Positions 1-64,000 of a stretch of DNA of 64,000 nucleotides are shown here, one piece after another; the stretch's first letter is position 1; each line of letters opens with the position of its first letter. Made by a program: the position numbers and the translations under genes. The stretch comes from an uncultured Eubacteriales bacterium. Lineage in GTDB: Bacteria > Bacillota > Clostridia > Christensenellales > Aristaeellaceae. The stretch is from contig CACZHW010000013.1 in the NCBI GenBank assembly GCA_902781095.1, forward strand, positions 1 through 64,000, read 5' to 3'. The notes under the pieces are model-generated. The model searched no databases and was not told the origin of the DNA. It was given only the letters and a program-made list of their open reading frames with translations.

Positions 1-23
1 GCCTGGTAAAGGCTTCTTTTTTT
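1..23 (+). terminator. Right end of a rho-independent terminator, cut by the window start
   Basis: The first bases form a short GCC/GGC stem followed by TTCTTTTTTT. This looks like the end of a terminator for a plus-strand gene lying left of the window. The upstream arm cannot be seen in full. Confidence 0.4.
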
Positions 24-46
24 ATCCTCTTTGCTTTTGTAAAACA

Positions 47-82
47 AATACCCTTGCTTCCTTCTCAGAAAACAAGGGTATT
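47..82 (-). terminator. Probable luxS terminator hairpin
   Basis: Inverted repeat of 10 bp (47-56 and 73-82, AATACCCTTG / CAAGGGTATT). On the minus strand it is followed by TGTTTTAC, a weak U-tract. It lies about 60 bp past the luxS stop, so it may end the luxS transcript. Confidence 0.4.
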
Positions 83-93
83 GTTGATGGTCT

Positions 94-124
94 GAATCCG
101 CAAAGGTATCGCCTTTGCGGATTC
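94..124. other. Perfect 13-bp hairpin just downstream of luxS
   Basis: The arms 94-106 and 112-124 are perfect complements around a 5-nt loop. A U-run is weak on the plus strand (CTTTTAT) and missing on the minus strand, so this may be a 3' stabilising hairpin of the luxS transcript or a terminator of incoming plus-strand transcription. Confidence 0.4.
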
Positions 125-142
125 CTTTATGCTGCCTGGGAA

Positions 143-610
143 TCAGTCGAGGAAGTACTGGTAGTGCATGTCCGCCGTGGTCAGGTTTTCCAGCACCTTC
201 AGGTACTCCGCAGCCTCCCGCCGGCAGTCCTCCAGGCTGTGCTCGCGGTAGTTGCCGCACTCCTCTTCTTTGGCGCCGGGGATCTCGCCCTCGTAATTCG
301 CCATAAAGCGGTAGGATTCGCGGATGCAGTCCAGCACGTCCTGCTCGGAGAGGCCGCGCGTGAGGAAGTACATGCCGGTGCGGCAGCCCATGGGGCCGAT
401 GTAAATGATGCCGTCCTGCCACTTGCTGTTGCGCGCATAGGTGGCGAACAGGTGCTCGATGGTGTGCAGGGCGCCCTGGGAGAGGTAATCGCCGTGGTTG
501 GGCTCCTTCATGCGCACGTCCCAGGTCATGACGTCGTCGTCCTGACGGGACGGATAGACGCCCCTCTTGAGGCGGGTATGATCGATGGAAAAGCTGGGGA
601 TTCGTTTCAT
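143..610 (-). CDS. luxS: S-ribosylhomocysteine lyase (LuxS)
   Basis: LuxS cleaves S-ribosylhomocysteine to homocysteine and DPD, the autoinducer-2 precursor, in the activated methyl cycle. The protein is about 155 residues, the usual length. The zinc ligands are visible as HTIEH (H49, H53) and a cysteine in ECGNY (C118). The catalytic cysteine is in GPMGCRTG (C76). I chose the ATG at 610 because an AGGAGG lies 9 nt upstream and the family start MKRIPSF begins there; an upstream TTG would add ten unrelated residues. The gene stands alone, divergent from the aspartoacylase-like pair. No pfs gene is adjacent, so the cycle must be completed from elsewhere. Confidence 0.97.
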   Translation of the reverse strand: MKRIPSFSIDHTRLKRGVYPSRQDDDVMTWDVRMKEPNHGDYLSQGALHTIEHLFATYARNSKWQDGIIYIGPMGCRTGMYFLTRGLSEQDVLDCIRESYRFMANYEGEIPGAKEEECGNYREHSLEDCRREAAEYLKVLENLTTADMHYQYFLD

Positions 611-744
611 CTGGGGTTTCCTCCTTCTCGGTACGGGCAAAGCCCGGTAAAATCCATCTTAATTGTTCTACGCCGGTTTTCTTTTTCCTGCTTTGCCGTT
701 CTGGACGGTTTTGAAATCAAATTTCATTCATTATGGCTTTGATC

Positions 745-773
745 TTGCAAAATTGCGTTATTTGTGGTAGGAT
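745..773 (+). promoter_or_regulatory. Sigma-A promoter for the aspartoacylase-like pair
   Basis: TTGCAA (745-750), a 17-bp spacer and TAGGAT (768-773), about 70 bp before the start codon of the first gene. Confidence 0.5.
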
Positions 774-845
774 TTCAGCGTTAAAATGGGCAAAGAGAGG
801 GTATAACAAACCAAATCTCATGCATTCACAAAGGAGAAGATCGTT

Positions 846-1802
846 TTGCCTGTAACCAAAGAGATTGTAAAAATCGCAAGCGCAGCCATGCCGTTTGACG
901 AGCAGTGGGCCATCCGCCGCACCCGGTACGATTCCGGACTGCCGGGCGGGCGCCTGTGCATCGCGGCGGGAACGCACGGCGACGAGATGATGGGCCAGCT
1001 CGTCTGTTTCCAGGTGGCGGACCGCATCCAGCGGGAGCCGGAACACCTGCGGGGCCTCGTGGATATCTATCCCATGCTCAACCCGCTGGGCCTGGACATC
1101 ATGGAGCGCATGGTTCCCGTGGGGACGCGGCTGGACATGAACCTCGCCTTTCCCGGCAATCCTGAGGGTACGCCGCTGGAAATCCTGTGCCACGCCGTCA
1201 TGCAGGACATGCTGGGCGCCGATCTGGTGCTGGACGTGCACGCCTCCACGCATTACAAAAGCGAGCTCTACGAGGTGCGCATGAACGAGGCGGACGCCGA
1301 CCGGCTGATTCCCAAGGCGCGGACGCTGTGCCCCGATCTCATCTGGGTCTATCCCGAGTACGCGGCATACGGATCTTCTCTGACCTCCGCACTGTGCGCG
1401 GCGGGCACGGACGCGCTGATCCTGGAAGCGGACGAGCGCCGCAGAAAGCCGCAGGAGATCGCCGCGGGCGTCGTGTCCGGCATCTTCTGCAAGATGCGGG
1501 AACTGGGGCTCTGGACGGGGGAGACGCAGCAGGCGCCGGCGGAGAACAGCATCCCCGTCGTGCGCACCCGGGCGGAGGTCTGCCGCGTGACGTGCAGCAA
1601 CCCCGGCGTATACGTGCCGGAGGACCGGATCGGCACCGAGGTGCGGGAAGGCGAACTGCTGGGGACGGTTGTGGACGCCTGTGAGGGCGTCGTGCGGGAG
1701 CGCGTCACCGCGCCCGCGCCGGGGCTCGTGTTCAGCCAGCGCAGCTATTCCGCGGTTTATCCCGGCACGCTCATCGCCCGCATCCGAAAGGAGCACGTAT
1801 GA
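846..1802 (+). CDS. Succinylglutamate desuccinylase/aspartoacylase family zinc deacylase
   Basis: This 318-residue protein belongs to the AstE/AspA branch of the M14 carboxypeptidase fold, whose members hydrolyse N-acyl amino acids. The zinc site looks intact: GTHGDE near residue 42 supplies His and Glu, and DVHAST near residue 132 supplies the second His. RLDMN matches the conserved Arg-Asp-x-Asn region. The start is a TTG with AAGGAG 9 nt upstream. Its stop overlaps the next gene's ATG by 4 bp, so the two are translationally coupled. A GPH-type transporter follows, which suggests uptake plus deacylation of one compound. The substrate cannot be told from sequence. Confidence 0.8.
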   Translation: MPVTKEIVKIASAAMPFDEQWAIRRTRYDSGLPGGRLCIAAGTHGDEMMGQLVCFQVADRIQREPEHLRGLVDIYPMLNPLGLDIMERMVPVGTRLDMNLAFPGNPEGTPLEILCHAVMQDMLGADLVLDVHASTHYKSELYEVRMNEADADRLIPKARTLCPDLIWVYPEYAAYGSSLTSALCAAGTDALILEADERRRKPQEIAAGVVSGIFCKMRELGLWTGETQQAPAENSIPVVRTRAEVCRVTCSNPGVYVPEDRIGTEVREGELLGTVVDACEGVVRERVTAPAPGLVFSQRSYSAVYPGTLIARIRKEHV

Positions 1803-2728
1803 AAAAAGAAGTGCTGTATACCGTCCCGTCCTACTTCAGGGACGATATGAAGATCCTCTCCTACCGGTTCGGCAAAGGGGAAAAGAGCTGCATCATCCTC
1901 GGCGCCCTGCGGGGCGACGAGGTGCAGCAGCTCTACGTCTGCGCCCGGCTGGTCTCCTTTCTGCGGGACGTGGAGAAGGAGGGCGGCATTCTACCGGGCC
2001 GGACGGTGACCGTCATCCCGACGGCGATCGGCGCCTCCATGAACGTGGGCACGCGCCTGTGGGCGCCGGAGAACATGGACATCAACCGCTGCTTTCCCGG
2101 AGACGCGGCGGGCAGCACGACGGAGCGCATCGCGGACGGGCTCTTCTCCACGCTGAAGCTCTACCGCTACGGCATCCAGCTCACCAGCTTTTACCAGCCC
2201 GGCTCCTTCGTGCCGCATGTGCGCGTGATGGACACGGGGCGGCAGAATCCGGAACTGGGGTGCGAATTCGGCCTGCCCTACGTGTACGTGCGCAAGCCGC
2301 GCATCACGGACAGGACGACGCTCAACTACGCCTGGCAGTTTTCCGGCACGCAGGCCTTCTCCCTGTACGCGGGCAAGACGCACGAGATCGACGAGACCGC
2401 CGCGGAGCAGACGCTGCGCGCCATCATCCGCTTCCTCAACACCCGCGGCATCATCCGCAGCGAGAATTCGCCGGGGCATACCGCCAGCGTAATCACGGAG
2501 GAAGACCTGACGCAGGTTTCCGCCGGTACAGCGGGGCTGCTGCGCCGGGTGAAGTTCGCGGGTGCGCACGTGCGGCGCGGCGAACAGCTCGCCTTCCTGC
2601 TGAGCCCGACGGACGGCTCCGTGCGGGAAGTGCTGAAGACGCCCGCCACAGGCGTCCTCTTCTTCGTACAGGAAGGGCCGTTTATCACGCAGTACAGCCC
2701 GGTCTTCCAGGTGCTGACGGGGAAGTAG
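1799..2728 (+). CDS. Aspartoacylase-like paralog lacking zinc ligands
   Basis: This 309-residue protein aligns along its length with the gene before it (LRGDE loop, an ENMDIN segment, similar C-terminal beta domain). The metal site is not conserved. The GTHGDE histidine is an arginine (GALRGDE), and the region matching DVHAST reads GIQLTSF with no histidine. Only the glutamate remains. I infer a non-catalytic partner or regulatory subunit of the upstream enzyme, because the genes overlap by 4 bp and are probably made in equal amounts. A different activity on the same fold is the alternative. Start ATG 1799 is preceded by GAAAGGAG inside the upstream gene. Confidence 0.75.
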   Translation: MKKEVLYTVPSYFRDDMKILSYRFGKGEKSCIILGALRGDEVQQLYVCARLVSFLRDVEKEGGILPGRTVTVIPTAIGASMNVGTRLWAPENMDINRCFPGDAAGSTTERIADGLFSTLKLYRYGIQLTSFYQPGSFVPHVRVMDTGRQNPELGCEFGLPYVYVRKPRITDRTTLNYAWQFSGTQAFSLYAGKTHEIDETAAEQTLRAIIRFLNTRGIIRSENSPGHTASVITEEDLTQVSAGTAGLLRRVKFAGAHVRRGEQLAFLLSPTDGSVREVLKTPATGVLFFVQEGPFITQYSPVFQVLTGK

Positions 2729-2782
2729 CCTGAACAGCCGGCCATCCTGAAAACGACAAGGAAAAAGGGGGAACCATCCACC

Positions 2783-4153
2783 ATGCAGAATCAACTGAAA
2801 AAGCTCTCAACCGGCAAGGTCTGGTGCTTTGCCGTCGGACAGTTCGGCTGGTCCGTTCTGTCGGCGCTCATCTCCAGCTGGCTCGTCAACTATTATCAGC
2901 CCGATCCGGCCACACAGGCGGCAGGACAGCCGATTTTTGTGCCGCAGGGGCGCGTGATTTTCGGGGTACTCACCGTCCTGGGCGCCATCACCGCGGCCGG
3001 CCGCATCTTTGATGCCGTTACGGACCCGTTTATCGCCTCCCGCTCGGACCGCTGCAAATCAAAGGACGGGCGGCGCATCCCCTTCATGCGGGCCGCGGCC
3101 ATCCCGTTCGCAGCCAGCTGCGTGCTGACTTTCTGGTCGCCCGTCGCCGGAGAGAGCCTGCTGAACGCGCTGTTCCTCTTCGTCATGCTGATGCTCTTCT
3201 ACTTCTTTATGACGATGTACTGCACGCCTTACAACGCGCTCATTCCGGAGCTCGGCGCTGACCAGAAGACGCGGATGGCGATCTCCACGGCCATTTCCTT
3301 TACCTACATCGCGGGCATGGCGGTCGCTTACCTCGCGCCCGTCATCTGGGGCGCGCTGCAGGGCGTCACGGGCGACCGGGTCAGCGCAATCCGCCTCACC
3401 TTTACGCTGATCACGCTGGTGGGCTGCGTCTGCATGTTCGTGCCCGTCTTCACGATCCGCGAGCGCGATTACGTGGAGATTCATCCCAACGAGAGTTCCG
3501 CGTGGGGCTCCCTCTCCGCAACCTTCCGCAACCGCGATTTCCGGCTCTTCGTCGCCAGCGATATCGCCTACTTCCTCGGCATCACCATGTTCCAAACGGC
3601 GCTTCCCTTCTTTGTCACCTCGCTGCTGCATCTGGAGGAGAGCATGTCCACGCTCTACTTCGTGCTGATGACCGCGCTGTCCCTCATCTTCTACCTCCCC
3701 GTCAACAAGCTGACGCCGAAGTTCGGCAAAAAGCGGATCATCCTCGTGGCCTTCTGCATCTTCAGCGTCAGTTTCATCTTTACCGCTTTCTTTGGAGAAG
3801 CGCTGCCCTTCCCGCCGGCGGTTCAGGGCTTTATCCTCTGCGTGCTGGCTTCTCCCGCGCAGGCGATCTTCGGCATCCTGCCGCAGGCCGTGGTGGCGGA
3901 CATCGCGGAATGCGACGCGCTGGAAACCCACGAGAACCGGAGCGGCATGTTCTTCGCGGCCCGCACCTTCGCCTTTAAGCTGGGGCAGTCTGTCGCGATG
4001 CTGCTGGTGACGGCGTTCGCCACCATCCATCCCGAAACGGGCCTCGGTTACCGCATTACGGCGATCGCCGCCGCCGCCGTGTGTATCCTGGGCGGTGTAC
4101 TGTTCCTCATGTATAACGAAAAGAAAGTCTATGCCCGTCTGGGTATCCGCTGA
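2783..4153 (+). CDS. GPH-family (MelB-type) sugar:cation symporter, MFS
   Basis: A 456-residue polytopic membrane protein with about 12 hydrophobic segments. The family signature follows TM2: GRIFDAVTDP, then SDRCKSKDGRRIPF, the acidic and GRR motifs of glycoside-pentoside-hexuronide:cation symporters. Known members import disaccharides, pentosides or hexuronides with Na+ or H+. The gene follows the deacylase pair after 54 bp with its own RBS (GGGGGAA) and precedes an ABC exporter, so all four may share one transcript. The substrate is unknown. N-acylated or glycosidic compounds are conceivable because of the deacylase neighbours, but that is inference. Confidence 0.85.
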   Translation: MQNQLKKLSTGKVWCFAVGQFGWSVLSALISSWLVNYYQPDPATQAAGQPIFVPQGRVIFGVLTVLGAITAAGRIFDAVTDPFIASRSDRCKSKDGRRIPFMRAAAIPFAASCVLTFWSPVAGESLLNALFLFVMLMLFYFFMTMYCTPYNALIPELGADQKTRMAISTAISFTYIAGMAVAYLAPVIWGALQGVTGDRVSAIRLTFTLITLVGCVCMFVPVFTIRERDYVEIHPNESSAWGSLSATFRNRDFRLFVASDIAYFLGITMFQTALPFFVTSLLHLEESMSTLYFVLMTALSLIFYLPVNKLTPKFGKKRIILVAFCIFSVSFIFTAFFGEALPFPPAVQGFILCVLASPAQAIFGILPQAVVADIAECDALETHENRSGMFFAARTFAFKLGQSVAMLLVTAFATIHPETGLGYRITAIAAAAVCILGGVLFLMYNEKKVYARLGIR

Positions 4154-4205
4154 CGGCGGATACCCGGGGCGCCCCGGTTCCCTATGACAACAGGAGGATT
4201 CCGCT

Positions 4206-5954
4206 ATGCAGCCTTCTTCCGAAAACAAAAGCCGCGGCTCGCTTCTGTCCGAGTTCGCGGCGTATTATAAGCCCCATTGGGGCATCTTCTGCCTGGATTT
4301 GTTCTGCGCGCTGCTGATCGCCCTGGTGGACGTGCTCTTTCCCGTCGTCACGAGGCGGATGCTCTATCAGTACATCCCGCAGGGCGCCTCGCGCCTGCTG
4401 GCGGCGGCGAGCCTCGCCATGCTGGGCTTTTTCGTTTTGCGCACGGCTTGCCAATGGATCGTGACCTTTCTGGGGCACTCCATGGGCGTCACCATCGAGG
4501 CGGACATGCGGCGGGACCTGTTTCGTCACCTGGAGGAGATGGATTTTTCCTTCTTCGACCGCAACAGGACCGGCCAGCTGATGAGCCGCGTGACCAGCGA
4601 CCTGTTCGACGTGACGGAGCTGGCGCACCACGGGCCGGAGGACCTGTTCATCTCCGCCGTGACGCTGCTGGGCGCCTTCACCGTGCTCTGGCGCATCCAG
4701 CGGAGCCTGGCGCTCGTGCTCATCTGCGTCGTCCCGCTGATCCTGCTGTTCATCACCTCCAGGCGGCGGGCGATGATGCGCGCGTCCAGGGAGGTCAAGC
4801 GCCGGGTGGCCGGGATCAACGAGGAGATCGAGAGCGCGATCTCCGGCATCCGCGTCTCGCGCGCCTTCGGCAACGAAGCGGAGGAGATGCGCAAATTCAG
4901 CCGCTGCACGCAGGAATACGTAGGCGCGCGGCGCGTCTACTACCGTACGATGGCCGGCTTCATGTCGGGGACCGAATTCATGCTGAACCTGATGAGCCTG
5001 TCCGTCGTATGCGCGGGCGCGTTCCTCATCCTTCGCCGGTCCATGGACGTGGCGACCCTGGTCACCTTCAACATGTACGTAGCGAGCATCCAGAGCCCCA
5101 TCCGCAGGCTCACCAATTTTACGGAACTCTTCACCCAGGGAATGGCCGGCTTCCAGCGCTTTTCGGAGATCATGCACGAGAAGCCTGCCATCACCGACAG
5201 CCCGGACGCCGAACCCGTTGCCCAGGTCAAAGGGGAGATCGAGTTTCAGGATGTCTCCTTCGCCTACGGCAAGGGGAAGGGCGAGGTACTCTCCCTCGTC
5301 AGCCTGCGCATCCGCCCGGGCGAAATGCTGGCGCTGGCCGGGCCCAGCGGCGGCGGAAAGACGACGCTCTGCCAGCTGATCCCCCGGTTTTACGATATCA
5401 CGGGAGGCCGCATCCTGCTGGACGGGCGCGATATCCGGAAGCTCCGCCTGTCGGAGCTGCGCGGCGCGATCGGCATCGTACAGCAGGACGTCTTCCTCTT
5501 CCCGGGCACGGTGGCGGACAACATCCTCTACGGCAGGCCCGGTGCCTCCAGGGAGGAGGTTGAGGAGGCGGCCAGGCGCGCGGAAATCCACGAGGACATC
5601 CTTGCCATGCCGAAGGGATACGACACGCCGGTGGGCGAGCGGGGCGTTCTCCTCTCCGGCGGACAGAAGCAGCGCATCGCCATCGCGCGCATCTTCCTCA
5701 AAAATCCGCCCATCCTCATCCTGGACGAGGCGACCTCCGCGCTGGATACGGTGACCGAACGGCGCATCCAGAAGAGCCTCTCCGAGCTGGCCAAGGGGCG
5801 CACCACGCTGGTCATCGCCCACCGGCTCTCCACCATCCGCAACGCGGACGAGATCCTGATCCTGGACGATCACGGCATCCGCGAGCGCGGAACGCATGAC
5901 GAACTGCTGAAAAGCGGGGGACTTTACGCGAAGCTGGCCGGACAGATGGCCTGA
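4206..5954 (+). CDS. ABC exporter, fused permease and ATPase (half transporter)
   Basis: A 582-residue type IV half transporter. Residues about 15-310 form six membrane segments with the exporter EEMDFSFFDRNRTG coupling-helix region. The ATPase follows, with Walker A GPSGGGKTT, signature LLSGGQKQR, Walker B with catalytic glutamate LILDEATSALD, and the switch histidine in VIAHRLS. All catalytic positions are canonical, so it can work as a homodimer, unlike the pair at the right end of the window. The start ATG has GGAGG upstream. The exported compound (drug, lipid or peptide) cannot be assigned. The gene ends 4 bp before the convergent aldolase, with no terminator between them. Confidence 0.9.
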   Translation: MQPSSENKSRGSLLSEFAAYYKPHWGIFCLDLFCALLIALVDVLFPVVTRRMLYQYIPQGASRLLAAASLAMLGFFVLRTACQWIVTFLGHSMGVTIEADMRRDLFRHLEEMDFSFFDRNRTGQLMSRVTSDLFDVTELAHHGPEDLFISAVTLLGAFTVLWRIQRSLALVLICVVPLILLFITSRRRAMMRASREVKRRVAGINEEIESAISGIRVSRAFGNEAEEMRKFSRCTQEYVGARRVYYRTMAGFMSGTEFMLNLMSLSVVCAGAFLILRRSMDVATLVTFNMYVASIQSPIRRLTNFTELFTQGMAGFQRFSEIMHEKPAITDSPDAEPVAQVKGEIEFQDVSFAYGKGKGEVLSLVSLRIRPGEMLALAGPSGGGKTTLCQLIPRFYDITGGRILLDGRDIRKLRLSELRGAIGIVQQDVFLFPGTVADNILYGRPGASREEVEEAARRAEIHEDILAMPKGYDTPVGERGVLLSGGQKQRIAIARIFLKNPPILILDEATSALDTVTERRIQKSLSELAKGRTTLVIAHRLSTIRNADEILILDDHGIRERGTHDELLKSGGLYAKLAGQMA

Positions 5955-5958
5955 GGCG

Positions 5959-7002
5959 TCAGAGCAGGCCGGTCAGCGCGCGGATGTCTTCCTCCGTCGT
6001 GGCCCAGTCGGTCGCAAAGCGGATGACGGTGTGATCGTCGTCCGCTTTTTCCCAGAAACTGTACTCGACAGAGCGGCCCACCTCTGCCAGCTTCCGGTTT
6101 TCGACCAAGCAGAAGACCTGGTTGGTCGGCGAACCGAAGCACAGCGCATAGCCCTTCTGCACCAGTGCGCGGCGCAGCGTATCGGCGGCCCGGACAGCGG
6201 GTTCGCCGATTTTTTCGTACAGCCCGTCCGTAAACAGGGCGCCGAACTGCAAACCGAGCAGCCGCCCCTTGGCGAGCAGCGCGCCGTGCTGCTTGATGAG
6301 GGTAAAGAAGCCGGGGATCAGGGCAGGGTCCGGCATGACGACGGCCTCTCCGAAGAGCGCGCCGCACTTGGTGCCGCCGATGTAGAAGACGTCGCACAGA
6401 CGGGCGAGATCCGGGAGGGTCACGTCGCTGTCGGGGCAGGCGAGGGCGTAGGCCAGCCGCGCCCCGTCCAGATAGAGCGGGAGCCGGTATTCATCGCACA
6501 CGGCCCGCAGCGCGCACAGCTCCTCCTTCGTATACAGCGTGCCGTATTCGGTGGGGTGGGAGATGTAAACCATGCCCGGCATGACCATATGCTCATGATT
6601 GTCATCGCCGAAGAAGTCTTGCAGGAAACGGCGGACCTCCCCGGCGTCGAGCTTTCCGGCGTGCTGGGGCAGCGTCAGCACCTTGTGGCCGCCGGCCTCG
6701 ATGGCGCCGGCCTCATGGGTGGCGATGTGGCCCGTTTCGGCGGCGATTACACCCTGGTAGGGGCGCAGGACGGAACTGATGACCGTTTCGTTGGTCTGCG
6801 TGCCGCCGACGAGGAATTCCACCCGCGCGCCGGGGCAGGCGCACGCCCTGCGGATGAGGTCCCTGGCCTCTTCACAGTAGGCATCCTGTCCGTAGCCGGG
6901 CGTCTCCTCGAGATTGGTCGCGACAAGCCGGGAGAGGACGGCTGGGTGCGCGCCCTTCGTATAATCGCTGGCGAAGTTGAGTTTGGATTTGACGGGATTC
7001 AA
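5959..7002 (-). CDS. Low-specificity L-threonine aldolase family (PLP enzyme)
   Basis: 347 residues of the beta-eliminating lyase/threonine aldolase fold, which cleaves L-threonine or L-allo-threonine to glycine and acetaldehyde using PLP. Seen directly: HIATHEAGAIE near residue 90 (stacking His), the LDGARLAYAL segment that holds the PLP ring nitrogen Asp, and the Schiff-base lysine in IGGTKCGALFGEA. Length fits the family. The start is a TTG at 7002 with AGGAGG 8-9 nt upstream. It is a single-gene unit from the promoter at 7037-7065. Related aldolases act on other beta-hydroxy amino acids, so threonine is only the default substrate. Confidence 0.88.
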   Translation of the reverse strand: MNPVKSKLNFASDYTKGAHPAVLSRLVATNLEETPGYGQDAYCEEARDLIRRACACPGARVEFLVGGTQTNETVISSVLRPYQGVIAAETGHIATHEAGAIEAGGHKVLTLPQHAGKLDAGEVRRFLQDFFGDDNHEHMVMPGMVYISHPTEYGTLYTKEELCALRAVCDEYRLPLYLDGARLAYALACPDSDVTLPDLARLCDVFYIGGTKCGALFGEAVVMPDPALIPGFFTLIKQHGALLAKGRLLGLQFGALFTDGLYEKIGEPAVRAADTLRRALVQKGYALCFGSPTNQVFCLVENRKLAEVGRSVEYSFWEKADDDHTVIRFATDWATTEEDIRALTGLL

Positions 7003-7036
7003 TTGGATCTCCTCCTGTTCAGATGATGCAGGACTG

Positions 7037-7065
7037 ATTATATGACAATATGATCTTTAAATCAA
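7037..7065 (-). promoter_or_regulatory. Sigma-A promoter of the threonine aldolase gene
   Basis: On the minus strand: TTGATT (7060-7065), 17-bp spacer, TATAAT (7037-7042), about 35 bp before the TTG start. Confidence 0.7.
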
Positions 7066-7066
7066 T

Positions 7067-7093
7067 GCGGCGGCGATGTTTCATCGCCGCCGC
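7067..7093 (-). terminator. GC-rich hairpin ending the surface-protein operon
   Basis: Arms 7067-7078 and 7082-7093 are perfect 12-bp complements around TTT. On the minus strand it is followed by ATTGATTT, a weak U-tract. It sits 22 bp past the stop of the secreted ModA-like fusion. Confidence 0.55.
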
Positions 7094-7115
7094 AATTACA
7101 GGGCCTGAAGAAAAG

Positions 7116-8939
7116 TTACTTCGTATCCGCGCCTTCGAAGCCGAGGCTCTCGAAGATGCCGCGCGCGCCGTTTCCGCGTAGATAGCTGAGGAAATTCTGC
7201 GCCGCGCCGGTGCTGATGCTGGTTTTGAGGATGGCACAGGGATACGGGACCTTGTCGGAAGGATTGGCCGCCGTATCGGAAACCAGCAGGTTGGCCGCGG
7301 CCGCGTCGCTGCCCAGCAGGATGCCTGCATCCACGGAACCGGTGAGCACGGCGCCCATGACTTCGTCTTCCGTCTTCAGCTCGATGAGCTGGCCGGCGGC
7401 TTTCAGCGCCTCCGTATCCAGCCCCTGGTAGAAGAGGATTTCACGGGCGAAGACGCCCGCGTCGTCATTCCCGGAGGAAACGGCAAGCTTCTTTCCGGCA
7501 GCCAGGTCGGAGGCCAGCGTGACGAAGCTCATGCGCGAGGCGCTGCTCTTCGGCTGCGCCAGCACGGCGGCGTCATAGGCCACCTGCGTGCGGCTGAGGC
7601 TGATGATCCTGTCCTGGCGCGTGGGGTTGCGCAGGGTGTCCTGCGCGTAGTCCAGCACGTCCATGGCTTCCTCGGTGCGGGTGATGACGAGGTCGCCGTA
7701 GGTTCCGTTCTGGATGCGCGCGTCCAGGAGGTCGCTGTCGTCGTAGATGAGGTTGATGCGGACGTTGTTGTTGGCCAGCTGGTAGTCATAGGCGATGCCG
7801 TTGAGGGCCGTGCGCAGCGTGCGGTCCGCATATACCGTCAGCGTGGTGACGGGTTCGGGCGTCGGAACCGGCGTGTAATAGTCGGAGGAGGAAGAAGACC
7901 GCTTCTTGATGGGCAGACGGACGGAATCGGACTTTTCACCCTTGCCGTAGTAGGCGTAAGCCGTGTTGACGACCTTGTGCTTGGTCTGGTCGGAGGACCT
8001 CACGGTGTAGCTCGCCCTGACGGTCACGCTCTCCTGCGGATACAGGTCGCGGATGATGGCGTCGCCGTCGCCGTCCACATAATACCCGCTTCCGTCCTTG
8101 ATCTTGGCGCCCTTGAGCGCCTCGTAGACGACGATCTTGGGGATGACTTCCGTACCCGTGTTGCTGACCACGATGTGGAAGCGTACCTTGTCTCCCGACT
8201 TGAAGAGGATGAGATCGCCGTTTTTGTCCCACTTCTTGTTGGTGATGTATTTGCAGATGCTGATGTGCACGCCGGTCTTCTGCCAGACGGCGAAGAGGTG
8301 GTTCTTTTCGCCGGATACATAGACCTTCTGGCCGGGTTTGAATTCCGCCGTAACCGCGTATTCATCCGCGGACCAGCCGAGGAACGTCCGGTCGGCCGGC
8401 TCGCTCCAGCCACAGCCGCCGAGGGAGAGCAGGGTGACCTTTTCTCCGTCCAGATATTCCTGGGTATAGCTCTTGTCCTTGCCGGTGTTGTAATGGTAGA
8501 TGATGCTGGCGGTCTTTTGCTTGCCGCTCTGCACCCACACGGCGTAGAGGGTCAGGCTCTTTTCCAGCTTGACCGTACGGCCGGGTGCGTATTCCGGGTC
8601 GGGCTTCAGCGCGAGCTTGTCCGTGGACCAGCCGGCAAACGCCTTTTCGGCAGCGCCTTCCTTTTCGGGTTTGGGCGGGGTCAGGGCGTCGCCGGGTTTG
8701 ATTTCAATCTTTGCGCCGGGCGCATACTTACCCTCGTCCGTCACGGAGCCTGAACCGCCGTTGGCGCTGTAGGTGATGGTCAGGTCGCCCTCCGCCGGCT
8801 TTTCATCCGGTTCCACCACGGGCAGGAGAATCGCCAGGCTGTAGGTCGTATGGCGGTCGGCCAGCGCCGGCAGGCAGAGGGCGCAGAGGAGAAGCAGCAC
8901 CAGCGCAAGCGGCAGGACCTTTCTCATCGCAGGTTTCAT
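7116..8939 (-). CDS. Secreted fusion: InlB-like repeats plus ModA-like binding domain
   Basis: A 607-residue exported protein with signal peptide at residues 1-27 (hydrophobic run ending ALA-DR). Residues about 52-136 and 144-220 are two InlB/Flg_new-type beta-grasp repeats, each ending in the F-x-GWS ... LYAVW or LFAVW signature. Residues about 225-345 resemble a DUF11-like beta-sandwich (VRFHIVVSNTGTE). A Ser/Pro linker (348-364) leads to 366-605, which resembles periplasmic molybdate-binding protein ModA: LTVYADRTL start, DLVITR, NDDAGVFAREIL, SVDAGILLGSDA, and a closing NFLSYLRG..ARGIFESLGF. No LPXTG or other anchor is visible. ATG 8939 was chosen (GAGGTG upstream); it begins just past the preceding gene's stop. 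Confidence 0.75.
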   Translation of the reverse strand: MKPAMRKVLPLALVLLLLCALCLPALADRHTTYSLAILLPVVEPDEKPAEGDLTITYSANGGSGSVTDEGKYAPGAKIEIKPGDALTPPKPEKEGAAEKAFAGWSTDKLALKPDPEYAPGRTVKLEKSLTLYAVWVQSGKQKTASIIYHYNTGKDKSYTQEYLDGEKVTLLSLGGCGWSEPADRTFLGWSADEYAVTAEFKPGQKVYVSGEKNHLFAVWQKTGVHISICKYITNKKWDKNGDLILFKSGDKVRFHIVVSNTGTEVIPKIVVYEALKGAKIKDGSGYYVDGDGDAIIRDLYPQESVTVRASYTVRSSDQTKHKVVNTAYAYYGKGEKSDSVRLPIKKRSSSSSDYYTPVPTPEPVTTLTVYADRTLRTALNGIAYDYQLANNNVRINLIYDDSDLLDARIQNGTYGDLVITRTEEAMDVLDYAQDTLRNPTRQDRIISLSRTQVAYDAAVLAQPKSSASRMSFVTLASDLAAGKKLAVSSGNDDAGVFAREILFYQGLDTEALKAAGQLIELKTEDEVMGAVLTGSVDAGILLGSDAAAANLLVSDTAANPSDKVPYPCAILKTSISTGAAQNFLSYLRGNGARGIFESLGFEGADTK

Positions 8940-8959
8940 GTTTACACCTCGCATGCGGA

Positions 8960-10531
8960 TCAGTCGATGGGCGTCACGGCGACGCGCCATTCGTTGCGGT
9001 AGTTGCTCTCGCTCAGTTTAAAGGTATAGCTGGTGCCATTGGCGCCGGAGACGTCTTCCCATCCGCTTCCACCGTTGGTCTGCCACTGAATGCTCACCTC
9101 ATCGGGTTCCGCGCCGGTGAGGGAGACGGACAGCGTAACCTTGTCCCCGATGTACAGGGCGTCGCCGGCATAGCTGTAATGGATTTCCGCGGTGATTTCG
9201 CGCTCTTCTTCTTCGGCAGCCTCTTCCTCAGCGGGAAGCGCTTCGCCTTCCGCACCCTCGGCCGGCAGCGCTTCTTCGCCCTCTGCGCCTTCGACGGCGG
9301 GTTCTTCTTCGCTCAGGTCATTCGCCTTTTCTTCAAGCCTTGAAAGCGCCTCGTCGAGTTCCTTCTGTTCTTCCTCGGTCAGCTCAGGCACGTCGTCGTC
9401 CGCCTCCGGGTCGGCAGGCGCTTCGGGATCTGTCGGGGTTTCGGTTGTTTCGGGAGTCTCCGGATCGACGGGTGCTTCGGGCTCCGCCGGCGTTTCCGGA
9501 GTCTCCGGATCAGCGGGCGCTTCGGGGTCCTCCGGCGTTTCCGGATTCACCGGGGCTTCCGGCTCCGCCGGCGTTTCCGGAGTCTCCGGATCAGCGGGCG
9601 CTTCGGGCTCCACCGGCGTTTCCGGATTCACCGGGGCTTCCGGATCGGCGGGAGTTCCGGGATCCGCCGGCGTGTCGGGCGTTTCGGGAGTCTCCGGATC
9701 GGCGGGCGTTTCAGGATCCGCCGGGGTTTCCGGATCGGCCGGGGCTTCCGGTTCCGCCGGTTCGTCGGGCGTTCCCGCCGCGTCGTCCTGTTTATCGGTA
9801 GAAGGCGCATCCGCCTCCTGCGGCGCCGGTGCCTCTTCGTCGTTTGCGGCCGGCTTCTCTTCCGGCTGCGCATCGCAGGCAGCAGGCGCCGGGTCAGGCT
9901 CTTCCTCTTTTACGGGCTCCCTGGTTTCAGGGGTTTCTTTAACCTGTTCGGGCTGTTCTTCCTCAGCCTTGCGCTCCTCTTCGGCCTTACGCTGGCGCTC
10001 TTCCTCAGCTTTGCGCTCCTCTTCGGTCTTGCGCTGGCGCTCTTCCTCAGCTTTGCGCTCCTCTTCGGCTTTGCGCTGGCGCTCTTCCTCAGCTTTGCGC
10101 TCCTCTTCGGTCTTGCGCTGGCGCTCTTCCTCGGCGCGGCGCTCCTCTTCGGCCTTGCGCTGGCGCTCTTCCTCGGCGCGGCGCTCCTCTTCGGCCTTGC
10201 GCTGGCGCTCTTCCTCAGCGCGGCGCTCCTCTTCGGCCTTGCGCTGGCGCTCTTCCTCTGCACGGCGCTCCTCTTCAGCCTTGCGCTGACGCTCTTCCTC
10301 GGCCTTGCGCTGACGCTCCTCCTCTTCGAGGCGAAGGCGCTCTTCCTCTTCTTCTTTAAGGCGCTTCAGTTCCTTCAGGCGGAGAATCTCCTCCTCAGTC
10401 AGATCGCCATACTCCTCGAAATCATCGTAATCGTCCGCGCCGGCCAGTGCAGGCACTCCACCCAGAAGAAGGCTGCCGGTCAGTACCCAGGCGGTCAGCT
10501 TGCGGGGATTGAACCATCTCTTCAGTTTCAT
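8960..10531 (-). CDS. Secreted repeat protein: charged helix, proline repeats, Ig-like tail
   Basis: A 523-residue protein with an N-terminal signal peptide (hydrophobic core TAWVLTGSLLLGGVPALA). Residues about 45-192 are Glu/Arg/Lys repeats with a 14-residue period built on RAEEERQRKAEEER, which predicts a long rigid single alpha-helix or coiled coil. Residues about 195-245 are acidic and proline-rich. About 245-375 is a PADPETP-type repeat typical of extended wall-spanning stalks. The last 80 residues resemble an Ig-like or bacterial immunoglobulin domain (VTLSVSLTG, SIQWQTNGGSGWEDVSG). No sorting motif is seen. It forms an operon with the downstream secreted fusion, which starts about 20 bp after its stop. 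Function unknown; a cell-surface spacer or adhesin is likely. Confidence 0.7.
   Translation of the reverse strand: MKLKRWFNPRKLTAWVLTGSLLLGGVPALAGADDYDDFEEYGDLTEEEILRLKELKRLKEEEEERLRLEEEERQRKAEEERQRKAEEERRAEEERQRKAEEERRAEEERQRKAEEERRAEEERQRKAEEERRAEEERQRKTEEERKAEEERQRKAEEERKAEEERQRKTEEERKAEEERQRKAEEERKAEEEQPEQVKETPETREPVKEEEPDPAPAACDAQPEEKPAANDEEAPAPQEADAPSTDKQDDAAGTPDEPAEPEAPADPETPADPETPADPETPETPDTPADPGTPADPEAPVNPETPVEPEAPADPETPETPAEPEAPVNPETPEDPEAPADPETPETPAEPEAPVDPETPETTETPTDPEAPADPEADDDVPELTEEEQKELDEALSRLEEKANDLSEEEPAVEGAEGEEALPAEGAEGEALPAEEEAAEEEEREITAEIHYSYAGDALYIGDKVTLSVSLTGAEPDEVSIQWQTNGGSGWEDVSGANGTSYTFKLSESNYRNEWRVAVTPID
9410..9770 (-). repeat. Degenerate tandem repeat coding for PADPETP stalk
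   Basis: Repeated short units (CCGGATCGGCGGG / GGGGCTTCCGG motifs on the plus strand) encode the proline, glutamate and aspartate stalk. Unit order is irregular. Copy number could vary by recombination or slippage. Confidence 0.7.
9955..10320 (-). repeat. 42-bp tandem repeats coding for the charged helix
   Basis: The plus strand shows repeats of GCGCTCCTCTTCGGCCTTGC and GCTGGCGCTCTTCCTC blocks with a period of 42 bp, about eight copies, differing by single bases. They encode the 14-residue Glu/Arg repeat. Confidence 0.8.
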
Positions 10532-10591
10532 GCGGCAATTCCTCTCTTTCCCTTTGGCTAAAGAAGGATAAAAACTATATCTTGTGGTCTT

Positions 10592-10620
10592 ATTCTATTC
10601 TGATCCGCAATAATTGTCAA
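10592..10620 (-). promoter_or_regulatory. Strong sigma-A promoter of the surface-protein operon
   Basis: On the minus strand: TTGACA (10615-10620), 17-bp spacer, TAGAAT (10592-10597). It lies between addB and the repeat-protein gene, so the operon is not simply read through from addB. Confidence 0.75.
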
Positions 10621-10647
10621 TTATTGGTCAAATTTGTTACGAAATTT

Positions 10648-13600
10648 TTACAATTCATTAAAAGTTCCTTTTTCATCCTCCCCGCCGGATCCCGTAAAGC
10701 TTTCCAGCGTATGCGTTTGAAGGATACGGCGCGGTCTCCGCGAGGGATCGAAGCCGCAGATGGCCGCATAATCGCAGTACCGGCAGGCATTCTGCTCCGG
10801 GTGTCCCTCCATTTCATACGGGCTGTCATCGATGAGGCCGGTGTTCGCCGCATCCGCCAGTTCCGCGGCTTTTGTGCGGGCGAAAGTGAGCAGTTTTTCC
10901 ATTCCCTCTGCATCGATCAGGCCGGCGGCGTCCTTGCGGACACTCCCGTCCGTCTTGATCATGCGGGCGTGCTTTGCATCCATCGCACGCAGGATCCGGA
11001 CGTCGGAGAGGGAAACCCCGGAGAGCGCGAAGCGCTCCGCGATTTTCTTTTCCACTTCTTCTTTTACGCGGCTGCCCGTTCGGACGGTCGGGTCCTCGAT
11101 GTGGAAGTAGAAAAAGCCGGCCGCTTCCATGCCCGGGCAGGCGGCCAGCGCCGCCGCCATATACAGCGTGAGCTGCAGCTGCAGCCCGTAGTAAATGCGG
11201 GTGGGATCCACCTGCCGGGCGCTGCTCTTGTAATCGACGATCCGAAGTGAGACGCCGTCCTCCTTCAGCACGTCGACGCGGTCGATCCGCCCCTTGAGAT
11301 AGAGGAAGGATCCGTCCAACAGGCGGATGGTCAGCGGCGGAAGCCCACCTTCTCCAAAGACGAGTTCCGTGCGGAAGGGGACAAAGCCGCTCTCGGCGTA
11401 CTGATTCAGGATGCCGCGGGATACGCTGGCCGCCGTGCGGCGGATGCGGCGCTCCATGGCCTCGGCCCGGCGGGTTTCACCGCGCGGGGTATTGCGCCAC
11501 TCTACGAGGAGCTCGTCCTGTGCCTGATGCAGCAGGCTGTCCAGCTTATCCTCCGGCAGGCGCGGAAAGTCCGGATCCGCCATCGCCAGGGAAACGAAGC
11601 GGTGCGCCGTTTCGTGGTAGAGCGTGCCCAGATCGGCCGCACTTGAGCCCAGCGTCACCTCTCTGGCGGGGCGCAGCCCGTAAGCGGTAAAGTAACGGTA
11701 GGGGCACTCCGCAAAGGTCTCCAGGCGGGTGACGCTCTGCGCGCTGCGCGATTTGCCGTATAGGCCGGGCGTCAGCTGCCGGTCCAGCATGCGGACAGGC
11801 GGCGCGTACAGCTGGCTCTCCAGCGTCCGAAGGGCTTGCGCGCCGTCCTCCGTCTTTGCAATCGCCGGCCCGACAGCGGCGTACGGTTCGTCCGAATCCA
11901 CCTCGTCGCGCAGGTGCAGCGCAAGAGCCAGGGCCGCGGGCTGCGGCGCGCACAAAAGCTCCGGCAGTTCCTCCGCGGACAGTCCGCCCTGCGGCCGCAG
12001 CGCGGGGAAAAGCCTGCGGAGCGCGTGCACGGCTTCCCCTTCTCTCAGGGCACTGCCGCTTTCGCTTGCCAGCGCATAGGAGACGACGAGTTCTTCACGC
12101 ACGCCGGAGAAGAGCTTCAGCAGATCAAGCCGCGCCAGCGCGCTCCGCTCCCGTTCGCTCATGCCGAGATAGACGCCTTCCGATTCGACGGCGGCCTGCT
12201 CCGCGGGGGTGAAAAGCCCGCCGGAGGGTTCCGCTTCCCTGTCGTTCTGTCCCAGGACAAACAGGGTATGGACGCTGCCCGTGCGCAGGTTTCCGATTTC
12301 GCCGCAGATGACGGCGCCTTGTGCCGGCGGCAGGGCAGAGAGCTCCAGGGCGGACAAACCGCTCTCCAGCAGCCTGCGGACGAGGCGGCCGGAGACGGTG
12401 CACCCGCCGAGCAGTTCATGCAGCTGGTCGAGCGTCTCCATCAGCGCATTCCAAAGCTGCGCACAATCCTGCGCCTCGCTGTCCATGCCGCGCTGCGCCA
12501 GTTCTTCCCGCATACGCTGCAGCGTAGCATAGGCGTTAACGCCGTCCAGCAGGTCGAGAACGGCGGCGATGACGTCGTCCGCCCCGCCGGCCTCCGCCAT
12601 GGCAGCGGCGAGGCGGGAGAGCGGTTCGGCCGCCTTCCTGCGGCAGTCCTCCAGGGCAGCGAGCGCTTCGTCGGTCATCTGGTTTCCGGCCTTATACCGG
12701 AAGGGCCGGCCGAAAGCGGAGCCGCGGATTTCCATCTGCTCGCAGTAGGCGCACAGGTCGTCCGCCTCGCGCGGGGACAGCGGAAGAAAGCCGGAAGCGA
12801 TACACTCCGTGACCTCCTGCATGTGCCAGGCGTCCCCCTCTTTTGCACCCAGTGCACAAAGCAGGAACCTGGAAAGCGGGTGGGCGGACGCTGTCCGCTT
12901 TTCCGCCGTATAGGCGGCGATGCCGTACTGCCTGAGAACGGTTGAAAGAAGGGCGGGGTAATCCGCACCGGCGGGATAGGCGACGGCAAAATCCTCTGCG
13001 GGCCTGCCGGCCGCCATTTCCCTGCGGATGGCAGCGGCTGCCAGATGCACCTCACGGCGGATGTTGCTCGCGGCGAGCAAACGGATGTGGGCCGGGGCGT
13101 CCCGGTACGGCTCTTCGCCGAGGGCAAAGAGCCCCGCTTCCGCCGCGGCGATGTCCTCCGGCGCACCAAGGGGGGCCTTGAAGCAGTTCCGCACAACCGG
13201 CACGCCCCGCCCGGTCGCGAGCAGACAAAGCCTGTCGAGGCTGGCGTTGACAGGGGCAAAAAGCGCGCCGTCAGGGGCGCCGTTGTCGTCCGACTCCACC
13301 ATGAGGCACAGCGAAGCTGCAGATGCGGCCGTGCCGAGCAGCTCCGCGGCGAAGGAGGGCGTGATGATGTCAAAACCCGTTACGAAGACGTGACAGCCGC
13401 GCAGGACGCCGGAGGCCTCGCGGCGCTCCTCCACTTCCTGCAGGATGTCTTCCGCGTCAGCCAGCTTGCCGCCGGTGAGCGCTTCGTAGCGTGCCCAGAT
13501 TCTGGCGATATCGGCCAGTTTGACGGCCGGAAGCCCGTCTTTTTTCCCGGCCAGCTCAAGCAGCAGCTCCGGCGTCAGGCCGGCGCGTTTCATGCAGGCG

Positions 13601-13968
13601 ATCACCGTGCTGAGGTGGGCGGAAAAAGCCTGGCGGCCCTCCTCGCCGATACGGCCGTACAGCCGCAGTCCGGCCTGCTCCGCCTCCAGCGCGGCGCAGA
13701 GAACCATGCGTTTGCCCGTCTCGTCAAACGGGGTGCGGGCGGGGCGGCCGGCGCGCTCGAAGATGCGCTCGCGCAGCCTGCCGGGGGAGAGCACATCGAT
13801 GAGGAAAGAGCCGGGGAGCGACAGGCCTTCCATGAGCAGCAGCTCGGTCCGCAGCGTCTCCTGCGAGGGCACGAGCACCATGCACCGCTCGTTTTCGCGG
13901 ATGTGCAGACCCACTCTGCGGATCAGTTCCGCATCAAGCCGGCGGGGCCGGGCTGTCAGTATTTCCAT
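10648..13968 (-). CDS. addB: AddB/RexB-type helicase-nuclease subunit
   Basis: A 1106-residue protein of the AddB family, the partner of AddA in double-strand break resection at Chi-like sites. The C-terminal RecB-type nuclease is visible as GRIDRVDV ... LRIVDYKSS. The four iron-sulfur cysteines are present: one in ETFAECPYRYF and three in the tail motif CRYCDYAAIC (CxxCx5C). The N-terminus reads ILTARPRRLDAEL where Bacillus AddB has a Walker A GRSGSGKT, so ATP binding by this subunit is probably lost, as in RexB. ATG 13968 has GGAGG upstream; an upstream extension would run through a parS site. No addA lies next to it on either side, which is unusual. Confidence 0.85.
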   Translation of the reverse strand: MEILTARPRRLDAELIRRVGLHIRENERCMVLVPSQETLRTELLLMEGLSLPGSFLIDVLSPGRLRERIFERAGRPARTPFDETGKRMVLCAALEAEQAGLRLYGRIGEEGRQAFSAHLSTVIACMKRAGLTPELLLELAGKKDGLPAVKLADIARIWARYEALTGGKLADAEDILQEVEERREASGVLRGCHVFVTGFDIITPSFAAELLGTAASAASLCLMVESDDNGAPDGALFAPVNASLDRLCLLATGRGVPVVRNCFKAPLGAPEDIAAAEAGLFALGEEPYRDAPAHIRLLAASNIRREVHLAAAAIRREMAAGRPAEDFAVAYPAGADYPALLSTVLRQYGIAAYTAEKRTASAHPLSRFLLCALGAKEGDAWHMQEVTECIASGFLPLSPREADDLCAYCEQMEIRGSAFGRPFRYKAGNQMTDEALAALEDCRRKAAEPLSRLAAAMAEAGGADDVIAAVLDLLDGVNAYATLQRMREELAQRGMDSEAQDCAQLWNALMETLDQLHELLGGCTVSGRLVRRLLESGLSALELSALPPAQGAVICGEIGNLRTGSVHTLFVLGQNDREAEPSGGLFTPAEQAAVESEGVYLGMSERERSALARLDLLKLFSGVREELVVSYALASESGSALREGEAVHALRRLFPALRPQGGLSAEELPELLCAPQPAALALALHLRDEVDSDEPYAAVGPAIAKTEDGAQALRTLESQLYAPPVRMLDRQLTPGLYGKSRSAQSVTRLETFAECPYRYFTAYGLRPAREVTLGSSAADLGTLYHETAHRFVSLAMADPDFPRLPEDKLDSLLHQAQDELLVEWRNTPRGETRRAEAMERRIRRTAASVSRGILNQYAESGFVPFRTELVFGEGGLPPLTIRLLDGSFLYLKGRIDRVDVLKEDGVSLRIVDYKSSARQVDPTRIYYGLQLQLTLYMAAALAACPGMEAAGFFYFHIEDPTVRTGSRVKEEVEKKIAERFALSGVSLSDVRILRAMDAKHARMIKTDGSVRKDAAGLIDAEGMEKLLTFARTKAAELADAANTGLIDDSPYEMEGHPEQNACRYCDYAAICGFDPSRRPRRILQTHTLESFTGSGGEDEKGTFNEL

Positions 13969-13996
13969 GCTTAACCTCCGGGTGGTACAGGTGGAA

Positions 13997-14012
13997 TGTT
14001 TCACGTGAAACA
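13997..14012. promoter_or_regulatory. parS: parS centromere site 1
   Basis: TGTTTCACGTGAAACA, a perfect 16-bp palindrome that matches the Bacillus subtilis ParB (Spo0J) binding consensus. It lies in the divergent gap between addB and a phosphoesterase. ParB loads here and spreads; it organises the origin region and recruits SMC. Confidence 0.93.
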
Positions 14013-14039
14013 CCGTGTCACGCGGAAGCACCGGTACGA

Positions 14040-14055
14040 TGTTTCACGTGAAACA
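14040..14055. promoter_or_regulatory. parS: parS centromere site 2
   Basis: A second identical copy of TGTTTCACGTGAAACA, starting 43 bp after the first. Two perfect 16-mers so close together cannot be chance. The spacing is about four helical turns. Confidence 0.93.
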
Positions 14056-14116
14056 TAAAAGGGATTGGGGAAGGGGCTGTCGAATTAAAACCCGACATTG
14101 TTTGCGGAGGGACTGT

Positions 14117-14965
14117 ATGCTGATCGCTCTCATTTCGGATATTCACGCCAATTTGCCCGCGCTGGAAGCGGTTCTCTCGGCCGTACGGCGCCACCATCCG
14201 GACCGGATCCTCTCACTGGGCGACCAGATCAACCTTGGGCCCAGCCCGCGGGAAGTGCTCTCTCTTTTAAAGGAGAACGGCGTTTGCTGCCTGCATGGCA
14301 ACCACGAGCGCTACGTCCTGTCCGCCCTTGACGGGGACGCGGCGTACGCCGGCGCCAATTTCGGATCCGTGCGCTGGAACGCGAAAAGGCTGCGCAAAGA
14401 AGAGATTTCCTTTCCCGGTACGCTGGAGCTGGAAGGGATAACCTTCTGCCACGCGCTCCCCGGGGACGACCGGTTCCCCGTCTTTGATCCGGCGCGCGCA
14501 CTGCCTCTTCTCCGCCGGCGATACACGGAGGGCTTTACGCACATCGTCTGCGGGCACGGACATAACCCGACGCATTACCGCATGCCGCATCTGCGGCTGG
14601 ACAGCATCGGGGCTGTCGGGTGCATGGACGACGGCGTCCCCGGCGCAGCGCCCTATACGATGCTGGAATCCTCCGGGGAGGACGCGGTTCTGCGGCCCTA
14701 TTACGCGGCGTTCGATGTGACGAGGATGCCGGGGCTCTTCCGCTCTTCCGGCCTTGCCGAAGCCTGTCCGGTCATGGCGCGCATCGCGTGCACGCAGATG
14801 ATGACCGGCCGGGACTATCTGGTGGAGTTCGTCCGGCGCGCAAGCCGGATCTCACAGGAACGGGGCGAAGAACAGATCTCCCGGGAAACGTGGCTTTATG
14901 CGGACGGCCTCTTTCCGTGGCCGGACGGGAAAACCACGTGCGAATACTGGTCCTCACCGTCGTAA
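14117..14965 (+). CDS. Metallophosphoesterase (YfcE/DHH-like calcineurin fold)
   Basis: A 282-residue calcineurin-type phosphoesterase. The metal motifs are in order: SDIHAN (D-x-H), LGDQINLG (GD), GNHERY (GNH), and CGHGHNPTHYR (GHxH). Such proteins hydrolyse phosphodiesters or phosphomonoesters with Mn or Fe; the substrate here is unknown. ATG 14117 was chosen because GGAGG lies 6 nt upstream and the first motif starts 8 residues later. A longer reading frame from 14015 would translate the second parS site into FHVKH, a known artefact. Its end is adjacent to the convergent mnmE stop. Confidence 0.85.
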   Translation: MLIALISDIHANLPALEAVLSAVRRHHPDRILSLGDQINLGPSPREVLSLLKENGVCCLHGNHERYVLSALDGDAAYAGANFGSVRWNAKRLRKEEISFPGTLELEGITFCHALPGDDRFPVFDPARALPLLRRRYTEGFTHIVCGHGHNPTHYRMPHLRLDSIGAVGCMDDGVPGAAPYTMLESSGEDAVLRPYYAAFDVTRMPGLFRSSGLAEACPVMARIACTQMMTGRDYLVEFVRRASRISQERGEEQISRETWLYADGLFPWPDGKTTCEYWSSPS

Positions 14966-16318
14966 TCACTTGCCGACGCAGAACCTGGCAAAGACCTCGT
15001 CGATCACGCGCTCGGACATCGTTTCACCCGTGATCTCCCCCAGTGCATCCAGCGCGGCGGACAGATCGATGGCCGCCACGTCGGTTTCAAAACCGTCCTG
15101 CAGAGACGCAACGGCGTCGCGGAGCGCTGCGCAGGCCCGCGTGGCGGCCTCGGCGTGCCTCGCCTGGGTCAGAACGGCGGTTTCGCCGGCCTCCGGCATC
15201 GCAAAGGCTGCAAGCGCGGACCGGAGCTGCGCAAGCCCTTCCCCGGACAGCGCACAGACCGACACTGCGGGAATCCCGGGGAGCACCGCTTCCAGCGCCC
15301 CGGTCGGAAAGGCCTGCGGCAAGTCCTCCTTGCTGATGACGATCAGGTGGGGCTGCACCTCTTTGGCCAGCGCCAGATCGTCTGCCGCCAGCGGGGCGGA
15401 TCCGTCGATGATCAGCAGGCGGACGTCCGCCTGCGCGAGCGCTTTTCTGGCGCGCTCGATGCCGATGCGCTCCACCTCGTCGCCCGTCGCCCGGAGCCCG
15501 GCCGTGTCCGTCAGGATCACCGGATAACCGTCGATCTGGGTGCGCGCCTCTATGGCGTCCCGCGTCGTTCCGGGGATTGCGGTGACGATTGCCCGGTCCT
15601 CCCCGAGAAGCGCATTGAGCAGGCTGCTCTTGCCGGCGTTGGGCCGCCCGCAGAGCGCCACGCGGAGGCCTTCGTCCTCCATTCTTCCGCTGCGGGGATC
15701 GATGGAAGTACGAAGGCGCTCTTCCAGCTCCCGGCACCGGGTGAGCAGCGCGTCCCGGGTTTCCACTTCTTCCACCTCGTCCGGAAAGTCGATCGCGGCG
15801 GACAGGGCGGCCAGCATCGCGATGATGTCCTCGCGCGCAGCTTTTATAAAGGAAGAAACGCCCCCCTCCATCTGCCGCACGGCGCTGTGCATCGCCCGTT
15901 CGCTGTCCGCGCGGATCATGCGCATGACGGCTTCCGCCTGGGAGAGGTCGATGCGCCCCAGCGCGAAGGCGCGGTAGGTGAACTCGCCGGGCTCGGCAGG
16001 CCTGGCGCCGTACCGCAGCAGAATGCGGAGGATGCGGGAACACAGCGCCTGTGAGCCGTGGCAGTGGATTTCGGCGACATCCTGGCGCGTATAGCTTCTG
16101 GGGCCGGGCATCAGCACGGCCATCGCTTCGTCAGCGGTCTTGTCGCCGTCCATCACCCTGCCGTAGGTCAGCATGCGCGGGACGAGAGCGCCGCCCGCGG
16201 GTAAAAAGACCTTACCCAGGATTTCCCCCGCGCGCGGCCCGCTCATGCGGAGGATGGCGATGCCGCCTTCTCCCGGCGGGGTCGCCTGTGCGCAGATCGT
16301 ATCTTCAAGATTGTGCAT
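14966..16318 (-). CDS. mnmE: tRNA modification GTPase MnmE
   Basis: 450 residues. MnmE works with MnmG to install the (carboxymethyl)aminomethyl group on wobble U34 of certain tRNAs. The N-terminal domain begins DTICAQATPPGEGGIAI as in the family. The inserted G domain has G1 GRPNAGKSS (residues 224-232), G3 DTAGLR (271-276) and a G4 reading SKED (329-332) instead of NKxD. The C-terminus ends FCVGK, the family's flavin/formyl-folate-site CxGK tail. ATG 16318 was chosen, with AGGAG 9 nt upstream. mnmG is not adjacent. In Bacillota mnmE usually lies near the origin, in line with the neighbouring parS sites. Confidence 0.96.
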   Translation of the reverse strand: MHNLEDTICAQATPPGEGGIAILRMSGPRAGEILGKVFLPAGGALVPRMLTYGRVMDGDKTADEAMAVLMPGPRSYTRQDVAEIHCHGSQALCSRILRILLRYGARPAEPGEFTYRAFALGRIDLSQAEAVMRMIRADSERAMHSAVRQMEGGVSSFIKAAREDIIAMLAALSAAIDFPDEVEEVETRDALLTRCRELEERLRTSIDPRSGRMEDEGLRVALCGRPNAGKSSLLNALLGEDRAIVTAIPGTTRDAIEARTQIDGYPVILTDTAGLRATGDEVERIGIERARKALAQADVRLLIIDGSAPLAADDLALAKEVQPHLIVISKEDLPQAFPTGALEAVLPGIPAVSVCALSGEGLAQLRSALAAFAMPEAGETAVLTQARHAEAATRACAALRDAVASLQDGFETDVAAIDLSAALDALGEITGETMSERVIDEVFARFCVGK

Positions 16319-16345
16319 ACACCGCATCTCCTCTCCAACGGATAG

Positions 16346-16373
16346 ATTATACCACAATTGCCCGCTCTTGCCA
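16346..16373 (-). promoter_or_regulatory. mnmE promoter
   Basis: On the minus strand: TATAAT (16346-16351) preceded by TGG (extended -10), with a weak -35 TGGCAA at 16368-16373. The -35 occupies the same bases as the guaA -35 on the other strand. Confidence 0.6.
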
Positions 16374-16396
16374 TACGGATGAAAACCATGTACAAT
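16368..16396 (+). promoter_or_regulatory. guaA promoter
   Basis: TTGCCA (16368-16373), 17-bp spacer, TACAAT (16391-16396). It directs transcription of guaA and overlaps the mnmE promoter back to back. No purine riboswitch fits in the roughly 35-nt leader. Confidence 0.75.
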
Positions 16397-16438
16397 GGTG
16401 CGGAATTTCAAAGCGCACGCCCGTTTGGAGGAAGAAGC

Positions 16439-17992
16439 ATGAACAATCCGCAAATGGTCCTCATCGTCGACTTTGGCGCGCAGTATACGCAGCTCATCGC
16501 CCGCCGCGTGCGGGAGGCGCACGTCTACTGCGAGGTGGTTCCTTATTTCACGCCCCTTGACGAAATCGCAGGGTGGCATCCCATCGGCATCATCCTCTCC
16601 GGCGGTCCGGCATCCGTGCTGGATGAGGACGCGCCGCGCGTCGATCCCGGCCTCTATGCGCTTGGCGTACCGGTGCTCGGCATTTGCTACGGCATGCAGC
16701 TGACGGCGCACCTGCTGGGCGGCACGGTGGAGCGCGCCGGGCAGCGGGAGTACGGGCCCGTACCGGTCCGCTTTGACACCCGCTGTCCGCTGTTCGCGGA
16801 TATGCCGGAGGAATCCGTCTGCTGGATGAGCCACACCTATCACGTGACGCAGGCGCCGCAGGGATTCATTTCCACGGCCCGGAGCGACAACTGCGCCTTC
16901 TGCGCGATGGCGGACGAAGAGCGCCGCCTCTACGCGGTTCAGTTCCATCCCGAGGTGACCCATACGCAGTACGGGCGGCAGCTGCTCTCAAACTTCCTGA
17001 CCCACATCTGCGGCGCGGCGGGAGACTGGACGATGAGCACCTTTATCGACCGCGCGGTCGAAGCCATTCGCCAAAGGGTGGGAGAAGAAGACCACGTGCT
17101 CCTCGGCCTCTCCGGCGGCGTGGATTCTTCCGTCGCCGCGGCGCTGATCGCCAGGGCGATCGGCAGCCGGCTGACCTGCGTGTATGTGGACCATGGCTTT
17201 ATGCGCGCAGGCGAAACCGAGACGGTGAAGGACGTGTTTACGAGGATCTTCCCCGTCAACTTGGTCGCAGTGGACGCGGGAGAGCGCTTTCTCGGCCGCC
17301 TGAAGGGGATCTGCGACCCGGAGGAGAAGCGCAAGCGCATCGGTGCCGAATTTGTCGCCTGCTTTGCGGACGAAGCCCGGCGGCTGGAGAACGTGCGCTT
17401 CCTCGCACAGGGCACCATCTACCCGGACGTGATCGAATCCGGCTCCGTAAAGGGGAGCGCCGTCATCAAGTCCCATCACAACGTCGGCGGTCTCCCGGAC
17501 GACGTCGCATCCCGCTTTACCGGCGGCCTCGTGGAGCCGCTGCGCATGCTCTTCAAGGACGAGGTGCGCAGCCTCGGCGAGGCGCTGGGCCTGCCGGAGG
17601 AACTCGTCTGGCGCCAGCCGTTCCCGGGCCCGGGCCTCGCGATCCGCGTCATGGGCGAGGTGACGGCGGACAAGCTGGCGGTTGTGCGCGCGTCGGATGC
17701 CATCCTGCGCGAGGAGATGGCCGCGGCCGGACTTACGCGCAGCGTCAGCCAGTATTTCACAGTCCTCACCGACACGCTCAGCGTCGGCGTGATGGGCGAC
17801 GAGTGCACGCGCGAAAACGTGCTGGCGCTGCGCGCCGTGACGACAGACGACTTTATGACGGTCGACTGGGCGCGCCTCCCCTGGGAACTCCTCTCCCGCA
17901 TCAGCGAGCGCATCGTCAACGAAGTGCCGCACGTCAACCGCATCGTCTACGACATCACGACCAAGCCGCCGGCAACGGTGGAGTGGGAGTGA
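16439..17992 (+). CDS. guaA: GMP synthase (glutamine-hydrolysing)
   Basis: 517 residues, the normal length. It converts XMP, glutamine and ATP to GMP. The class I amidotransferase domain has the nucleophile in GICYGMQ (C83) and the His/Glu pair in QFHPEVTHT (H170, E172). The ATP pyrophosphatase domain has the P-loop LSGGVDSS (about 224-231), and the dimerisation domain follows with [13 protein letters not shown] and a [19 protein letters not shown]-type end. ATG 16439 with GGAGG 7 nt upstream gives the family start; the frame runs further up but has no support there. Transcribed alone, divergent from mnmE. Confidence 0.98.
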
Positions 17993-18060
17993 CCTGAAAA
18001 AGCCAATCAGGACATGCCGGACTGCAGCGGCCCTATACTGAGAATGTCGGAGGAGGCCAC

Positions 18061-19332
18061 ATGAAGACACTGTATCTGGAATGCGCCATGGGCGCGGCGG
18101 GCGACATGCTGATGGCCGCACTGCTGGAGCTTGTGCCGGATCCTGCGGCATTTCTGCAGCGGATGAACGCGCTGGGCATACCGGGCGTGCACCTTGAAGC
18201 GGAGAAGGCCGCCAAATGCGGCATTACGGGCACACATGTCCGGGTGACGGTGCACGGCGAAGAGGAGCACTCCGAGGACGTGCACCATCATGAAGACGGC
18301 GGCGCGCATCATCATGAACATGCGAATGGTCACAACCACGCGCATACTTTTACCCACGTCCACGATGCGCACGGGCATTCTCATCACGCACACGCCTCCG
18401 TTTCGGAGATTGAGGCTGTCATCGCCTCCCTGCCGGTCTCCGAAAAAGTGAGGGCTGACGCCCGGGCGGTTTACGCGCTGATCGCGGAGGCAGAGAGCCG
18501 GGTGCACGGCCGGCCCGTCAGCGACATCCACTTTCACGAGGTCGGCACGATGGATGCCGTGGCGGACGTAGTCGGCGTCTGTCTGCTGATGGAGCAGATC
18601 GGCGCGGACGAGGTCCTGGCCTCCCCGGTGCACGTGGGATGCGGCCAGGTCCGCTGCATGCACGGCATCCTGCCGGTGCCCGCGCCCGCCACGTCCCAGA
18701 TCCTGCGGGGCGTTCCCATCTACGGCGGACGGATAGAGGGTGAGCTTTGCACGCCCACCGGCGCGGCGCTGCTGCGGCACTTCGTCTCCCGCTTCGGGGA
18801 CAGGCCCGTCATGCGCACTGAAGCCGTCGGCTGCGGCATGGGGCAAAAGGACTTCGAGCAGGCCAACTGCCTGCGGGCGTTTTTAGGGGAAACAGAGAGC
18901 CGCCGCGAGGAAATCACGCGGTTGGAATGCAATCTGGACGACATGACCGGAGAAGACGTCGGCTTCGCCATGGAACAGCTCTTCCGGGAAGGCGCGAGGG
19001 ACGTCTACACGCAGGCCGTCGGCATGAAAAAATCGCGGCCCGGCCTTCTCCTTTGCGTCATCTGCCTGCCGGAGGACGCGGACCGTCTGGCCGCCGTCAT
19101 CATGAAGCATACGACCACGCTGGGCATCCGCCGGCAGGACCTGAGCCGTTACGTGCTGGAGCGCAGCACCCGGACCGTGGAGACGGCGTACGGCCCCGTC
19201 CGGGTCAAAACGGCCTCGGGGATGGGCGTGCGGCGGCAAAAGGCGGAATACGAGGACCTTTCGGCGCTGGCGCAGGCCAACGGCGTTTCGCTTGAGCAGA
19301 TCAGAGAGGAGATTGCTTTCCATGACCGGTGA
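18061..19332 (+). CDS. larC: Nickel-pincer cofactor cyclometallase LarC
   Basis: A 423-residue protein of the LarC (DUF111) family, which inserts nickel into the pyridinium-derived pincer nucleotide used by lactate racemase and related enzymes. It opens with YLECAMGAAGDML as in the family. Residues about 64-115 hold a very histidine-rich stretch (HHHEDGGAHHHEH, HGHSHHAH), a likely nickel store or delivery loop. The downstream half (GAGQ..., METAYGPVRVKTA) is in the same frame, unlike Lactobacillus plantarum where LarC is made across a frameshift. No larA, larB or larE is seen nearby. GGAGGAGG lies before the ATG. Confidence 0.9.
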   Translation: MKTLYLECAMGAAGDMLMAALLELVPDPAAFLQRMNALGIPGVHLEAEKAAKCGITGTHVRVTVHGEEEHSEDVHHHEDGGAHHHEHANGHNHAHTFTHVHDAHGHSHHAHASVSEIEAVIASLPVSEKVRADARAVYALIAEAESRVHGRPVSDIHFHEVGTMDAVADVVGVCLLMEQIGADEVLASPVHVGCGQVRCMHGILPVPAPATSQILRGVPIYGGRIEGELCTPTGAALLRHFVSRFGDRPVMRTEAVGCGMGQKDFEQANCLRAFLGETESRREEITRLECNLDDMTGEDVGFAMEQLFREGARDVYTQAVGMKKSRPGLLLCVICLPEDADRLAAVIMKHTTTLGIRRQDLSRYVLERSTRTVETAYGPVRVKTASGMGVRRQKAEYEDLSALAQANGVSLEQIREEIAFHDR

Positions 19333-19945
19333 CCAGCTGCGGCAGAGCCTGCAGCGCCTCGGAGCCGCACAGCCGAACCCGCAGGCGTCCGAGGCCCTGA
19401 GGGCCGCCTTCAGGGATATCCGGAGCACAGGCCGCATGCTCGTCACCCTCGACGGCCCCTGCGCCTCGGGCAAAACGACGCTGGCCGGGCAGATGGCGGA
19501 AGCGCTGGGCGCCGCCGTGGTGCACACAGACGATTTCGTCGTCCCGCACGCCCAAAAGACCGTGGAGCGGCTGGCCATACCCGGCGGCAACTGCGACGCG
19601 GAGCGCCTCCTGCGGGAAGTCGTTCTGCCCTGGAAGGAAGGGCGGCCGGTCCGATACAGCCGTTACGACTGCGGCGCGGACTGTCTGCTTCCGCAGGAAA
19701 CGCTCCCTCCCTGTGACGTCCTGATCCTGGAAGGCAGCTACAGCAACCTGCCGGATTTACGCGCCCGCGCCGACGTACGGATCTTTGTCGACGCGCCGTG
19801 GTCCGTTAGGGAGGCGCGCCTGCGCCAAAGGGAGACGGCGGAATCCCTTCGGCGGTTTTATGACCGCTGGATCCCGCTGGAGGACGCCTATTTCCGGGCT
19901 TACGGATTGCCGGATGACGCGTGTATCGTCCTGCGCGGAGCGTAA
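19322..19945 (+). CDS. Small P-loop kinase, uridine kinase-like
   Basis: 207 residues. Walker A is GPCASGKTT near residue 47, followed by VVHTDDFVVP, the Asp-bearing segment that in uridine kinases positions the substrate, and later ILEGSYSNLP and an arginine-rich lid VREARLRQRE. This is the pattern of nucleoside or small-molecule kinases of the uridine kinase/phosphoribulokinase group. The first ~40 residues have no clear match. ATG 19322 overlaps the end of larC by 11 bp, so the two are likely co-translated. A role linked to LarC is not established. Confidence 0.7.
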   Translation: MTGDQLRQSLQRLGAAQPNPQASEALRAAFRDIRSTGRMLVTLDGPCASGKTTLAGQMAEALGAAVVHTDDFVVPHAQKTVERLAIPGGNCDAERLLREVVLPWKEGRPVRYSRYDCGADCLLPQETLPPCDVLILEGSYSNLPDLRARADVRIFVDAPWSVREARLRQRETAESLRRFYDRWIPLEDAYFRAYGLPDDACIVLRGA

Positions 19946-20183
19946 ACGAGAGTCTCCAGCCGATACATTTTTCATACAAGAGAGCACAGTTTTTTTCCGG
20001 GGTACCCTTCGACGGATGCCTCCGGAAGAACAGCTGTGCTCCCTTTGTATTTCTCATGGGACCGACTTCCGGCGGACATGGGCTGTCCGGACAGGCATCC
20101 CGGAAAACCGGCGTGGATTCTCACAAAATAATTCGTTTTATAGCAGGATCAAAGATAAGGTTAAGGATGTGAAAAATGGAAAA
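19946..20183. other. Non-coding gap with nested inverted repeats
   Basis: No convincing gene. Two nested inverted repeats occur: AGCACAG (19983-19989) with CTGTGCT (20034-20040), and inside it TTCCGG (19995-20000) with CCGGAA (20022-20027). GGGTACCC also lies inside. It is followed by CCCTTTGTATTT, so it could be a weak terminator of the larC-kinase unit. The rest holds nothing recognisable before the promoter at 20184. Confidence 0.35.
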
Positions 20184-20213
20184 TTGACGATTCTTCAGGT
20201 GGAACCCTAAAAT
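20184..20213 (+). promoter_or_regulatory. Promoter of the sugar ABC operon
   Basis: TTGACG (20184-20189), 18-bp spacer, TAAAAT (20208-20213), about 62 bp before the first permease start. Confidence 0.65.
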
Positions 20214-20275
20214 CAAGATGAAATCTTCACAAATGAAGAGGCCGTTTCAACAACAACCTGGAAGGAAGGGTGCCG

Positions 20276-21229
20276 ATGCTAAGGGAATCTGCGGCAAAAA
20301 ACCGAGGGGAAAAATTGAAATCCTACGCAGTGGACCAACGATTGAAATTCAAGCGTTCCATACCGCTGCTTCTGATGTTTCTTCCGGCCATCGTCTACTT
20401 TGTCGTCTTCAAGTACGTTCCGATGCTGGGCCTGCAGATCGCCTTCCGCAATTACTTCCTGATGGACGGAATCTGGAAGAGCCCGTGGGTCGGCCTGGAC
20501 AACTTCCGTTTCCTGCTCAGCAGCAGTCAGACGCTGGCCACCATCCGGAATACCTTCGTCCTGGGCATTCTCGGCGTGCTGGTTTCCTTCCCGGTTCCCA
20601 TCCTGATCGCGCTGCTTTTCAACGAAGTCCGCAACAGGACATACAAGAATCTGGTGCAGTCTTTCTACTATATGCCCCATTTCCTGTCCTGGGTGGTCGT
20701 AGGCGGTATCTTTACCGGTATCTTTGCCTTGGACAGCGGCATTATCAACGCGATTACCTACAAGCTTTTCGGGTTTAAATACGCTTATCTTTATAATGAA
20801 GGTTCGTGGATTGCCGTCTTCCTGTCCGCCCGGATCTGGAAAGAAGGGGGCTTCAGCGCCATCATCTATCTGGCGGCGCTGACCAACGTGCCGCCCGAGC
20901 TCTACGAAGCCGCCGCCATCGACGGGGCGGGCAAGCTCAAGCGCATCATCCACATCACGCTGCCCAGCATCATTCCTACCATTATCACCATGCTGATTAT
21001 CAACATGGGCAAGGTAATGGAGATCGGCTTCGACCAGGTCTACACCATGCAGAACGACGTCGTGTACAACGTCTCCGAGGTCATCAGCACCTACGTGTAT
21101 AAAATCGGTCTTGGACGCGGCCAGTTCAGCCTGTCGACGGCCATGGGGCTTTTTGAATCCATCGTCAGTCTCACCCTGGTTCTGATTACCAACGCAATCG
21201 CCAAACGCTTTGACAAGGGCTTGTGGTAA
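20276..21229 (+). CDS. Carbohydrate ABC permease, LplB type
   Basis: A 317-residue inner membrane permease with six hydrophobic segments. It carries the EAAxxDGAxxxxxFxxIxLP loop that docks the ATPase (YEAAAIDGAGKLKRIIHITLP). The start FKYVPMLGLQIAF is typical of the LplB/YtcP-associated permeases that import oligogalacturonides, rhamnogalacturonan or other polysaccharide fragments. ATG 20276 was preferred over GTG 20270 because of AAGGAAGG spacing. It begins a three-gene uptake operon with no ATPase gene, so a shared MsmK/UgpC-type ATPase must serve it. Confidence 0.9.
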   Translation: MLRESAAKNRGEKLKSYAVDQRLKFKRSIPLLLMFLPAIVYFVVFKYVPMLGLQIAFRNYFLMDGIWKSPWVGLDNFRFLLSSSQTLATIRNTFVLGILGVLVSFPVPILIALLFNEVRNRTYKNLVQSFYYMPHFLSWVVVGGIFTGIFALDSGIINAITYKLFGFKYAYLYNEGSWIAVFLSARIWKEGGFSAIIYLAALTNVPPELYEAAAIDGAGKLKRIIHITLPSIIPTIITMLIINMGKVMEIGFDQVYTMQNDVVYNVSEVISTYVYKIGLGRGQFSLSTAMGLFESIVSLTLVLITNAIAKRFDKGLW

Positions 21230-21240
21230 GGAGGCGCCGC

Positions 21241-22119
21241 ATGAGAACGACGAGATCGGAGAAAATCTTTTACGCCGTCAATTATGTCATCCTGACGCTG
21301 GGCGCCATGATCTGTCTGCTGCCCTTCCTTCATGTCGCTTCCCAGTCGCTCAGTTCTTACCGGGCGAACACATCCGGCATGGTCGGCATCGTCCCGGTGG
21401 AGTTCAACGTGGACGCCTACAAGCAGCTGTTTCAGGGCACACGCATTCTGCCCGCCCTGTTCAACAGCGTAAAGATCACCGTCGTGGGAACGGTGCTGAG
21501 CATGCTCTGCTCCGTCATGGCAGCCTATCCGCTGAGCCGGAAGCATTTCTGGGGACGGAAATTCTTCATGAAGGCGATCGTCTTCACCATGCTCTTCAAC
21601 GGCGGCATGATCCCCACCTACCTCAACATGCGCTCTCTGGGTCTGGTCAATTCCTACGGCGCGCTGTGGATGCTGAATCTGATCAACCCGTACAACATGA
21701 TCATCCTGCGGAGCTTCTTTGAGGAGATGCCCCAGGAGCTGATTGACGCGGCGAAAATTGACGGCTGTACGGAAATGCAGACGCTGTGGTACATCATCCT
21801 GCCGCTGTCCCTGCCTGTGCTGGTCACGGTCGGCATGTTCTACCTGATCTGGTACTGGGATCTGTTCCAGGGCGTGCTGATCTATATCACGGATACCAAA
21901 AAGTACAATCTGGTGGTTCTGGTCAACCAGCTGATCAATCAGAATGACATTCTGGACAAGCTCAACCGCCGCTCCAGCTCGGCGATGGCCGTGCAGATTG
22001 CCCCGGAGATGATCCGCGCCGCAGGAATTATGGTCATGGTGATCCCGATGGTGTGCATCTATCCGTTCCTGCAAAAGTATTTTGTAAAGGGCGTCATGAT
22101 CGGTTCGGTGAAGGGCTGA
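21241..22119 (+). CDS. Carbohydrate ABC permease, YtcP type
   Basis: A 292-residue second permease of the same importer, with six hydrophobic segments and the docking loop IDAAKIDGCTEMQTLWYIILP. The LRSFFEEMPQEL and FNGGMIPTYLN segments are typical of the YtcP/LplC group. ATG 21241 is preceded by AAGGAGG, 11 bp after the LplB-type stop, so the two subunits are made together. Confidence 0.9.
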   Translation: MRTTRSEKIFYAVNYVILTLGAMICLLPFLHVASQSLSSYRANTSGMVGIVPVEFNVDAYKQLFQGTRILPALFNSVKITVVGTVLSMLCSVMAAYPLSRKHFWGRKFFMKAIVFTMLFNGGMIPTYLNMRSLGLVNSYGALWMLNLINPYNMIILRSFFEEMPQELIDAAKIDGCTEMQTLWYIILPLSLPVLVTVGMFYLIWYWDLFQGVLIYITDTKKYNLVVLVNQLINQNDILDKLNRRSSSAMAVQIAPEMIRAAGIMVMVIPMVCIYPFLQKYFVKGVMIGSVKG

Positions 22120-22135
22120 TACAAAGGAAGAGGGA

Positions 22136-22165
22136 TTGAACGTAAATCCGCTCTCCATGTATAAT
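22136..22165 (+). promoter_or_regulatory. Internal promoter before the binding-protein gene
   Basis: TTGAAC (22136-22141), 18-bp spacer, TATAAT (22160-22165), 20 bp before the ATG. It would give extra transcript for the binding protein, which such systems need in excess. Confidence 0.65.
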
Positions 22166-22184
22166 AGAAAAGGAGGAACTCCCC

Positions 22185-23762
22185 ATGAAGAAAAGCATCT
22201 CTGTCCTGCTGCTGACGGCCATGCTGGTTTCCATGCTGGCGCTGCCCGGCGGTGCGCTGGCCGACAAGCCCCGCCTGACCGTGGCCGGTGAAGCCGACCA
22301 GGCCATGCCCGAAGGGTATGGCACCGTGGAGGAAAACCAGTGGGTCGACTGGATCCGGGAAAACGGACCTGCCGACATCGAAGTCATCGCCATCTCCGAG
22401 GACAACGATCTGGAGCGCTACAGCATGCTGATGGCCTCCGGCACCGCGCCGGATATCATCTATTCCGGCGATCCCGTCACCATGAATACGCTGATCAACC
22501 AGCGGCTGCTGATGCCCCTGGACGACGTCATTGAAAAGTACAGCGTAGAGTACAAAGCCCGGCTGGAAAAGTATCCCTTCCTGCGGGATCTGGGCTCCGT
22601 GGACGGCAAGCTGTATCTGCTGGGTGCTCCGTCCGCTGCCGTCATGCCGGAGCAGGTGCGTTTCATCCGTGTGGACTGGCTGGAAAAGCTGGGGCTTGAA
22701 ATGCCCACCACCGTGGACGAATATCTGGAAGTGGCCCGTGCGTTTGCAAAGAACGATCCCGACGGGAACGGCGTGGACGACACCTACGGCACCAACCTGA
22801 GCGGCAAGGGCAGCGTCATGATCGACTGGATGTTCGGCGATGCCCGCTGGTTTATCCGCGACGGAAAAATGGTCATGGACCTTGCCCCCAGCATGCAGGC
22901 CAGCATGTTTAAGAAGACGCTGTTTGACGAGGGCATCGTGGACCGCGACTACCTGATCGACAACAAGGGCTCCAAGGCCCAGCAGGACTGGGTCAACGGC
23001 AAGCTGGGCATCTTCCAGACCAACCGCAGCGTGACCCCCAGCGCCTTCAACATCTATAAAACCCTGATGGCCAACTGTCCCGAGGCCAAGGTGGCCGTGC
23101 TGCCCAACCTGGAAGGCCCCAACGGCACCTTCTCCATGGACACCTATAACCCCATCGACTTTGAGGTGGCCGTCAATGCCGCCTGCAAGGATCCCAAGCT
23201 GGCCATCGAGTTCATCGACTTCATGATCCGCGACGACACACAGATGACGCTGACCCAGGGCATCGAGGGCGTGCACTACACCCTCAACGAAAACGGCGCG
23301 CCCGTGCCCATCAATCCCGAGACCATCGACGATGAGATGTCCGGCGCCATCGTGTTCCTGGAGACCTATGACGTAGGCGACAAGGTCATCAATTACCTGA
23401 ACCCCGAAAACCCGCTTGAGAAGAGCTACATCGACATCCTGAACGACGTGGACCACCTGGTCAGGAAGGATCAGCCCATCCCGCTGTTTACCTTTGCCTG
23501 CCTGTATCCCGTGATGCCCAACGACATCAACATGATCTACTCCAACACGATGGACCGCATCGACGACACCTGGGTCAACTTCATCGTGCAGGGCAAGATG
23601 GAGGACGCCCAGAAGACTTTGGATCAGGCAAACCAGATGTGGGAATCCGCGGGCGGCAAAAAAGTGGAAGAGTGGTGCGACGCGTGGTACCAGGAGAACA
23701 AGGATACTTATATGTTCACCGACGACGTGTACGACGCCTTCGGCGCGCCCTACGAGAAATAA
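22185..23762 (+). CDS. Extracellular sugar-binding protein of the ABC importer
   Basis: A 525-residue family 1 (LipO/YtcQ-like) solute-binding protein. It has a signal peptide ending GGALA-DK with no lipobox cysteine, where members in Bacillota are usually lipoproteins. YSMLMASGTAPDIIYSG and AFAKNDPDGNGVDDTYG (a calcium-binding-like DPDGNGVDDT loop) are family hallmarks. The last third contains WYQENKDTYMF, seen in long-chain polysaccharide binders. It works with the two permeases upstream. The ligand is probably an oligosaccharide; which one is unknown. GGAGG precedes the ATG. Confidence 0.88.
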   Translation: MKKSISVLLLTAMLVSMLALPGGALADKPRLTVAGEADQAMPEGYGTVEENQWVDWIRENGPADIEVIAISEDNDLERYSMLMASGTAPDIIYSGDPVTMNTLINQRLLMPLDDVIEKYSVEYKARLEKYPFLRDLGSVDGKLYLLGAPSAAVMPEQVRFIRVDWLEKLGLEMPTTVDEYLEVARAFAKNDPDGNGVDDTYGTNLSGKGSVMIDWMFGDARWFIRDGKMVMDLAPSMQASMFKKTLFDEGIVDRDYLIDNKGSKAQQDWVNGKLGIFQTNRSVTPSAFNIYKTLMANCPEAKVAVLPNLEGPNGTFSMDTYNPIDFEVAVNAACKDPKLAIEFIDFMIRDDTQMTLTQGIEGVHYTLNENGAPVPINPETIDDEMSGAIVFLETYDVGDKVINYLNPENPLEKSYIDILNDVDHLVRKDQPIPLFTFACLYPVMPNDINMIYSNTMDRIDDTWVNFIVQGKMEDAQKTLDQANQMWESAGGKKVEEWCDAWYQENKDTYMFTDDVYDAFGAPYEK

Positions 23763-23843
23763 GCTTTACACGCCGCTTCATGACGGGATGACCGCGGATT
23801 CCGCGGCCATCCCTTTACCCGTTTTATGAAAAGCAGGTGCAGT

Positions 23844-25997
23844 ATGAAAAAGAGCTGGATGAACCGGCTGATGATCTCCTATCTGCCGGTCTATTTGGTC
23901 AGTACGTCGGCCATCATCGTCTTTTTGGTGATGTCCATCATTCATGCTGCCCGCAACGATCTGAACGCGGCCAACCAGGCGCTGGTAACGCAGATTTGTT
24001 ACAGTGTGGACGACCTGACCAGCCGTGTGGACCGCAGCACCGTCAAGAATCTGTATCTGAACAAAGACGTGGCTGGCGTACTGACCGGCGGATTGCAGAC
24101 GGAAAACAACGTCTACTACACACGGTATCTGATGTACGACGCCATCCGGGATTTCATGATCGGCAACAGCGAGGTGCACTCGGTCTACCTCTACAGCAAA
24201 AGCGACGATTCTGTGCTGACGGACGGCGGACTCTACGCCCTGGCAGATTTTTACGACCGGGAATTTATGACGGAGTTTGCCGCTTCGGTCTCCTTTGCTG
24301 AATGGAGCGGTGTCCGGCAAATCCCGTCCGTAGACGGCGGACGGCCGGAAACCGTGGTCTCCCTGATCCGCAATGTGGCGTACAGCGGACTGATTGTAGT
24401 CAATGTCCCCGTAGTGAAAATCCGCCAGTCCGTCGCCGACCTGCAGTTCACGCCGAACCATTACGCAGAACTGGTTGACGCCGAAGGCAATGTTCTCCTG
24501 TCTCTTCACGCCGATGGAGAAACAAATGTCTCCGGCATGCAAAACAGCAAACAAACAAAGAGCGGCTGGCAGGTCCGCGGCGGCCTGATACGGGGAAGGG
24601 GGCTGGCCGCGGTTGAAATCACCTCCGTCCTGTGGCTGTTGATCAGCGCAGCGGTGATATTAATCGGCGTTTTGTCCATCCGCAGGCAAAGCAAAAAGCA
24701 TTACGAGCCCATCGCCCGCATCGTCAGCGACATCCGGGAGATGGACGGGGCCGCAGCCCTGCAGGCACAGGAAAACGAATTCCATCTCATTTCCCGCACA
24801 ATCCACTCCTTCGGCAGCCAGGTGGAGGATTACCGCAGAAGCCGCCGAATCCGCGAGATCCTGCTGGGCAGGGCACAGCCGCAGAGCGATGCAGGCAGCG
24901 CCGGGACGTATGTCATCATGGTGCTGGAAGTGGGCGCAGACGGCGCCGGAGAAAACCGGCTGGAGTACTGCGACCGGCTGCAGTCTTATATAGAGAGCCG
25001 GTGGAACGGCAAAGAAACCGGGCTGGTATGGTCCGGCTGGATGACGGACAGCCGGCTGGCGCTGGTTTGGGAAAACCCGGAGGACCCGCTTCTTCCGGAC
25101 GCCGCGGAACAGATGGGCGCCTGGATCCGGGAGCGCGGCAGGCCGGGGACCGTTATCGGTATCAGCGGCAGGGCGCAGGGGACCGGCGGATTGGCCGCCG
25201 CCTATCAGGAAGCCTCCACTGCGCTGAATTACAAAGCTGTGCATCAGTCCGGCGACGCAATTCCTTACACGGCCCGGATGGACGAAGATGCGCCGCATGG
25301 CCGCGGCGCCATCGAAACCCTCCAGAGCCTCGTGGATCTTTTCCAAAGCGGGAGCGAAACGTGGACCGGCGCGTTCGACAGATGGAATGAAGATCTGAGG
25401 AAGAGGGAAGTCTCCTGCAGCGAGATGAAGCACCAGTACCGGCTGCTGGTGGAGGCGCTCGATACGGTCATCCGCAAACGGCCGGCGGTGTTTATCTCTG
25501 CCTGGGAAAAGCTTGCAGCGCCCCAGTTGAATGCGCTCCTGATCGAAACCGATTATCTTTCCGAAATCAGCAGCGGCTTCCGGTCCGTGCTGCAGGGACT
25601 CTTCGAGCAGTATGCAGCCATCAACAATGAGAAGCGGGAACACTCAGCCATAAGGGAAATCCGCAGCCTGATTGACAGCCGCTACACAGACGCGGATTTG
25701 TCCCTGACCATTGTGGCGGAAGCACTGGGCATGAACCCGAACTACGTCAGCACGCTGATCCGGGAAGAAACCGGCACTACGTTTACCCGCATGGTCAGCC
25801 AGAAGAGGATAGACAAAGCACGGGACTTGCTGGCGAATACCGGCATGCAGATCAACGCCGTTGCGGAGGCTGTCGGCTTTGCAAACGTCGTTTCTTTTAA
25901 CAGGCTCTTTAAGCAGACGACGGGCATGGCGCCCGGCGAATACCGGAAGCAGGCGCAGTACGGGCAAACGCAGCCGCCGGATCCGGCGGAATCATAA
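23844..25997 (+). CDS. Membrane-bound sensor/AraC-type transcription regulator
   Basis: A 717-residue one-component regulator. Hydrophobic segments near residues 7-30 and 255-275 bracket an extracellular region of about 225 residues that looks like a dCache sensor. Residues about 280-600 are cytoplasmic linker, and the last 100 form an AraC double helix-turn-helix (SLTIVAEALGMNPNYVSTLIREETG and INAVAEAVGFANVVSFNRLFKQTTG). It takes the place of the separate YesM/YesN two-component pair usual for these ABC systems. It likely senses the sugar or its bound binding protein and controls the operon upstream. ATG 23844 was chosen, with AGGTG upstream; the earlier ATG has no RBS. Confidence 0.85.
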   Translation: MKKSWMNRLMISYLPVYLVSTSAIIVFLVMSIIHAARNDLNAANQALVTQICYSVDDLTSRVDRSTVKNLYLNKDVAGVLTGGLQTENNVYYTRYLMYDAIRDFMIGNSEVHSVYLYSKSDDSVLTDGGLYALADFYDREFMTEFAASVSFAEWSGVRQIPSVDGGRPETVVSLIRNVAYSGLIVVNVPVVKIRQSVADLQFTPNHYAELVDAEGNVLLSLHADGETNVSGMQNSKQTKSGWQVRGGLIRGRGLAAVEITSVLWLLISAAVILIGVLSIRRQSKKHYEPIARIVSDIREMDGAAALQAQENEFHLISRTIHSFGSQVEDYRRSRRIREILLGRAQPQSDAGSAGTYVIMVLEVGADGAGENRLEYCDRLQSYIESRWNGKETGLVWSGWMTDSRLALVWENPEDPLLPDAAEQMGAWIRERGRPGTVIGISGRAQGTGGLAAAYQEASTALNYKAVHQSGDAIPYTARMDEDAPHGRGAIETLQSLVDLFQSGSETWTGAFDRWNEDLRKREVSCSEMKHQYRLLVEALDTVIRKRPAVFISAWEKLAAPQLNALLIETDYLSEISSGFRSVLQGLFEQYAAINNEKREHSAIREIRSLIDSRYTDADLSLTIVAEALGMNPNYVSTLIREETGTTFTRMVSQKRIDKARDLLANTGMQINAVAEAVGFANVVSFNRLFKQTTGMAPGEYRKQAQYGQTQPPDPAES

Positions 25998-26005
25998 GCG
26001 AATGA

Positions 26006-26034
26006 CAAAAAGGACCGCGATGCGGCCCTTTTTG
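26006..26034. terminator. Bidirectional terminator after the AraC-type gene
   Basis: Arms 26006-26018 and 26022-26034 pair (CAAAAAGG-CCGC / GCGG-CCTTTTTG) with one mismatch. The U-run is good on the plus strand, and the A-run makes it work for the convergent dehydrogenase too. Confidence 0.8.
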
Positions 26035-26083
26035 TATATCTTCAGGCAGAGAGTCCGTCTGTGCCTTTGGAAAGACAGCTGTC

Positions 26084-27049
26084 TTACGCGTTGACGACGT
26101 GGACGGGCACGCCGGACAGATAAGCCCGGACATTTTCGACGGTGCAGTCCATGATCCGCTGCCGGCTCTCCTTCGGCGCCCAGGAGATGTGCGGGGTGAT
26201 GAAGCAGTTCCTGGCGCCAAGCAGCGGGTTGTCGCCGCGAATGGGCTCGGTCGAAACCACGTCCAAGCCGGCGGCGGCCACCTTTCCTGCGTTCAGCGCG
26301 TCCGCCAGGTCCTGCTCGACGACGAGCTGTCCCCGGGCGTTGTTGATCAGGATGACGCCGTCCTTCATCTTCGCGATGGTCTCCCGGCAGATGATCCCTT
26401 CCGTCTCCGGGAACAGGGGGCAGTGCAGCGCGATGACGTCGGACGCGGACAGCAGGGTGTCCAGATCCGTGTATTCCGCGATGGCTTTTCCGGATTCGTT
26501 CGGATGGCCGTCGCACGCCAGGATCTTCATGCCCATGGCCTTTGCAATCCGGCCCGTCGTCTGGCCGATCCGCCCGAAGCCGATGATGCCCAGGGTCTTC
26601 CCGCTCAGCTCGATCAGCGGATAGTCCCAGTAGCACCAATCCTTATTGTGCTCCCAGTTACCGGCGTGCACGCTCTCGTTGTGGTGCCCGATATGATGGC
26701 AGATTTCCAGCAGCAGCGCGATGGCAAACTGGGCCACGCTTTCCGTCCCGTAGGCGGGCACGTTCGAAACGGCGATGCCCTTCTCTTTTGCATAAGCATA
26801 GTCGACCACGTTGTAGCCCGTCGCCAGGACGGAGATGAAGCGAACGCCGGGGCAGGCATCCAGCACGGCGCGCGTGATGGGCGTCTTGTTGGTCAGCACC
26901 ACTTCGGCATCCCCGATCCGCCGGACGGCCTCCTGCTCGTCCGTCAGGCTGGTCCTGTCGTATACGGTCAATTCACCGAGGGCAGCCAGAGTGTCCCAGC
27001 TGAGGTCTCCGGGGTTTTCGGTATATCCGTCCAATACTACGATCTTCAT
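26084..27049 (-). CDS. D-2-hydroxyacid dehydrogenase (glycerate dehydrogenase-like)
   Basis: 321 residues. It reduces 2-keto acids (hydroxypyruvate, glyoxylate or similar) with NAD(P)H. The Rossmann motif is GIIGFGRIGQTTG, and the catalytic Arg, Glu and His lie in NNARGQLV, STEPI and ITPHISWAP. ATG 27049 has GAGGAG upstream. It is the second gene of a unit with the aldolase, 10 bp apart. Aldolase plus reductase is the logic of aldaric or sugar-acid catabolism (for example glucarate to tartronate semialdehyde to glycerate), but here the reductase is of the D-2-hydroxyacid family and the true substrate is open. Confidence 0.88.
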   Translation of the reverse strand: MKIVVLDGYTENPGDLSWDTLAALGELTVYDRTSLTDEQEAVRRIGDAEVVLTNKTPITRAVLDACPGVRFISVLATGYNVVDYAYAKEKGIAVSNVPAYGTESVAQFAIALLLEICHHIGHHNESVHAGNWEHNKDWCYWDYPLIELSGKTLGIIGFGRIGQTTGRIAKAMGMKILACDGHPNESGKAIAEYTDLDTLLSASDVIALHCPLFPETEGIICRETIAKMKDGVILINNARGQLVVEQDLADALNAGKVAAAGLDVVSTEPIRGDNPLLGARNCFITPHISWAPKESRQRIMDCTVENVRAYLSGVPVHVVNA

Positions 27050-27059
27050 GCTTTTCTCC

Positions 27060-27845
27060 TCAGTCCTTAACCCGGTCAATGAGCCGCGCGCCTTCGGCCT
27101 TCAGATAGGCCTCGAAAATCTTGACCTCGTCGCCGAGGCTGAAGTCCTTTACGCCCTGTGCCTTGTACCAGTCCGCCTCCTCCGCGCTGTTGATTTCGCA
27201 GCGGGGGCGCACGCCGTGCCGCAGCGCGGCCTCGATGATCCGGGCTTCGATATCCTTCAGTTCCTGCGCGTGCTCCTGGCGGTTCCAGCCCATGCTCATG
27301 CTGTAATCGCTGGGGCCGAACTGCACCATGTCCACGCCGGGCACGGAGAGGATCGCTTCCAGGTTCTCGATGGTCTCCTTCTTTTCGATCATAAAGCAGG
27401 CGACGATGTCCATCAGCCGGCGGATATGCGCCTCCTGTGAGGCGCGGTGGTCCATGCCGATGAAACGGCGGGTCGGCATGCCGAACACGCCGTCGACACC
27501 GGGCGTCATCGGGCGGATGGCCTGAACGCTCTCTGCCACTTCCTCCGCCGTCCTGTGGTCGGCGAAGAGGACGGCCTGGAAGCCGGATCCAACCGCTTTC
27601 TGCGCGACGTACTTGCGGTTTTGGAAATCCACCTTGATCATGGAGCCCATGCCGTGAAGCTCGGCCGCACGCGCGATGTTGGAGAGGTCCTGCTGGGTGA
27701 AGTCCGAGTATTCCGCCGCAAACTCGACGTAATGGTAGAGGCCCGTACGGCCGACAACCTCGGTCATGACCGGATCGGTGCTCCACATGCGGGTGCCGAT
27801 CAAGGTCCGGTTCTCCGAAAGCGCCTTGCGCAGAATGTTTTCCAT
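27060..27845 (-). CDS. HpcH/HpaI-type class II aldolase
   Basis: 261 residues of the HpcH/HpaI fold, metal-dependent aldolases that split 2-keto-3-deoxy acids or related compounds to pyruvate and an aldehyde. The body shows MIKVDFQNRK, FADHRTAEEV, GMPTRRF and VDMVQFGPSDYSMSMG, the last matching the IGPNDLA-x-SLG metal/phosphate region. Residues usually conserved near the N-terminus are less clear (RMWSTDPVMTEVVGRTG, YVEFAAEYSD). Start ATG 27845 has AGGAGG 7 nt upstream. It is divergent from the PrpR-like regulator, its likely controller. Confidence 0.8.
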   Translation of the reverse strand: MENILRKALSENRTLIGTRMWSTDPVMTEVVGRTGLYHYVEFAAEYSDFTQQDLSNIARAAELHGMGSMIKVDFQNRKYVAQKAVGSGFQAVLFADHRTAEEVAESVQAIRPMTPGVDGVFGMPTRRFIGMDHRASQEAHIRRLMDIVACFMIEKKETIENLEAILSVPGVDMVQFGPSDYSMSMGWNRQEHAQELKDIEARIIEAALRHGVRPRCEINSAEEADWYKAQGVKDFSLGDEVKIFEAYLKAEGARLIDRVKD

Positions 27846-28087
27846 GTTGTTTCCTCCTGATTCATCGTTTGTATGCCCCTATTATGCAGGATCAGCCGGC
27901 CCGCGTTAATTGCCGGGACCGATAAAGTAATTGCTTTCAAACTATCAAAACCGGATATTCTTTCACTTATTGCAATGCAATTATCAGAATTTGCATTGCA
28001 AATGAACTTTTTTAGGCTGATTCAAGGCAGGAAATGCTAAAGCCGCGGCGAAATCCGTATTATCAACCGGTTTAGGAGGAATACCGC
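27846..28087. promoter_or_regulatory. Divergent control region with two palindromic boxes
   Basis: Box 1, ATTGCAATGCAAT (27969-27981, centre 27975), and box 2, ATTTGCATTGCAAAT (27989-28003, centre 27996), are both palindromes about a central base. Centres are 21 bp apart, two helical turns. On the minus strand a CATAAT -10 with a TTAACG-like -35 lies near 27880-27910 for the aldolase. I see no -24/-12 sigma-54 promoter. The boxes are probably bound by the adjacent regulator. Confidence 0.6.
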
Positions 28088-30013
28088 ATGCGGATTGCCT
28101 GTCTGCTGCCCCGGAAGGACATGGTGGAACGCGCCTGGCGCGTGCTGATGAAAAACGGCGTGGATTGGCAGGCCCTCGGCCTGACCATTGATTACGGGCC
28201 GAAATTTTATGCACTGGAATGGGTTGAGAAGATCAAAAGCGAAACGCCGCGGCCCGACATTATCGTAGCCCGCGGCCTGCATGCGACGCTGATCAAGCAG
28301 CACTGCACCATTCCGCTCGTCGAAATCCGCCTGACGGCCCAGGAAATGGGCCTGTTGGTCGTCCAGGCCCTGAAAATGGTTCATAAAGCCCATCCCCGCA
28401 TCGGCGTAGTCGGCTATATGAACCAGTACTGCAATATGGACCGGTTTGACGAAATCTTTGACATCGAGCTGCATTCGTACCTGGTGCAGGACGACATCAG
28501 CGACATTGAGGCGCTCTACGAATGCGCCCGACAGGCCGTGCGCGACAAAATGGACGTCATCATCGGCGGCGACGTGGCGCAGGAGATTGCGCAGCAGGGA
28601 GAAATCCCCAACCTGTATATTCAGTCCACCGGCGACTCCTTCTGGGAGGCGTTTCTGTCCGTCAAGCGCATGGCATACGCGATTGAGCTGGAGCAGCTGA
28701 ACAGTTCACGCCTGCAGACGCTGCTCGACAACGCCTTCAGCACCGTCGTCTGCCTGAACGTCCAGGGCAGGGTAACGATGATCAATCAGATTGCCGAGAT
28801 GCAGCTGGGCTGGACACAGGCCGACGTTCAGGGGCAGCCTCTCTCCGCTCTGGTTCCCGGTCTGGGAATGGACGTCCTGATGCCCGTGCTGACGGAGGGC
28901 AGGACCGTATTCTCCGTTTATATCGATATCGGCCCGCGGTCCATGGTGGCCAACATCTCCCCGATTCTGACAGAAAACGGCATTGCAGGCGCCGTGCTGT
29001 CCGCGCAGCCGGTCAAGCTGGTGGAGGAAATGGGCTCCGCCGTCCGCCGGCATCAGATGGGCAAGTATTCCTTTACGGGCGCTTCTGAAGAAATCGGTGA
29101 GCCTTCCGCGGCCATGCGCCGGACAGAGGCCCTGTGCAGGCAGTATGCCGGCAGCGAGTTTCCCGTGCTGATCTTCAGCGATCCCGGAAATCTGCAGCAT
29201 CGTTTCGCCCAGTTGATCCACCGGACTAGCAGGCGGGAACGCGGGGAATTCATTTATGCGGATTGTGCGGAGATTCCGGCGGCAGATCAGATTCACGCTC
29301 TATTCGGATCGGCAGAGGAAAACGGCAGCATCCTTCGCGCTGCCAACGGCGGGACGCTGTACCTGGAAAACATACAGGTTCTGGCTCCTCCGTGCCAGCG
29401 CAGGCTTCTGTCCGTGCTCAAACACCAGTCCTTTATGGATACCCGGTACAGGCAGGAACCAATCAGCGTCCGCATCGTCGCCTCCGCGCCTGTCTTACTG
29501 GCGCAGATGGCAGAAGAAGGACGCTTTGACGCAGAACTGTACTACGCCCTCCACACGCTGCCCCTGTCCCTTCCGCCGTTAAGGGAAAGAAAAGAGGATA
29601 TTCTCTACTGGGCGGAGCAGTTTCTCGCGCATTACCGGGAGCGCTATAAGCGCTACATTGCCTTGACAGCCGGCGGAAAACGGCAGCTTACCGATTATCC
29701 GTGGAACGGAAACGTGGTTCAGCTCCGTGCTTTCTGTCAGCACCTGATCCTAACCGCCCAGCGCCGCACGATAGACGAAGTGGATATCCGGCGGCTGTAC
29801 GGCCGGATGTATTTTGCCGCGGCGCCTGCCCCTGCCGCTCAGGCTGCCCGGGAAAGCCTCCGCATCGGCGGCGAAGCAGAACGGATTTCACGGCTGCTCG
29901 CCCAATACAACGGAAACCGCAGCCGGACGGCTGCGGCGCTGGATATCAGTACGACGACCCTGTGGAGAAAGATCAAGAAATACGGCCTGACAGACGACGC
30001 CCTCACCGAATGA
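28088..30013 (+). CDS. PrpR-like Fis-type regulator with degenerate AAA+ domain
   Basis: A 641-residue regulator built like a sigma-54 activator: PrpR_N receptor domain (about 1-200), PAS domain (about 210-320), AAA+-derived domain (about 335-560), and Fis helix-turn-helix (about 600-640, NRSRTAAALDISTTTLWRKIKKYGL). The AAA+ part has lost its key elements. The Walker A position reads FSDPGNLQHRF, the Walker B region reads GGTLYLENI instead of GGTLFLDEI, and no GAFTGA loop is found, although PPLRERKEDI is kept. It is therefore unlikely to drive sigma-54 and probably acts as a conventional activator or repressor. AGGAGG precedes the ATG. Confidence 0.8.
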   Translation: MRIACLLPRKDMVERAWRVLMKNGVDWQALGLTIDYGPKFYALEWVEKIKSETPRPDIIVARGLHATLIKQHCTIPLVEIRLTAQEMGLLVVQALKMVHKAHPRIGVVGYMNQYCNMDRFDEIFDIELHSYLVQDDISDIEALYECARQAVRDKMDVIIGGDVAQEIAQQGEIPNLYIQSTGDSFWEAFLSVKRMAYAIELEQLNSSRLQTLLDNAFSTVVCLNVQGRVTMINQIAEMQLGWTQADVQGQPLSALVPGLGMDVLMPVLTEGRTVFSVYIDIGPRSMVANISPILTENGIAGAVLSAQPVKLVEEMGSAVRRHQMGKYSFTGASEEIGEPSAAMRRTEALCRQYAGSEFPVLIFSDPGNLQHRFAQLIHRTSRRERGEFIYADCAEIPAADQIHALFGSAEENGSILRAANGGTLYLENIQVLAPPCQRRLLSVLKHQSFMDTRYRQEPISVRIVASAPVLLAQMAEEGRFDAELYYALHTLPLSLPPLRERKEDILYWAEQFLAHYRERYKRYIALTAGGKRQLTDYPWNGNVVQLRAFCQHLILTAQRRTIDEVDIRRLYGRMYFAAAPAPAAQAARESLRIGGEAERISRLLAQYNGNRSRTAAALDISTTTLWRKIKKYGLTDDALTE

Positions 30014-30043
30014 CCTGCCGGCCCGGCAGAAAGGAGAAACGGA

Positions 30044-30685
30044 ATGCCAAAGAGAATCATCGCGGTCAACGCGGGCCCGAGAAAAGGCTGGAACACGGAT
30101 ACCCTGATCACGGAGGCGGCGCGGGGCGCTGCATCCGCCGGCGCGGACGTGGAGCGGTTCGACCTCTTCCGGCTGGAACGCTATACCGGCTGCATCTCGT
30201 GTTTCGGCTGCAAGAAGGAGAGAAGCAAGGGGCACTGCATCTGCAGGGACGGCCTGACCCCCGTGCTGGACGCGATCCGCGCATCCGACGGGCTGATCAT
30301 CGGCTCGCCCAACTACCTTAGCGAGATGACCGCCTCTTTCCGCGCGCTGTACGAGCGGCTGATCTTCCAGAACCTGACCTACAACATGGAAACGCCCTGC
30401 TGCAATCCACGCCCGGTGCCCGTGCTGCTCATCATGACCAGCAATGCGCCGGATACGGGCTACCTGAGCCTTTTGCGGGGCTACCAGCAGACGCTGAACC
30501 GCTTCGTCGGCCCCACACAGGTGCTGGTCAGCGGAAACACGCTTCAGCTCAGGGATTACAGCAGGACGGACTGGCCCTGGACGATGTTTGACCCGGAAGA
30601 AAAGCGGAAACGCCATGAAACGGTCTTCCCGCAGGAATGCAAAAAGGCGTTTGAACGGGGTGCGGCGCTCGGGCGGTCTGATTAA
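30044..30685 (+). CDS. Flavodoxin-like NAD(P)H-dependent FMN oxidoreductase
   Basis: 213 residues of the FMN reductase/iron-sulfur flavoprotein group. The N-terminal AVNAGPRKGWNTDTLI forms the FMN phosphate loop. A cysteine cluster CISCFGC ... CIC at about residues 49-66 could hold a 4Fe-4S centre or a redox-active pair. IIGSPNYLSEMTASF is the second flavin contact. The gene starts 30 bp after the PrpR-like regulator and probably shares its transcript. Function in that setting is unknown. Its TAA overlaps the convergent zincin stop (shared TTAA). Confidence 0.78.
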   Translation: MPKRIIAVNAGPRKGWNTDTLITEAARGAASAGADVERFDLFRLERYTGCISCFGCKKERSKGHCICRDGLTPVLDAIRASDGLIIGSPNYLSEMTASFRALYERLIFQNLTYNMETPCCNPRPVPVLLIMTSNAPDTGYLSLLRGYQQTLNRFVGPTQVLVSGNTLQLRDYSRTDWPWTMFDPEEKRKRHETVFPQECKKAFERGAALGRSD

Positions 30686-31074
30686 CGGTCTGCTTTTTCC
30701 GCGTGGCGGAGAAGGTAAGCCTGCTTCTCCCGCTCGTCCTGCGCCTCCAGCGAAGACCGGTTGTGGATGCCGCCCAGGAATTCCAGATGGTGGCGGAATT
30801 CATGGTGCAGGACGCCGCGCAGAATCTGCCGGGCTTCCTCCGCGGTCGCCTGCGGATAAGCCCGGTCGAAGGATCCCTTGTACAGGATGATTTGGCGGAC
30901 GCCGGCATAAAACCGGTACTGCCCCAGGATGCGGATGTCATCCCCCCGCGCGTAATCCGGGGCGGGCGCCGCTTCTGAGACGATGACGCCGCCGGTGAGC
31001 TCCCGGAAGAATTCCTCCGGGAGCTCATCCAGTAATTCCGATACGATTTCCCTGTAGGTTTCGACGCTGATCAT
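30682..31074 (-). CDS. Small zincin-type metallopeptidase (DUF1025-like)
   Basis: 130 residues with a zinc motif HEFRHHLE, that is HExxH at 91-95, followed by a glycine-rich turn. This small cytosolic family (possible zinicin-like metallopeptidases) has no firm function. The protein has no signal peptide. It begins 27 bp after the lacZ-type gene on the same strand, so both may share a transcript. The start ATG has AAGGA 6 nt upstream. Confidence 0.72.
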   Translation of the reverse strand: MISVETYREIVSELLDELPEEFFRELTGGVIVSEAAPAPDYARGDDIRILGQYRFYAGVRQIILYKGSFDRAYPQATAEEARQILRGVLHHEFRHHLEFLGGIHNRSSLEAQDEREKQAYLLRHAEKADR

Positions 31075-31101
31075 ACCCGGTCCTTCTGCGTTTGATGGCC
31101 G

Positions 31102-34080
31102 TCACTTCACCGTAAGGCGGAACGAATAATCGAATGCCGTATCGAGGAAGGCGTAGCGCGCATCCAGCGCGGGGCCGCACGAAGCCGTGCCGATGCCGCT
31201 GTTCTTGTAGGCGATGAGCAGGTCGGTCCGGTTTTCCTCCGGGATTTCCCAGGTGTGTTTCGCCGCATCCAGCCCTTCGATCGTCTGATGGAGGGCAGAG
31301 AACTCGAAGCGTTCACCCTCCACGCGGAAGCAGCGGCTGCCGTCGCGAAGCTCCACCCAGCGCGCGTCCGTATGGTTGCCCGTCTCCTGCGGCATGATGT
31401 AGGGGAAATACTGCCCTGTCACCGTGTCCTCAAAGATGCCCAGGCGGCAGTGGTCGTCAAGGTCCGCGTAACACTCGGAGGGGCCCATGGCCAGATAGCG
31501 CAGCTGTTCGAAGCCGCGCAGAAGCGGCAGACGGAGCGCGAAGCGCGGCAGGTAGACCTTCGCGTCGCGCAGCCACGGGTGGTTCAGCATCCCGGAGGGG
31601 ATATCCGTGCCAAAGTCGGGATTGCGCCGGGCCTGTACGGACACCGTCACGCCCGCCTCGTCAAACCGGTAGCACAGGGTGACGAAGAGCATCGGCACGC
31701 GCGCACTCGCCGCCACGGCGCCCTTTGCCACGATCTCCCCTGCATTCGCGCCCGGGGCGCATTCCGCGCAGTAAAACTTCGCCTTGTGCATGTGCAGCTC
31801 CCGGAAGACGCGCTGGAGTTCCCGCTCGTTATCCGTCATCGCCCGCCAGATGGTGATCTCCGCCGGGGCGGCGAGCAGCTCCACGCCATCCTTCCGGATG
31901 GAGCAGATCATGCCCGTCGCGCGGTCAACCGCATAGTCGGCGCCGCCGGACGTGGCACACAGCAGCCGCCCGCCGGAAGCCCCCCCGACGGGGACGGCGG
32001 TCTTCTTTTCCGCGGAAGGCGCAAAGACGCTGATGGGGAACGAGGCGGCGCACAGCACGTGCCCGGCCGGCGCCCAGTTCTCGTCTTCGGCCAGCACGAA
32101 ACACAGCTCCGCCGAGAGCAGATCGGCGGCCTGCGGCAATTCATCCGGGAAGGGCAGGCATACGTCGGCCGCGGCATGCGGCGCCACGTCCAGCCGGGTT
32201 TCCCCTTCCGCCGCGGTGCTTCCGTCGCAGACGATGCGCCAGCGCAGCGCGAAGGCGGAGAGATTCGTAAAGTCCAGCCGGTTGGTCACGGTAAAGCGTC
32301 CGCGGGCCGCGTCGACGGCGTCGATCTGCGCCGGGCGGTAAGCCGCCTTCATGGTAAACAGGCCGGTGCCGGGCACGCGGTCCGGGCTTACCAGCCCGTC
32401 CACGCAGAAGTTTCCGTCGTGCGGGAATTCCCCGCTGTCTCCGCCGTAGCCAAAGCCCAGCAGGCGGCCCTCCGCGTCCTTCATGCGCACTGCGTGGTCG
32501 CACCATTCCCAGATGCAGCCGCCGATGAGCCGCGGATACTTATAGATGAGGTCCCAGTACTCCTCCAGCCCTCCGGGGCCGTTGCCCATGGCATGGCCGT
32601 ATTCGCACATAAAGTACGGCCTGGGGTCGTCCGAATCCCGGCCCTGGTATTCCACGCCGGCCAGATCCGGATACATGCGGCTGACGACGTCCACGCAGGG
32701 ATCGATTTCGCACTGCTCCGCGCCGTAGGGCGGATCAGGGTAGGCGGTCCGCTCGTAGTGCACCGGCCTGGAGGGGTCTCGCTGCCGCACCCAGGCGGAC
32801 ATCGCGCGGTGGTTGTCTCCGATCTGCGACTCGTTGCCCAGCGACCACAGTATGACGCAGGGGCAGTTCTTGTCCCGCTCCAGCGTGCGCATCATACGCG
32901 TCAGGTAGGCGTCCTTCCAGTCCAGATTGCCGGAGAGGGAGGCGATCGCCCGGTCGGGCTGCCCGAAGAAGGCGTTGTCCGCGCCGTGCGTCTCGATGTC
33001 GCATTCGTCCACCACGTAGAAGCCGAGGCGGTTGCAAAGCTCGTAGAAGTACGGGTGGTCCGGGTAGTGGGATGTGCGGATGCAGTTGACGTTGTGCCGC
33101 TTCATCATCAGCAGGTCGCGCTCCATGTCCTCGCGCGTCACCGTCCAGCCGTTGTCCGGGTGGGATTCGTGCCGGTTGACGCCCCGCAGCTTTACCGGCT
33201 GTCCGTTGATCAGCAGTTCGCGCGCAGGAGAGACGGATACGCGGACAAACCCGAAGGGCACGCGGATGATCTCCTCCCGCGTGCGCAGTTCCAGCGTATA
33301 GAGCACGGGATTCTCCGCGTTCCACAGGCGCACGCCGGGCACCTTTCCCTTGCCGCCCGAAAGCGGGAGCACGCTCCCGTCCGGCGACGCGACCGTCATC
33401 TCCGGCGTACAGCTGCCCTGCACGTCGAGGTCCACCTGCACGCTCCCGTCCGTTTCGGCGTGGATAAAGAAATCGCGCACGTGGTCTTGCGCCCTTTCCA
33501 GCAGGTAGACGTCGCGGAAGATGCCGTGATAGCGGTAGGCGTCCTGGTCCTCCAGATAGGTCCCGCTGGACCAGGTAAACACGACGGCCGTCAGGCTGTT
33601 CTCACCCGGACGGCAGAGATCCGTCACGTCGAACTCCGCCTGCAGATGGGATCCCTTTGTGAGCCCGGCGAAGGCGCCGTTTACGTAGAGCATCATGCAG
33701 CTGGACACGCCCTCGAAGACGAGGCAGACGCGCCCGCCCGCCGCGTTTGCCGTAAAGCTGCGGCGGTACACGCCGACGGGATTGAGCGCCGGGACGGCCG
33801 GCGGATCGAACGGGATCGGGTAATTGACGTTGAGGTACTGCTTCTGCCCCCATCCGTGGCACTCCCAGCAGGAGGGAACGGGGATACTGTGCCCGAAGGA
33901 GACGGCAGTCACATCCTCCGGAAGGTCCAGCGGGCTGTCGAAATAGGCGAAATCCCAGTCGCCGTTCAGGCTGCGCGCGCGGGAATTGCCCTGCGCGTCC
34001 AGCGGGATATAGTATGCCCGGGGCGCCAGGCGGTTTACGCCTTCCGTCTTCGGGTCCGAAATCCATTCAAGATGCTGCAT
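31102..34080 (-). CDS. lacZ: Beta-galactosidase, GH2 (LacZ type)
   Basis: A 992-residue enzyme with the full LacZ layout: jelly-roll sugar-binding domain, two Ig-like domains around a TIM barrel, and a C-terminal small-chain domain. The acid/base glutamate is in WSLGNES (E417) and the nucleophile in MCEYGHAMGNG (E493). WEWCDHAV and the C-terminal TDLLIAYKNSGIGTASCGP are also LacZ-like. It has no signal peptide, so it acts inside the cell on lactose or galactosides that are imported. Start ATG 34080 with AGGAGG; promoter at 34120-34148. It is divergent from the aldo/keto reductase. Confidence 0.95.
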   Translation of the reverse strand: MQHLEWISDPKTEGVNRLAPRAYYIPLDAQGNSRARSLNGDWDFAYFDSPLDLPEDVTAVSFGHSIPVPSCWECHGWGQKQYLNVNYPIPFDPPAVPALNPVGVYRRSFTANAAGGRVCLVFEGVSSCMMLYVNGAFAGLTKGSHLQAEFDVTDLCRPGENSLTAVVFTWSSGTYLEDQDAYRYHGIFRDVYLLERAQDHVRDFFIHAETDGSVQVDLDVQGSCTPEMTVASPDGSVLPLSGGKGKVPGVRLWNAENPVLYTLELRTREEIIRVPFGFVRVSVSPARELLINGQPVKLRGVNRHESHPDNGWTVTREDMERDLLMMKRHNVNCIRTSHYPDHPYFYELCNRLGFYVVDECDIETHGADNAFFGQPDRAIASLSGNLDWKDAYLTRMMRTLERDKNCPCVILWSLGNESQIGDNHRAMSAWVRQRDPSRPVHYERTAYPDPPYGAEQCEIDPCVDVVSRMYPDLAGVEYQGRDSDDPRPYFMCEYGHAMGNGPGGLEEYWDLIYKYPRLIGGCIWEWCDHAVRMKDAEGRLLGFGYGGDSGEFPHDGNFCVDGLVSPDRVPGTGLFTMKAAYRPAQIDAVDAARGRFTVTNRLDFTNLSAFALRWRIVCDGSTAAEGETRLDVAPHAAADVCLPFPDELPQAADLLSAELCFVLAEDENWAPAGHVLCAASFPISVFAPSAEKKTAVPVGGASGGRLLCATSGGADYAVDRATGMICSIRKDGVELLAAPAEITIWRAMTDNERELQRVFRELHMHKAKFYCAECAPGANAGEIVAKGAVAASARVPMLFVTLCYRFDEAGVTVSVQARRNPDFGTDIPSGMLNHPWLRDAKVYLPRFALRLPLLRGFEQLRYLAMGPSECYADLDDHCRLGIFEDTVTGQYFPYIMPQETGNHTDARWVELRDGSRCFRVEGERFEFSALHQTIEGLDAAKHTWEIPEENRTDLLIAYKNSGIGTASCGPALDARYAFLDTAFDYSFRLTVK

Positions 34081-34119
34081 AATTCTTCCTCCTGCGATGA
34101 TAATCGGGTCAGCGCCCGT

Positions 34120-34148
34120 ATTGTAACATCCCGCGCGGGGGAATTCAA
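34120..34148 (-). promoter_or_regulatory. lacZ promoter
   Basis: On the minus strand: TTGAAT (34143-34148), 17-bp spacer, TACAAT (34120-34125), about 40 bp before the start. Confidence 0.75.
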
Positions 34149-34177
34149 CGGGCGTACACGGACGGGAAAGGGATTAT

Positions 34178-34206
34178 TTGCTTCTCCCTGCCAAAAGGGA
34201 TACAAT
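34178..34206 (+). promoter_or_regulatory. Promoter of the aldo/keto reductase gene
   Basis: TTGCTT (34178-34183), 17-bp spacer, TACAAT (34201-34206), about 43 bp before the ATG. Confidence 0.7.
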
Positions 34207-34249
34207 AAACAAAAAACAGCGCCTTGGCTGTCTGTCAGGAGGGATTTTT

Positions 34250-35245
34250 ATGGAACAAAGAGCAATCGGCCGCAGCGGCATCACCGTGCCCGCGCTCGGG
34301 CTCGGCTGCTGGGCGATCGGCGGCGGCACGTGGTGGGGAGAAAACGACGACCAGATGTCCGTGGACACCATCCACCGCGCCTATGATCTCGGCATCCGCT
34401 GGATCGACACGGCGCGCGTGTACGGCTTCGGCCACAGCGAGGCGGTCGTGGGGCGCGCGCTCCGCGGCTTGCCCCGCGATCAGGTGGTCGTCTCCACCAA
34501 ATGCGCGCTCCAGTGGCGGGACGGGGAAGGGGAGTACCACTTTTCCCGCGACGGTCATGAGGTCTACCGCAACCTCACGCCGGCTTCCATCCGCCGCGAC
34601 CTGGAGGACAGCCTGCTGACCATGGGTCTGGAGACCATCGACGTGCTGTACACCCACTGGCAGTGCCGCACGTACGGCCGCGTCCCCGTCGCGGAGACCA
34701 TGGGCGAGCTGCTGAAGATGAAAAAGGAGGGCAAGATCCGCGCGATCGGCGCCTCCAACGTCGACCTTCAGGTCCTCGCCGATTACGACCAGGCCGGAGA
34801 GCTGGACGTCATCCAGGAGAAGCTGAGCATCCTGGACAGAAAGCCGGAAGCGGAACTGCTCCCCTTCTGCGAGGCGCACGGCATCTCCCTGCAGACCTAC
34901 TCGCCCATCGAGCAGGGCCTCCTCTCCGGCAAGGCGCCCGACGACTACCGGCCCAAGCCCGGCGAGGTGCGGGAAAACCGCGTCTGGTGGCGCCCGGAGA
35001 ACATCCCGAAGGTCAACCGGATGCTCAAAGGCTGGCGGGACCTGACGGAAAAATACGGCTGCACCACGGCCAACCTCTGCATCAAATGGAACAGCATGCT
35101 GTCCCCGGCCGTCCACGTGCTCTGCGGTGCGCGCAAAATACCGCAGATCGAGGAAAACGCTCGCGCGCTGGACGTGCCCATGTCCCGGGAGGATTTCCTG
35201 CGCATGAAGCGCGACGCGGACGCCCTCATCGCGGAACAGGGCTGA
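34250..35245 (+). CDS. Aldo/keto reductase
   Basis: 331 residues of the AKR barrel, NADPH-dependent carbonyl reductases. The catalytic tetrad is in place: Asp in WIDTARVYGF, Tyr in the same motif, Lys in VVSTKCALQW and His in LYTHWQC. It starts MEQRAIGRSGI as many bacterial members do. ATG 34250 has AGGAGG upstream, and the reading frame is open further up but without support. It is transcribed from its own promoter, divergent to lacZ; sugar or ketone reduction is possible. Substrate unknown. Confidence 0.9.
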   Translation: MEQRAIGRSGITVPALGLGCWAIGGGTWWGENDDQMSVDTIHRAYDLGIRWIDTARVYGFGHSEAVVGRALRGLPRDQVVVSTKCALQWRDGEGEYHFSRDGHEVYRNLTPASIRRDLEDSLLTMGLETIDVLYTHWQCRTYGRVPVAETMGELLKMKKEGKIRAIGASNVDLQVLADYDQAGELDVIQEKLSILDRKPEAELLPFCEAHGISLQTYSPIEQGLLSGKAPDDYRPKPGEVRENRVWWRPENIPKVNRMLKGWRDLTEKYGCTTANLCIKWNSMLSPAVHVLCGARKIPQIEENARALDVPMSREDFLRMKRDADALIAEQG

Positions 35246-35286
35246 AACAAACGCACCTGTTTTCAAAAAAGGCCCTCGCGCCTGCA

Positions 35287-35315
35287 TTGAAAGGCGGCCG
35301 CAAAAGTGATAAACT
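35287..35315 (+). promoter_or_regulatory. Promoter of the first exported reductase gene
   Basis: TTGAAA (35287-35292), 17-bp spacer, TAAACT (35310-35315), about 47 bp before the ATG at 35362. Confidence 0.6.
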
Positions 35316-35361
35316 GCGGACGGATGCGCAGAAACAAGCGTTATTTAAGGAGGTTTGTCGA

Positions 35362-37128
35362 ATGAAGAAGCTGCTGACCCTGGTGCTGGCCGCCGTGATG
35401 CTGGCCGGCCTGACGTTCCCCGCGACTGCGGATGTGACGGCTGCCGGCTCCGGCGCAGGCAAAAACGGCGAGGGCTCCATCGAGGTCTCGGTCACGTTTG
35501 CCGACGACGGCGTCATCAGCGCCGTCGAAGTGACGAAAAACGGCGACGACGCCGGCATCAGCGATCCCGCGGTCAATACGCTCCCCGGCAAAATCGCGGA
35601 AGCGAACAGCCTTGCGGTTGACACGGTTGCAGGCGCGACCCTGACCAGCAACGGCATCCTGGCGGCCGTGGAAGCGGCCGTTGCGGCTGCCGGTTTCGAT
35701 CCGGCGGATTACAAGGCCGCCGCGGAAGCGGAAGAGACGGCCAAAGTTTCCGAGACACAGGATACGGAAGTTTTGGTCGTCGGCGCGGGTATCGCCGGCT
35801 ACACGGCAGCCGTTGCCGCCCGCGAGGCCGGCGCGCAGGTCACCCTGATCGACAAGATGCCCCAGGTCGGCGGAACCACCAATCTGGCGGGCGGCATCCT
35901 GGTCTGTGTGCAGTCCGACCTGTACAAGGACAACAGGCTGGAGAGCGACAGCCTGGAAGCCGTGATGAACTACTGGAAGGCCCACATGGCCGTAAGCGGC
36001 GTGGAGAGCGGTTACCCGGACTGGGACCGTCTGGAGCGTGTGCTGGCCGAAAGCGGCAAGACTGTCGACTGGCTGGTTGCCAACAACATCGAGTTCAGCG
36101 CCGAGCCATATGCGGGTTCCGCGACCTACCCCATGGCGCTGGCCAACGGCGGCGGCGCGGGCCTCATCCAAATGCTGGCCAAGCAGGCAGACAGCATGGG
36201 CATTACGCTGATCACCGAATGCAAGGCGACGGCCCTGATCACCGATGAAGCCGGCGCGGTTGTCGGCGCCAGGGCGGAAACCGCGGACAAGGACATCACC
36301 TTCAACGCGAAGTCCGTCGTCCTGGCGACCGGCGGCATCTCCCAGAACGAAGAACTGGTGGCCAAGTACAGCCCGAAGCTCCACCGCGCGGGCCTGATCC
36401 CCACGAGCGCCGTGAGCCACACCGGCGACGGCTTCCTGATGGCGCTTGAGGTTGGCGCGGGCACCTTTGACGTCTTTGCGACCCCGCTGTTCGGCACCAC
36501 GTTCGACCCGGCGCTGGAGAATGCGGGCGATCTCACCATCTACGCTCAGCTGGGCGTCAACGCGGACGGCGTGCGCTTCGGCAACGAGGCCGCAAGCGCC
36601 GGCTGGGATACGATGGACTACACCGCCTCCGACATGATCCAGAACGGCAAGGCGCCCTTCTGGTACATCTATGACAGCGCGGACGAAGCGGCCTGCGCCG
36701 TGCTGGAAGCCGGCGCCCAGGCGGGCGTCGTCGCCAAGGGTGAGACGATTGAAGACCTGGCGCGCGAAATGCACGTCTATACCGCCGCGCTGAAGGACAC
36801 CTATGACAGCTACCAGGCGGCCGTCCAGGCCGGGGCTGACGAAGCGTTCGGCAAGCCTGCCGCTTTCCTGAAGGACCTCGGCAAGGCGCCCTTCTACGCG
36901 GTCAAGGTCTATCCGACCACGTTCGGCTCCGCCGGCGGCGTGACCACGACCGAGGAAGGCCGTGTGACCCGCCAGGACGGCACCGTGATCCCCGGCCTCT
37001 ACGCCGCGGGTGAAATGAGCAACCGCTACTACTACAACGAGAACTACATCCTGGCGGCTTCGCTCAGCCTTTACTCCACCATGGGCCACCGCGCCGGCAT
37101 CGCCGCCGCAGCAGACGCCGCGAAATAA
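35362..37128 (+). CDS. Exported FMN/FAD reductase (fumarate/urocanate reductase-like), copy 1
   Basis: A 588-residue secreted protein (signal peptide ending ATA-DV, no lipobox). Residues about 30-112 are an FMN-binding domain with a flavinylation-like site DTVAGATLTS (the expected FMN-bearing threonine is T93). Residues about 136-588 are an FAD domain (GAGIAGYTA). It lacks CxxCH heme sites, so electrons must come by flavin. The C-terminal region has SAGGV and AGEMSNRYYYNEN where classical fumarate reductases have TMGGV and NRLGGNA, so it may not reduce fumarate. Substrate unknown. ATG 35362 with AAGGAGG; a longer open frame upstream runs over the previous gene and is spurious. Confidence 0.85.
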   Translation: MKKLLTLVLAAVMLAGLTFPATADVTAAGSGAGKNGEGSIEVSVTFADDGVISAVEVTKNGDDAGISDPAVNTLPGKIAEANSLAVDTVAGATLTSNGILAAVEAAVAAAGFDPADYKAAAEAEETAKVSETQDTEVLVVGAGIAGYTAAVAAREAGAQVTLIDKMPQVGGTTNLAGGILVCVQSDLYKDNRLESDSLEAVMNYWKAHMAVSGVESGYPDWDRLERVLAESGKTVDWLVANNIEFSAEPYAGSATYPMALANGGGAGLIQMLAKQADSMGITLITECKATALITDEAGAVVGARAETADKDITFNAKSVVLATGGISQNEELVAKYSPKLHRAGLIPTSAVSHTGDGFLMALEVGAGTFDVFATPLFGTTFDPALENAGDLTIYAQLGVNADGVRFGNEAASAGWDTMDYTASDMIQNGKAPFWYIYDSADEAACAVLEAGAQAGVVAKGETIEDLAREMHVYTAALKDTYDSYQAAVQAGADEAFGKPAAFLKDLGKAPFYAVKVYPTTFGSAGGVTTTEEGRVTRQDGTVIPGLYAAGEMSNRYYYNENYILAASLSLYSTMGHRAGIAAAADAAK

Positions 37129-37167
37129 CGGCGCAGCCCGGACCACCGGGCAGCAAACGACAAAAAG

Positions 37168-37210
37168 CAGGGCTTTCAGCTCCGATGAGGCAGCTGAAAG
37201 CCCTGTTTTT
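37168..37210. terminator. Strong bidirectional terminator
   Basis: Arms 37168-37181 and 37192-37205 are 14 bp of perfect complement, followed by TTTTT, with AAAAA on the other side. It ends the exported reductase gene and the convergent malic enzyme/peptidase unit. Confidence 0.9.
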
Positions 37211-37232
37211 AACGCGTCTTTCTGTCGTCTTC

Positions 37233-38573
37233 CTACCGCACAATTCCATATACCTTTATGTTGAAATTGTCCAACTGAAGGTCATAGGCTTTGATCTCCT
37301 CCAGCACATCCGGGTCCCCAAAGAGCGTGAGCAGTCCGTCCCTGCAAGCCATATCCGCCCAGGAGCCGTCTCTGAACGCAAAGCTTTCCCCCCGGCCGAT
37401 CACTGCTGTGCTGTATCTTGAAAAGAACCCTTCTTTGACGTTCGGCGCCTCCTTTCCGTAGCTTATGGAAGCGGCGTATGCGCTACTTCCGTCAGCCATC
37501 CTGTACGTCAGGACGATTGAAAAGGATTGCCCTTCCCCGACGGGGATCTGTTCCGCCAGCGCCACCGTATGAAAGCCGGCATATTCGCAGACAGCCTCCC
37601 CCTCCGCTGCCGGCACTCCGTCTTCCGGAGACGTGAACCCCTGCCCCAGCAGACAGAGCTTATAGCTCACAGCCGTATCCGGGGCATCGGTCATAAAGGA
37701 AAAGGAAGTCAGCATCTGGTCACAGTCTGCCGTAAAGACGTTCGCCATCCTGGCCTCGCCGTCGCAGGGTATGGGCGTTATAAGGTTGTTTGGCACGAAA
37801 TCGTGCTGATGCCTCACCACGGTCTTCGGATCCAGACCGGATTCCGCGGCTGCGCCGAACAGGGAATGATCGAAGAGATAAACCACAGGCAGGGAAATCG
37901 ACTGGTCATAGTAGGACAGCCAGAAATATCCGGAACCCCCTTTTGCCGGATCGTCAGGGTCTATTGGGAGACCCCACAGACCGGTCGCCCGGTTCGGGAA
38001 TTCGTTCTCTCCGGATCCCCAGCTGTTTTTGACAAGCCAGGCGCCGTCTTGCGGTGGCCGGTGTCCTTCAAGGAAATTGTCTGCGGGATAGTCGTCGTCC
38101 CAGCCGATAATGGTTACGGCGTGATTGGTCGGTACGGTCATGCCGCGCTGCCAGGTATAGTGTGACCAGGTGGCGGTATTCATGTATTCGCCCATGCCGC
38201 CGCTTTCCCGCGATATTCGTAGAGCGGGTCATCCCCTTCCGATACCGGACCCACGCCCATCGCGTAAACGCTCGCCGGAAGGAGCGTATCGCCTTCATCG
38301 TAGATGTCGTGGGCATCCCGGATCCTGACGGCCTGCATTCCTTCGCCGTTCTGGGGATCTGGGAACGCACCGGCGTCACATAGCACCGGTCGCCCGCACC
38401 GTCTCCGTCGGTATCGACGCTGCGCAGATCAAAGGACGACGGCAGTTCCGCACACCCTGTTTGGACCATGCCGAGGCACAAGGCGGCCACGGCGACGGAT
38501 ACGGCCACGCCGCAGCGCTTCCTTCCCTTTTTTTTCGTGTACTCCGTCCGTTCTGTCTTCCCGAAAAAGCCAT
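37233..38573 (-). pseudogene. Decayed C1 (papain) family peptidase
   Basis: A broken secreted cysteine peptidase. The start ATG at 38573 has GAGGAG upstream, 12 bp after the malic enzyme stop. A run of eight A's about 45 nt in shifts the frame; after it comes a signal peptide ([16 protein letters not shown]) and [17 protein letters not shown] as in C1 enzymes. The region that should follow with the catalytic Cys (GTCWAFA) is missing. A second frameshift occurs near 38200. The downstream part is intact, with the His in NHAVTIIGWDDDY and Asn in WLVKNSWG, and a long C-terminal lectin-like tail. Two shifts plus loss of the cysteine argue for a pseudogene, not sequencing error. Confidence 0.78.
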
Positions 38574-38585
38574 GACGCTCTCCTC

Positions 38586-39755
38586 TCAAATCCGCGCCAC
38601 GCCGCTCTCCCTGGCGGCCCCGGCCACGGCCGCGGCGACAGTCGGGCCGACCCGCGGGTCGAACGCGCGGGGCAGGATGTATTCCGCGGAGAGTTCTTCC
38701 GCAGAGACGAGGCCCGCCAGCGCATGCGAGGCCGCACGGCGCATCGGCTCGTTGATGTCGGAAGCCCGCACGTCCAGCGCGCCGCGGAAGAGCCCCGGGA
38801 AGCACAGCACGTTGTTGATCTGGTTGGGGTGGTCGCTGCGCCCCGTGCCGACGACGAGCGCGCCCGCGGCCTTCGCCTCCTCCGGCTCGATTTCAGGCAC
38901 CGGGTTGGCCATGGGGAAGACGATGGCGCGCTCCGCCATGGAGGCGATCATCTCCCGGCTGACGATGTGCGGCGCGCTGACGCCGATGAACACGTCCGCG
39001 CCGCAAAGCGCGTCAGCCAGTTTGCCCGAAAAGCGCTCCGGATTGGTCAGGCGCGCCATCTCCGCTTGCGCCAGGTTCATATCCGCGCCCTCGCACAGGA
39101 TGCCGCAGCGGTCCACCATCTTAAGGTGCCTGAGGCCCAGTCCCATCAGGTGCCGCCCGATGGCGATGCCCGCAGAGCCCGCGCCGTTGATGACGGCGCG
39201 CACCTCTCCGATTTCCTTTCCGGCGACGCGCAGGGCGTTGAGCAGCGCGGCGCCGACCACGATGGCCGTGCCGTGCTGGTCGTCGTGAAAGACGGGGATG
39301 TCGCAGCACTCCTTCAGGCGCCTTTCGATCTCAAAGCAGCGGGGCGCGGCGATGTCCTCCAGGTTGATGCCGCCGAAGCTGCCGGATATCAGCCAGATCG
39401 TGCGGACGAGCTCGTCTACGTCCTTGCTGCGGATGCACAGGGGAACCGCGTCCACGCCGCCGAAAGCTTTGAACAGCGCGCACTTGCCTTCCATCACCGG
39501 CATGCCCGCCTCCGGCCCGATGTCGCCCAGACCCAGGATGGCCGTTCCGTCCGTGATGACGGCCACGGTGTTCCAGCGCCGGGTCAGATCGAAGGACTTG
39601 CTGTAATCCTTCTGGATCTCAAGGCAGGGCGCCGCGACGCCCGGCGTATACGCCAGGCTCAGCGCCTCGGCGCTGTCCAGCGGCGCGCGGGTCGCAATTT
39701 CAATCTTTCCGCGCCACTCGGCGTGTTTTTCAAGTGAAATCTTACCGTAATCCAT
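38586..39755 (-). CDS. NAD(P)-dependent malic enzyme
   Basis: 389 residues, the short bacterial form without a phosphotransacetylase tail. It oxidatively decarboxylates malate to pyruvate. Seen: Tyr in [11 protein letters not shown], the divalent metal pocket in [11 protein letters not shown], and NAD binding in [13 protein letters not shown]. It follows fumC by 51 bp on the same strand, so fumarate to malate to pyruvate is one unit. This gives either pyruvate and NADPH from C4 acids, or the reverse. AGGAGG lies before the ATG. Confidence 0.95.
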
Positions 39756-39806
39756 GGGGAATCCTCCTTCTTCATCTTCCCGGCAAGCCGGCAGGAAAAA
39801 AGCTGA

Positions 39807-41183
39807 TCAGATCATCTGCTCCGGGTGAAAGACTTCGTCAAACCGCTCGCCCGTCAGAAAACCGAGCCGGACGCACGCCTCCCGCAGAGAGATGTTCTCC
39901 CGGTAGGCGAGCTTGGCCGTCACGGCCGCATTTTCATAACCGATGTAGGGGTTGAGCGCCGTAACCAGCATCAGCGAGCGGTGCAGGTTGCCGCGCATCT
40001 TTTCCCTGTCCGCCGTGATGCCGGCGGCGCAGCGCACATCAAAGGACGCGACCGACTCGGCCAGCAGCCGGGCGGACTGCAGGAAATTGTACGCGATGAC
40101 CGGCATAAAGACGTTCAGTTCGAAGTTCCCCTGGGACGCGGCGAAGCCGACGGCCGCGTCGTTTCCCATCACCTGTACGGCCACCATCGTCACCTGCTCG
40201 CACTGGGTCGGGTTCACCTTGCCCGGCATGATGGAACTGCCGGGCTCGTTTTCCGGGATGCGGATCTCGCCCAGCCCGCAGCGCGGGCCGGAAGCCAGGA
40301 ACCGCACGTCGTTGGCGATCTTCATCATGTCGCAGGCGAGGGCTTTGAGCGCGCCGTGGGCGAAGACCAGCTCGTCCTTCGAGGTGAGGGCGTGGAACTT
40401 GTTCTCCGCCGAGACGAACGGCCGTCCGGTCAGCTTCGCCACTTCCTGCGCGGCCTTTTCGGCGAAGCCCGCCGGCGCGTTGAGGCCCGTGCCCACCGCG
40501 GTCCCGCCCAGCGCCAGGCCGCAGAGCGGCGGCAGGGACAGGCGGATCATCTCCGCGTCGCGCTCCAGCGAGGCGCGCCAGCCGGAGATCTCCTGCGCAA
40601 AGGACAGGGGAACCGCGTCCTGCAGATGGGTGCGGCCGATTTTGACGGCGTCCCGGTTCTCCTCTTCCAGCCGGCGCAGCGTGCCGATGAGGCCGCAGAC
40701 GGCAGGCAGCACGCGCTCCTCCAGCGCCAGCACGGCGGCGATGTGCAGCGCCGCGGGATAGGTGTCGTTGCTGGACTGGCTCATGTTCACGTCGTCGTTT
40801 GGATGGAGCAGCCGCCGGCCGGCCATCTCGTTTGCGCGGTTTGCGATGACCTCGTTGGCGTTCATGTTGCTCTGCGTCCCGCTGCCCGTCTGCCAGACGA
40901 CCAAAGGGAAGTGCTCCATCAGCCGCCCGTCCGCCACTTCCTGCGCGGCGCGGCAGAGCACGGCGCACTTTTCCTCCGTCATCCGCTCCGGCAAAAGCGC
41001 GCGGTTGGCCAGCGCTGCCCCCTTCTTGAGGATGCCGAAGGCACGGACGATCTCTTCCGGCATGGGTTCCCGTCCTACGCCGATCGGGAAGTTTTCATGG
41101 CTGCGCTGGGTCTGCGCGCCCCAGTATTTCTCCGCGGGGACGCGCACCTCCCCCATGGAGTCGTGTTCGATGCGCCAGGACAT
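39807..41183 (-). CDS. fumC: Class II fumarase
   Basis: 458 residues. It hydrates fumarate to malate reversibly. The superfamily signature GSSIMPGKVNP is present near residue 315, and the active-site segment TGSGTQSNMNANEV and the SSNDTYPAALH segment are intact. ATG 41183 begins MSWRIEHDSMGEVRVPAEK, as in the family; the longer open frame upstream overlaps a divergent gene and is spurious. Stop codon is followed by the malic enzyme gene. The three exported reductases in the window make fumarate a likely exchange currency, but only one of them has fumarate-type residues. Confidence 0.96.
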   Translation of the reverse strand: MSWRIEHDSMGEVRVPAEKYWGAQTQRSHENFPIGVGREPMPEEIVRAFGILKKGAALANRALLPERMTEEKCAVLCRAAQEVADGRLMEHFPLVVWQTGSGTQSNMNANEVIANRANEMAGRRLLHPNDDVNMSQSSNDTYPAALHIAAVLALEERVLPAVCGLIGTLRRLEEENRDAVKIGRTHLQDAVPLSFAQEISGWRASLERDAEMIRLSLPPLCGLALGGTAVGTGLNAPAGFAEKAAQEVAKLTGRPFVSAENKFHALTSKDELVFAHGALKALACDMMKIANDVRFLASGPRCGLGEIRIPENEPGSSIMPGKVNPTQCEQVTMVAVQVMGNDAAVGFAASQGNFELNVFMPVIAYNFLQSARLLAESVASFDVRCAAGITADREKMRGNLHRSLMLVTALNPYIGYENAAVTAKLAYRENISLREACVRLGFLTGERFDEVFHPEQMI

Positions 41184-41219
41184 CGGCTCTTTCCCCCTCG
41201 TCTTCTGTGTTTTCGGTTT

Positions 41220-41225
41220 ATTATA
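41220..41225 (-). promoter_or_regulatory. fumC -10 element
   Basis: On the minus strand TATAAT sits 37 bp before the fumC start; the -35 is weak (TGGCTT 17 bp upstream). Confidence 0.5.
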
Positions 41226-41275
41226 GCGGAATCGCGGCGAAAAAGCCATACGGCCGGGCCACCGGAACGCGAAGG

Positions 41276-41305
41276 ATGACACGGGGCCGCCGCTTGTGCT
41301 ATAAT
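41276..41305 (+). promoter_or_regulatory. Promoter of the glycosyltransferase gene
   Basis: ATGACA (41276-41281), 18-bp spacer, extended -10 TGC-TATAAT (41300-41305), 35 bp before the TTG start. Confidence 0.65.
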
Positions 41306-41339
41306 GCACACACGTCTGCCATTGAAAGGAGGGTTTGCG

Positions 41340-42518
41340 TTGCGCATCGGACTGTTTACGGATTCCTACTATCCGGAGATCAACGGCGTGGCGACCTCCT
41401 GTTTTATGCTGAGGCGCGAACTGCTCCGCCGCGGGCACGAAGTCCACGTCTTCGCCCCGCGCTGCCGGGGCTGGGAGGAACACGCCGAGCCGGGGGTCCA
41501 CTACATCGCCTCCGCGCCGCTGGTCGTCCTGCGCGACCGGAACATGGGCATCCCCACGCCGCGCTTCATGGTCAAAACCCGGCGGATCCCGCTGGACGTG
41601 GTGCACACCAACAGCGAGTTCGTCCTGGGCTATCTGGGACACCACATGGCCGCCCGGCTCTCCTGCGCGCTGGTGCACACGTACCACACGGCGTGGGAGG
41701 ACTACACCTACTACGTGACCCACGGGCACGCGGACGAAACCGCGCGCAAGATTACGCGGCGTTACTCCAAATGGTGGTGCAACCGGTTCGACCGCGTCAT
41801 CGCGCCCACGGGCAAGACGGCCGGCCTGCTTCGCAAGTACGGCGTTTCCTCTCCCGTGGACATCATCCCCAGCGGCATGGATATCGACCGCTTTTTGCCG
41901 GAACGCCACGACGCCGGCGAGCGCGTCCGGCTGAGGGAAGCGTGCGGCGTACTGCCCCATGAGCGCGTGCTGCTGTACGTCGGCCGTATGGCGCAGGAGA
42001 AAAACCTCGCGCAGGTGATGCGCGCCTTTGCCCTCGTGCACGACCGCCTGCCGGATGTGCGCTTCGTGCTTATCGGCGAGGGCCCCATGCGCTCCCGCCT
42101 CCCGGAACTGGCGGCCTCCCTCGGCGTCGCCGGCGCCGTAAACATCGTCGGGCCGAAGCCGTGGGAGGAAATCGACCGGTGGTACGCGGTCGGCGATGTC
42201 TTCTGCAGCGCCTCGCACTCCGAAACGCAGGGGCTCACCTATGTGGAAGCCATGGCCGCAGGCCTGTGCGTCTGCGCCGTGAACGATCCCTGCCTGGACG
42301 GCGTCATTGAAGACGGCGTCAGCGGCATCCTCACCGCGGACGGGGACGAAGCGCTCGCACACGGCCTGCTCCGCGCCTTCAGTCAGGAGGGCAGGGATAT
42401 CGCAGCCCGGGCTTCCGGGTACGCCAAACCCTTCGGCGCCCAGCACTTTGCAAAGCGCGTGGAGGAATGCTATCTCCGTGCGATTGACGAGCGGGCCCGC
42501 CAACGACACGATCTGTAA
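41340..42518 (+). CDS. GT4 glycosyltransferase, diacylglycerol glucosyltransferase-like
   Basis: 392 residues of the GT-B fold. The family 4 donor-site E-x7-E is visible in HSETQGLTYVEAMAAG. The N-terminus RIGLFTDSYYPEINGVATS and VVHTNSEF match alpha-monoglucosyldiacylglycerol synthases of Bacillota, so it probably glycosylates membrane lipid. The start is a TTG at 41340 with AAGGAGG upstream. A PAP2 phosphatase gene starts 21 bp after it, which fits a lipid task. Confidence 0.8.
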   Translation: MRIGLFTDSYYPEINGVATSCFMLRRELLRRGHEVHVFAPRCRGWEEHAEPGVHYIASAPLVVLRDRNMGIPTPRFMVKTRRIPLDVVHTNSEFVLGYLGHHMAARLSCALVHTYHTAWEDYTYYVTHGHADETARKITRRYSKWWCNRFDRVIAPTGKTAGLLRKYGVSSPVDIIPSGMDIDRFLPERHDAGERVRLREACGVLPHERVLLYVGRMAQEKNLAQVMRAFALVHDRLPDVRFVLIGEGPMRSRLPELAASLGVAGAVNIVGPKPWEEIDRWYAVGDVFCSASHSETQGLTYVEAMAAGLCVCAVNDPCLDGVIEDGVSGILTADGDEALAHGLLRAFSQEGRDIAARASGYAKPFGAQHFAKRVEECYLRAIDERARQRHDL

Positions 42519-42538
42519 GAGACAAAAGGGGATATTGT

Positions 42539-43462
42539 ATGACTGCAACCGCCAATTCCTTTTTCTTTCCCTGGGAAATCAGCTTTATCGAAGCGCTGCA
42601 GGCGCATCTGCCTGCATCCGTCGTCCCCGTCGTTTCCACCCTGTCCATGTTCGGCGAGGAGCTTTTCATGATCTTCGTCATCGGCCTCCTGTACTGGGGT
42701 TTTGACAAGGAATGCGGCAGAAGCGTCGGCCTCAACGTGCTGATCGGCACCGTATGGAATCCCATGATCAAGAACGTCGCGCTGCGCAGGCGTCCGTACT
42801 TCGAAAGCGAGCGTATCCGGCTTCTGCGCATCGTCACGCCCGGCGCGGATATCTACAACCTGTCCGCCCAGGGCTACTCCTTCCCCAGCGGGCACTCCAC
42901 CTGCGCGGCCGGCCTCTTCGGTTCGCTCGCCGTTTGGTTCCGCAGGCGGTGGCTTACCGTCCTCTGCGTCCTGATGCCGCTGCTGGTGGGCTTCTCGCGC
43001 GTCGCCATGGGCGCCCACTTCCCCACGGATATCCTCTTCGGCTGGCTGATCGGCCTTGCGGCCATCGCCTTCGTCTCCGCGCTGCAAAAGCGCGTCAAAA
43101 GCCGTCCCGTCTTCTTCGGCATCCTCCTGCTTTTGACGCTCCCCGGCCTCTTCTATTGCCACAGCGAGGATTACTTCACCTGCATGGGCCTGCTGATCGG
43201 ATTCCTCGCCGCCATTCCGGTGGAGGAAAAGTTCGTCCGCTTTGAAAACACCCGGAGCCTTCCGCGCGTCGCCCTGCGCGTCGCCGGCGGCACGGCGGTT
43301 TTCTTCGCGCTCAACGCGCTCCTCAAGCTGCCCTTCCCCTCCGCGTTTCTCTCGGCGCACACGACGCCTTCCCTTCTGGTACGCTGCGGTCGTTACGCCG
43401 TCATCAGCTTTACCGAATTCGCCCTGTATCCGATGCTCTTTAAACTCACGCATCGGCCGTAA
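42539..43462 (+). CDS. PAP2-family membrane phosphatase
   Basis: 307 residues with about six to eight hydrophobic segments. The three PAP2 motifs are KNVALRRRPYF, PSGHST and SRVAMGAHFPTDI. Such enzymes dephosphorylate phosphatidate, undecaprenyl diphosphate or related lipids on the outer face of the membrane. The setting after a glycolipid-type glycosyltransferase supports a phosphatidate or polyprenyl phosphate substrate; PAP2 proteins with a long C-terminal membrane tail like this one are not well studied. ATG 42539 follows a GGGG-type RBS. Confidence 0.87.
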   Translation: MTATANSFFFPWEISFIEALQAHLPASVVPVVSTLSMFGEELFMIFVIGLLYWGFDKECGRSVGLNVLIGTVWNPMIKNVALRRRPYFESERIRLLRIVTPGADIYNLSAQGYSFPSGHSTCAAGLFGSLAVWFRRRWLTVLCVLMPLLVGFSRVAMGAHFPTDILFGWLIGLAAIAFVSALQKRVKSRPVFFGILLLLTLPGLFYCHSEDYFTCMGLLIGFLAAIPVEEKFVRFENTRSLPRVALRVAGGTAVFFALNALLKLPFPSAFLSAHTTPSLLVRCGRYAVISFTEFALYPMLFKLTHRP

Positions 43463-43481
43463 CGGCGGGGAACAAAACAGC

Positions 43482-43510
43482 AAAAGACCGGGATTTGCTC
43501 CCGGTCTTTT
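43482..43510. terminator. Bidirectional terminator after PAP2 gene
   Basis: Arms 43482-43492 and 43500-43510 pair over 11 bp (AAAAGACCGGG/CCCGGTCTTTT), U-rich on both strands. Confidence 0.85.
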
Positions 43511-43530
43511 TGTATCCGATACCGCCTGCC

Positions 43531-44259
43531 TCACGCTTTCGACGGCGATTTGCGCATCCGGATGCGCACGATCTCCGGCGGATTGAACAGCCTGGGGATC
43601 CTCGCCGTGTTCGCGCAGCCGGAAGAGACGATCATGCTGCCGTACCTGCCGTGCGTATACCTCGGAAACAGGCCCTGGGACGGCGCGTACAGCCCGCGGC
43701 CGAACAGGCGGATCTGTCCGCCGTGGGCATGTCCCGAGAGCACCAGGTCAAAATCCTGCAGGTGAAAGCGGTCGCAGTATTCGGGCTGATGGCACAGCAG
43801 GATCTTGTAGCCGTCCTTGCGGCGGTACGCCTCCAGCCACTCTTCGTCGTACCAGCTGGAGAGGCCGCCGATGCGCAACCCATGCCAGAGGATGTCCAGA
43901 TTGTGAAGCACGACGGCGATGCGGTCTTCCTCCTCCAGGTACCACTCGTGGTTGCCGGTGCTCATGAGGGTCGGTGCCATCCTGCACAGTGCCTGCAGCA
44001 GCCGGCGTCCGCTTCCCGTCTCCCTCGTGTCCTTCGCAAACAGGGCGTAAAGCCATCCCGGCGCGCGTCCGCCTTCCTCCGGGAGAGGACGCGTTCCTTT
44101 GTCATGCCGCTCCAAGATGTCGCCGCCCAGCAGGATGAGATCCGGCGGGTTTGCCCGCAGCAGGGAGAGCACCGGCTCCGGATCGCCCTCGTGAAAGTCG
44201 GCGATGAACGCGATCTCCGCGTTGGCCGGCCCCGGCAGCGTGTACACCGTCTCTTTCAC
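43531..44259 (-). CDS. Metallophosphoesterase (YkuE/LpxH-like calcineurin fold)
   Basis: 242 residues with the metal motifs ADFHEGD, LLGGDILE, STGNHEWY and SGHAHGGQ, in order. The GHAHGGQ tail is typical of YkuE-like phosphodiesterases. No membrane segment or signal peptide is visible. GTG start at 44259, preceded by a weak GGGGG. It is convergent with the PAP2 gene. Substrate unknown; a lipid or nucleotide ester is possible from the neighbours. Confidence 0.83.
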   Translation of the reverse strand: MKETVYTLPGPANAEIAFIADFHEGDPEPVLSLLRANPPDLILLGGDILERHDKGTRPLPEEGGRAPGWLYALFAKDTRETGSGRRLLQALCRMAPTLMSTGNHEWYLEEEDRIAVVLHNLDILWHGLRIGGLSSWYDEEWLEAYRRKDGYKILLCHQPEYCDRFHLQDFDLVLSGHAHGGQIRLFGRGLYAPSQGLFPRYTHGRYGSMIVSSGCANTARIPRLFNPPEIVRIRMRKSPSKA

Positions 44260-44433
44260 CTGGCAGAGCGCCCCCTTTCCGAAAACCCGGACAAACCCAT
44301 GTCCGACCTGACAGGAAAATTATAGCACCGCTCCGGCTGTGACGAAAGCCGGTTTTATGGTCAGATCGTATATAACGGATGGCATCTATATTTTAGGCAT
44401 TTTTGCTTTTATTCTTAAAGCAAACACTCCAGC

Positions 44434-44462
44434 TTGACAAAACGCTCACAAAATGTTAGGAT
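44434..44462 (+). promoter_or_regulatory. Promoter of the Fbp-type ABC operon
   Basis: TTGACA (44434-44439), 17-bp spacer, TAGGAT (44457-44462), 50 bp before the ATG. A short hairpin (GGGG/CCCC near 44478-44493) overlies the leader just before the RBS. Confidence 0.7.
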
Positions 44463-44512
44463 AAATCAACCAATAAACGGGGGAAGTGCCCCGATGAAAG
44501 GAGAAACCCTGT

Positions 44513-45538
44513 ATGAAGAAACTTCTCTCCTGCGCACTGGTTCTCACGCTGCTTGTGTGCGCCTGCGCCTCCGCGATGGCCGCGGACCTCGTCATCTATT
44601 CCGCGCGCAACGAGCGCCTCAACAACATCGTCATCCCTGCCTTTGAACAGGAGACCGGCATCTCCGTCGAGATGATCACCGGCTCCACCGGCGAGGTCAA
44701 CCAGCGCATCAAGGCCGAGGTGGAAAGCGGCAACGTCACCGTGGATATCCACTGGGCGGCCGGCGAGGCCATGCTCTCCGCCAACCGCGACATGTTTGAG
44801 CCGTACGTCTCCACCGAGAACGACGCCATGATGGAAGCCTTCCGCAACGACGGCACCAGCCCCTTCAACGGCGCCTTTGCCGAGCCGAACGTGCTCATCG
44901 TCAACACGGAGAAACTGGAAGGCGCCGGCATCACGGTGGAAAGCTACGCCGACCTGCTGAACCCCGCGCTCAAGGATCACATCATCGCGGCGGATCCGGC
45001 CAACTCCTCTTCTGCGTTCATCAGCCTGCTGGGCATGCTTTACGGCATGGGCAACGGCGATCCGATGAGCGCCGAGGCGTGGGACTTCATCGACGGCTTC
45101 CTCACCAACCTGAACGGCAAGACCGCCTCCTCTTCTTCCCAGGTATACAACGGCGTGGCCTCCGGCGAATACTGGGTCGGCCTCTCCTATGAGGATCCCT
45201 GCGTCGAACTGGAGTCCGTCGGCGAGCATCCCGTCAAGGTCGTCTACGCCAAGGAAGGCGTGGTCTTCTCCCCGCAGAGCGTGCAGATCGTGAAGAACGC
45301 GCCGCACATGGACGCCGCCAAGAAGTTCGTGGACTACGTCCTCTCCGAGAAGGTGCAGACCGCCGTCGCGGCCGAGCTCAACCTGCGCCCGCTGCGCGCC
45401 GGCGTGCCGACCAACGCGAAAATGCTGCCCAACGACCAGATCACCCTGGTGCCGGGCTACAGCGAAAGCTACGTGGCCGAGCACAAACCGGAGCTGGTCA
45501 ACAAGTACATCGAGCATGTGGAAATGATGACCGAGTAA
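44513..45538 (+). CDS. ABC substrate-binding protein, Fbp/iron(III) type
   Basis: 341 residues of the FbpA/FutA-type binding-protein family. The signal peptide ends ASAMA-ADL; the preceding cysteines (VCAC) do not make a clear lipobox. VIYSARNER start, DIHWAAGEAML, SSSAFISLL, and the C-terminal LNLRPLRAGVP are family traits. Known relatives bind ferric iron, 2-aminoethylphosphonate or phosphoglycerate-like ligands. The tyrosine pair of ferric binders is not evident, so iron is only one option. It heads a three-gene importer operon. Confidence 0.82.
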   Translation: MKKLLSCALVLTLLVCACASAMAADLVIYSARNERLNNIVIPAFEQETGISVEMITGSTGEVNQRIKAEVESGNVTVDIHWAAGEAMLSANRDMFEPYVSTENDAMMEAFRNDGTSPFNGAFAEPNVLIVNTEKLEGAGITVESYADLLNPALKDHIIAADPANSSSAFISLLGMLYGMGNGDPMSAEAWDFIDGFLTNLNGKTASSSSQVYNGVASGEYWVGLSYEDPCVELESVGEHPVKVVYAKEGVVFSPQSVQIVKNAPHMDAAKKFVDYVLSEKVQTAVAAELNLRPLRAGVPTNAKMLPNDQITLVPGYSESYVAEHKPELVNKYIEHVEMMTE

Positions 45539-45623
45539 TCCGGGTGTCATTGTCCCGCTTTCAAGACCTCTATGGCCAGCCCCCGGGCTGGCCTTCTTTC
45601 CTTAACCTGAAGGAGGAGATTCC

Positions 45624-46703
45624 ATGGGCGTAGCCATTGAAGTGGATAATGTCATCAAACGCTACGGAGACCATACGGTCATCAACGGCCTCAGCCTGAC
45701 CATCCAGCCCGGCGAATTCTTCACGCTGCTGGGCCCGTCCGGCTGCGGCAAGACGACGCTGCTGCGCATGATCATCGGCTTCAACTCGATTGAAGGCGGC
45801 GAAATCCGCGTGGACGGCCAGGTCGTCAACAACATCCCCACCAACCGGCGGAACATGGGCATGGTGTTCCAGAACTATGCCGTCTTCCCCCATATGAACG
45901 TGCGGGACAACGTAGCCTACGGTCTCAAGACCCGCAAGGTGGACAAGGCGGAGCGCCGCCGCCGAGCAGACGAAATGCTGCGCATGGTAAAGATCGACCA
46001 GTACGCCGACCGCATGCCGGCACAGCTCTCCGGCGGCCAGCAGCAGCGTGTCGCCCTGGCCCGCGCCATCGTCATCCAGCCGGACGTGCTGCTGATGGAC
46101 GAACCGCTCTCCAACCTGGATGCCAAGCTGCGCGTGGAGATGCGCAACGTCATCAAGCGCATCCAGCACCAGATCGGCATCACCACCGTATACGTCACGC
46201 ACGACCAGGAGGAGGCGCTCTCGGTCTCCGACCGCATCGCCGTCATGCACGACGGCGTCATCCAGCAGATCGACACGCCCAAGCGCATCTATCTGCGCCC
46301 GGCCAACGAGTTCGTCGCGGGTTTCATCGGGCTCACCAACTTCCTGCAGGCGGACAACGACGGGGGTACGCTGGATTTCGGCTGCGGCTACCGCGTGCCG
46401 GTCACGACCCTCGTCGCCGGCGCGCCAAAGGCCGTCACCGTCGCAGCCCGGCCGGAGGAGATCACCATCCACCCGGCCGACGAGGCCGGCATCCCCGGCG
46501 AGGTCCGCTCCTCCGTCTTCCTCGGCACCAGCACGCACTACTTCATCGCGCTCGGCGGCGAGAAGGAAGTGGAGGTCACCGTGCCCGGCGATCTCTCCGA
46601 CACGCTGGCAGACGGCACAATGGTCTCCCTGCGCATCCTGCCGGAGAAGGTCAACGTCTTCAACCGCGAGAGCCGCACCAGCCTCATCCGCGAGGGGGTG
46701 TAA
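45624..46703 (+). CDS. ABC importer ATPase (FbpC/PotA type)
   Basis: 359 residues. Walker A GPSGCGKTT (about 38-46), signature LSGGQQQRVALA, Walker B VLLMDEPLSNLDA, switch His in VTHDQEEA, followed by a TOBE-type regulatory tail. It powers the importer made by the flanking binding protein and permease. Canonical residues all present. RBS AAGGAGGAG before ATG 45624. Members transport iron, polyamine, spermidine or phosphonate. Confidence 0.9.
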   Translation: MGVAIEVDNVIKRYGDHTVINGLSLTIQPGEFFTLLGPSGCGKTTLLRMIIGFNSIEGGEIRVDGQVVNNIPTNRRNMGMVFQNYAVFPHMNVRDNVAYGLKTRKVDKAERRRRADEMLRMVKIDQYADRMPAQLSGGQQQRVALARAIVIQPDVLLMDEPLSNLDAKLRVEMRNVIKRIQHQIGITTVYVTHDQEEALSVSDRIAVMHDGVIQQIDTPKRIYLRPANEFVAGFIGLTNFLQADNDGGTLDFGCGYRVPVTTLVAGAPKAVTVAARPEEITIHPADEAGIPGEVRSSVFLGTSTHYFIALGGEKEVEVTVPGDLSDTLADGTMVSLRILPEKVNVFNRESRTSLIREGV

Positions 46704-46706
46704 TCC

Positions 46707-48365
46707 GTGAACAAGCGGCAGAAGATAGCGCCCGTCTGGCGCGCACTCACGCTCATCATCCTGGCCCTGTTCGTCATCTTCGTCGTCTATCCGCTGATTC
46801 TCATTCTCTACCGCTCCGTGCTGGATCCCAAGACGAACAGCCTGACGATGGAAAACTTTACGCGCTTTTTCACGCGCAAGTACTACACCAACACCCTGAA
46901 AAACTCCTTTAAGGTCACCGTCGTGGCCACGCTGATCGCCGCCACGCTCGGCCTGCTCATGGCCTACATCACGCGGCAGGTCAAAATCCGCGGCACCAAG
47001 GCGCTCAACATCCTCATCGTCGTCAGCTACCTGTCGCCGCCCTTCATCGGCGCGTACGCGTGGATTCAGCTGCTGGGGCGCAACGGCATCATCACGGGCT
47101 TCTTCAACAGCCTGTTCGGCATCCAGCTGCCGGGCATCTACGGCTTCGCCGGCATCGTGCTGGTGTTCTCGCTGCAGTCCTTCCCGCTCGTCTACATGTA
47201 CGTGTGCGGCGCGCTGGAAAACCTGGACAACTCCTTAAACGAGGCCGCCGAAAGCTTGGGCGCCAGCAACTTCCAGCGGGTGACGGGCATCATCCTGCCC
47301 CTCATCCTGCCGACTGTTCTGGCCTCCTCCCTGCTGGTCTTCATGCGCGTGTTCTCCGATTTCGGCACGCCCATGCTCATCGGCGAGGGCTATCGGACCT
47401 TCCCCGTCGTGCTGTACAACCAGTTCATGGGCGAGGTCACCAACGACAATTACTTCGCCGCCGCGCTGTGCGTCATCATCCTGTTTATCACGCTGGTCTT
47501 CTTCTTCCTGCAGCGGTGGGTCGCGCGGCGTCACAGCTACTCCATGAGCGCCCTCAAGCCCATGCAGCCGCGCGAGGTGCGGCCGCTTTCCAAGGCGCTG
47601 TGCTACCTCTTCGTCTACGGCGTGGTCTTCCTGGGCATGCTGCCGCAGGTCACGGTCATCATCACGTCCTTCCTGAAGGAATCCACGCCGGGCATGTTCA
47701 CCAGCGAGTTCAGCCTCGTCAACTACCGCACCATCTTCTCCAAAAACCCGCTGGTCATCCCGAACACCTACCTTTTCGGCCTGTGCGCCATCGTGCTGGT
47801 CGTGGTCATCGGCACGCTGATCTCCTATCTGTCGGTGCGAAAGCGCTCCGTGCTGACCAGCACCGTGGATACGCTGACCATGCTGCCCTACATCATCCCC
47901 GGCAGCGTGCTGGGCATCGCGTTCCTCTACGCGTTCGCCAAGCCGCCGCTGGCCCTCACGGGCACGGCTGCGATCATCATCGTCGCGCTGACCGTGCGCC
48001 GCATGCCGTACACCATCCGCAGCGCGACGGCCATCGTGGGGCAGATCAGCCCGAGCATCGAGGAGGCCTCCATCTCACTGGGCGCCACCGAGGTGCGCAG
48101 CTTCGGCGAGATCATGGTGCCCATGATGATGCCCGGCGTCATCGCCGGCGCGATCATGAGCTGGGTTACCGTCATCAGCGAGCTGTCCTCTTCCATCATG
48201 CTCTACCGCGCCTCCACCCAGACGCTGACCGTCTCCGTCTACACGGAGGTCATCCGCGACTGCTTCGGCAACGCCGCGGCCTACTCCACCGTGCTGACGG
48301 CAACCTCCGTCGTCTCCATGCTGCTCTTCTTCAAGCTGACCGGCAAGCGGAGCATCAGCGTATAA
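46707..48365 (+). CDS. ABC importer permease, two fused FbpB-type domains
   Basis: 552 residues with about 12 hydrophobic segments. Two copies of the permease fold are fused, each with an EAA docking loop: NEAAESLGASNFQRVTGIILPLI and EEASISLGATEVRSFGEIMVPMM. This fused form is typical of FbpB (ferric iron) and PhnV/ThiP-like importers. Start is GTG 46707, 3 bp after the ATPase stop. The terminator is at 48384-48430. Confidence 0.9.
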   Translation: MNKRQKIAPVWRALTLIILALFVIFVVYPLILILYRSVLDPKTNSLTMENFTRFFTRKYYTNTLKNSFKVTVVATLIAATLGLLMAYITRQVKIRGTKALNILIVVSYLSPPFIGAYAWIQLLGRNGIITGFFNSLFGIQLPGIYGFAGIVLVFSLQSFPLVYMYVCGALENLDNSLNEAAESLGASNFQRVTGIILPLILPTVLASSLLVFMRVFSDFGTPMLIGEGYRTFPVVLYNQFMGEVTNDNYFAAALCVIILFITLVFFFLQRWVARRHSYSMSALKPMQPREVRPLSKALCYLFVYGVVFLGMLPQVTVIITSFLKESTPGMFTSEFSLVNYRTIFSKNPLVIPNTYLFGLCAIVLVVVIGTLISYLSVRKRSVLTSTVDTLTMLPYIIPGSVLGIAFLYAFAKPPLALTGTAAIIIVALTVRRMPYTIRSATAIVGQISPSIEEASISLGATEVRSFGEIMVPMMMPGVIAGAIMSWVTVISELSSSIMLYRASTQTLTVSVYTEVIRDCFGNAAAYSTVLTATSVVSMLLFFKLTGKRSISV

Positions 48366-48383
48366 CCCGTCCGGTTTCAGACA

Positions 48384-48430
48384 AAAACCTCCCGGAGAGA
48401 CGCCGGTTACAGCGTCCTCCGGGAGGTTTT
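48384..48430. terminator. Strong bidirectional terminator
   Basis: Arms 48384-48397 and 48417-48430 (AAAACCTCCCGGAG/CTCCGGGAGGTTTT) pair over 14 bp, with an inner GACGC/GCGTC stem. It separates the ABC operon from the convergent MerR gene. Confidence 0.9.
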
Positions 48431-48445
48431 TTGCAATGAAAACGA

Positions 48446-49279
48446 TTATTCCACCGGAATCCAGACCTCGTCATACCGTCTGCGGGCGCCCTGGCCGTCC
48501 TGCATGACGAAGATGAGCCGCGAGAAACCGTCGCCCGCGATGGTCAGGCCCCTGTCCGCGATAAAGTCGAGGAGGCCCTGCAGCCATCTCTTGCGGTCCA
48601 GTTCCGTCTCCGGCCCTGCGACGATGCCGTACACCGCGCGGCCGGGCGCGATATGCGTCACCCGCTCGGTCTCCTGCAGGCCGAAGGTTTCAAAATCCGC
48701 CTCGGAGAGGATCATGCCCACCTCCGTGTTGAGGCGCTCGCTCTGCCCCTGCAGCTCTTCCTTCGAAAAGCGCAGGGAGGCTTCCGTCACCGGCATCAGG
48801 CTGTTCCACAGGCTCAGCTGGTCGCTCTCGCGCCGGGTGCTCGTGTGCATGCCCGTGAACTGGCGGATGAACAGACGGTAAAAGCCGCCGTGGCCCGTCA
48901 GGCACGGCGTAAAGTCCTCCTCTTCCACTTTCCGGATGCCTTCGCGGATGCGCTCGATGCCGCGCAGCACGCCTTCCTGCAGGCGGATGCTCTCCTCGAT
49001 CTGCACCGCCCTCTCCCCGAGCTCCTCGCACAGGAATTCCGGGCGGTTGTTTTCCAGCAGCGCGGCTGTATCCTCGATCTTAAAGCCGCAGTTGCGCAGC
49101 ATGCGGGCCGCGGAAAGCTGGTAGCAGTCCAGCAGGTTGTAGCGCCGGGTTTTGCCGGGGCCGATGCGCTCCGGATGGACGAGGTTCTTCTGCTCGTAAA
49201 ACTCCATCCCTTTGACGGAGATGCCGTAATACCGTGAAAGCTCCGTGGAGGAGTACACGTATCCTTTTTTCTCTTTCAC
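48446..49279 (-). CDS. MerR-family regulator with GyrI-like effector domain
   Basis: 277 residues. The N-terminal winged helix reads SSTELSRYYGISVKGMEFYEQKNLVHPERIGPG, a MerR signature. A long coiled-coil follows (LLENNRPEFLCEELGERAVQIEESIR), and the C-terminal 150 residues resemble a GyrI/SOUL-like small-molecule domain (AVYGIVAGPETEL, IPVE end). GTG start at 49279 with a poor GGGGA upstream. It lies 131 bp downstream of the exported reductase gene, on the same strand. The promoter of that reductase has MerR architecture, so it is its likely target. Confidence 0.8.
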   Translation of the reverse strand: MKEKKGYVYSSTELSRYYGISVKGMEFYEQKNLVHPERIGPGKTRRYNLLDCYQLSAARMLRNCGFKIEDTAALLENNRPEFLCEELGERAVQIEESIRLQEGVLRGIERIREGIRKVEEEDFTPCLTGHGGFYRLFIRQFTGMHTSTRRESDQLSLWNSLMPVTEASLRFSKEELQGQSERLNTEVGMILSEADFETFGLQETERVTHIAPGRAVYGIVAGPETELDRKRWLQGLLDFIADRGLTIAGDGFSRLIFVMQDGQGARRRYDEVWIPVE

Positions 49280-49298
49280 CGCTTTTTCCCCTGTAAAT

Positions 49299-49404
49299 GC
49301 AATTCAGCAGACGCCCCGCGGGTCTCCGCTTCAGGCACGCCGCCCCGTACGGGGCGGCGTGCCGTCTTACCGGACGATACCGCAGGGTTATCTGCTGAAT
49401 GCAA
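49299..49404 (-). other. About 105-nt imperfect hairpin of unknown role
   Basis: Nested complementary blocks: ATTCAGCAGA (49302-49311) with TCTGCTGAAT (49391-49400); CCCCGCGG (49314-49321) with CCGCAGGG (49380-49387, a G-U pair on the minus-strand RNA); TCCG (49325-49328) with CGGA (49371-49374); and a perfect 13-bp top stem 49334-49346 / 49351-49363 with loop GTAC. It lies between the exported reductase stop and the merR start. There is no U-tract, so a simple terminator does not explain it. Confidence 0.6.
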
Positions 49405-49410
49405 TGAACA

Positions 49411-51516
49411 TTACTTGTTGAGCAGCATGCTGACGACGTGGTCCGCAGCCTCACGGCCGTAGACGCCGCAGTTGAGCAGCATGGTGCCGCAGCCGAAGTA
49501 GTTGATGTTGGTCACCTGCGCGCTGGCCACCGCGCCGGCGGCGTACAGGCCGGGGATCGGCTGTCCGTTGGTGTCGATGACCTGGGCATGCTCGTTGATG
49601 CGCGCGCCGTTGTAGCCGTCGGTGCAGATCATCGGCATGCGGAGCAGGTAGTACGGTGCCTCGATCGGCACGAGGTACTGGGGCTCCTTGCCGAAGTCCT
49701 CGTCCACGCCCTTGGCGCAGAGCTCGTTGTAGCGGTCCACGGTCGCCTTCAGCACCTCGGGATCGAAGCCGACGTCGGCGGCCAGCGCCTCGATGCTGTC
49801 CTCCTTGTAGCCGAAGGGATCGCCGTTGTGGGTCTGAGTGGTCAGGCCCAGGCGGGTCATGATCGGGTACTTGTCGGCGGTCGCCTGGCCGTAGACGCAG
49901 TAGCCCTCGTGATAGCCCTCTTCGTAGTTGATCTTCGTATACTCGAAGGTGAAGTCGTCCTCGGAGACGATACGGCGGCCGGCGCCGTCTACGGACAGCA
50001 CTTCGCAGCAGGGAATCGTCGGGGACTCGGGGATCAGCTCCGGGAACTCCGTCCAGCCCGCGCCGTAGAAGTAGTACATCATGGCGATGTAGTCGATCTG
50101 GATCATGTCCGCACCGGCCTTTTCCAGCATGTTGTAGCCGGAACCGTCGCCGCTGCCGACCAGCACTTCGATGTTGTCCATCTTCGGGTTCAGGCGGGCG
50201 AGCATCTCCGGGTTGGCGGAGTAAGAACCGGTGGCGACCAGAACGGCCTTGCCGGTCACGGTGATGTCGTCGCCATCCTTGGTGGTGGCATGCACGCCGA
50301 TATACGCGCCGTTTTCATCCTGAATCAGGCTGTCCACGGTGGTGCCCAGCAGGATGTTGACGCCCTTGGCGCGGGCGGAGTTCACCAGAGCATTGGTGAG
50401 GCCGGAGCCGGCGCCCTTGGAGATGTGGCCGCGCTTGGTCGCACGGACGCCCTTGTTGGAGACGTTCGTCAGCACGCCGACCTCCCAGCCGTTGTCCAGC
50501 AGGAAGTTGTTGAGGTCGGTGGACTTATAAACCATGTTCTTGAGAACGACCGGATCGAGCGCCGGCTCGTCCTTGTAGAGGGAGTAGATGTCATCGTAGA
50601 ACGCCTCGACGGTGTCCTCGATGCCGGCTTCCTTCTGGGCCTTGGTGTTCGCGCCCATGACTTCGCCGACGGAGCGGCTGGTGGAGTTGGAGAAGACGTC
50701 CTGCGCCTCGCAGACGATGACGTTCGCGCCCTGGTCGACCGCCTCAATGGCGGCGGAGAGGCCCGCCATGCCGGCGCCGACGACGACGAAGTCCGTCTCG
50801 TACGTGAGGGTCTCGGGCTTATGTGCTTCCAGGGTGCGCGCCTTGAAGGCCGCCGGGTCGCCGCCGGCCTGCTCGATGCACTGATTCAGCGCAGAGAAGA
50901 ACGCGTTGGAAGAAACCGTCGCGCCGGAGAGCGCGTCGATCGCCGTGGACTGGTTCGCGACGACCTTCTCAGAGAGCTCCTCGAAGGCGATGCCGCCGAT
51001 GACCTGGGTATCCGTGTACTTGGGCACGGTGATGGACTCGATCTTGTTGTCCTTGAAGGTCGCTTCCAGCGTCATCTCGCCCACATTGACCAGGCCTTCC
51101 AGGTCGATGAGGGAAGGAATGGTGGCGGTGTAGGTGCCGTCCTTCAGCGTGGTCTCGGTGGAAACCTCGACAGACTCGCCCTTGGCCATCGCTTCCGCCG
51201 CGGCCAGCGCCGCGTTGAAGCCGTTGGACGTGAAGGTCGCGCCCGCAATGCTGTCTACCGCAAACGCGCCGGTGCTGACTGCAGCGTCAGACAGCGTGGG
51301 CAGCGCGGCCTCGCCGATGCCGGGGGTCTCGCTGTGCTCTTTCACTTCGACAGCGGTCACGCCCTTTTCGTCGACCGTCACATCCAGGACGATCTTACCC
51401 GCGAAGCCGTCTGCAGACACTTCGTAGGTGCCGGGGGTCAGCGCGTCTTCCGCAACGGCGCCCAGTGTGAAGACACACAGCAGCAGCGCGGCGATGACGC
51501 TCATCCATTTCTTCAT
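49411..51516 (-). CDS. Exported reductase with two FMN-binding domains, copy 2
   Basis: A 701-residue secreted flavoprotein (signal ends GAVA-ED). It carries two tandem FMN-binding domains (about 25-115 and 124-216) with flavinylation sites DSIAGATFTS (91-94) and DALSGATVSS (197-200), then an FAD domain from about 240 (VVVGAGMAGLSA). The C-terminal signature reads AVASAQVTNINYFGCGTMLLNCGVYGREAAD, lacking the Arg of NRLGGNA, so it likely reduces something other than fumarate. Two flavins in tandem can pass electrons to FAD. ATG 51516 with AAGGAGG. Confidence 0.87.
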   Translation of the reverse strand: MKKWMSVIAALLLCVFTLGAVAEDALTPGTYEVSADGFAGKIVLDVTVDEKGVTAVEVKEHSETPGIGEAALPTLSDAAVSTGAFAVDSIAGATFTSNGFNAALAAAEAMAKGESVEVSTETTLKDGTYTATIPSLIDLEGLVNVGEMTLEATFKDNKIESITVPKYTDTQVIGGIAFEELSEKVVANQSTAIDALSGATVSSNAFFSALNQCIEQAGGDPAAFKARTLEAHKPETLTYETDFVVVGAGMAGLSAAIEAVDQGANVIVCEAQDVFSNSTSRSVGEVMGANTKAQKEAGIEDTVEAFYDDIYSLYKDEPALDPVVLKNMVYKSTDLNNFLLDNGWEVGVLTNVSNKGVRATKRGHISKGAGSGLTNALVNSARAKGVNILLGTTVDSLIQDENGAYIGVHATTKDGDDITVTGKAVLVATGSYSANPEMLARLNPKMDNIEVLVGSGDGSGYNMLEKAGADMIQIDYIAMMYYFYGAGWTEFPELIPESPTIPCCEVLSVDGAGRRIVSEDDFTFEYTKINYEEGYHEGYCVYGQATADKYPIMTRLGLTTQTHNGDPFGYKEDSIEALAADVGFDPEVLKATVDRYNELCAKGVDEDFGKEPQYLVPIEAPYYLLRMPMICTDGYNGARINEHAQVIDTNGQPIPGLYAAGAVASAQVTNINYFGCGTMLLNCGVYGREAADHVVSMLLNK

Positions 51517-51550
51517 TTTCTTTCCTCCTTCCGGCAAATTGCCTGAACGA

Positions 51551-51581
51551 ATGATAAATGATGAAGTAACTTCATTGTCAA
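51551..51581 (-). promoter_or_regulatory. MerR-type promoter of the tandem-FMN reductase
   Basis: On the minus strand: TTGACA (51576-51581), 19-bp spacer, TATCAT (51551-51556). A perfect 15-bp palindrome, ATGAAGTAACTTCAT (51561-51575), fills the spacer next to the -35. Long spacers of 19-20 bp with the operator inside are the mark of MerR-controlled promoters, and a MerR gene lies downstream. Confidence 0.75.
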
Positions 51582-51640
51582 GCAATTATCAAAAACTTTG
51601 CGGTTTTGCTCCATTTTTGTTTAACTTCACCATTCAAAGA

Positions 51641-51672
51641 GGCCTGCCCTCCGGAAACCCGGAGGACAGGCC
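51641..51672 (-). terminator. Terminator of reductase copy 3
   Basis: Arms 51641-51654 and 51659-51672 pair over 13 of 14 positions (GGCCTG-CCTCCGG). A run of TCTTTG follows on the minus strand. Confidence 0.65.
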
Positions 51673-51705
51673 CTGCTTTCATTTGCCGTCAGACATTCAG
51701 GTTTG

Positions 51706-53580
51706 TTATTTGCCAGCGGCCGCATTGATTCCGGCGATGCTGCCGTAGACCGTGAAGTCCACCACCGCGTTACCGCCCAGACGGTTGGAACCATGGACGA
51801 CGCCGGTAATCTCACCCGCGCAGTAGAGGCCGGGCAGGATGGAGCCGTCAGCCTTCAGCGCATGCGCTTCAGTGTCGATCAGCACGCCGCCCATCGTATG
51901 GTGCGCGGCAGCCTTGCGCGGATAAGCGATATAGTACTTGCCTTCGATCTTGGTGCTGTACGTCGTGCGGCCGAATTCGTCCTTCTCGCCGGACTCGACA
52001 TGCGCGTTGAAATCCTCGATCGTCTTCAGCAGGTTGTCTGCCGGGATACCGATCTTCTCGGCGATACCCTCCAGGGAATCCGCGATGACGTAGCCGTAGA
52101 GGTTGTTGTCGAGATAGTACTGTGCGGTCATGCCACCCAGAGACCGGTTCTGGCTGGGATCATCCGTGCCGTAGATGGAGTAGTACATGCTGTCCGTCTG
52201 CGCGATGGTCGCAAGCGCCATCTCATCACGGCGGCCGTCCTCGCGGACGTACCGCTTGCCTTCCTTATTGACGTAGATGTTGATGGTCGTGATGTCGCCC
52301 GTTGCGCCCGTGAGCGGATTGCAGAAGGGCAGCAGCTGGATCTGATCCATGTTGAACAGCTTGGCGCCTGCGGCTTCCGCCATCAGGATGCCGTCGCCGG
52401 TGACGCCCGGCATGTTCGAAGTGATGAGGCCCGGTCCAAGGTCCGGCCACTTCTCGCCTTGGCAGTACTTCATGCGCATCTCGACGTTGCCGGCAAAGCC
52501 GCCGGTCGTCAGCACGACGCCGTTCTTCGCCTTCAGGGTGACGGTCTCGCCGTCCTTGCCTTCGGCTTTAATGCCGGTAACGCGGCCGTCTTCAACGATC
52601 AGCTCTTTGCCCTCGGTATCCATGAGGATCGTCAGATTGTCGCGGCCTGCCAGCGTATCACGGAATGCCTTGATATAGCCGGTGCCGTTGGGCATAACCG
52701 CCTGATGCGTGCGCGGATAGAGGGAACCACCGCCCAGGTGGACGCCGGGTACAAATTCCATGCCCATGCTCTCCAGCCACTTGAGGCCTTCGTAAGAGCC
52801 CTGCGCCAGCACTTTGACGTTATCCAGGATCGCCAGCTTGTCGCCGCCGTTCCAGGTCTGCAGCGCGAACCAGTTGAGGCTGTCGAAGAGAACCTTGTCG
52901 GTCTTCTTGAACTCTTCGTATTCATACGCGACCGCTTCCTGCAGCGCTTTGTGTTCTCCGCTTACCGGCGGCTCAGCAATCGCATCCTCGACCAGGGAGT
53001 TCGGGTTGCCCGGGAACTCAGCATAATCCTGATACTCGTGATCCGGCGCATTATAGATGCCGCCGACCATGATGGAGTTGCCGCCAAGGAAGCCCATCTT
53101 TTCGATGAGGATAACAGAAGCACCCGCTTCCGTCGCACGGACTGCCGCAGACAGGCCGGAACCGCCGCCGCCAACGATGACGACATCCGCTTCGTATTCC
53201 GCATCCTGATTGGCCGTACGCTCACGCGGCGCCTTGAAAGGCTCCACGTCCACTCCGGCGCTCTTCAGCGCTTCCTCAGCGCCGCGGATGATTGCGCGGC
53301 TTGAGATGGTGACGCCGGAGATGACGTCCACATCCAGAGACTGGTTCTCAACGATCGCCGCCGTCACAATACTGGCCGGCCAGTCGATGAGGCCCGGGGT
53401 TTCCACGTTGTCGACAAGTTCGACTTTTTCGATCTTGTCACCGGCCAGCGTGACCTCGACGGTCAGGGGGCCGTGCATACCCGGAACAGTAGCCGAGTAG
53501 GTGCCGTCCGCGGCGCTTGCAAGCGCCGTCATGCCGCACAGCATGAGGACAGCCAGGAGCAGGGCAATTGTCTTTTTCAC
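51706..53580 (-). CDS. Exported FMN/FAD reductase with canonical fumarate-type active site, copy 3
   Basis: A 624-residue secreted flavoprotein (signal ends ASA-AD). The FMN domain (about 25-110) has DVISGVTISS at the flavinylation position, a V for the usual A (SGVT at 88-91). The FAD domain starts GGGGSGLSAA (137-142). This copy keeps the classic residues of fumarate/succinate-type reductases: LYPRTHQA, HHTMGGVLI and HGSNRLGGNAVVDFTVYG. It could therefore reduce fumarate, urocanate or a similar enoate outside the cell. GTG start with GGAGGAG upstream. No heme motif. Electron source not in the window. Confidence 0.9.
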   Translation of the reverse strand: MKKTIALLLAVLMLCGMTALASAADGTYSATVPGMHGPLTVEVTLAGDKIEKVELVDNVETPGLIDWPASIVTAAIVENQSLDVDVISGVTISSRAIIRGAEEALKSAGVDVEPFKAPRERTANQDAEYEADVVIVGGGGSGLSAAVRATEAGASVILIEKMGFLGGNSIMVGGIYNAPDHEYQDYAEFPGNPNSLVEDAIAEPPVSGEHKALQEAVAYEYEEFKKTDKVLFDSLNWFALQTWNGGDKLAILDNVKVLAQGSYEGLKWLESMGMEFVPGVHLGGGSLYPRTHQAVMPNGTGYIKAFRDTLAGRDNLTILMDTEGKELIVEDGRVTGIKAEGKDGETVTLKAKNGVVLTTGGFAGNVEMRMKYCQGEKWPDLGPGLITSNMPGVTGDGILMAEAAGAKLFNMDQIQLLPFCNPLTGATGDITTINIYVNKEGKRYVREDGRRDEMALATIAQTDSMYYSIYGTDDPSQNRSLGGMTAQYYLDNNLYGYVIADSLEGIAEKIGIPADNLLKTIEDFNAHVESGEKDEFGRTTYSTKIEGKYYIAYPRKAAAHHTMGGVLIDTEAHALKADGSILPGLYCAGEITGVVHGSNRLGGNAVVDFTVYGSIAGINAAAGK

Positions 53581-53613
53581 GTTTTTCTCCTCCTTTTGTC
53601 GATATTATTAAAA

Positions 53614-53655
53614 ATATCTGATATGATTATAACACTATGATATTAAACGTGTCAA
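53614..53655 (-). promoter_or_regulatory. Promoter and AT-rich palindrome of reductase copy 3
   Basis: On the minus strand: TTGACA (53650-53655), 18-bp spacer, TATAAT (53626-53631). ATATCTGATAT (53614-53624), a palindrome around one base, lies just downstream of the -10 near the start site, so a repressor could bind there. Confidence 0.7.
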
Positions 53656-53717
53656 TCGGTTCAGGCAATCCTCTACGGTTTTTTCAGAGTCTCCATAGTC
53701 AAGTTTTATAAAGACAT

Positions 53718-53749
53718 CACAAAGCCGCCCCTTGCGGAGCGGCTTTGTG
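53718..53749 (-). terminator. Terminator of the uronate operon
   Basis: Arms 53718-53728 and 53739-53749 (CACAAAGCCGC/GCGGCTTTGTG) pair perfectly over 11 bp. It lies just after kduD. Confidence 0.7.
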
Positions 53750-53763
53750 AAGGTATACGTTTG

Positions 53764-54567
53764 TCAGGGCTGCTTGCCGATGTAGGCGAGGATGCCGCCG
53801 TCGACGTACAGGATGTGTCCATTGACGAAGTTGGAGGCGTCGCTGGCTAGGAAGACCGCGGGACCCTGCAGGTCCTCCGGCGTGCCCCAGCGGGCGGCCG
53901 GCGTCTTGGCGACGATGAACTGGTCAAACGGATGGCGGCTGCCGTCGGGCTGACGCTCGCGCAGCGGCGCGGTCTGCGGGGTGGCGATGTAGCCGGGTCC
54001 GATGCCGTTGCACTGGATGTTGGCCTCGCCGTACTCGGAGCAGATGTTGCGGGTCAGCATCTTAAGGCCGCCCTTGGCCGCCGCGTAAGCGGAAACCGTC
54101 TCACGGCCCAGTTCGGACATCATGGAGCAGATGTTGATGATCTTGCCGTGGCCCTTCTCGATCATGCCCGGGATGCACGCCTTGGAGACTATGAAGGGGG
54201 CGTTCAGGTCGACGTCGATGACCTTGCGGAAGTCCGCCGCGCTCATCTCCAGCATGGGGATGCGCTTGATGATGCCCGCGTTGTTGACCAGGATATCGAT
54301 GATGCCGACTTCCTCACGCACCTTGGCGACAAAAGCCTGCACCTGCTCCTCGTCCGTCACGTCGCACACGTAGCCGTGCGCCTCGATGCCCAGCTCCTTG
54401 TAAGCTGCCAAGCCCTTGTCCACGAGTTCCTGCTTGATATCGTTGAAGACGATGGTCGCGCCGGCCTTGGCGTACGCCGTGGCGATGGCGAAGCCGATGC
54501 CGTAGGAAGCGCCGGTTACCAGGGCGATCTTGCCTTCCAGACTGAAATTCTTCGCGAATTCGTTCAT
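53764..54567 (-). CDS. kduD: KduD/gluconate 5-dehydrogenase-type SDR
   Basis: 267 residues of the short-chain dehydrogenase fold. TGASYGIG binds NAD(P), and the catalytic SMMSELGRETVSAYAAAK holds Ser, Tyr and Lys. The sequence closely follows enzymes annotated as gluconate 5-dehydrogenase in streptococci, including the TPQTAPLRE and DGGILAYIGKQP end, some of which (DhuD) act on 4-deoxy-hexulosonate intermediates. Here it lies 46 bp after kduI, so reduction of 2,5-diketo-3-deoxygluconate to 2-keto-3-deoxygluconate is the likely job. Last gene of the operon. Confidence 0.85.
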   Translation of the reverse strand: MNEFAKNFSLEGKIALVTGASYGIGFAIATAYAKAGATIVFNDIKQELVDKGLAAYKELGIEAHGYVCDVTDEEQVQAFVAKVREEVGIIDILVNNAGIIKRIPMLEMSAADFRKVIDVDLNAPFIVSKACIPGMIEKGHGKIINICSMMSELGRETVSAYAAAKGGLKMLTRNICSEYGEANIQCNGIGPGYIATPQTAPLRERQPDGSRHPFDQFIVAKTPAARWGTPEDLQGPAVFLASDASNFVNGHILYVDGGILAYIGKQP

Positions 54568-54613
54568 TGGAATCTCCTCCTCATTCTTTCAATCGGGTTA
54601 CGCCTTCATTATA

Positions 54614-55450
54614 TCACCGCAGGTCCATGGGATCAATGTTATCCATGTCATCGAATTCCTGATTCTCGCCGCACATGCCCCAGATGAAGGTGTAGTTGCT
54701 GGTGCCCACGCCGGTGTGGATGGACCAAGACGGGGAGATGACCGCCTGCTCGTTGTGCATGAGGAGGTGGCGCGTCTCCTGCGGCTCACCCATCATGTGG
54801 AAGACGACGTTGTTGTCCTTGAGCTCGAAGTAGAAGTACACTTCCATGCGGCGCTCGTGCGTATGGCAGGGCATGGAGTTCCAGTTGGAGCCCGGGGCCA
54901 GCTGCGTCATACCCATGCACAGCTGGCAGCTCTGCATGACGGCCGGATGGATGTACTGGTTGATCGTCCGCTTGTTGCAGGTTTCCGGCGTGCCCAGGTG
55001 CCGCTTGTTGGCCTTGTCGATGTCGATCTTGACGTTGGGATAGGTCTTGTGCGCCGGGCAGGTGTTGATGTAGAACTTCGCGGGGTTCGCCGGATCCTCG
55101 CTCGCCAGCGAGATTTCCTTCGCGCCCATGCCCACGTACAGGCCGTCGTACTGCTTGAGATCGTAAACAGTGCCGTCCACGGTGATGGTGCCCTTGCCGC
55201 CGATGTTGATGACGCCCATTTCGCGGCGGGCCAGGAAGGTATCGCTGCACAGCTCCTTGGCGCCGGTCAGCTCCACGCTCTTGCTGACGGGCATGACGCC
55301 GCCCGCGATGATGCGGTCAAAATGGGAATAGGTGAAGACGGCCTCGTCCGCCTCAAACACCTTTTCGATCAGGTATTCGCTGCGGAGACGGTCGGTCGTA
55401 TAGTGCTTCGCATCCTGGGACGCGGAAGGCTGGCGTACGGTCAGTTTCAT
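54614..55450 (-). CDS. kduI: 5-keto-4-deoxyuronate isomerase
   Basis: 278 residues, the same length as the Escherichia coli enzyme. It isomerises 5-keto-4-deoxyuronate to 2,5-diketo-3-deoxygluconate. The zinc ligands are all there: [10 protein letters not shown] gives H196, H198 and E203, and [10 protein letters not shown] gives H245, matching the E. coli numbering. The gene lies between the TRAP small permease and kduD in one operon. Confidence 0.97.
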
Positions 55451-55516
55451 TTGAAAAACTCCTCTCCGAAAGGCCTCTGGGCCCTGTTGGTTGGTTGTAT
55501 CAGCATCTTATCGCGA

Positions 55517-56023
55517 TTACGCCGCCTGGTCAATCGGCAGTTTGCCCAAGGCACGCCAGACAGCCTTTACGATATCCCGCACGGTGTAGGCGCACATGAA
55601 GCACGCGCAGATGGGCATGCAGGCGTACGCGTACCCCTTGGGGATGTGCAGCACCGGCATGGTCTGCGGCGCATTGACGGCCAGGCTGAAGCTGTAGACG
55701 AGGAAGTAGAGGTAGAAGACCAGCGCCACGGTGTAGCAGAAGGCCTCCAGCCAGTAGAATCCTCTCTTGTGCCCCAGCTTCTGGTAGAAGAGGTCCACGC
55801 GGAAGTGCGCGGAGTTGCGGCAGAGGATCACCGCGCCGATCATGACCATCCACGCAAACAGGATTTCAACCACTTCCGAATACCAGCTGAGCAGGATAGG
55901 GATGCCCGAAAACCGGATCAATACGTTGATCGCCATGATGATGCCCAGAACGGCCATATCCGCCACGCCGAGGACGGAGAAGACCCTGCCGATGACGGCA
56001 TCCGCTTTTTTCAGCGCTTTCAT
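55517..56023 (-). CDS. dctQ: TRAP transporter small permease
   Basis: 168 residues with four hydrophobic segments. Family hallmarks: SWYSEVVEILFAWMVMIGAVILCRN and HFRVDLFYQ. It forms the membrane pair with DctM and works with the DctP binding protein to import organic anions with Na+ symport. In this operon uronates or unsaturated uronates are the likely cargo. AGGAGG before ATG. Confidence 0.92.
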   Translation of the reverse strand: MKALKKADAVIGRVFSVLGVADMAVLGIIMAINVLIRFSGIPILLSWYSEVVEILFAWMVMIGAVILCRNSAHFRVDLFYQKLGHKRGFYWLEAFCYTVALVFYLYFLVYSFSLAVNAPQTMPVLHIPKGYAYACMPICACFMCAYTVRDIVKAVWRALGKLPIDQAA

Positions 56024-56039
56024 GTCTTTTCCTCCTCTC

Positions 56040-57320
56040 TCAGCCGAACAGCGTCGGCAGGAACATGGACAGCGGCGGCCAGTACGCAGCGATCAGCAGG
56101 ACGATGAAGATGCCGACCAGGTATGGGATGACCGCCTTGGCGAGATCCAGCACCTTGACCTCCGTGATGCTGGCGACCGCGTAGAGGCTCATGCCGACGG
56201 GGGGCGTCAGCAGGCCGATCATGCTGGCCAGGATCATGATGACGCCGAACTGGATGGGATCCATGCCGATGCTGTTGATGATGGGCATGAACACGGGCGT
56301 GGCGATGAGGATGACCGCCGTTCCCTCGATGAAGCAGCCGAGAATCAGCAGCACGAAGATGATGATGAGAATCTGCATGTTCGGGTCGGAGGTCACGGTC
56401 GTGATGCCGTTGATGACCTGATTCGGGATGCGCTGATGGGTGAGGAAGTAGGACAGGAAGTTCGCCACCGCGATGATGAAGAGCGTCTTGGTCGACTGGA
56501 TGAGCGAATCGTGCAGCACGCGCATCACGTCTTTAAAGCCCAGCTCCCTGTAAACCACGGTGCCCAGAAACAGCGCGTAGACGCACGCCACGACAGCCGC
56601 CTCGGTCGGCGTAAAGATGCCGCCCCAGATGCCGCCGATGATGATGACGACGGTCATAAGGGAGGGAATGGCGCGCAAAAACAGCTTGCCGCGCACCTTC
56701 CAAGGCATCTTCGGCTCCACCGGATAGTTGCGGCGCTTGCTCGTCACGTAGACGCTGATGGCCATGGCGACCGCCATGCCGAAGCCGGGCAAAAAGCCCG
56801 CCATGAACAGCCTGCCCACGGACGCGCCGACGATGGAAGCGTAGACGACGAAGGGGATGCTGGGCGGGATGACCGGCCCGATGGTGGAGCTGGCCGCCGT
56901 GATGCCAGCGGAGAACACGCGGTCGAATCCCGCGTCGTCCATGGCCTTCATCTCGATGGCGCCCAGGCCGGCCGCGTCCGCCACGGCCGCGCCGCTCATG
57001 CCGGAGAAGATGACGGAAGAGAGGATGTTGACCTGGCCCAGTCCGCCCGGCCAGTGGCCCACGCAGGCGCGGGCGAAGCCGAAGATTCTGTCCGTGATGC
57101 CGCCGGTGTTCATCAGGTTTCCGGCAAGGATGAAGAAGGGGATGGCCAGCATGGTGAGGCCGGTCGCGCCGACGTAAATGCGCTGCGGCATGACCGAAAG
57201 GAAGTTGCTGAGCCCCAGCGAAGAGAAAATCCCGATCGAGGTGATGCCCATGCTCGCGGCGATCGGCACGCCCAGCAGCATCAGCCCGATCAGCAGTACG
57301 CAGGTAATGAGTGCGATCAT
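56040..57320 (-). CDS. dctM: TRAP transporter large permease
   Basis: 426 residues with about 12 hydrophobic segments. GxxM..IPFFILAGNLMNTGG, SGSA-like FSGMSGAAVADAAGLG and FTPTEAAVVA are strong family marks. It carries the substrate path of the DctPQM system. It begins 137 bp after dctP, a gap with a hairpin, and ends 16 bp before dctQ. Confidence 0.95.
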   Translation of the reverse strand: MIALITCVLLIGLMLLGVPIAASMGITSIGIFSSLGLSNFLSVMPQRIYVGATGLTMLAIPFFILAGNLMNTGGITDRIFGFARACVGHWPGGLGQVNILSSVIFSGMSGAAVADAAGLGAIEMKAMDDAGFDRVFSAGITAASSTIGPVIPPSIPFVVYASIVGASVGRLFMAGFLPGFGMAVAMAISVYVTSKRRNYPVEPKMPWKVRGKLFLRAIPSLMTVVIIIGGIWGGIFTPTEAAVVACVYALFLGTVVYRELGFKDVMRVLHDSLIQSTKTLFIIAVANFLSYFLTHQRIPNQVINGITTVTSDPNMQILIIIFVLLILGCFIEGTAVILIATPVFMPIINSIGMDPIQFGVIMILASMIGLLTPPVGMSLYAVASITEVKVLDLAKAVIPYLVGIFIVLLIAAYWPPLSMFLPTLFG

Positions 57321-57408
57321 CGTTTTTCCTCCTTGGAAAGGTCCGGGGACTGCCTTTCAACCGCCGGGATCAACTGTCCTCGGCTTTCTGTTTTCCATGG
57401 ATAGAAAG

Positions 57409-57435
57409 ATTGCGGCAAGCTGAGCCTGCCGCAAT
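57409..57435 (-). promoter_or_regulatory. Intercistronic hairpin between dctP and dctM
   Basis: Arms 57409-57417 and 57427-57435 (ATTGCGGCA/TGCCGCAAT) pair perfectly over 9 bp within a 137-bp gap. Downstream on the minus strand comes TCTTTCTATCC. It could let most transcripts stop after the binding protein, or protect the dctP message. Confidence 0.55.
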
Positions 57436-57457
57436 GTGTTAAACCTGTATTGTCGGA

Positions 57458-58456
57458 TTACTCGCGGCACTCGTCCACCATCTTGCGGAAGGTTTCGATA
57501 TACTCTTCACCCTTCTCGCCGATGTAGTTCGCGATTGCGGCGTAGGAAGAATCCATCTTCTCGGCGAAAGCGGCCTTGTCGGGACGGGTCACGATCATGC
57601 CGTTTTCCTCCAGCAGGCGGATGTACTCTTCATCGCTGCTCTTGATGGTTTCGCGCATCGCCAGGGCGGCGTTGCGGCTCTCCTCGGTGATGATCTGCTG
57701 ATACTCGGGAGAGAGGCTGTCCCAGACCTTCTTGGAGATGACGAGGTTCATGGAGTTGTACACGTGGTTGGTGAGGGCGAGGTACTTCTGCGCTTCATAG
57801 TACTTGTTGAAGTAGATGACGCTCAGCGGGTTCTCCTGGCCGTCGACCACGCCCTGCTTGAGGGAGAGGTACAGCTCGTTGAAGGCGATGGGCTGGACGT
57901 TCGCGCCGAGGGCTTCCATGCAGCTCTGCAGCTGGATTTCGCCCGGGGTGCGGATCTTGAGGCCGACCACGTCGTCAGGGGAGTTGATCTCGCGCTTGGA
58001 GTTGGTCAGGTTACGGAAGCCGTAATCCCAGCTGCCGATAAACACGAGGCCCTGCTCCAGCAGCTCGTCCTTGGTCCACTCATAGAAGGGGCCGTCCAGT
58101 ACGCGGTACGCGTGATCGTAATCGTCAAAGATGAACGGCAGCATGACCGTGGCGAACTTCTTGGAGTACTTGTCCAGAGAACCCTGGGTGCCCAGCGTCA
58201 TGTCGACGACGCCCTGGATGTTCTGCTCCAGCATCTCATCCGGCGCGCCCAGCTCGTTGTTGGGATAGACTTCGATGGTGATGTCGCCGTTGGTGCGCTC
58301 TTTCACGGCATCCGCGAACTGCTGAGCGGCGATTCCGCCCGGATGATCCACGGCGGCGTAATGCGCAAGGCGCATCGTGATCTTCTCGGCGCTGGCCGTA
58401 ACAGCCACGGCGGCCGTCATCACTGCTGCAGCAGCGACGAACCAAAGTTTCTTCAT
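57458..58456 (-). CDS. dctP: TRAP transporter substrate-binding protein
   Basis: 332 residues of the DctP/SiaP family. Signal peptide ends VTASA-EK. The carboxylate-binding arginine region LKIRTPGEIQLQSCMEALGANVQPIAFNELYLSLKQGVVDGQENP is characteristic, as is MTLGTQGSLDKY. It captures the organic acid outside the membrane for DctQM. Uronate or unsaturated uronate is the likely ligand because the operon also holds kduI and kduD. AAGGAGG precedes the ATG. Confidence 0.93.
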   Translation of the reverse strand: MKKLWFVAAAAVMTAAVAVTASAEKITMRLAHYAAVDHPGGIAAQQFADAVKERTNGDITIEVYPNNELGAPDEMLEQNIQGVVDMTLGTQGSLDKYSKKFATVMLPFIFDDYDHAYRVLDGPFYEWTKDELLEQGLVFIGSWDYGFRNLTNSKREINSPDDVVGLKIRTPGEIQLQSCMEALGANVQPIAFNELYLSLKQGVVDGQENPLSVIYFNKYYEAQKYLALTNHVYNSMNLVISKKVWDSLSPEYQQIITEESRNAALAMRETIKSSDEEYIRLLEENGMIVTRPDKAAFAEKMDSSYAAIANYIGEKGEEYIETFRKMVDECRE

Positions 58457-58502
58457 ACGGTACTTCCTCCTTTTTTATTTCACCGGTCTTGCAGCCGGCA
58501 AA

Positions 58503-58994
58503 TTACTTTTTCTCGTTCGCCTTCAGGATGGCTTCAACGACGCCCTTGAACCAGACGGGCGTGGTGGTTTCGACCTTGTTGGCCGGGTAGTGGCCGTTCT
58601 CGTCGGGCATGGTGCCGTAGCGCTTCATGCGGTCCACGTGGCCGCCTTCGTCATAGCGGGGCGGGGAGAAGATGTCGATACCCTTGAAGCCGGTCTTCGT
58701 AAAGCCGCCGTGCTCCACTCCGCCGGGATGCACGCAGATGTCGCCCGCTTCCATGTGCACTTCCTGGCCGTCGATGATGTGCTCCTCGCTGCCTTCCATG
58801 ATGATGAGGATCTGCTCCGCGTCATGCTTGTGCAGGGGGAAGGTCGCTCCCGGAGGATTCTGGATGAAGCTGATCTGGATATTGTCGCCCAGGATGAACT
58901 GCGTTACGATGCCCTCCTCCTCGACGAGGGGCGTAAAGGGAAGATCGTTAATCTTGTATACATACTGTTTGGTTGCCTTTTTTGCTTCGGCCAT
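58503..58994 (-). CDS. KdgF-like cupin (unsaturated uronate linearisation)
   Basis: A 163-residue cupin. Motif 1 GATFPLHKHDAEQILIIMEG gives the two His and the acidic residue, and motif 2 DICVHPGGVEHGG gives the last His. The following FKGIDIFSPPRYDE resembles the VIDVFSPPREDY of KdgF, which opens 4,5-unsaturated uronates to 5-keto-4-deoxyuronate for KduI. That would complete the path from unsaturated monomer to KDG with the genes downstream. The symbol is withheld because of limited similarity. First gene of the operon; ATG 58994 with GGAGG. Confidence 0.7.
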   Translation of the reverse strand: MAEAKKATKQYVYKINDLPFTPLVEEEGIVTQFILGDNIQISFIQNPPGATFPLHKHDAEQILIIMEGSEEHIIDGQEVHMEAGDICVHPGGVEHGGFTKTGFKGIDIFSPPRYDEGGHVDRMKRYGTMPDENGHYPANKVETTTPVWFKGVVEAILKANEKK

Positions 58995-59085
58995 GGGTCG
59001 TTTCCTCCTTTTTTCCTGTATAACAGCAAAAAATAGTCTAAAATACATGAATCAAGCTCTTTGATTTCATATATTTTGTGTTTTG

Positions 59086-59114
59086 AGTATAGCGATTTTC
59101 TTTTTTGATGTCAA
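59086..59114 (-). promoter_or_regulatory. Promoter of the uronate operon
   Basis: On the minus strand: TTGACA (59109-59114), 17-bp spacer, TATACT (59086-59091), near consensus. It lies about 90 bp before the cupin start, so the leader is AT-rich and unusually long. Confidence 0.8.
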
Positions 59115-59119
59115 TAAGA

Positions 59120-59151
59120 TTTTCAAGAATTTGTATACAAATTCTTGAAAA
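59120..59151. promoter_or_regulatory. 32-bp perfect palindrome, likely GntR operator
   Basis: A perfect inverted repeat centred on TTGTATACAA. Its core fits FadR-type GntR operators. It sits just upstream of the uronate operon -35 and overlaps the gntR -35, so one regulator could control both directions. Confidence 0.8.
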
Positions 59152-59172
59152 AAAGTAAAAAAGGTGTAGAAT
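59145..59172 (+). promoter_or_regulatory. Probable gntR promoter
   Basis: TTGAAA (59145-59150), 16-bp spacer, TAGAAT (59167-59172). The -35 lies inside the palindrome, which would allow autorepression. Confidence 0.55.
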
Positions 59173-59221
59173 GGACAATGTACTGAAAAACATACAAATT
59201 CATCTGTACAGGAGAAATCCC

Positions 59222-59986
59222 ATGTCCATGGAAGCAAACCATAAGACCGACACGCTCGCCCAGTATACGGCGGAGGACGTCTATCAGATCCTCCGCGGTG
59301 AAATCATCTCTCTTCGTCTTCTGCCCGGCTCCGTCATCACGGAGATGGCCGTTTCCAGCCGCTTCGGCCTCAGCCGCACGCCGATCCGCAGCGTATTCGC
59401 CAAGCTCTCCCAGGAAGGCCTGCTCGACCTGCAGGGCCGCAAAGGGACTTTCGTCAGCCTCATCAACCTTGAGATGGCCGAGCAGACGCTGTTTCTGCGC
59501 ACCCAGGTGGAATACGGCGTCATGCGCTATATCTGCCTGCATCCCGATGCCATCCTCTTTTCAAACCTGAAAAAGAACCTCGACCTGCAGCAGCAGTTTG
59601 CGGACGGCCTGCTGCCCGCGGACGACTTTTACCGCGTCGACTCCGAGTTTCACGGCATGTGCATGGAAAGCGCGGGCAAGCTCCGCCTGTGGCAGATCAT
59701 CCAGGGGATGGACGTGCATTACGCGCGCTACCGCCGGCTTGACTACTCCACCTCCGGCAGGACCAACACCTTCTCCACCCTGCACCAGCAGCACGAGGAA
59801 CTGCTGGAACTGATGAAGAGCCGGCAGATCGGGCCTCTTTACCGTTCCATCACGGAGCACCTCTACAGCGGCATGCTGCGCATCGGCTCCGACCTCTTCC
59901 AAAATTACAATGCTTACTTCTCCCCATCCTCCCGTTCCATTCACGATATCCTGCGCGACTTCAAAATCCAGATCAACGATTCCTGA
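59222..59986 (+). CDS. GntR-family transcriptional regulator (FadR type)
   Basis: 254 residues. The N-terminal winged helix (about 15-75) reads DVYQILRGEIISLRLLPGSVITEMAVSSRFGLSRTPIR, typical of FadR-type GntR proteins. The rest is an all-helical FCD-like effector domain with conserved His residues (VDSEFHGMCMESAG, STLHQQHEELLEL) that may bind a metal-chelated sugar acid. It sits divergent from the uronate operon across the 32-bp palindrome and is the obvious controller. ATG 59222 chosen with AGGAG; an earlier ATG at 59171 lies within the control region. Confidence 0.88.
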   Translation: MSMEANHKTDTLAQYTAEDVYQILRGEIISLRLLPGSVITEMAVSSRFGLSRTPIRSVFAKLSQEGLLDLQGRKGTFVSLINLEMAEQTLFLRTQVEYGVMRYICLHPDAILFSNLKKNLDLQQQFADGLLPADDFYRVDSEFHGMCMESAGKLRLWQIIQGMDVHYARYRRLDYSTSGRTNTFSTLHQQHEELLELMKSRQIGPLYRSITEHLYSGMLRIGSDLFQNYNAYFSPSSRSIHDILRDFKIQINDS

Positions 59987-60001
59987 CAGGAAACAGAAAA
60001 A

Positions 60002-60050
60002 AAAACGATACCCGCCTTCCGGACCTTTGCCGGTTGGCGGGTATCGTTTT
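60002..60050. terminator. Strong bidirectional terminator
   Basis: Arms 60002-60016 and 60036-60050 (AAAACGATACCCGCC/GGCGGGTATCGTTTT) pair over 15 bp between gntR and the convergent dipeptidase gene. Confidence 0.9.
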
Positions 60051-60066
60051 ATCGCTCTGTCTTTCT

Positions 60067-61545
60067 TTATGCGTCCGAACGGGCAAAGGCGTTCTTCATG
60101 CCGAAGCTCGCCTCCAGCAGCACGCCCGAGAGCAGTTCATCCGTCTTTTTGCGGGTCAGCGCGGCGATGTCCGCGTTGGCCTTTTCACACACGGCTTTCT
60201 CATCCGCTCCGCCCGCCGCAACTTCTTTTTCGGCCCGCAGAATGATGGCGCGCGCCTCGGACTGCAGCGCCAGCTGATAGCGCTCAATCTGATTGGCGCA
60301 CTTACCGAAGTGTGGATCCGCGAGCGCCGCGATCATGCGGTTCGCCCAGTAGAAGCTCTCGGTCGACGGGAGATCCCCCGTGTTTTCAAAGTAGAAGGGC
60401 GCGCCGTCCACCTGTGAAAAGAGGGGCACGAGCGCGTTGTACACGTTGGAACCGAAGGCGATCCACTCCAGCGCGCGCGTCGCTTCCGGGTAGTCCGGCC
60501 GGATCTGGACGACGGAGAGAAAGTTGTTCCGGTTGACGCCGATCGGCCGCAGGGACCCGCGCAGGCTGCTGTCGCCGTGGCGCCCGTAGGGATCGTAGGG
60601 CGTGCCCTGAAAGTGACCGGAGAGCGCGTACTTGACGTCCTCCGGCGTGATCTTCGCCTCCGGTACGCGGCACCAGGGGATATCGTCCGAATCCGGCCGG
60701 TAGTCCGCGTCCACGCCGTCCCACGTATTGGTACGGGGATTGAAGAAGCGCTCGATCCACCAGGCGCGCGGCGTATTGTATACGTGATCGGCGTCGCTGT
60801 GGCTGCCGAAGGCCAGCCGCGGGTTGAACGGCCCTTCCTGCGTGAGGTCCAGATGATTTTCCGCGATGAACGTCCTGAGATCATCGGAGCACAGATGCTC
60901 TTTCTGCTCTCCGAACGCGTCATCAAGGTCAAAGGCGTCGATGCCCAGCTGGTTGGGCATCACCACGTAGCACTCGTCCGGCACGCGCCGCGCGATCCAG
61001 TGGTGGCCGCCGATGGTCTCCAGCCACCAGATTTCGTCCGCGTCCTGGAAGGCGATGCCGTTCATCTCATAAGTGCCGTACTGCGAAAGCAGCGCACCCA
61101 GACGGAGAACACCTTCCCTGGCGCTGCCTATATACGGCAGCACGAGGGTCACCATGTCCTCTTCTCCGATGCCGCCCGGAACCTCTGCCTTGTCCCCTTC
61201 GGCCGGAATCAGCCGGACCATTGGATCGGCAGCGAGCACGCGCTCGTTGCTGGTCAGCGTCTCCGTCGCCGTCATGGAGACGTTCGCGCTGTTGACGCCG
61301 GCCGCGCCCCAGATGCCCTCCTTCGGATTGGCATTGGGCATCGCCGTGTAGCGCATGGGGTTCTCCGGCAGCGGGATTTCGACGTGGGAAATTACGGAGC
61401 GGTAGACCTTCGGCTGCTGCTCCGGATGAACCACCGTCATCTTTTTCGCGGTAAATCCGGTGGAACCGGAATCCTCATTCCGGGCAGTCATCGTAGATCC
61501 GTCATAGCTGGCCTTTTTACCCACCAGCAGCGTCGTACAGGGCAT
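60067..61545 (-). CDS. C69-family dipeptidase
   Basis: 492 residues of the Ntn-hydrolase peptidase family C69 (PepD-like). The N-terminus MPCTTLLVGKKASYDGS carries Cys3, expected to become the catalytic N-terminal nucleophile after processing, and TARNEDSGS follows as in the family. DEIWWLETIGGHHWIARRVPDE is a further hallmark. No signal peptide. It cleaves small dipeptides. Start ATG has AAGGAAGG upstream. It stands alone, ending convergently with gntR. Confidence 0.92.
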   Translation of the reverse strand: MPCTTLLVGKKASYDGSTMTARNEDSGSTGFTAKKMTVVHPEQQPKVYRSVISHVEIPLPENPMRYTAMPNANPKEGIWGAAGVNSANVSMTATETLTSNERVLAADPMVRLIPAEGDKAEVPGGIGEEDMVTLVLPYIGSAREGVLRLGALLSQYGTYEMNGIAFQDADEIWWLETIGGHHWIARRVPDECYVVMPNQLGIDAFDLDDAFGEQKEHLCSDDLRTFIAENHLDLTQEGPFNPRLAFGSHSDADHVYNTPRAWWIERFFNPRTNTWDGVDADYRPDSDDIPWCRVPEAKITPEDVKYALSGHFQGTPYDPYGRHGDSSLRGSLRPIGVNRNNFLSVVQIRPDYPEATRALEWIAFGSNVYNALVPLFSQVDGAPFYFENTGDLPSTESFYWANRMIAALADPHFGKCANQIERYQLALQSEARAIILRAEKEVAAGGADEKAVCEKANADIAALTRKKTDELLSGVLLEASFGMKNAFARSDA

Positions 61546-61562
61546 AAGCGATCCTTCCTTTC

Positions 61563-63452
61563 TTACTCAAAGTCCCCGGTGTACAGTTGATAATACTTGC
61601 CATGCTCTTCGAGCAGTTCCTCATGGGAGCCGCGCTCGATGATGCGCCCCTGCTCCAGAACCATGATGCAGTCGCTGTTGCGGACGGTTGAGAGCCGGTG
61701 GGCGATGACGAAGGTCGTCCGCCCTTTCATCAGCGAATCCATGCCCGCCTGTACGAGCGCCTCGGTTCTCGTATCGATGGAGCTCGTCGCCTCGTCCAGA
61801 ATCAGCACCGGCGGATCGGCCACGGCCGCCCTGGCGATGGACAGCAGCTGCCGCTGCCCCTGGGACAGGTTGGAACCGTCGCCCTTGAGCATCGTCTGAT
61901 AGCCTTCCGGCAGCCTCCGGATGAAGCCGTCCGCGTTGGCCAGCCTCGCAGCCGCAATGCACTCTTCATCCGTCGCGTCCAGCCGGCCGAAGCGGATGTT
62001 TTCCATGACGGTGCCTGTGAACAGGTGCGTCTCCTGGAGTACGATGCCCAGGGAACGGCGGAGGTCGTCCTTTTTAATCTTGTTGATGTTGATGCCGTCA
62101 TACCGGATCTTGCCGTCCTGGATGTCGTAGAACCGGTTGATGAGGTTGGTGATCGTCGTCTTTCCCGCGCCGGTGGACCCTACAAAGGCGATCTTCTGTC
62201 CGGGCGTCGCGTACAGCCGGATGTCGTGGAGGACCATCTTGTCGTCCGTGTATCCGAAGTCCACGCCGTCCATCACGATGTCGCCCTTCAGCTCTTTATA
62301 CTCCGTGATCCCTGTCTCGCGGTGCGTGTGCTTCCACGCCCACAAGCCCGTGCGCTCCTCGCTCTCGGTGAGGCTGCCGTCCTCCTGCCGCTTCGCATTG
62401 ACCAGGCTGACGTAGCCCTCGTCTTTCTCCGGCTCCTCGTCCATCAGCGCAAAGACGCGTTCCGCGCCGGCCAGCGCCATGATGATGGAGTTGGACTGCT
62501 GGGAAACCTGGTTGATGGGCTGGTTGAAGCCCTTGTTGAGCGTGAGGAAGGAAACGAGCGTGCCGATGGTCAGCCCGAGATATCCCCGCGTCGCCAGCAT
62601 GGCGCCCACGACCGCGCACAGTACGTAGCTGAGGTTGCCCATCGCCATCGTAACCGGCATGATGGTGAAGGCGATGCGGTTGGCACTCTCCGCGCTCTTT
62701 CTCAGGTTCTCGTTCAGCCTGGTGAATTCTTCGATATTTTCCTTCTCGTGGCAGAAGACCTTGACCACCTTCTGCCCGTCCATCATCTCTTCAATGTAGC
62801 CGTTCACCTTGCCCAAGTCCCGCTGATGCTGGGCGAAGAATCCGCCGGCTTTCCTGATGCGCGTGACGGAGAGCCTCAGCGTGATGGCGACCATGAACAG
62901 CGTCAGGATGAGCAGCGGCACGTTCAGCAGGATCATGGAGGTGACGATTGAGGCGATGGTGATGACGCTGGAGAGCAGCTGCGGCATGGACTGCGCAATC
63001 ATCTGCCGCAGGGTGTCGATGTCGTTGGTGTACACGCTCATGATGTCGCCGTGCGCATGCGTGTCGAAATACTTGACAGGCAGCCTTTCCATCTTATCGA
63101 ACAGCCTGTTTCTGAGATCGCGCAGCATGCCGTTGGAGACGAAAATCATCGTGTAGTTCTGCAGCCAGGATGAGAAGGCGCCGATGGCGTAGAAGAGCGC
63201 CACACCCAGCATGGCGCGCCCCAGCGGACCGAAATCCGGGTTTTCCTGCCCGGTCATGGGGATGATGTAATCGTCGATGAGCCGCTGCGTAAACAGCGTG
63301 CCGCGGACGTTAGCGACCGCCGATACGATGAGGCAGATGACGACCAGCAGACAGTGGTATTTGTAGCGTGAAAAGATCATGGAAGCGATCCGCTTCAGCG
63401 CCTTCTTTGGATCCTGTGCGCCCGGTTTCCCCGCGTTTCTCCTGCCCATCAT
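61563..63452 (-). CDS. Heterodimeric ABC exporter subunit with catalytic-site Glu
   Basis: 629 residues: six membrane segments in about 30-330 and an ATPase domain with Walker A GSTGAGKTT, Walker B VLILDEATSSID (catalytic Glu present) and a non-standard signature LSQGQRQLL. This is the TM288-type half of a heterodimeric exporter; the degenerate site forms with the neighbour. The start overlaps the upstream gene stop by 4 bp (ATGA), so the halves are coupled. The linker between membrane and ATPase parts (SLTESEERTGLW) is long. Drug or lipid export is possible; substrate unknown. Confidence 0.9.
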   Translation of the reverse strand: MMGRRNAGKPGAQDPKKALKRIASMIFSRYKYHCLLVVICLIVSAVANVRGTLFTQRLIDDYIIPMTGQENPDFGPLGRAMLGVALFYAIGAFSSWLQNYTMIFVSNGMLRDLRNRLFDKMERLPVKYFDTHAHGDIMSVYTNDIDTLRQMIAQSMPQLLSSVITIASIVTSMILLNVPLLILTLFMVAITLRLSVTRIRKAGGFFAQHQRDLGKVNGYIEEMMDGQKVVKVFCHEKENIEEFTRLNENLRKSAESANRIAFTIMPVTMAMGNLSYVLCAVVGAMLATRGYLGLTIGTLVSFLTLNKGFNQPINQVSQQSNSIIMALAGAERVFALMDEEPEKDEGYVSLVNAKRQEDGSLTESEERTGLWAWKHTHRETGITEYKELKGDIVMDGVDFGYTDDKMVLHDIRLYATPGQKIAFVGSTGAGKTTITNLINRFYDIQDGKIRYDGININKIKKDDLRRSLGIVLQETHLFTGTVMENIRFGRLDATDEECIAAARLANADGFIRRLPEGYQTMLKGDGSNLSQGQRQLLSIARAAVADPPVLILDEATSSIDTRTEALVQAGMDSLMKGRTTFVIAHRLSTVRNSDCIMVLEQGRIIERGSHEELLEEHGKYYQLYTGDFE

Positions 63453-64000
63453 TTGCGGTCGCCCCCTTTCGCGGCCGCCTCGTCAAAGTCCCCGCCGCCG
63501 TTCTGTTTCTGGCTCTCGTACACCTCGCGGTAAATTTCGCAGGTTTCAAGCAGCCTCTCCGGGGTATCGAAAGCCGCGATTTTCCCGTCATCCATCACGA
63601 GGACGCGGTCCGCATCCTCAACGGAGGAAATCCGTTGGGCGATGATCAGCTTCGTAGTCTCGGGCGCCGCGTTTTTTAGCGCGCTGCGGATTCTCGCGTC
63701 CGTCGCCGTATCCACGGCGCTGGTGGAATCGTCCATGATGAGAATCTTCGGCTTGCCAACGAGCGCCCTTGCGATGCACAGGCGCTGCTTCTGTCCGCCG
63801 GAAACGTTGGTGCCGCCGCGTTCGATCCGCGTTTCGTATCCCTCCGGCATGCGCTCTATGAATTCGTCGGCGCAGGCCATGCGGCAGGCTTCCCTGCACT
63901 CCTCCTCCGTCGCATCCGGATTGCCCCATCGCAGGTTTTCCAGAATCGTGCCGGAGAAGAGCACGTTTTTCTGCAGAACCACCGCCGCAGCACTGCGGAG
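63449..64000 (-). CDS. Heterodimeric ABC exporter partner, partial (window edge)
   Basis: The C-terminal about 184 residues of an ATPase domain; the rest lies beyond the window. It starts at VVLQKNVLFSGTI (Q-loop), with canonical signature NVSGGQKQR but Walker B LIMDDSTSAVD, where the catalytic Glu is Asp. This is the degenerate-site half of a TM287/288-like exporter. The final residues AKGGDRK end with a TGA that overlaps the next start. Confidence 0.88.
   Translation of the reverse strand, partial: LRSAAAVVLQKNVLFSGTILENLRWGNPDATEEECREACRMACADEFIERMPEGYETRIERGGTNVSGGQKQRLCIARALVGKPKILIMDDSTSAVDTATDARIRSALKNAAPETTKLIIAQRISSVEDADRVLVMDDGKIAAFDTPERLLETCEIYREVYESQKQNGGGDFDEAAAKGGDRK

Follow-up and report, generated by a model that had tools for sequence, protein, structure and literature searches.

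A close parS pair as the predicted origin-proximal ParABS centromere of an uncultured Eubacteriales bacterium

The stretch of DNA analyzed here (the window, 64,000 nucleotides) corresponds to C13:1-64000 of a 78.6-kb contig from an uncultured Eubacteriales bacterium. Between the divergent addB gene and a gene for a calcineurin-like phosphoesterase there is a gap of 148 bp, and this gap houses two copies of a 16-bp palindrome matching the consensus of parS, the binding site of ParB. The features of the locus are the following:

10648 to 13968, minus strand: addB, helicase-exonuclease subunit (NCBIfam TIGR02773, E 9e-139, below the curated cut-off; synteny)
13997 to 14012, no strand: parS site 1, perfect 16-bp palindrome TGTTTCACGTGAAACA (window pattern search)
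14013 to 14039, no strand: spacer between the parS sites, 27 bp (genus comparison)
14040 to 14055, no strand: parS site 2, perfect 16-bp palindrome TGTTTCACGTGAAACA (window pattern search)
14117 to 14965, plus strand: calcineurin-like metallophosphoesterase (Pfam PF00149, 47.2 bits; 52-80% identity in congeners)
14966 to 16349, start approximate, minus strand: mnmE (trmE), tRNA-modification GTPase (named from the translation; orthologues beside the array)

A sequence-only reading of the window had described two perfect parS sites 43 bp apart, and both 16-mers are indeed perfect. The distance holds from start to start; 27 bp lie between the sites, and the pair spans 59 bp in total. The region also has a strong single-strand fold (z -6.6), which is a trivial result since it follows from the presence of two palindromic copies.

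The pair affects how the flanking genes are called. The addB gene has an ATG at 13968 on the minus strand and the phosphoesterase gene has one at 14117 on the plus strand. The longest open reading frames, on the other hand, begin at start codons further upstream and extend across the palindromes: that at 10648 to 14031 (minus strand) begins MLPRDTVFHVKH and that at 14015 to 14965 (plus strand) begins MSRGSTGTMFHVKH. The earlier remark that the sites explain gene calls starting with FHVKH is thus borne out for both neighbors. These upstream starts are most likely false and the palindromes there not coding, and the true start of AddB is likely MEILTARP... rather than the extended GTG.

Allowing up to three mismatches to TGTTTCACGTGAAACA, the pair gives the only matches in the window, while shuffled windows contain 0.14 matches on average at the same threshold and none of 100 shuffles contains two. 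When the search was extended to the whole assembly, a draft of 50 contigs and 2.7 Mb that is 89.6% complete and from which extra parS sites may be missing, no further site was found at up to two mismatches, and a reversed control pattern gave no match. The proposed search for other such 16-mers thus returned nothing beyond the pair, and the confinement of parS to the origin region is non-random.

We now turn to the position of the pair relative to the replication origin, which the sequence-only reading had placed nearby. Beyond the end of the window, the same contig carries dnaN (67309-68415) and recF (68421-69515), followed by four DnaA boxes at C13:69520-69573, all some 53-56 kb from parS. 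The cumulative GC skew of the contig has its minimum near 68 kb. The origin is therefore likely to lie at about 69.5 kb on C13, some 55 kb from the pair. On the other hand, the skew is about zero over the window's first 32 kb, which counts against the origin-proximal reading. mnmE, adjacent to the phosphoesterase gene, lies in the origin region in many Firmicutes. Another group of DnaA boxes is found at C8:41752-41904, just upstream of dnaA, and the skew does not change sign there. The region C13:67309-69573 thus combines dnaN-recF and a tight DnaA-box group at the skew minimum, apart from dnaA, and the origin may be situated at dnaN-recF instead of at dnaA.

The present assembly has parS, parB and dnaA each on a contig of its own, and the distances from parS to the other two were therefore taken from congeners in which the array shares a contig with these genes. 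The array is 10.4 kb from parB in G007 and G005, 10.8 kb in G002 and 8.2 kb in G015, and it is 42 kb from dnaA in G007 and 19 kb in G003. The gene order in G007 and G005 is guaA, mnmE, phosphoesterase, array, addB, further genes, parB and parA. The predicted proximity to the origin is thus upheld both by the contig itself and by the congeners.

The genome encodes a single protein with a ParB_N domain, namely a ParB of 290 amino acids (C14:51949-52821) that also has the HTH_ParB domain. Its best match among solved structures is Spo0J of Bacillus subtilis (6sdk, E 2e-55), and the GERR motif is common to both proteins, which supports the earlier assignment of the palindromes as predicted ParB-binding sites. 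Directly upstream of parB lies parA (C14:52825-53850), identified by reading the Walker-type MSKIIAVTNQKGGVGKTTT in its translation, and the two genes are kept together in congeners. A 1204-aa SMC-like frame with both SMC_N halves is found on C7, and DnaA is encoded on C8. The sequence-only reading would have abandoned a centromere if the locus were far from dnaA and ParB absent from the genome; ParB is present and the locus is origin-proximal.

One alternative considered is that the sites are bound not by ParB but by the nucleoid occlusion protein Noc or some other ParB-like protein. Noc is a paralogue of ParB, and the ParB found here does score 219 bits against the Noc model TIGR04285. However, this is below the Noc cut-off of 315 bits, the protein is the only one with ParB_N and its gene adjoins parA, and the site has the parS consensus sequence, from which Noc sites differ. 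We consider this alternative extremely unlikely.

To place the pair in a wider context, we compared 60 genomes including the present one, using draft assemblies and with only one genus densely sampled. Of the 60, 50 contain a site with no more than one mismatch. Twenty-three arrays of the genus were readable, with 2-8 sites each, and 19 of them are located between addB and the phosphoesterase gene. The largest is an 8-site array on G018:C80, in which the sites are perfect or have one mismatch and extend over ca 570 bp of the same gap. Among the 45 spacings between neighboring sites, which share ancestry in part even though no alignment of the spacers could be made by eye, 33 fall at 34-48 bp, with a mode of 38-39 bp and a lowest value of 34 bp. 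In the 68 sites of the genus the 16-mer is near-invariant and about two A/T positions are conserved on each flank, with no conservation further out, which means that the length of the spacer is kept while its sequence is free. Helical phasing was also considered, but by eye the spacings at 34-48 bp form one broad lobe with no 10.5-bp combs.

These data also bear on the possibility that the pair arose by chance or by an assembly duplication of one site. Two identical 16-mers just 43 bp apart could give that impression. However, neither the spacer nor the flanks are duplicated, independent congeners have 2-8 sites in the same gap with different spacers, and the shuffles described above yield far fewer matches. 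Taken together, the shuffles and the unalignable congener spacers rule this explanation out, leaving it a negligible probability.

Another option is that the palindromes serve mainly in regulation, as an operator or leader element for addB, the phosphoesterase gene or both, and not as a centromere. The array does lie between divergent genes, and in 17 congeners there is a perfect extended -10 element (TGGTATAAT in most, otherwise a close variant) that faces addB from the phosphoesterase side of the array. Since this element is located beyond the array, transcription of addB would begin ahead of the array, which would then form part of the mRNA leader. In the present window, however, a search for the extended -10 motif gave no match. 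In addition, the 16-mer corresponds to the ParB consensus and occurs nowhere else in the genome, and sister genera carry the same pairs beside other genes. A mainly regulatory function is therefore very unlikely, although an operator role for addB could coexist with the centromere role, and addB may be damped as a side effect of ParB spreading.

Among the sister genera referred to above, G029 and G031 have the pair 37-38 bp apart and beside a homologue of the gene of unknown function at C13:69715-70926. In G035 the two sites are 60 bp apart, and the gene downstream of them, recognized as addA-like by reading its motifs, adjoins the pair in place of addB.

The surroundings of addB differ in the present genome. 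The next gene after addB encodes a repeat-rich protein, as in the nearest relative G006, and addA is on a separate contig (C30:15504-19001), which indicates that a conserved gene block has been rearranged. The repeat-rich protein (window 8960-10531) is predicted to have 523 amino acids, mostly low-complexity repeats of the RKAEEERR and PEAPADPETPE types, and a Pfam search gave no match for it. It is adjoined by a solute-binding and repeat-domain protein (7116-8990), and among the genomes compared the two genes are found next to addB only in this species and in G006.

Beyond the family, the matches listed include perfect close pairs from Streptomyces, Bacteroidetes, Proteobacteria and many Clostridia. 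In a sample of 391 species of the class, 43 (ca 11%) have a perfect pair with a spacing of 46 bp or less, and 26 have a pair at 47-77 bp. In other families of the class there are pairs only 23-29 bp apart, which rules out a universal minimum spacing of 34 bp and shows that there is no universal lower limit. The notion, put forward in the sequence-only reading, that single, dispersed parS sites are the usual case does not stand: one or a few closely placed sites are common, and wide scatter is limited to a few lineages including Bacilli (PMC8357415). Tight parS clusters are thus common in bacteria, and the present find is real but ordinary.

It is instructive to compare the locus with known systems. 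In Caulobacter crescentus, at least five parS sites lie within 5 kb (PMC5815017); as there, we have a close cluster on one arm near the origin as the predicted nucleation locus of ParB, but with only two sites within 59 bp and in a different gene neighborhood. In Pseudomonas aeruginosa, a single site of the origin-proximal parS1-4 cluster is necessary and sufficient for segregation (PMC4368675). The clustering near the origin is similar here, whereas that organism has ten sites, nine of them probably within coding sequence (PMC4368675), and the present two are intergenic. The 16-bp consensus is identical to that of the Bacillus subtilis parS/Spo0J/Soj system, whose Spo0J (6sdk) is the nearest solved structure to the ParB; there, however, eight sites extend over about 0.75 Mb (PMC8357415), as compared to a single compact locus here.

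On the basis of the perfect consensus sites that are unique in the assembly, the presence of genes for ParB, ParA, SMC and DnaA, the proximity to the origin and the conservation of the array in the genus, we propose that the pair is very probably the origin-proximal chromosomal ParABS centromere of this bacterium, whose named relatives place it in the class Clostridia. As predicted from the sequence, ParB almost certainly has no other strong docking point on the chromosome, which strengthens the earlier suggestion of a main loading site. By analogy with the known ParABS pathway, a ParB dimer would bind each palindrome, and the CTP-loaded protein would close into a clamp and slide into the flanking kilobases. 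Shortly after replication, ParA would then pull apart the region coated with ParB, and SMC would be loaded by ParB at the parS locus. Two sites about 40 bp apart would in this way make a strong single loading locus.

A further possibility, which we regard as rather doubtful, is that the tandem pitch is itself under selection, such that neighboring sites act as a unit, e.g. in concerted loading of ParB clamps, and that, as genera diverge, such a unit arises anew at other intergenic positions. These would be the addB/phosphoesterase gap here, the position upstream of the addA-like gene in G035, and that beside the conserved unknown gene in G029 and G031. A constrained pitch combined with a location that moves between related genera is the only mildly new point of the present work.

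The results locate the predicted centromere, and with it the origin side, in a Clostridia chromosome for which there is only a draft assembly. The ca 23 congeneric arrays, having 2-8 near-invariant sites and free spacers, constitute a natural series on spacing versus clamp loading, and this series could show whether parS spacing matters to the loading of ParB clamps.
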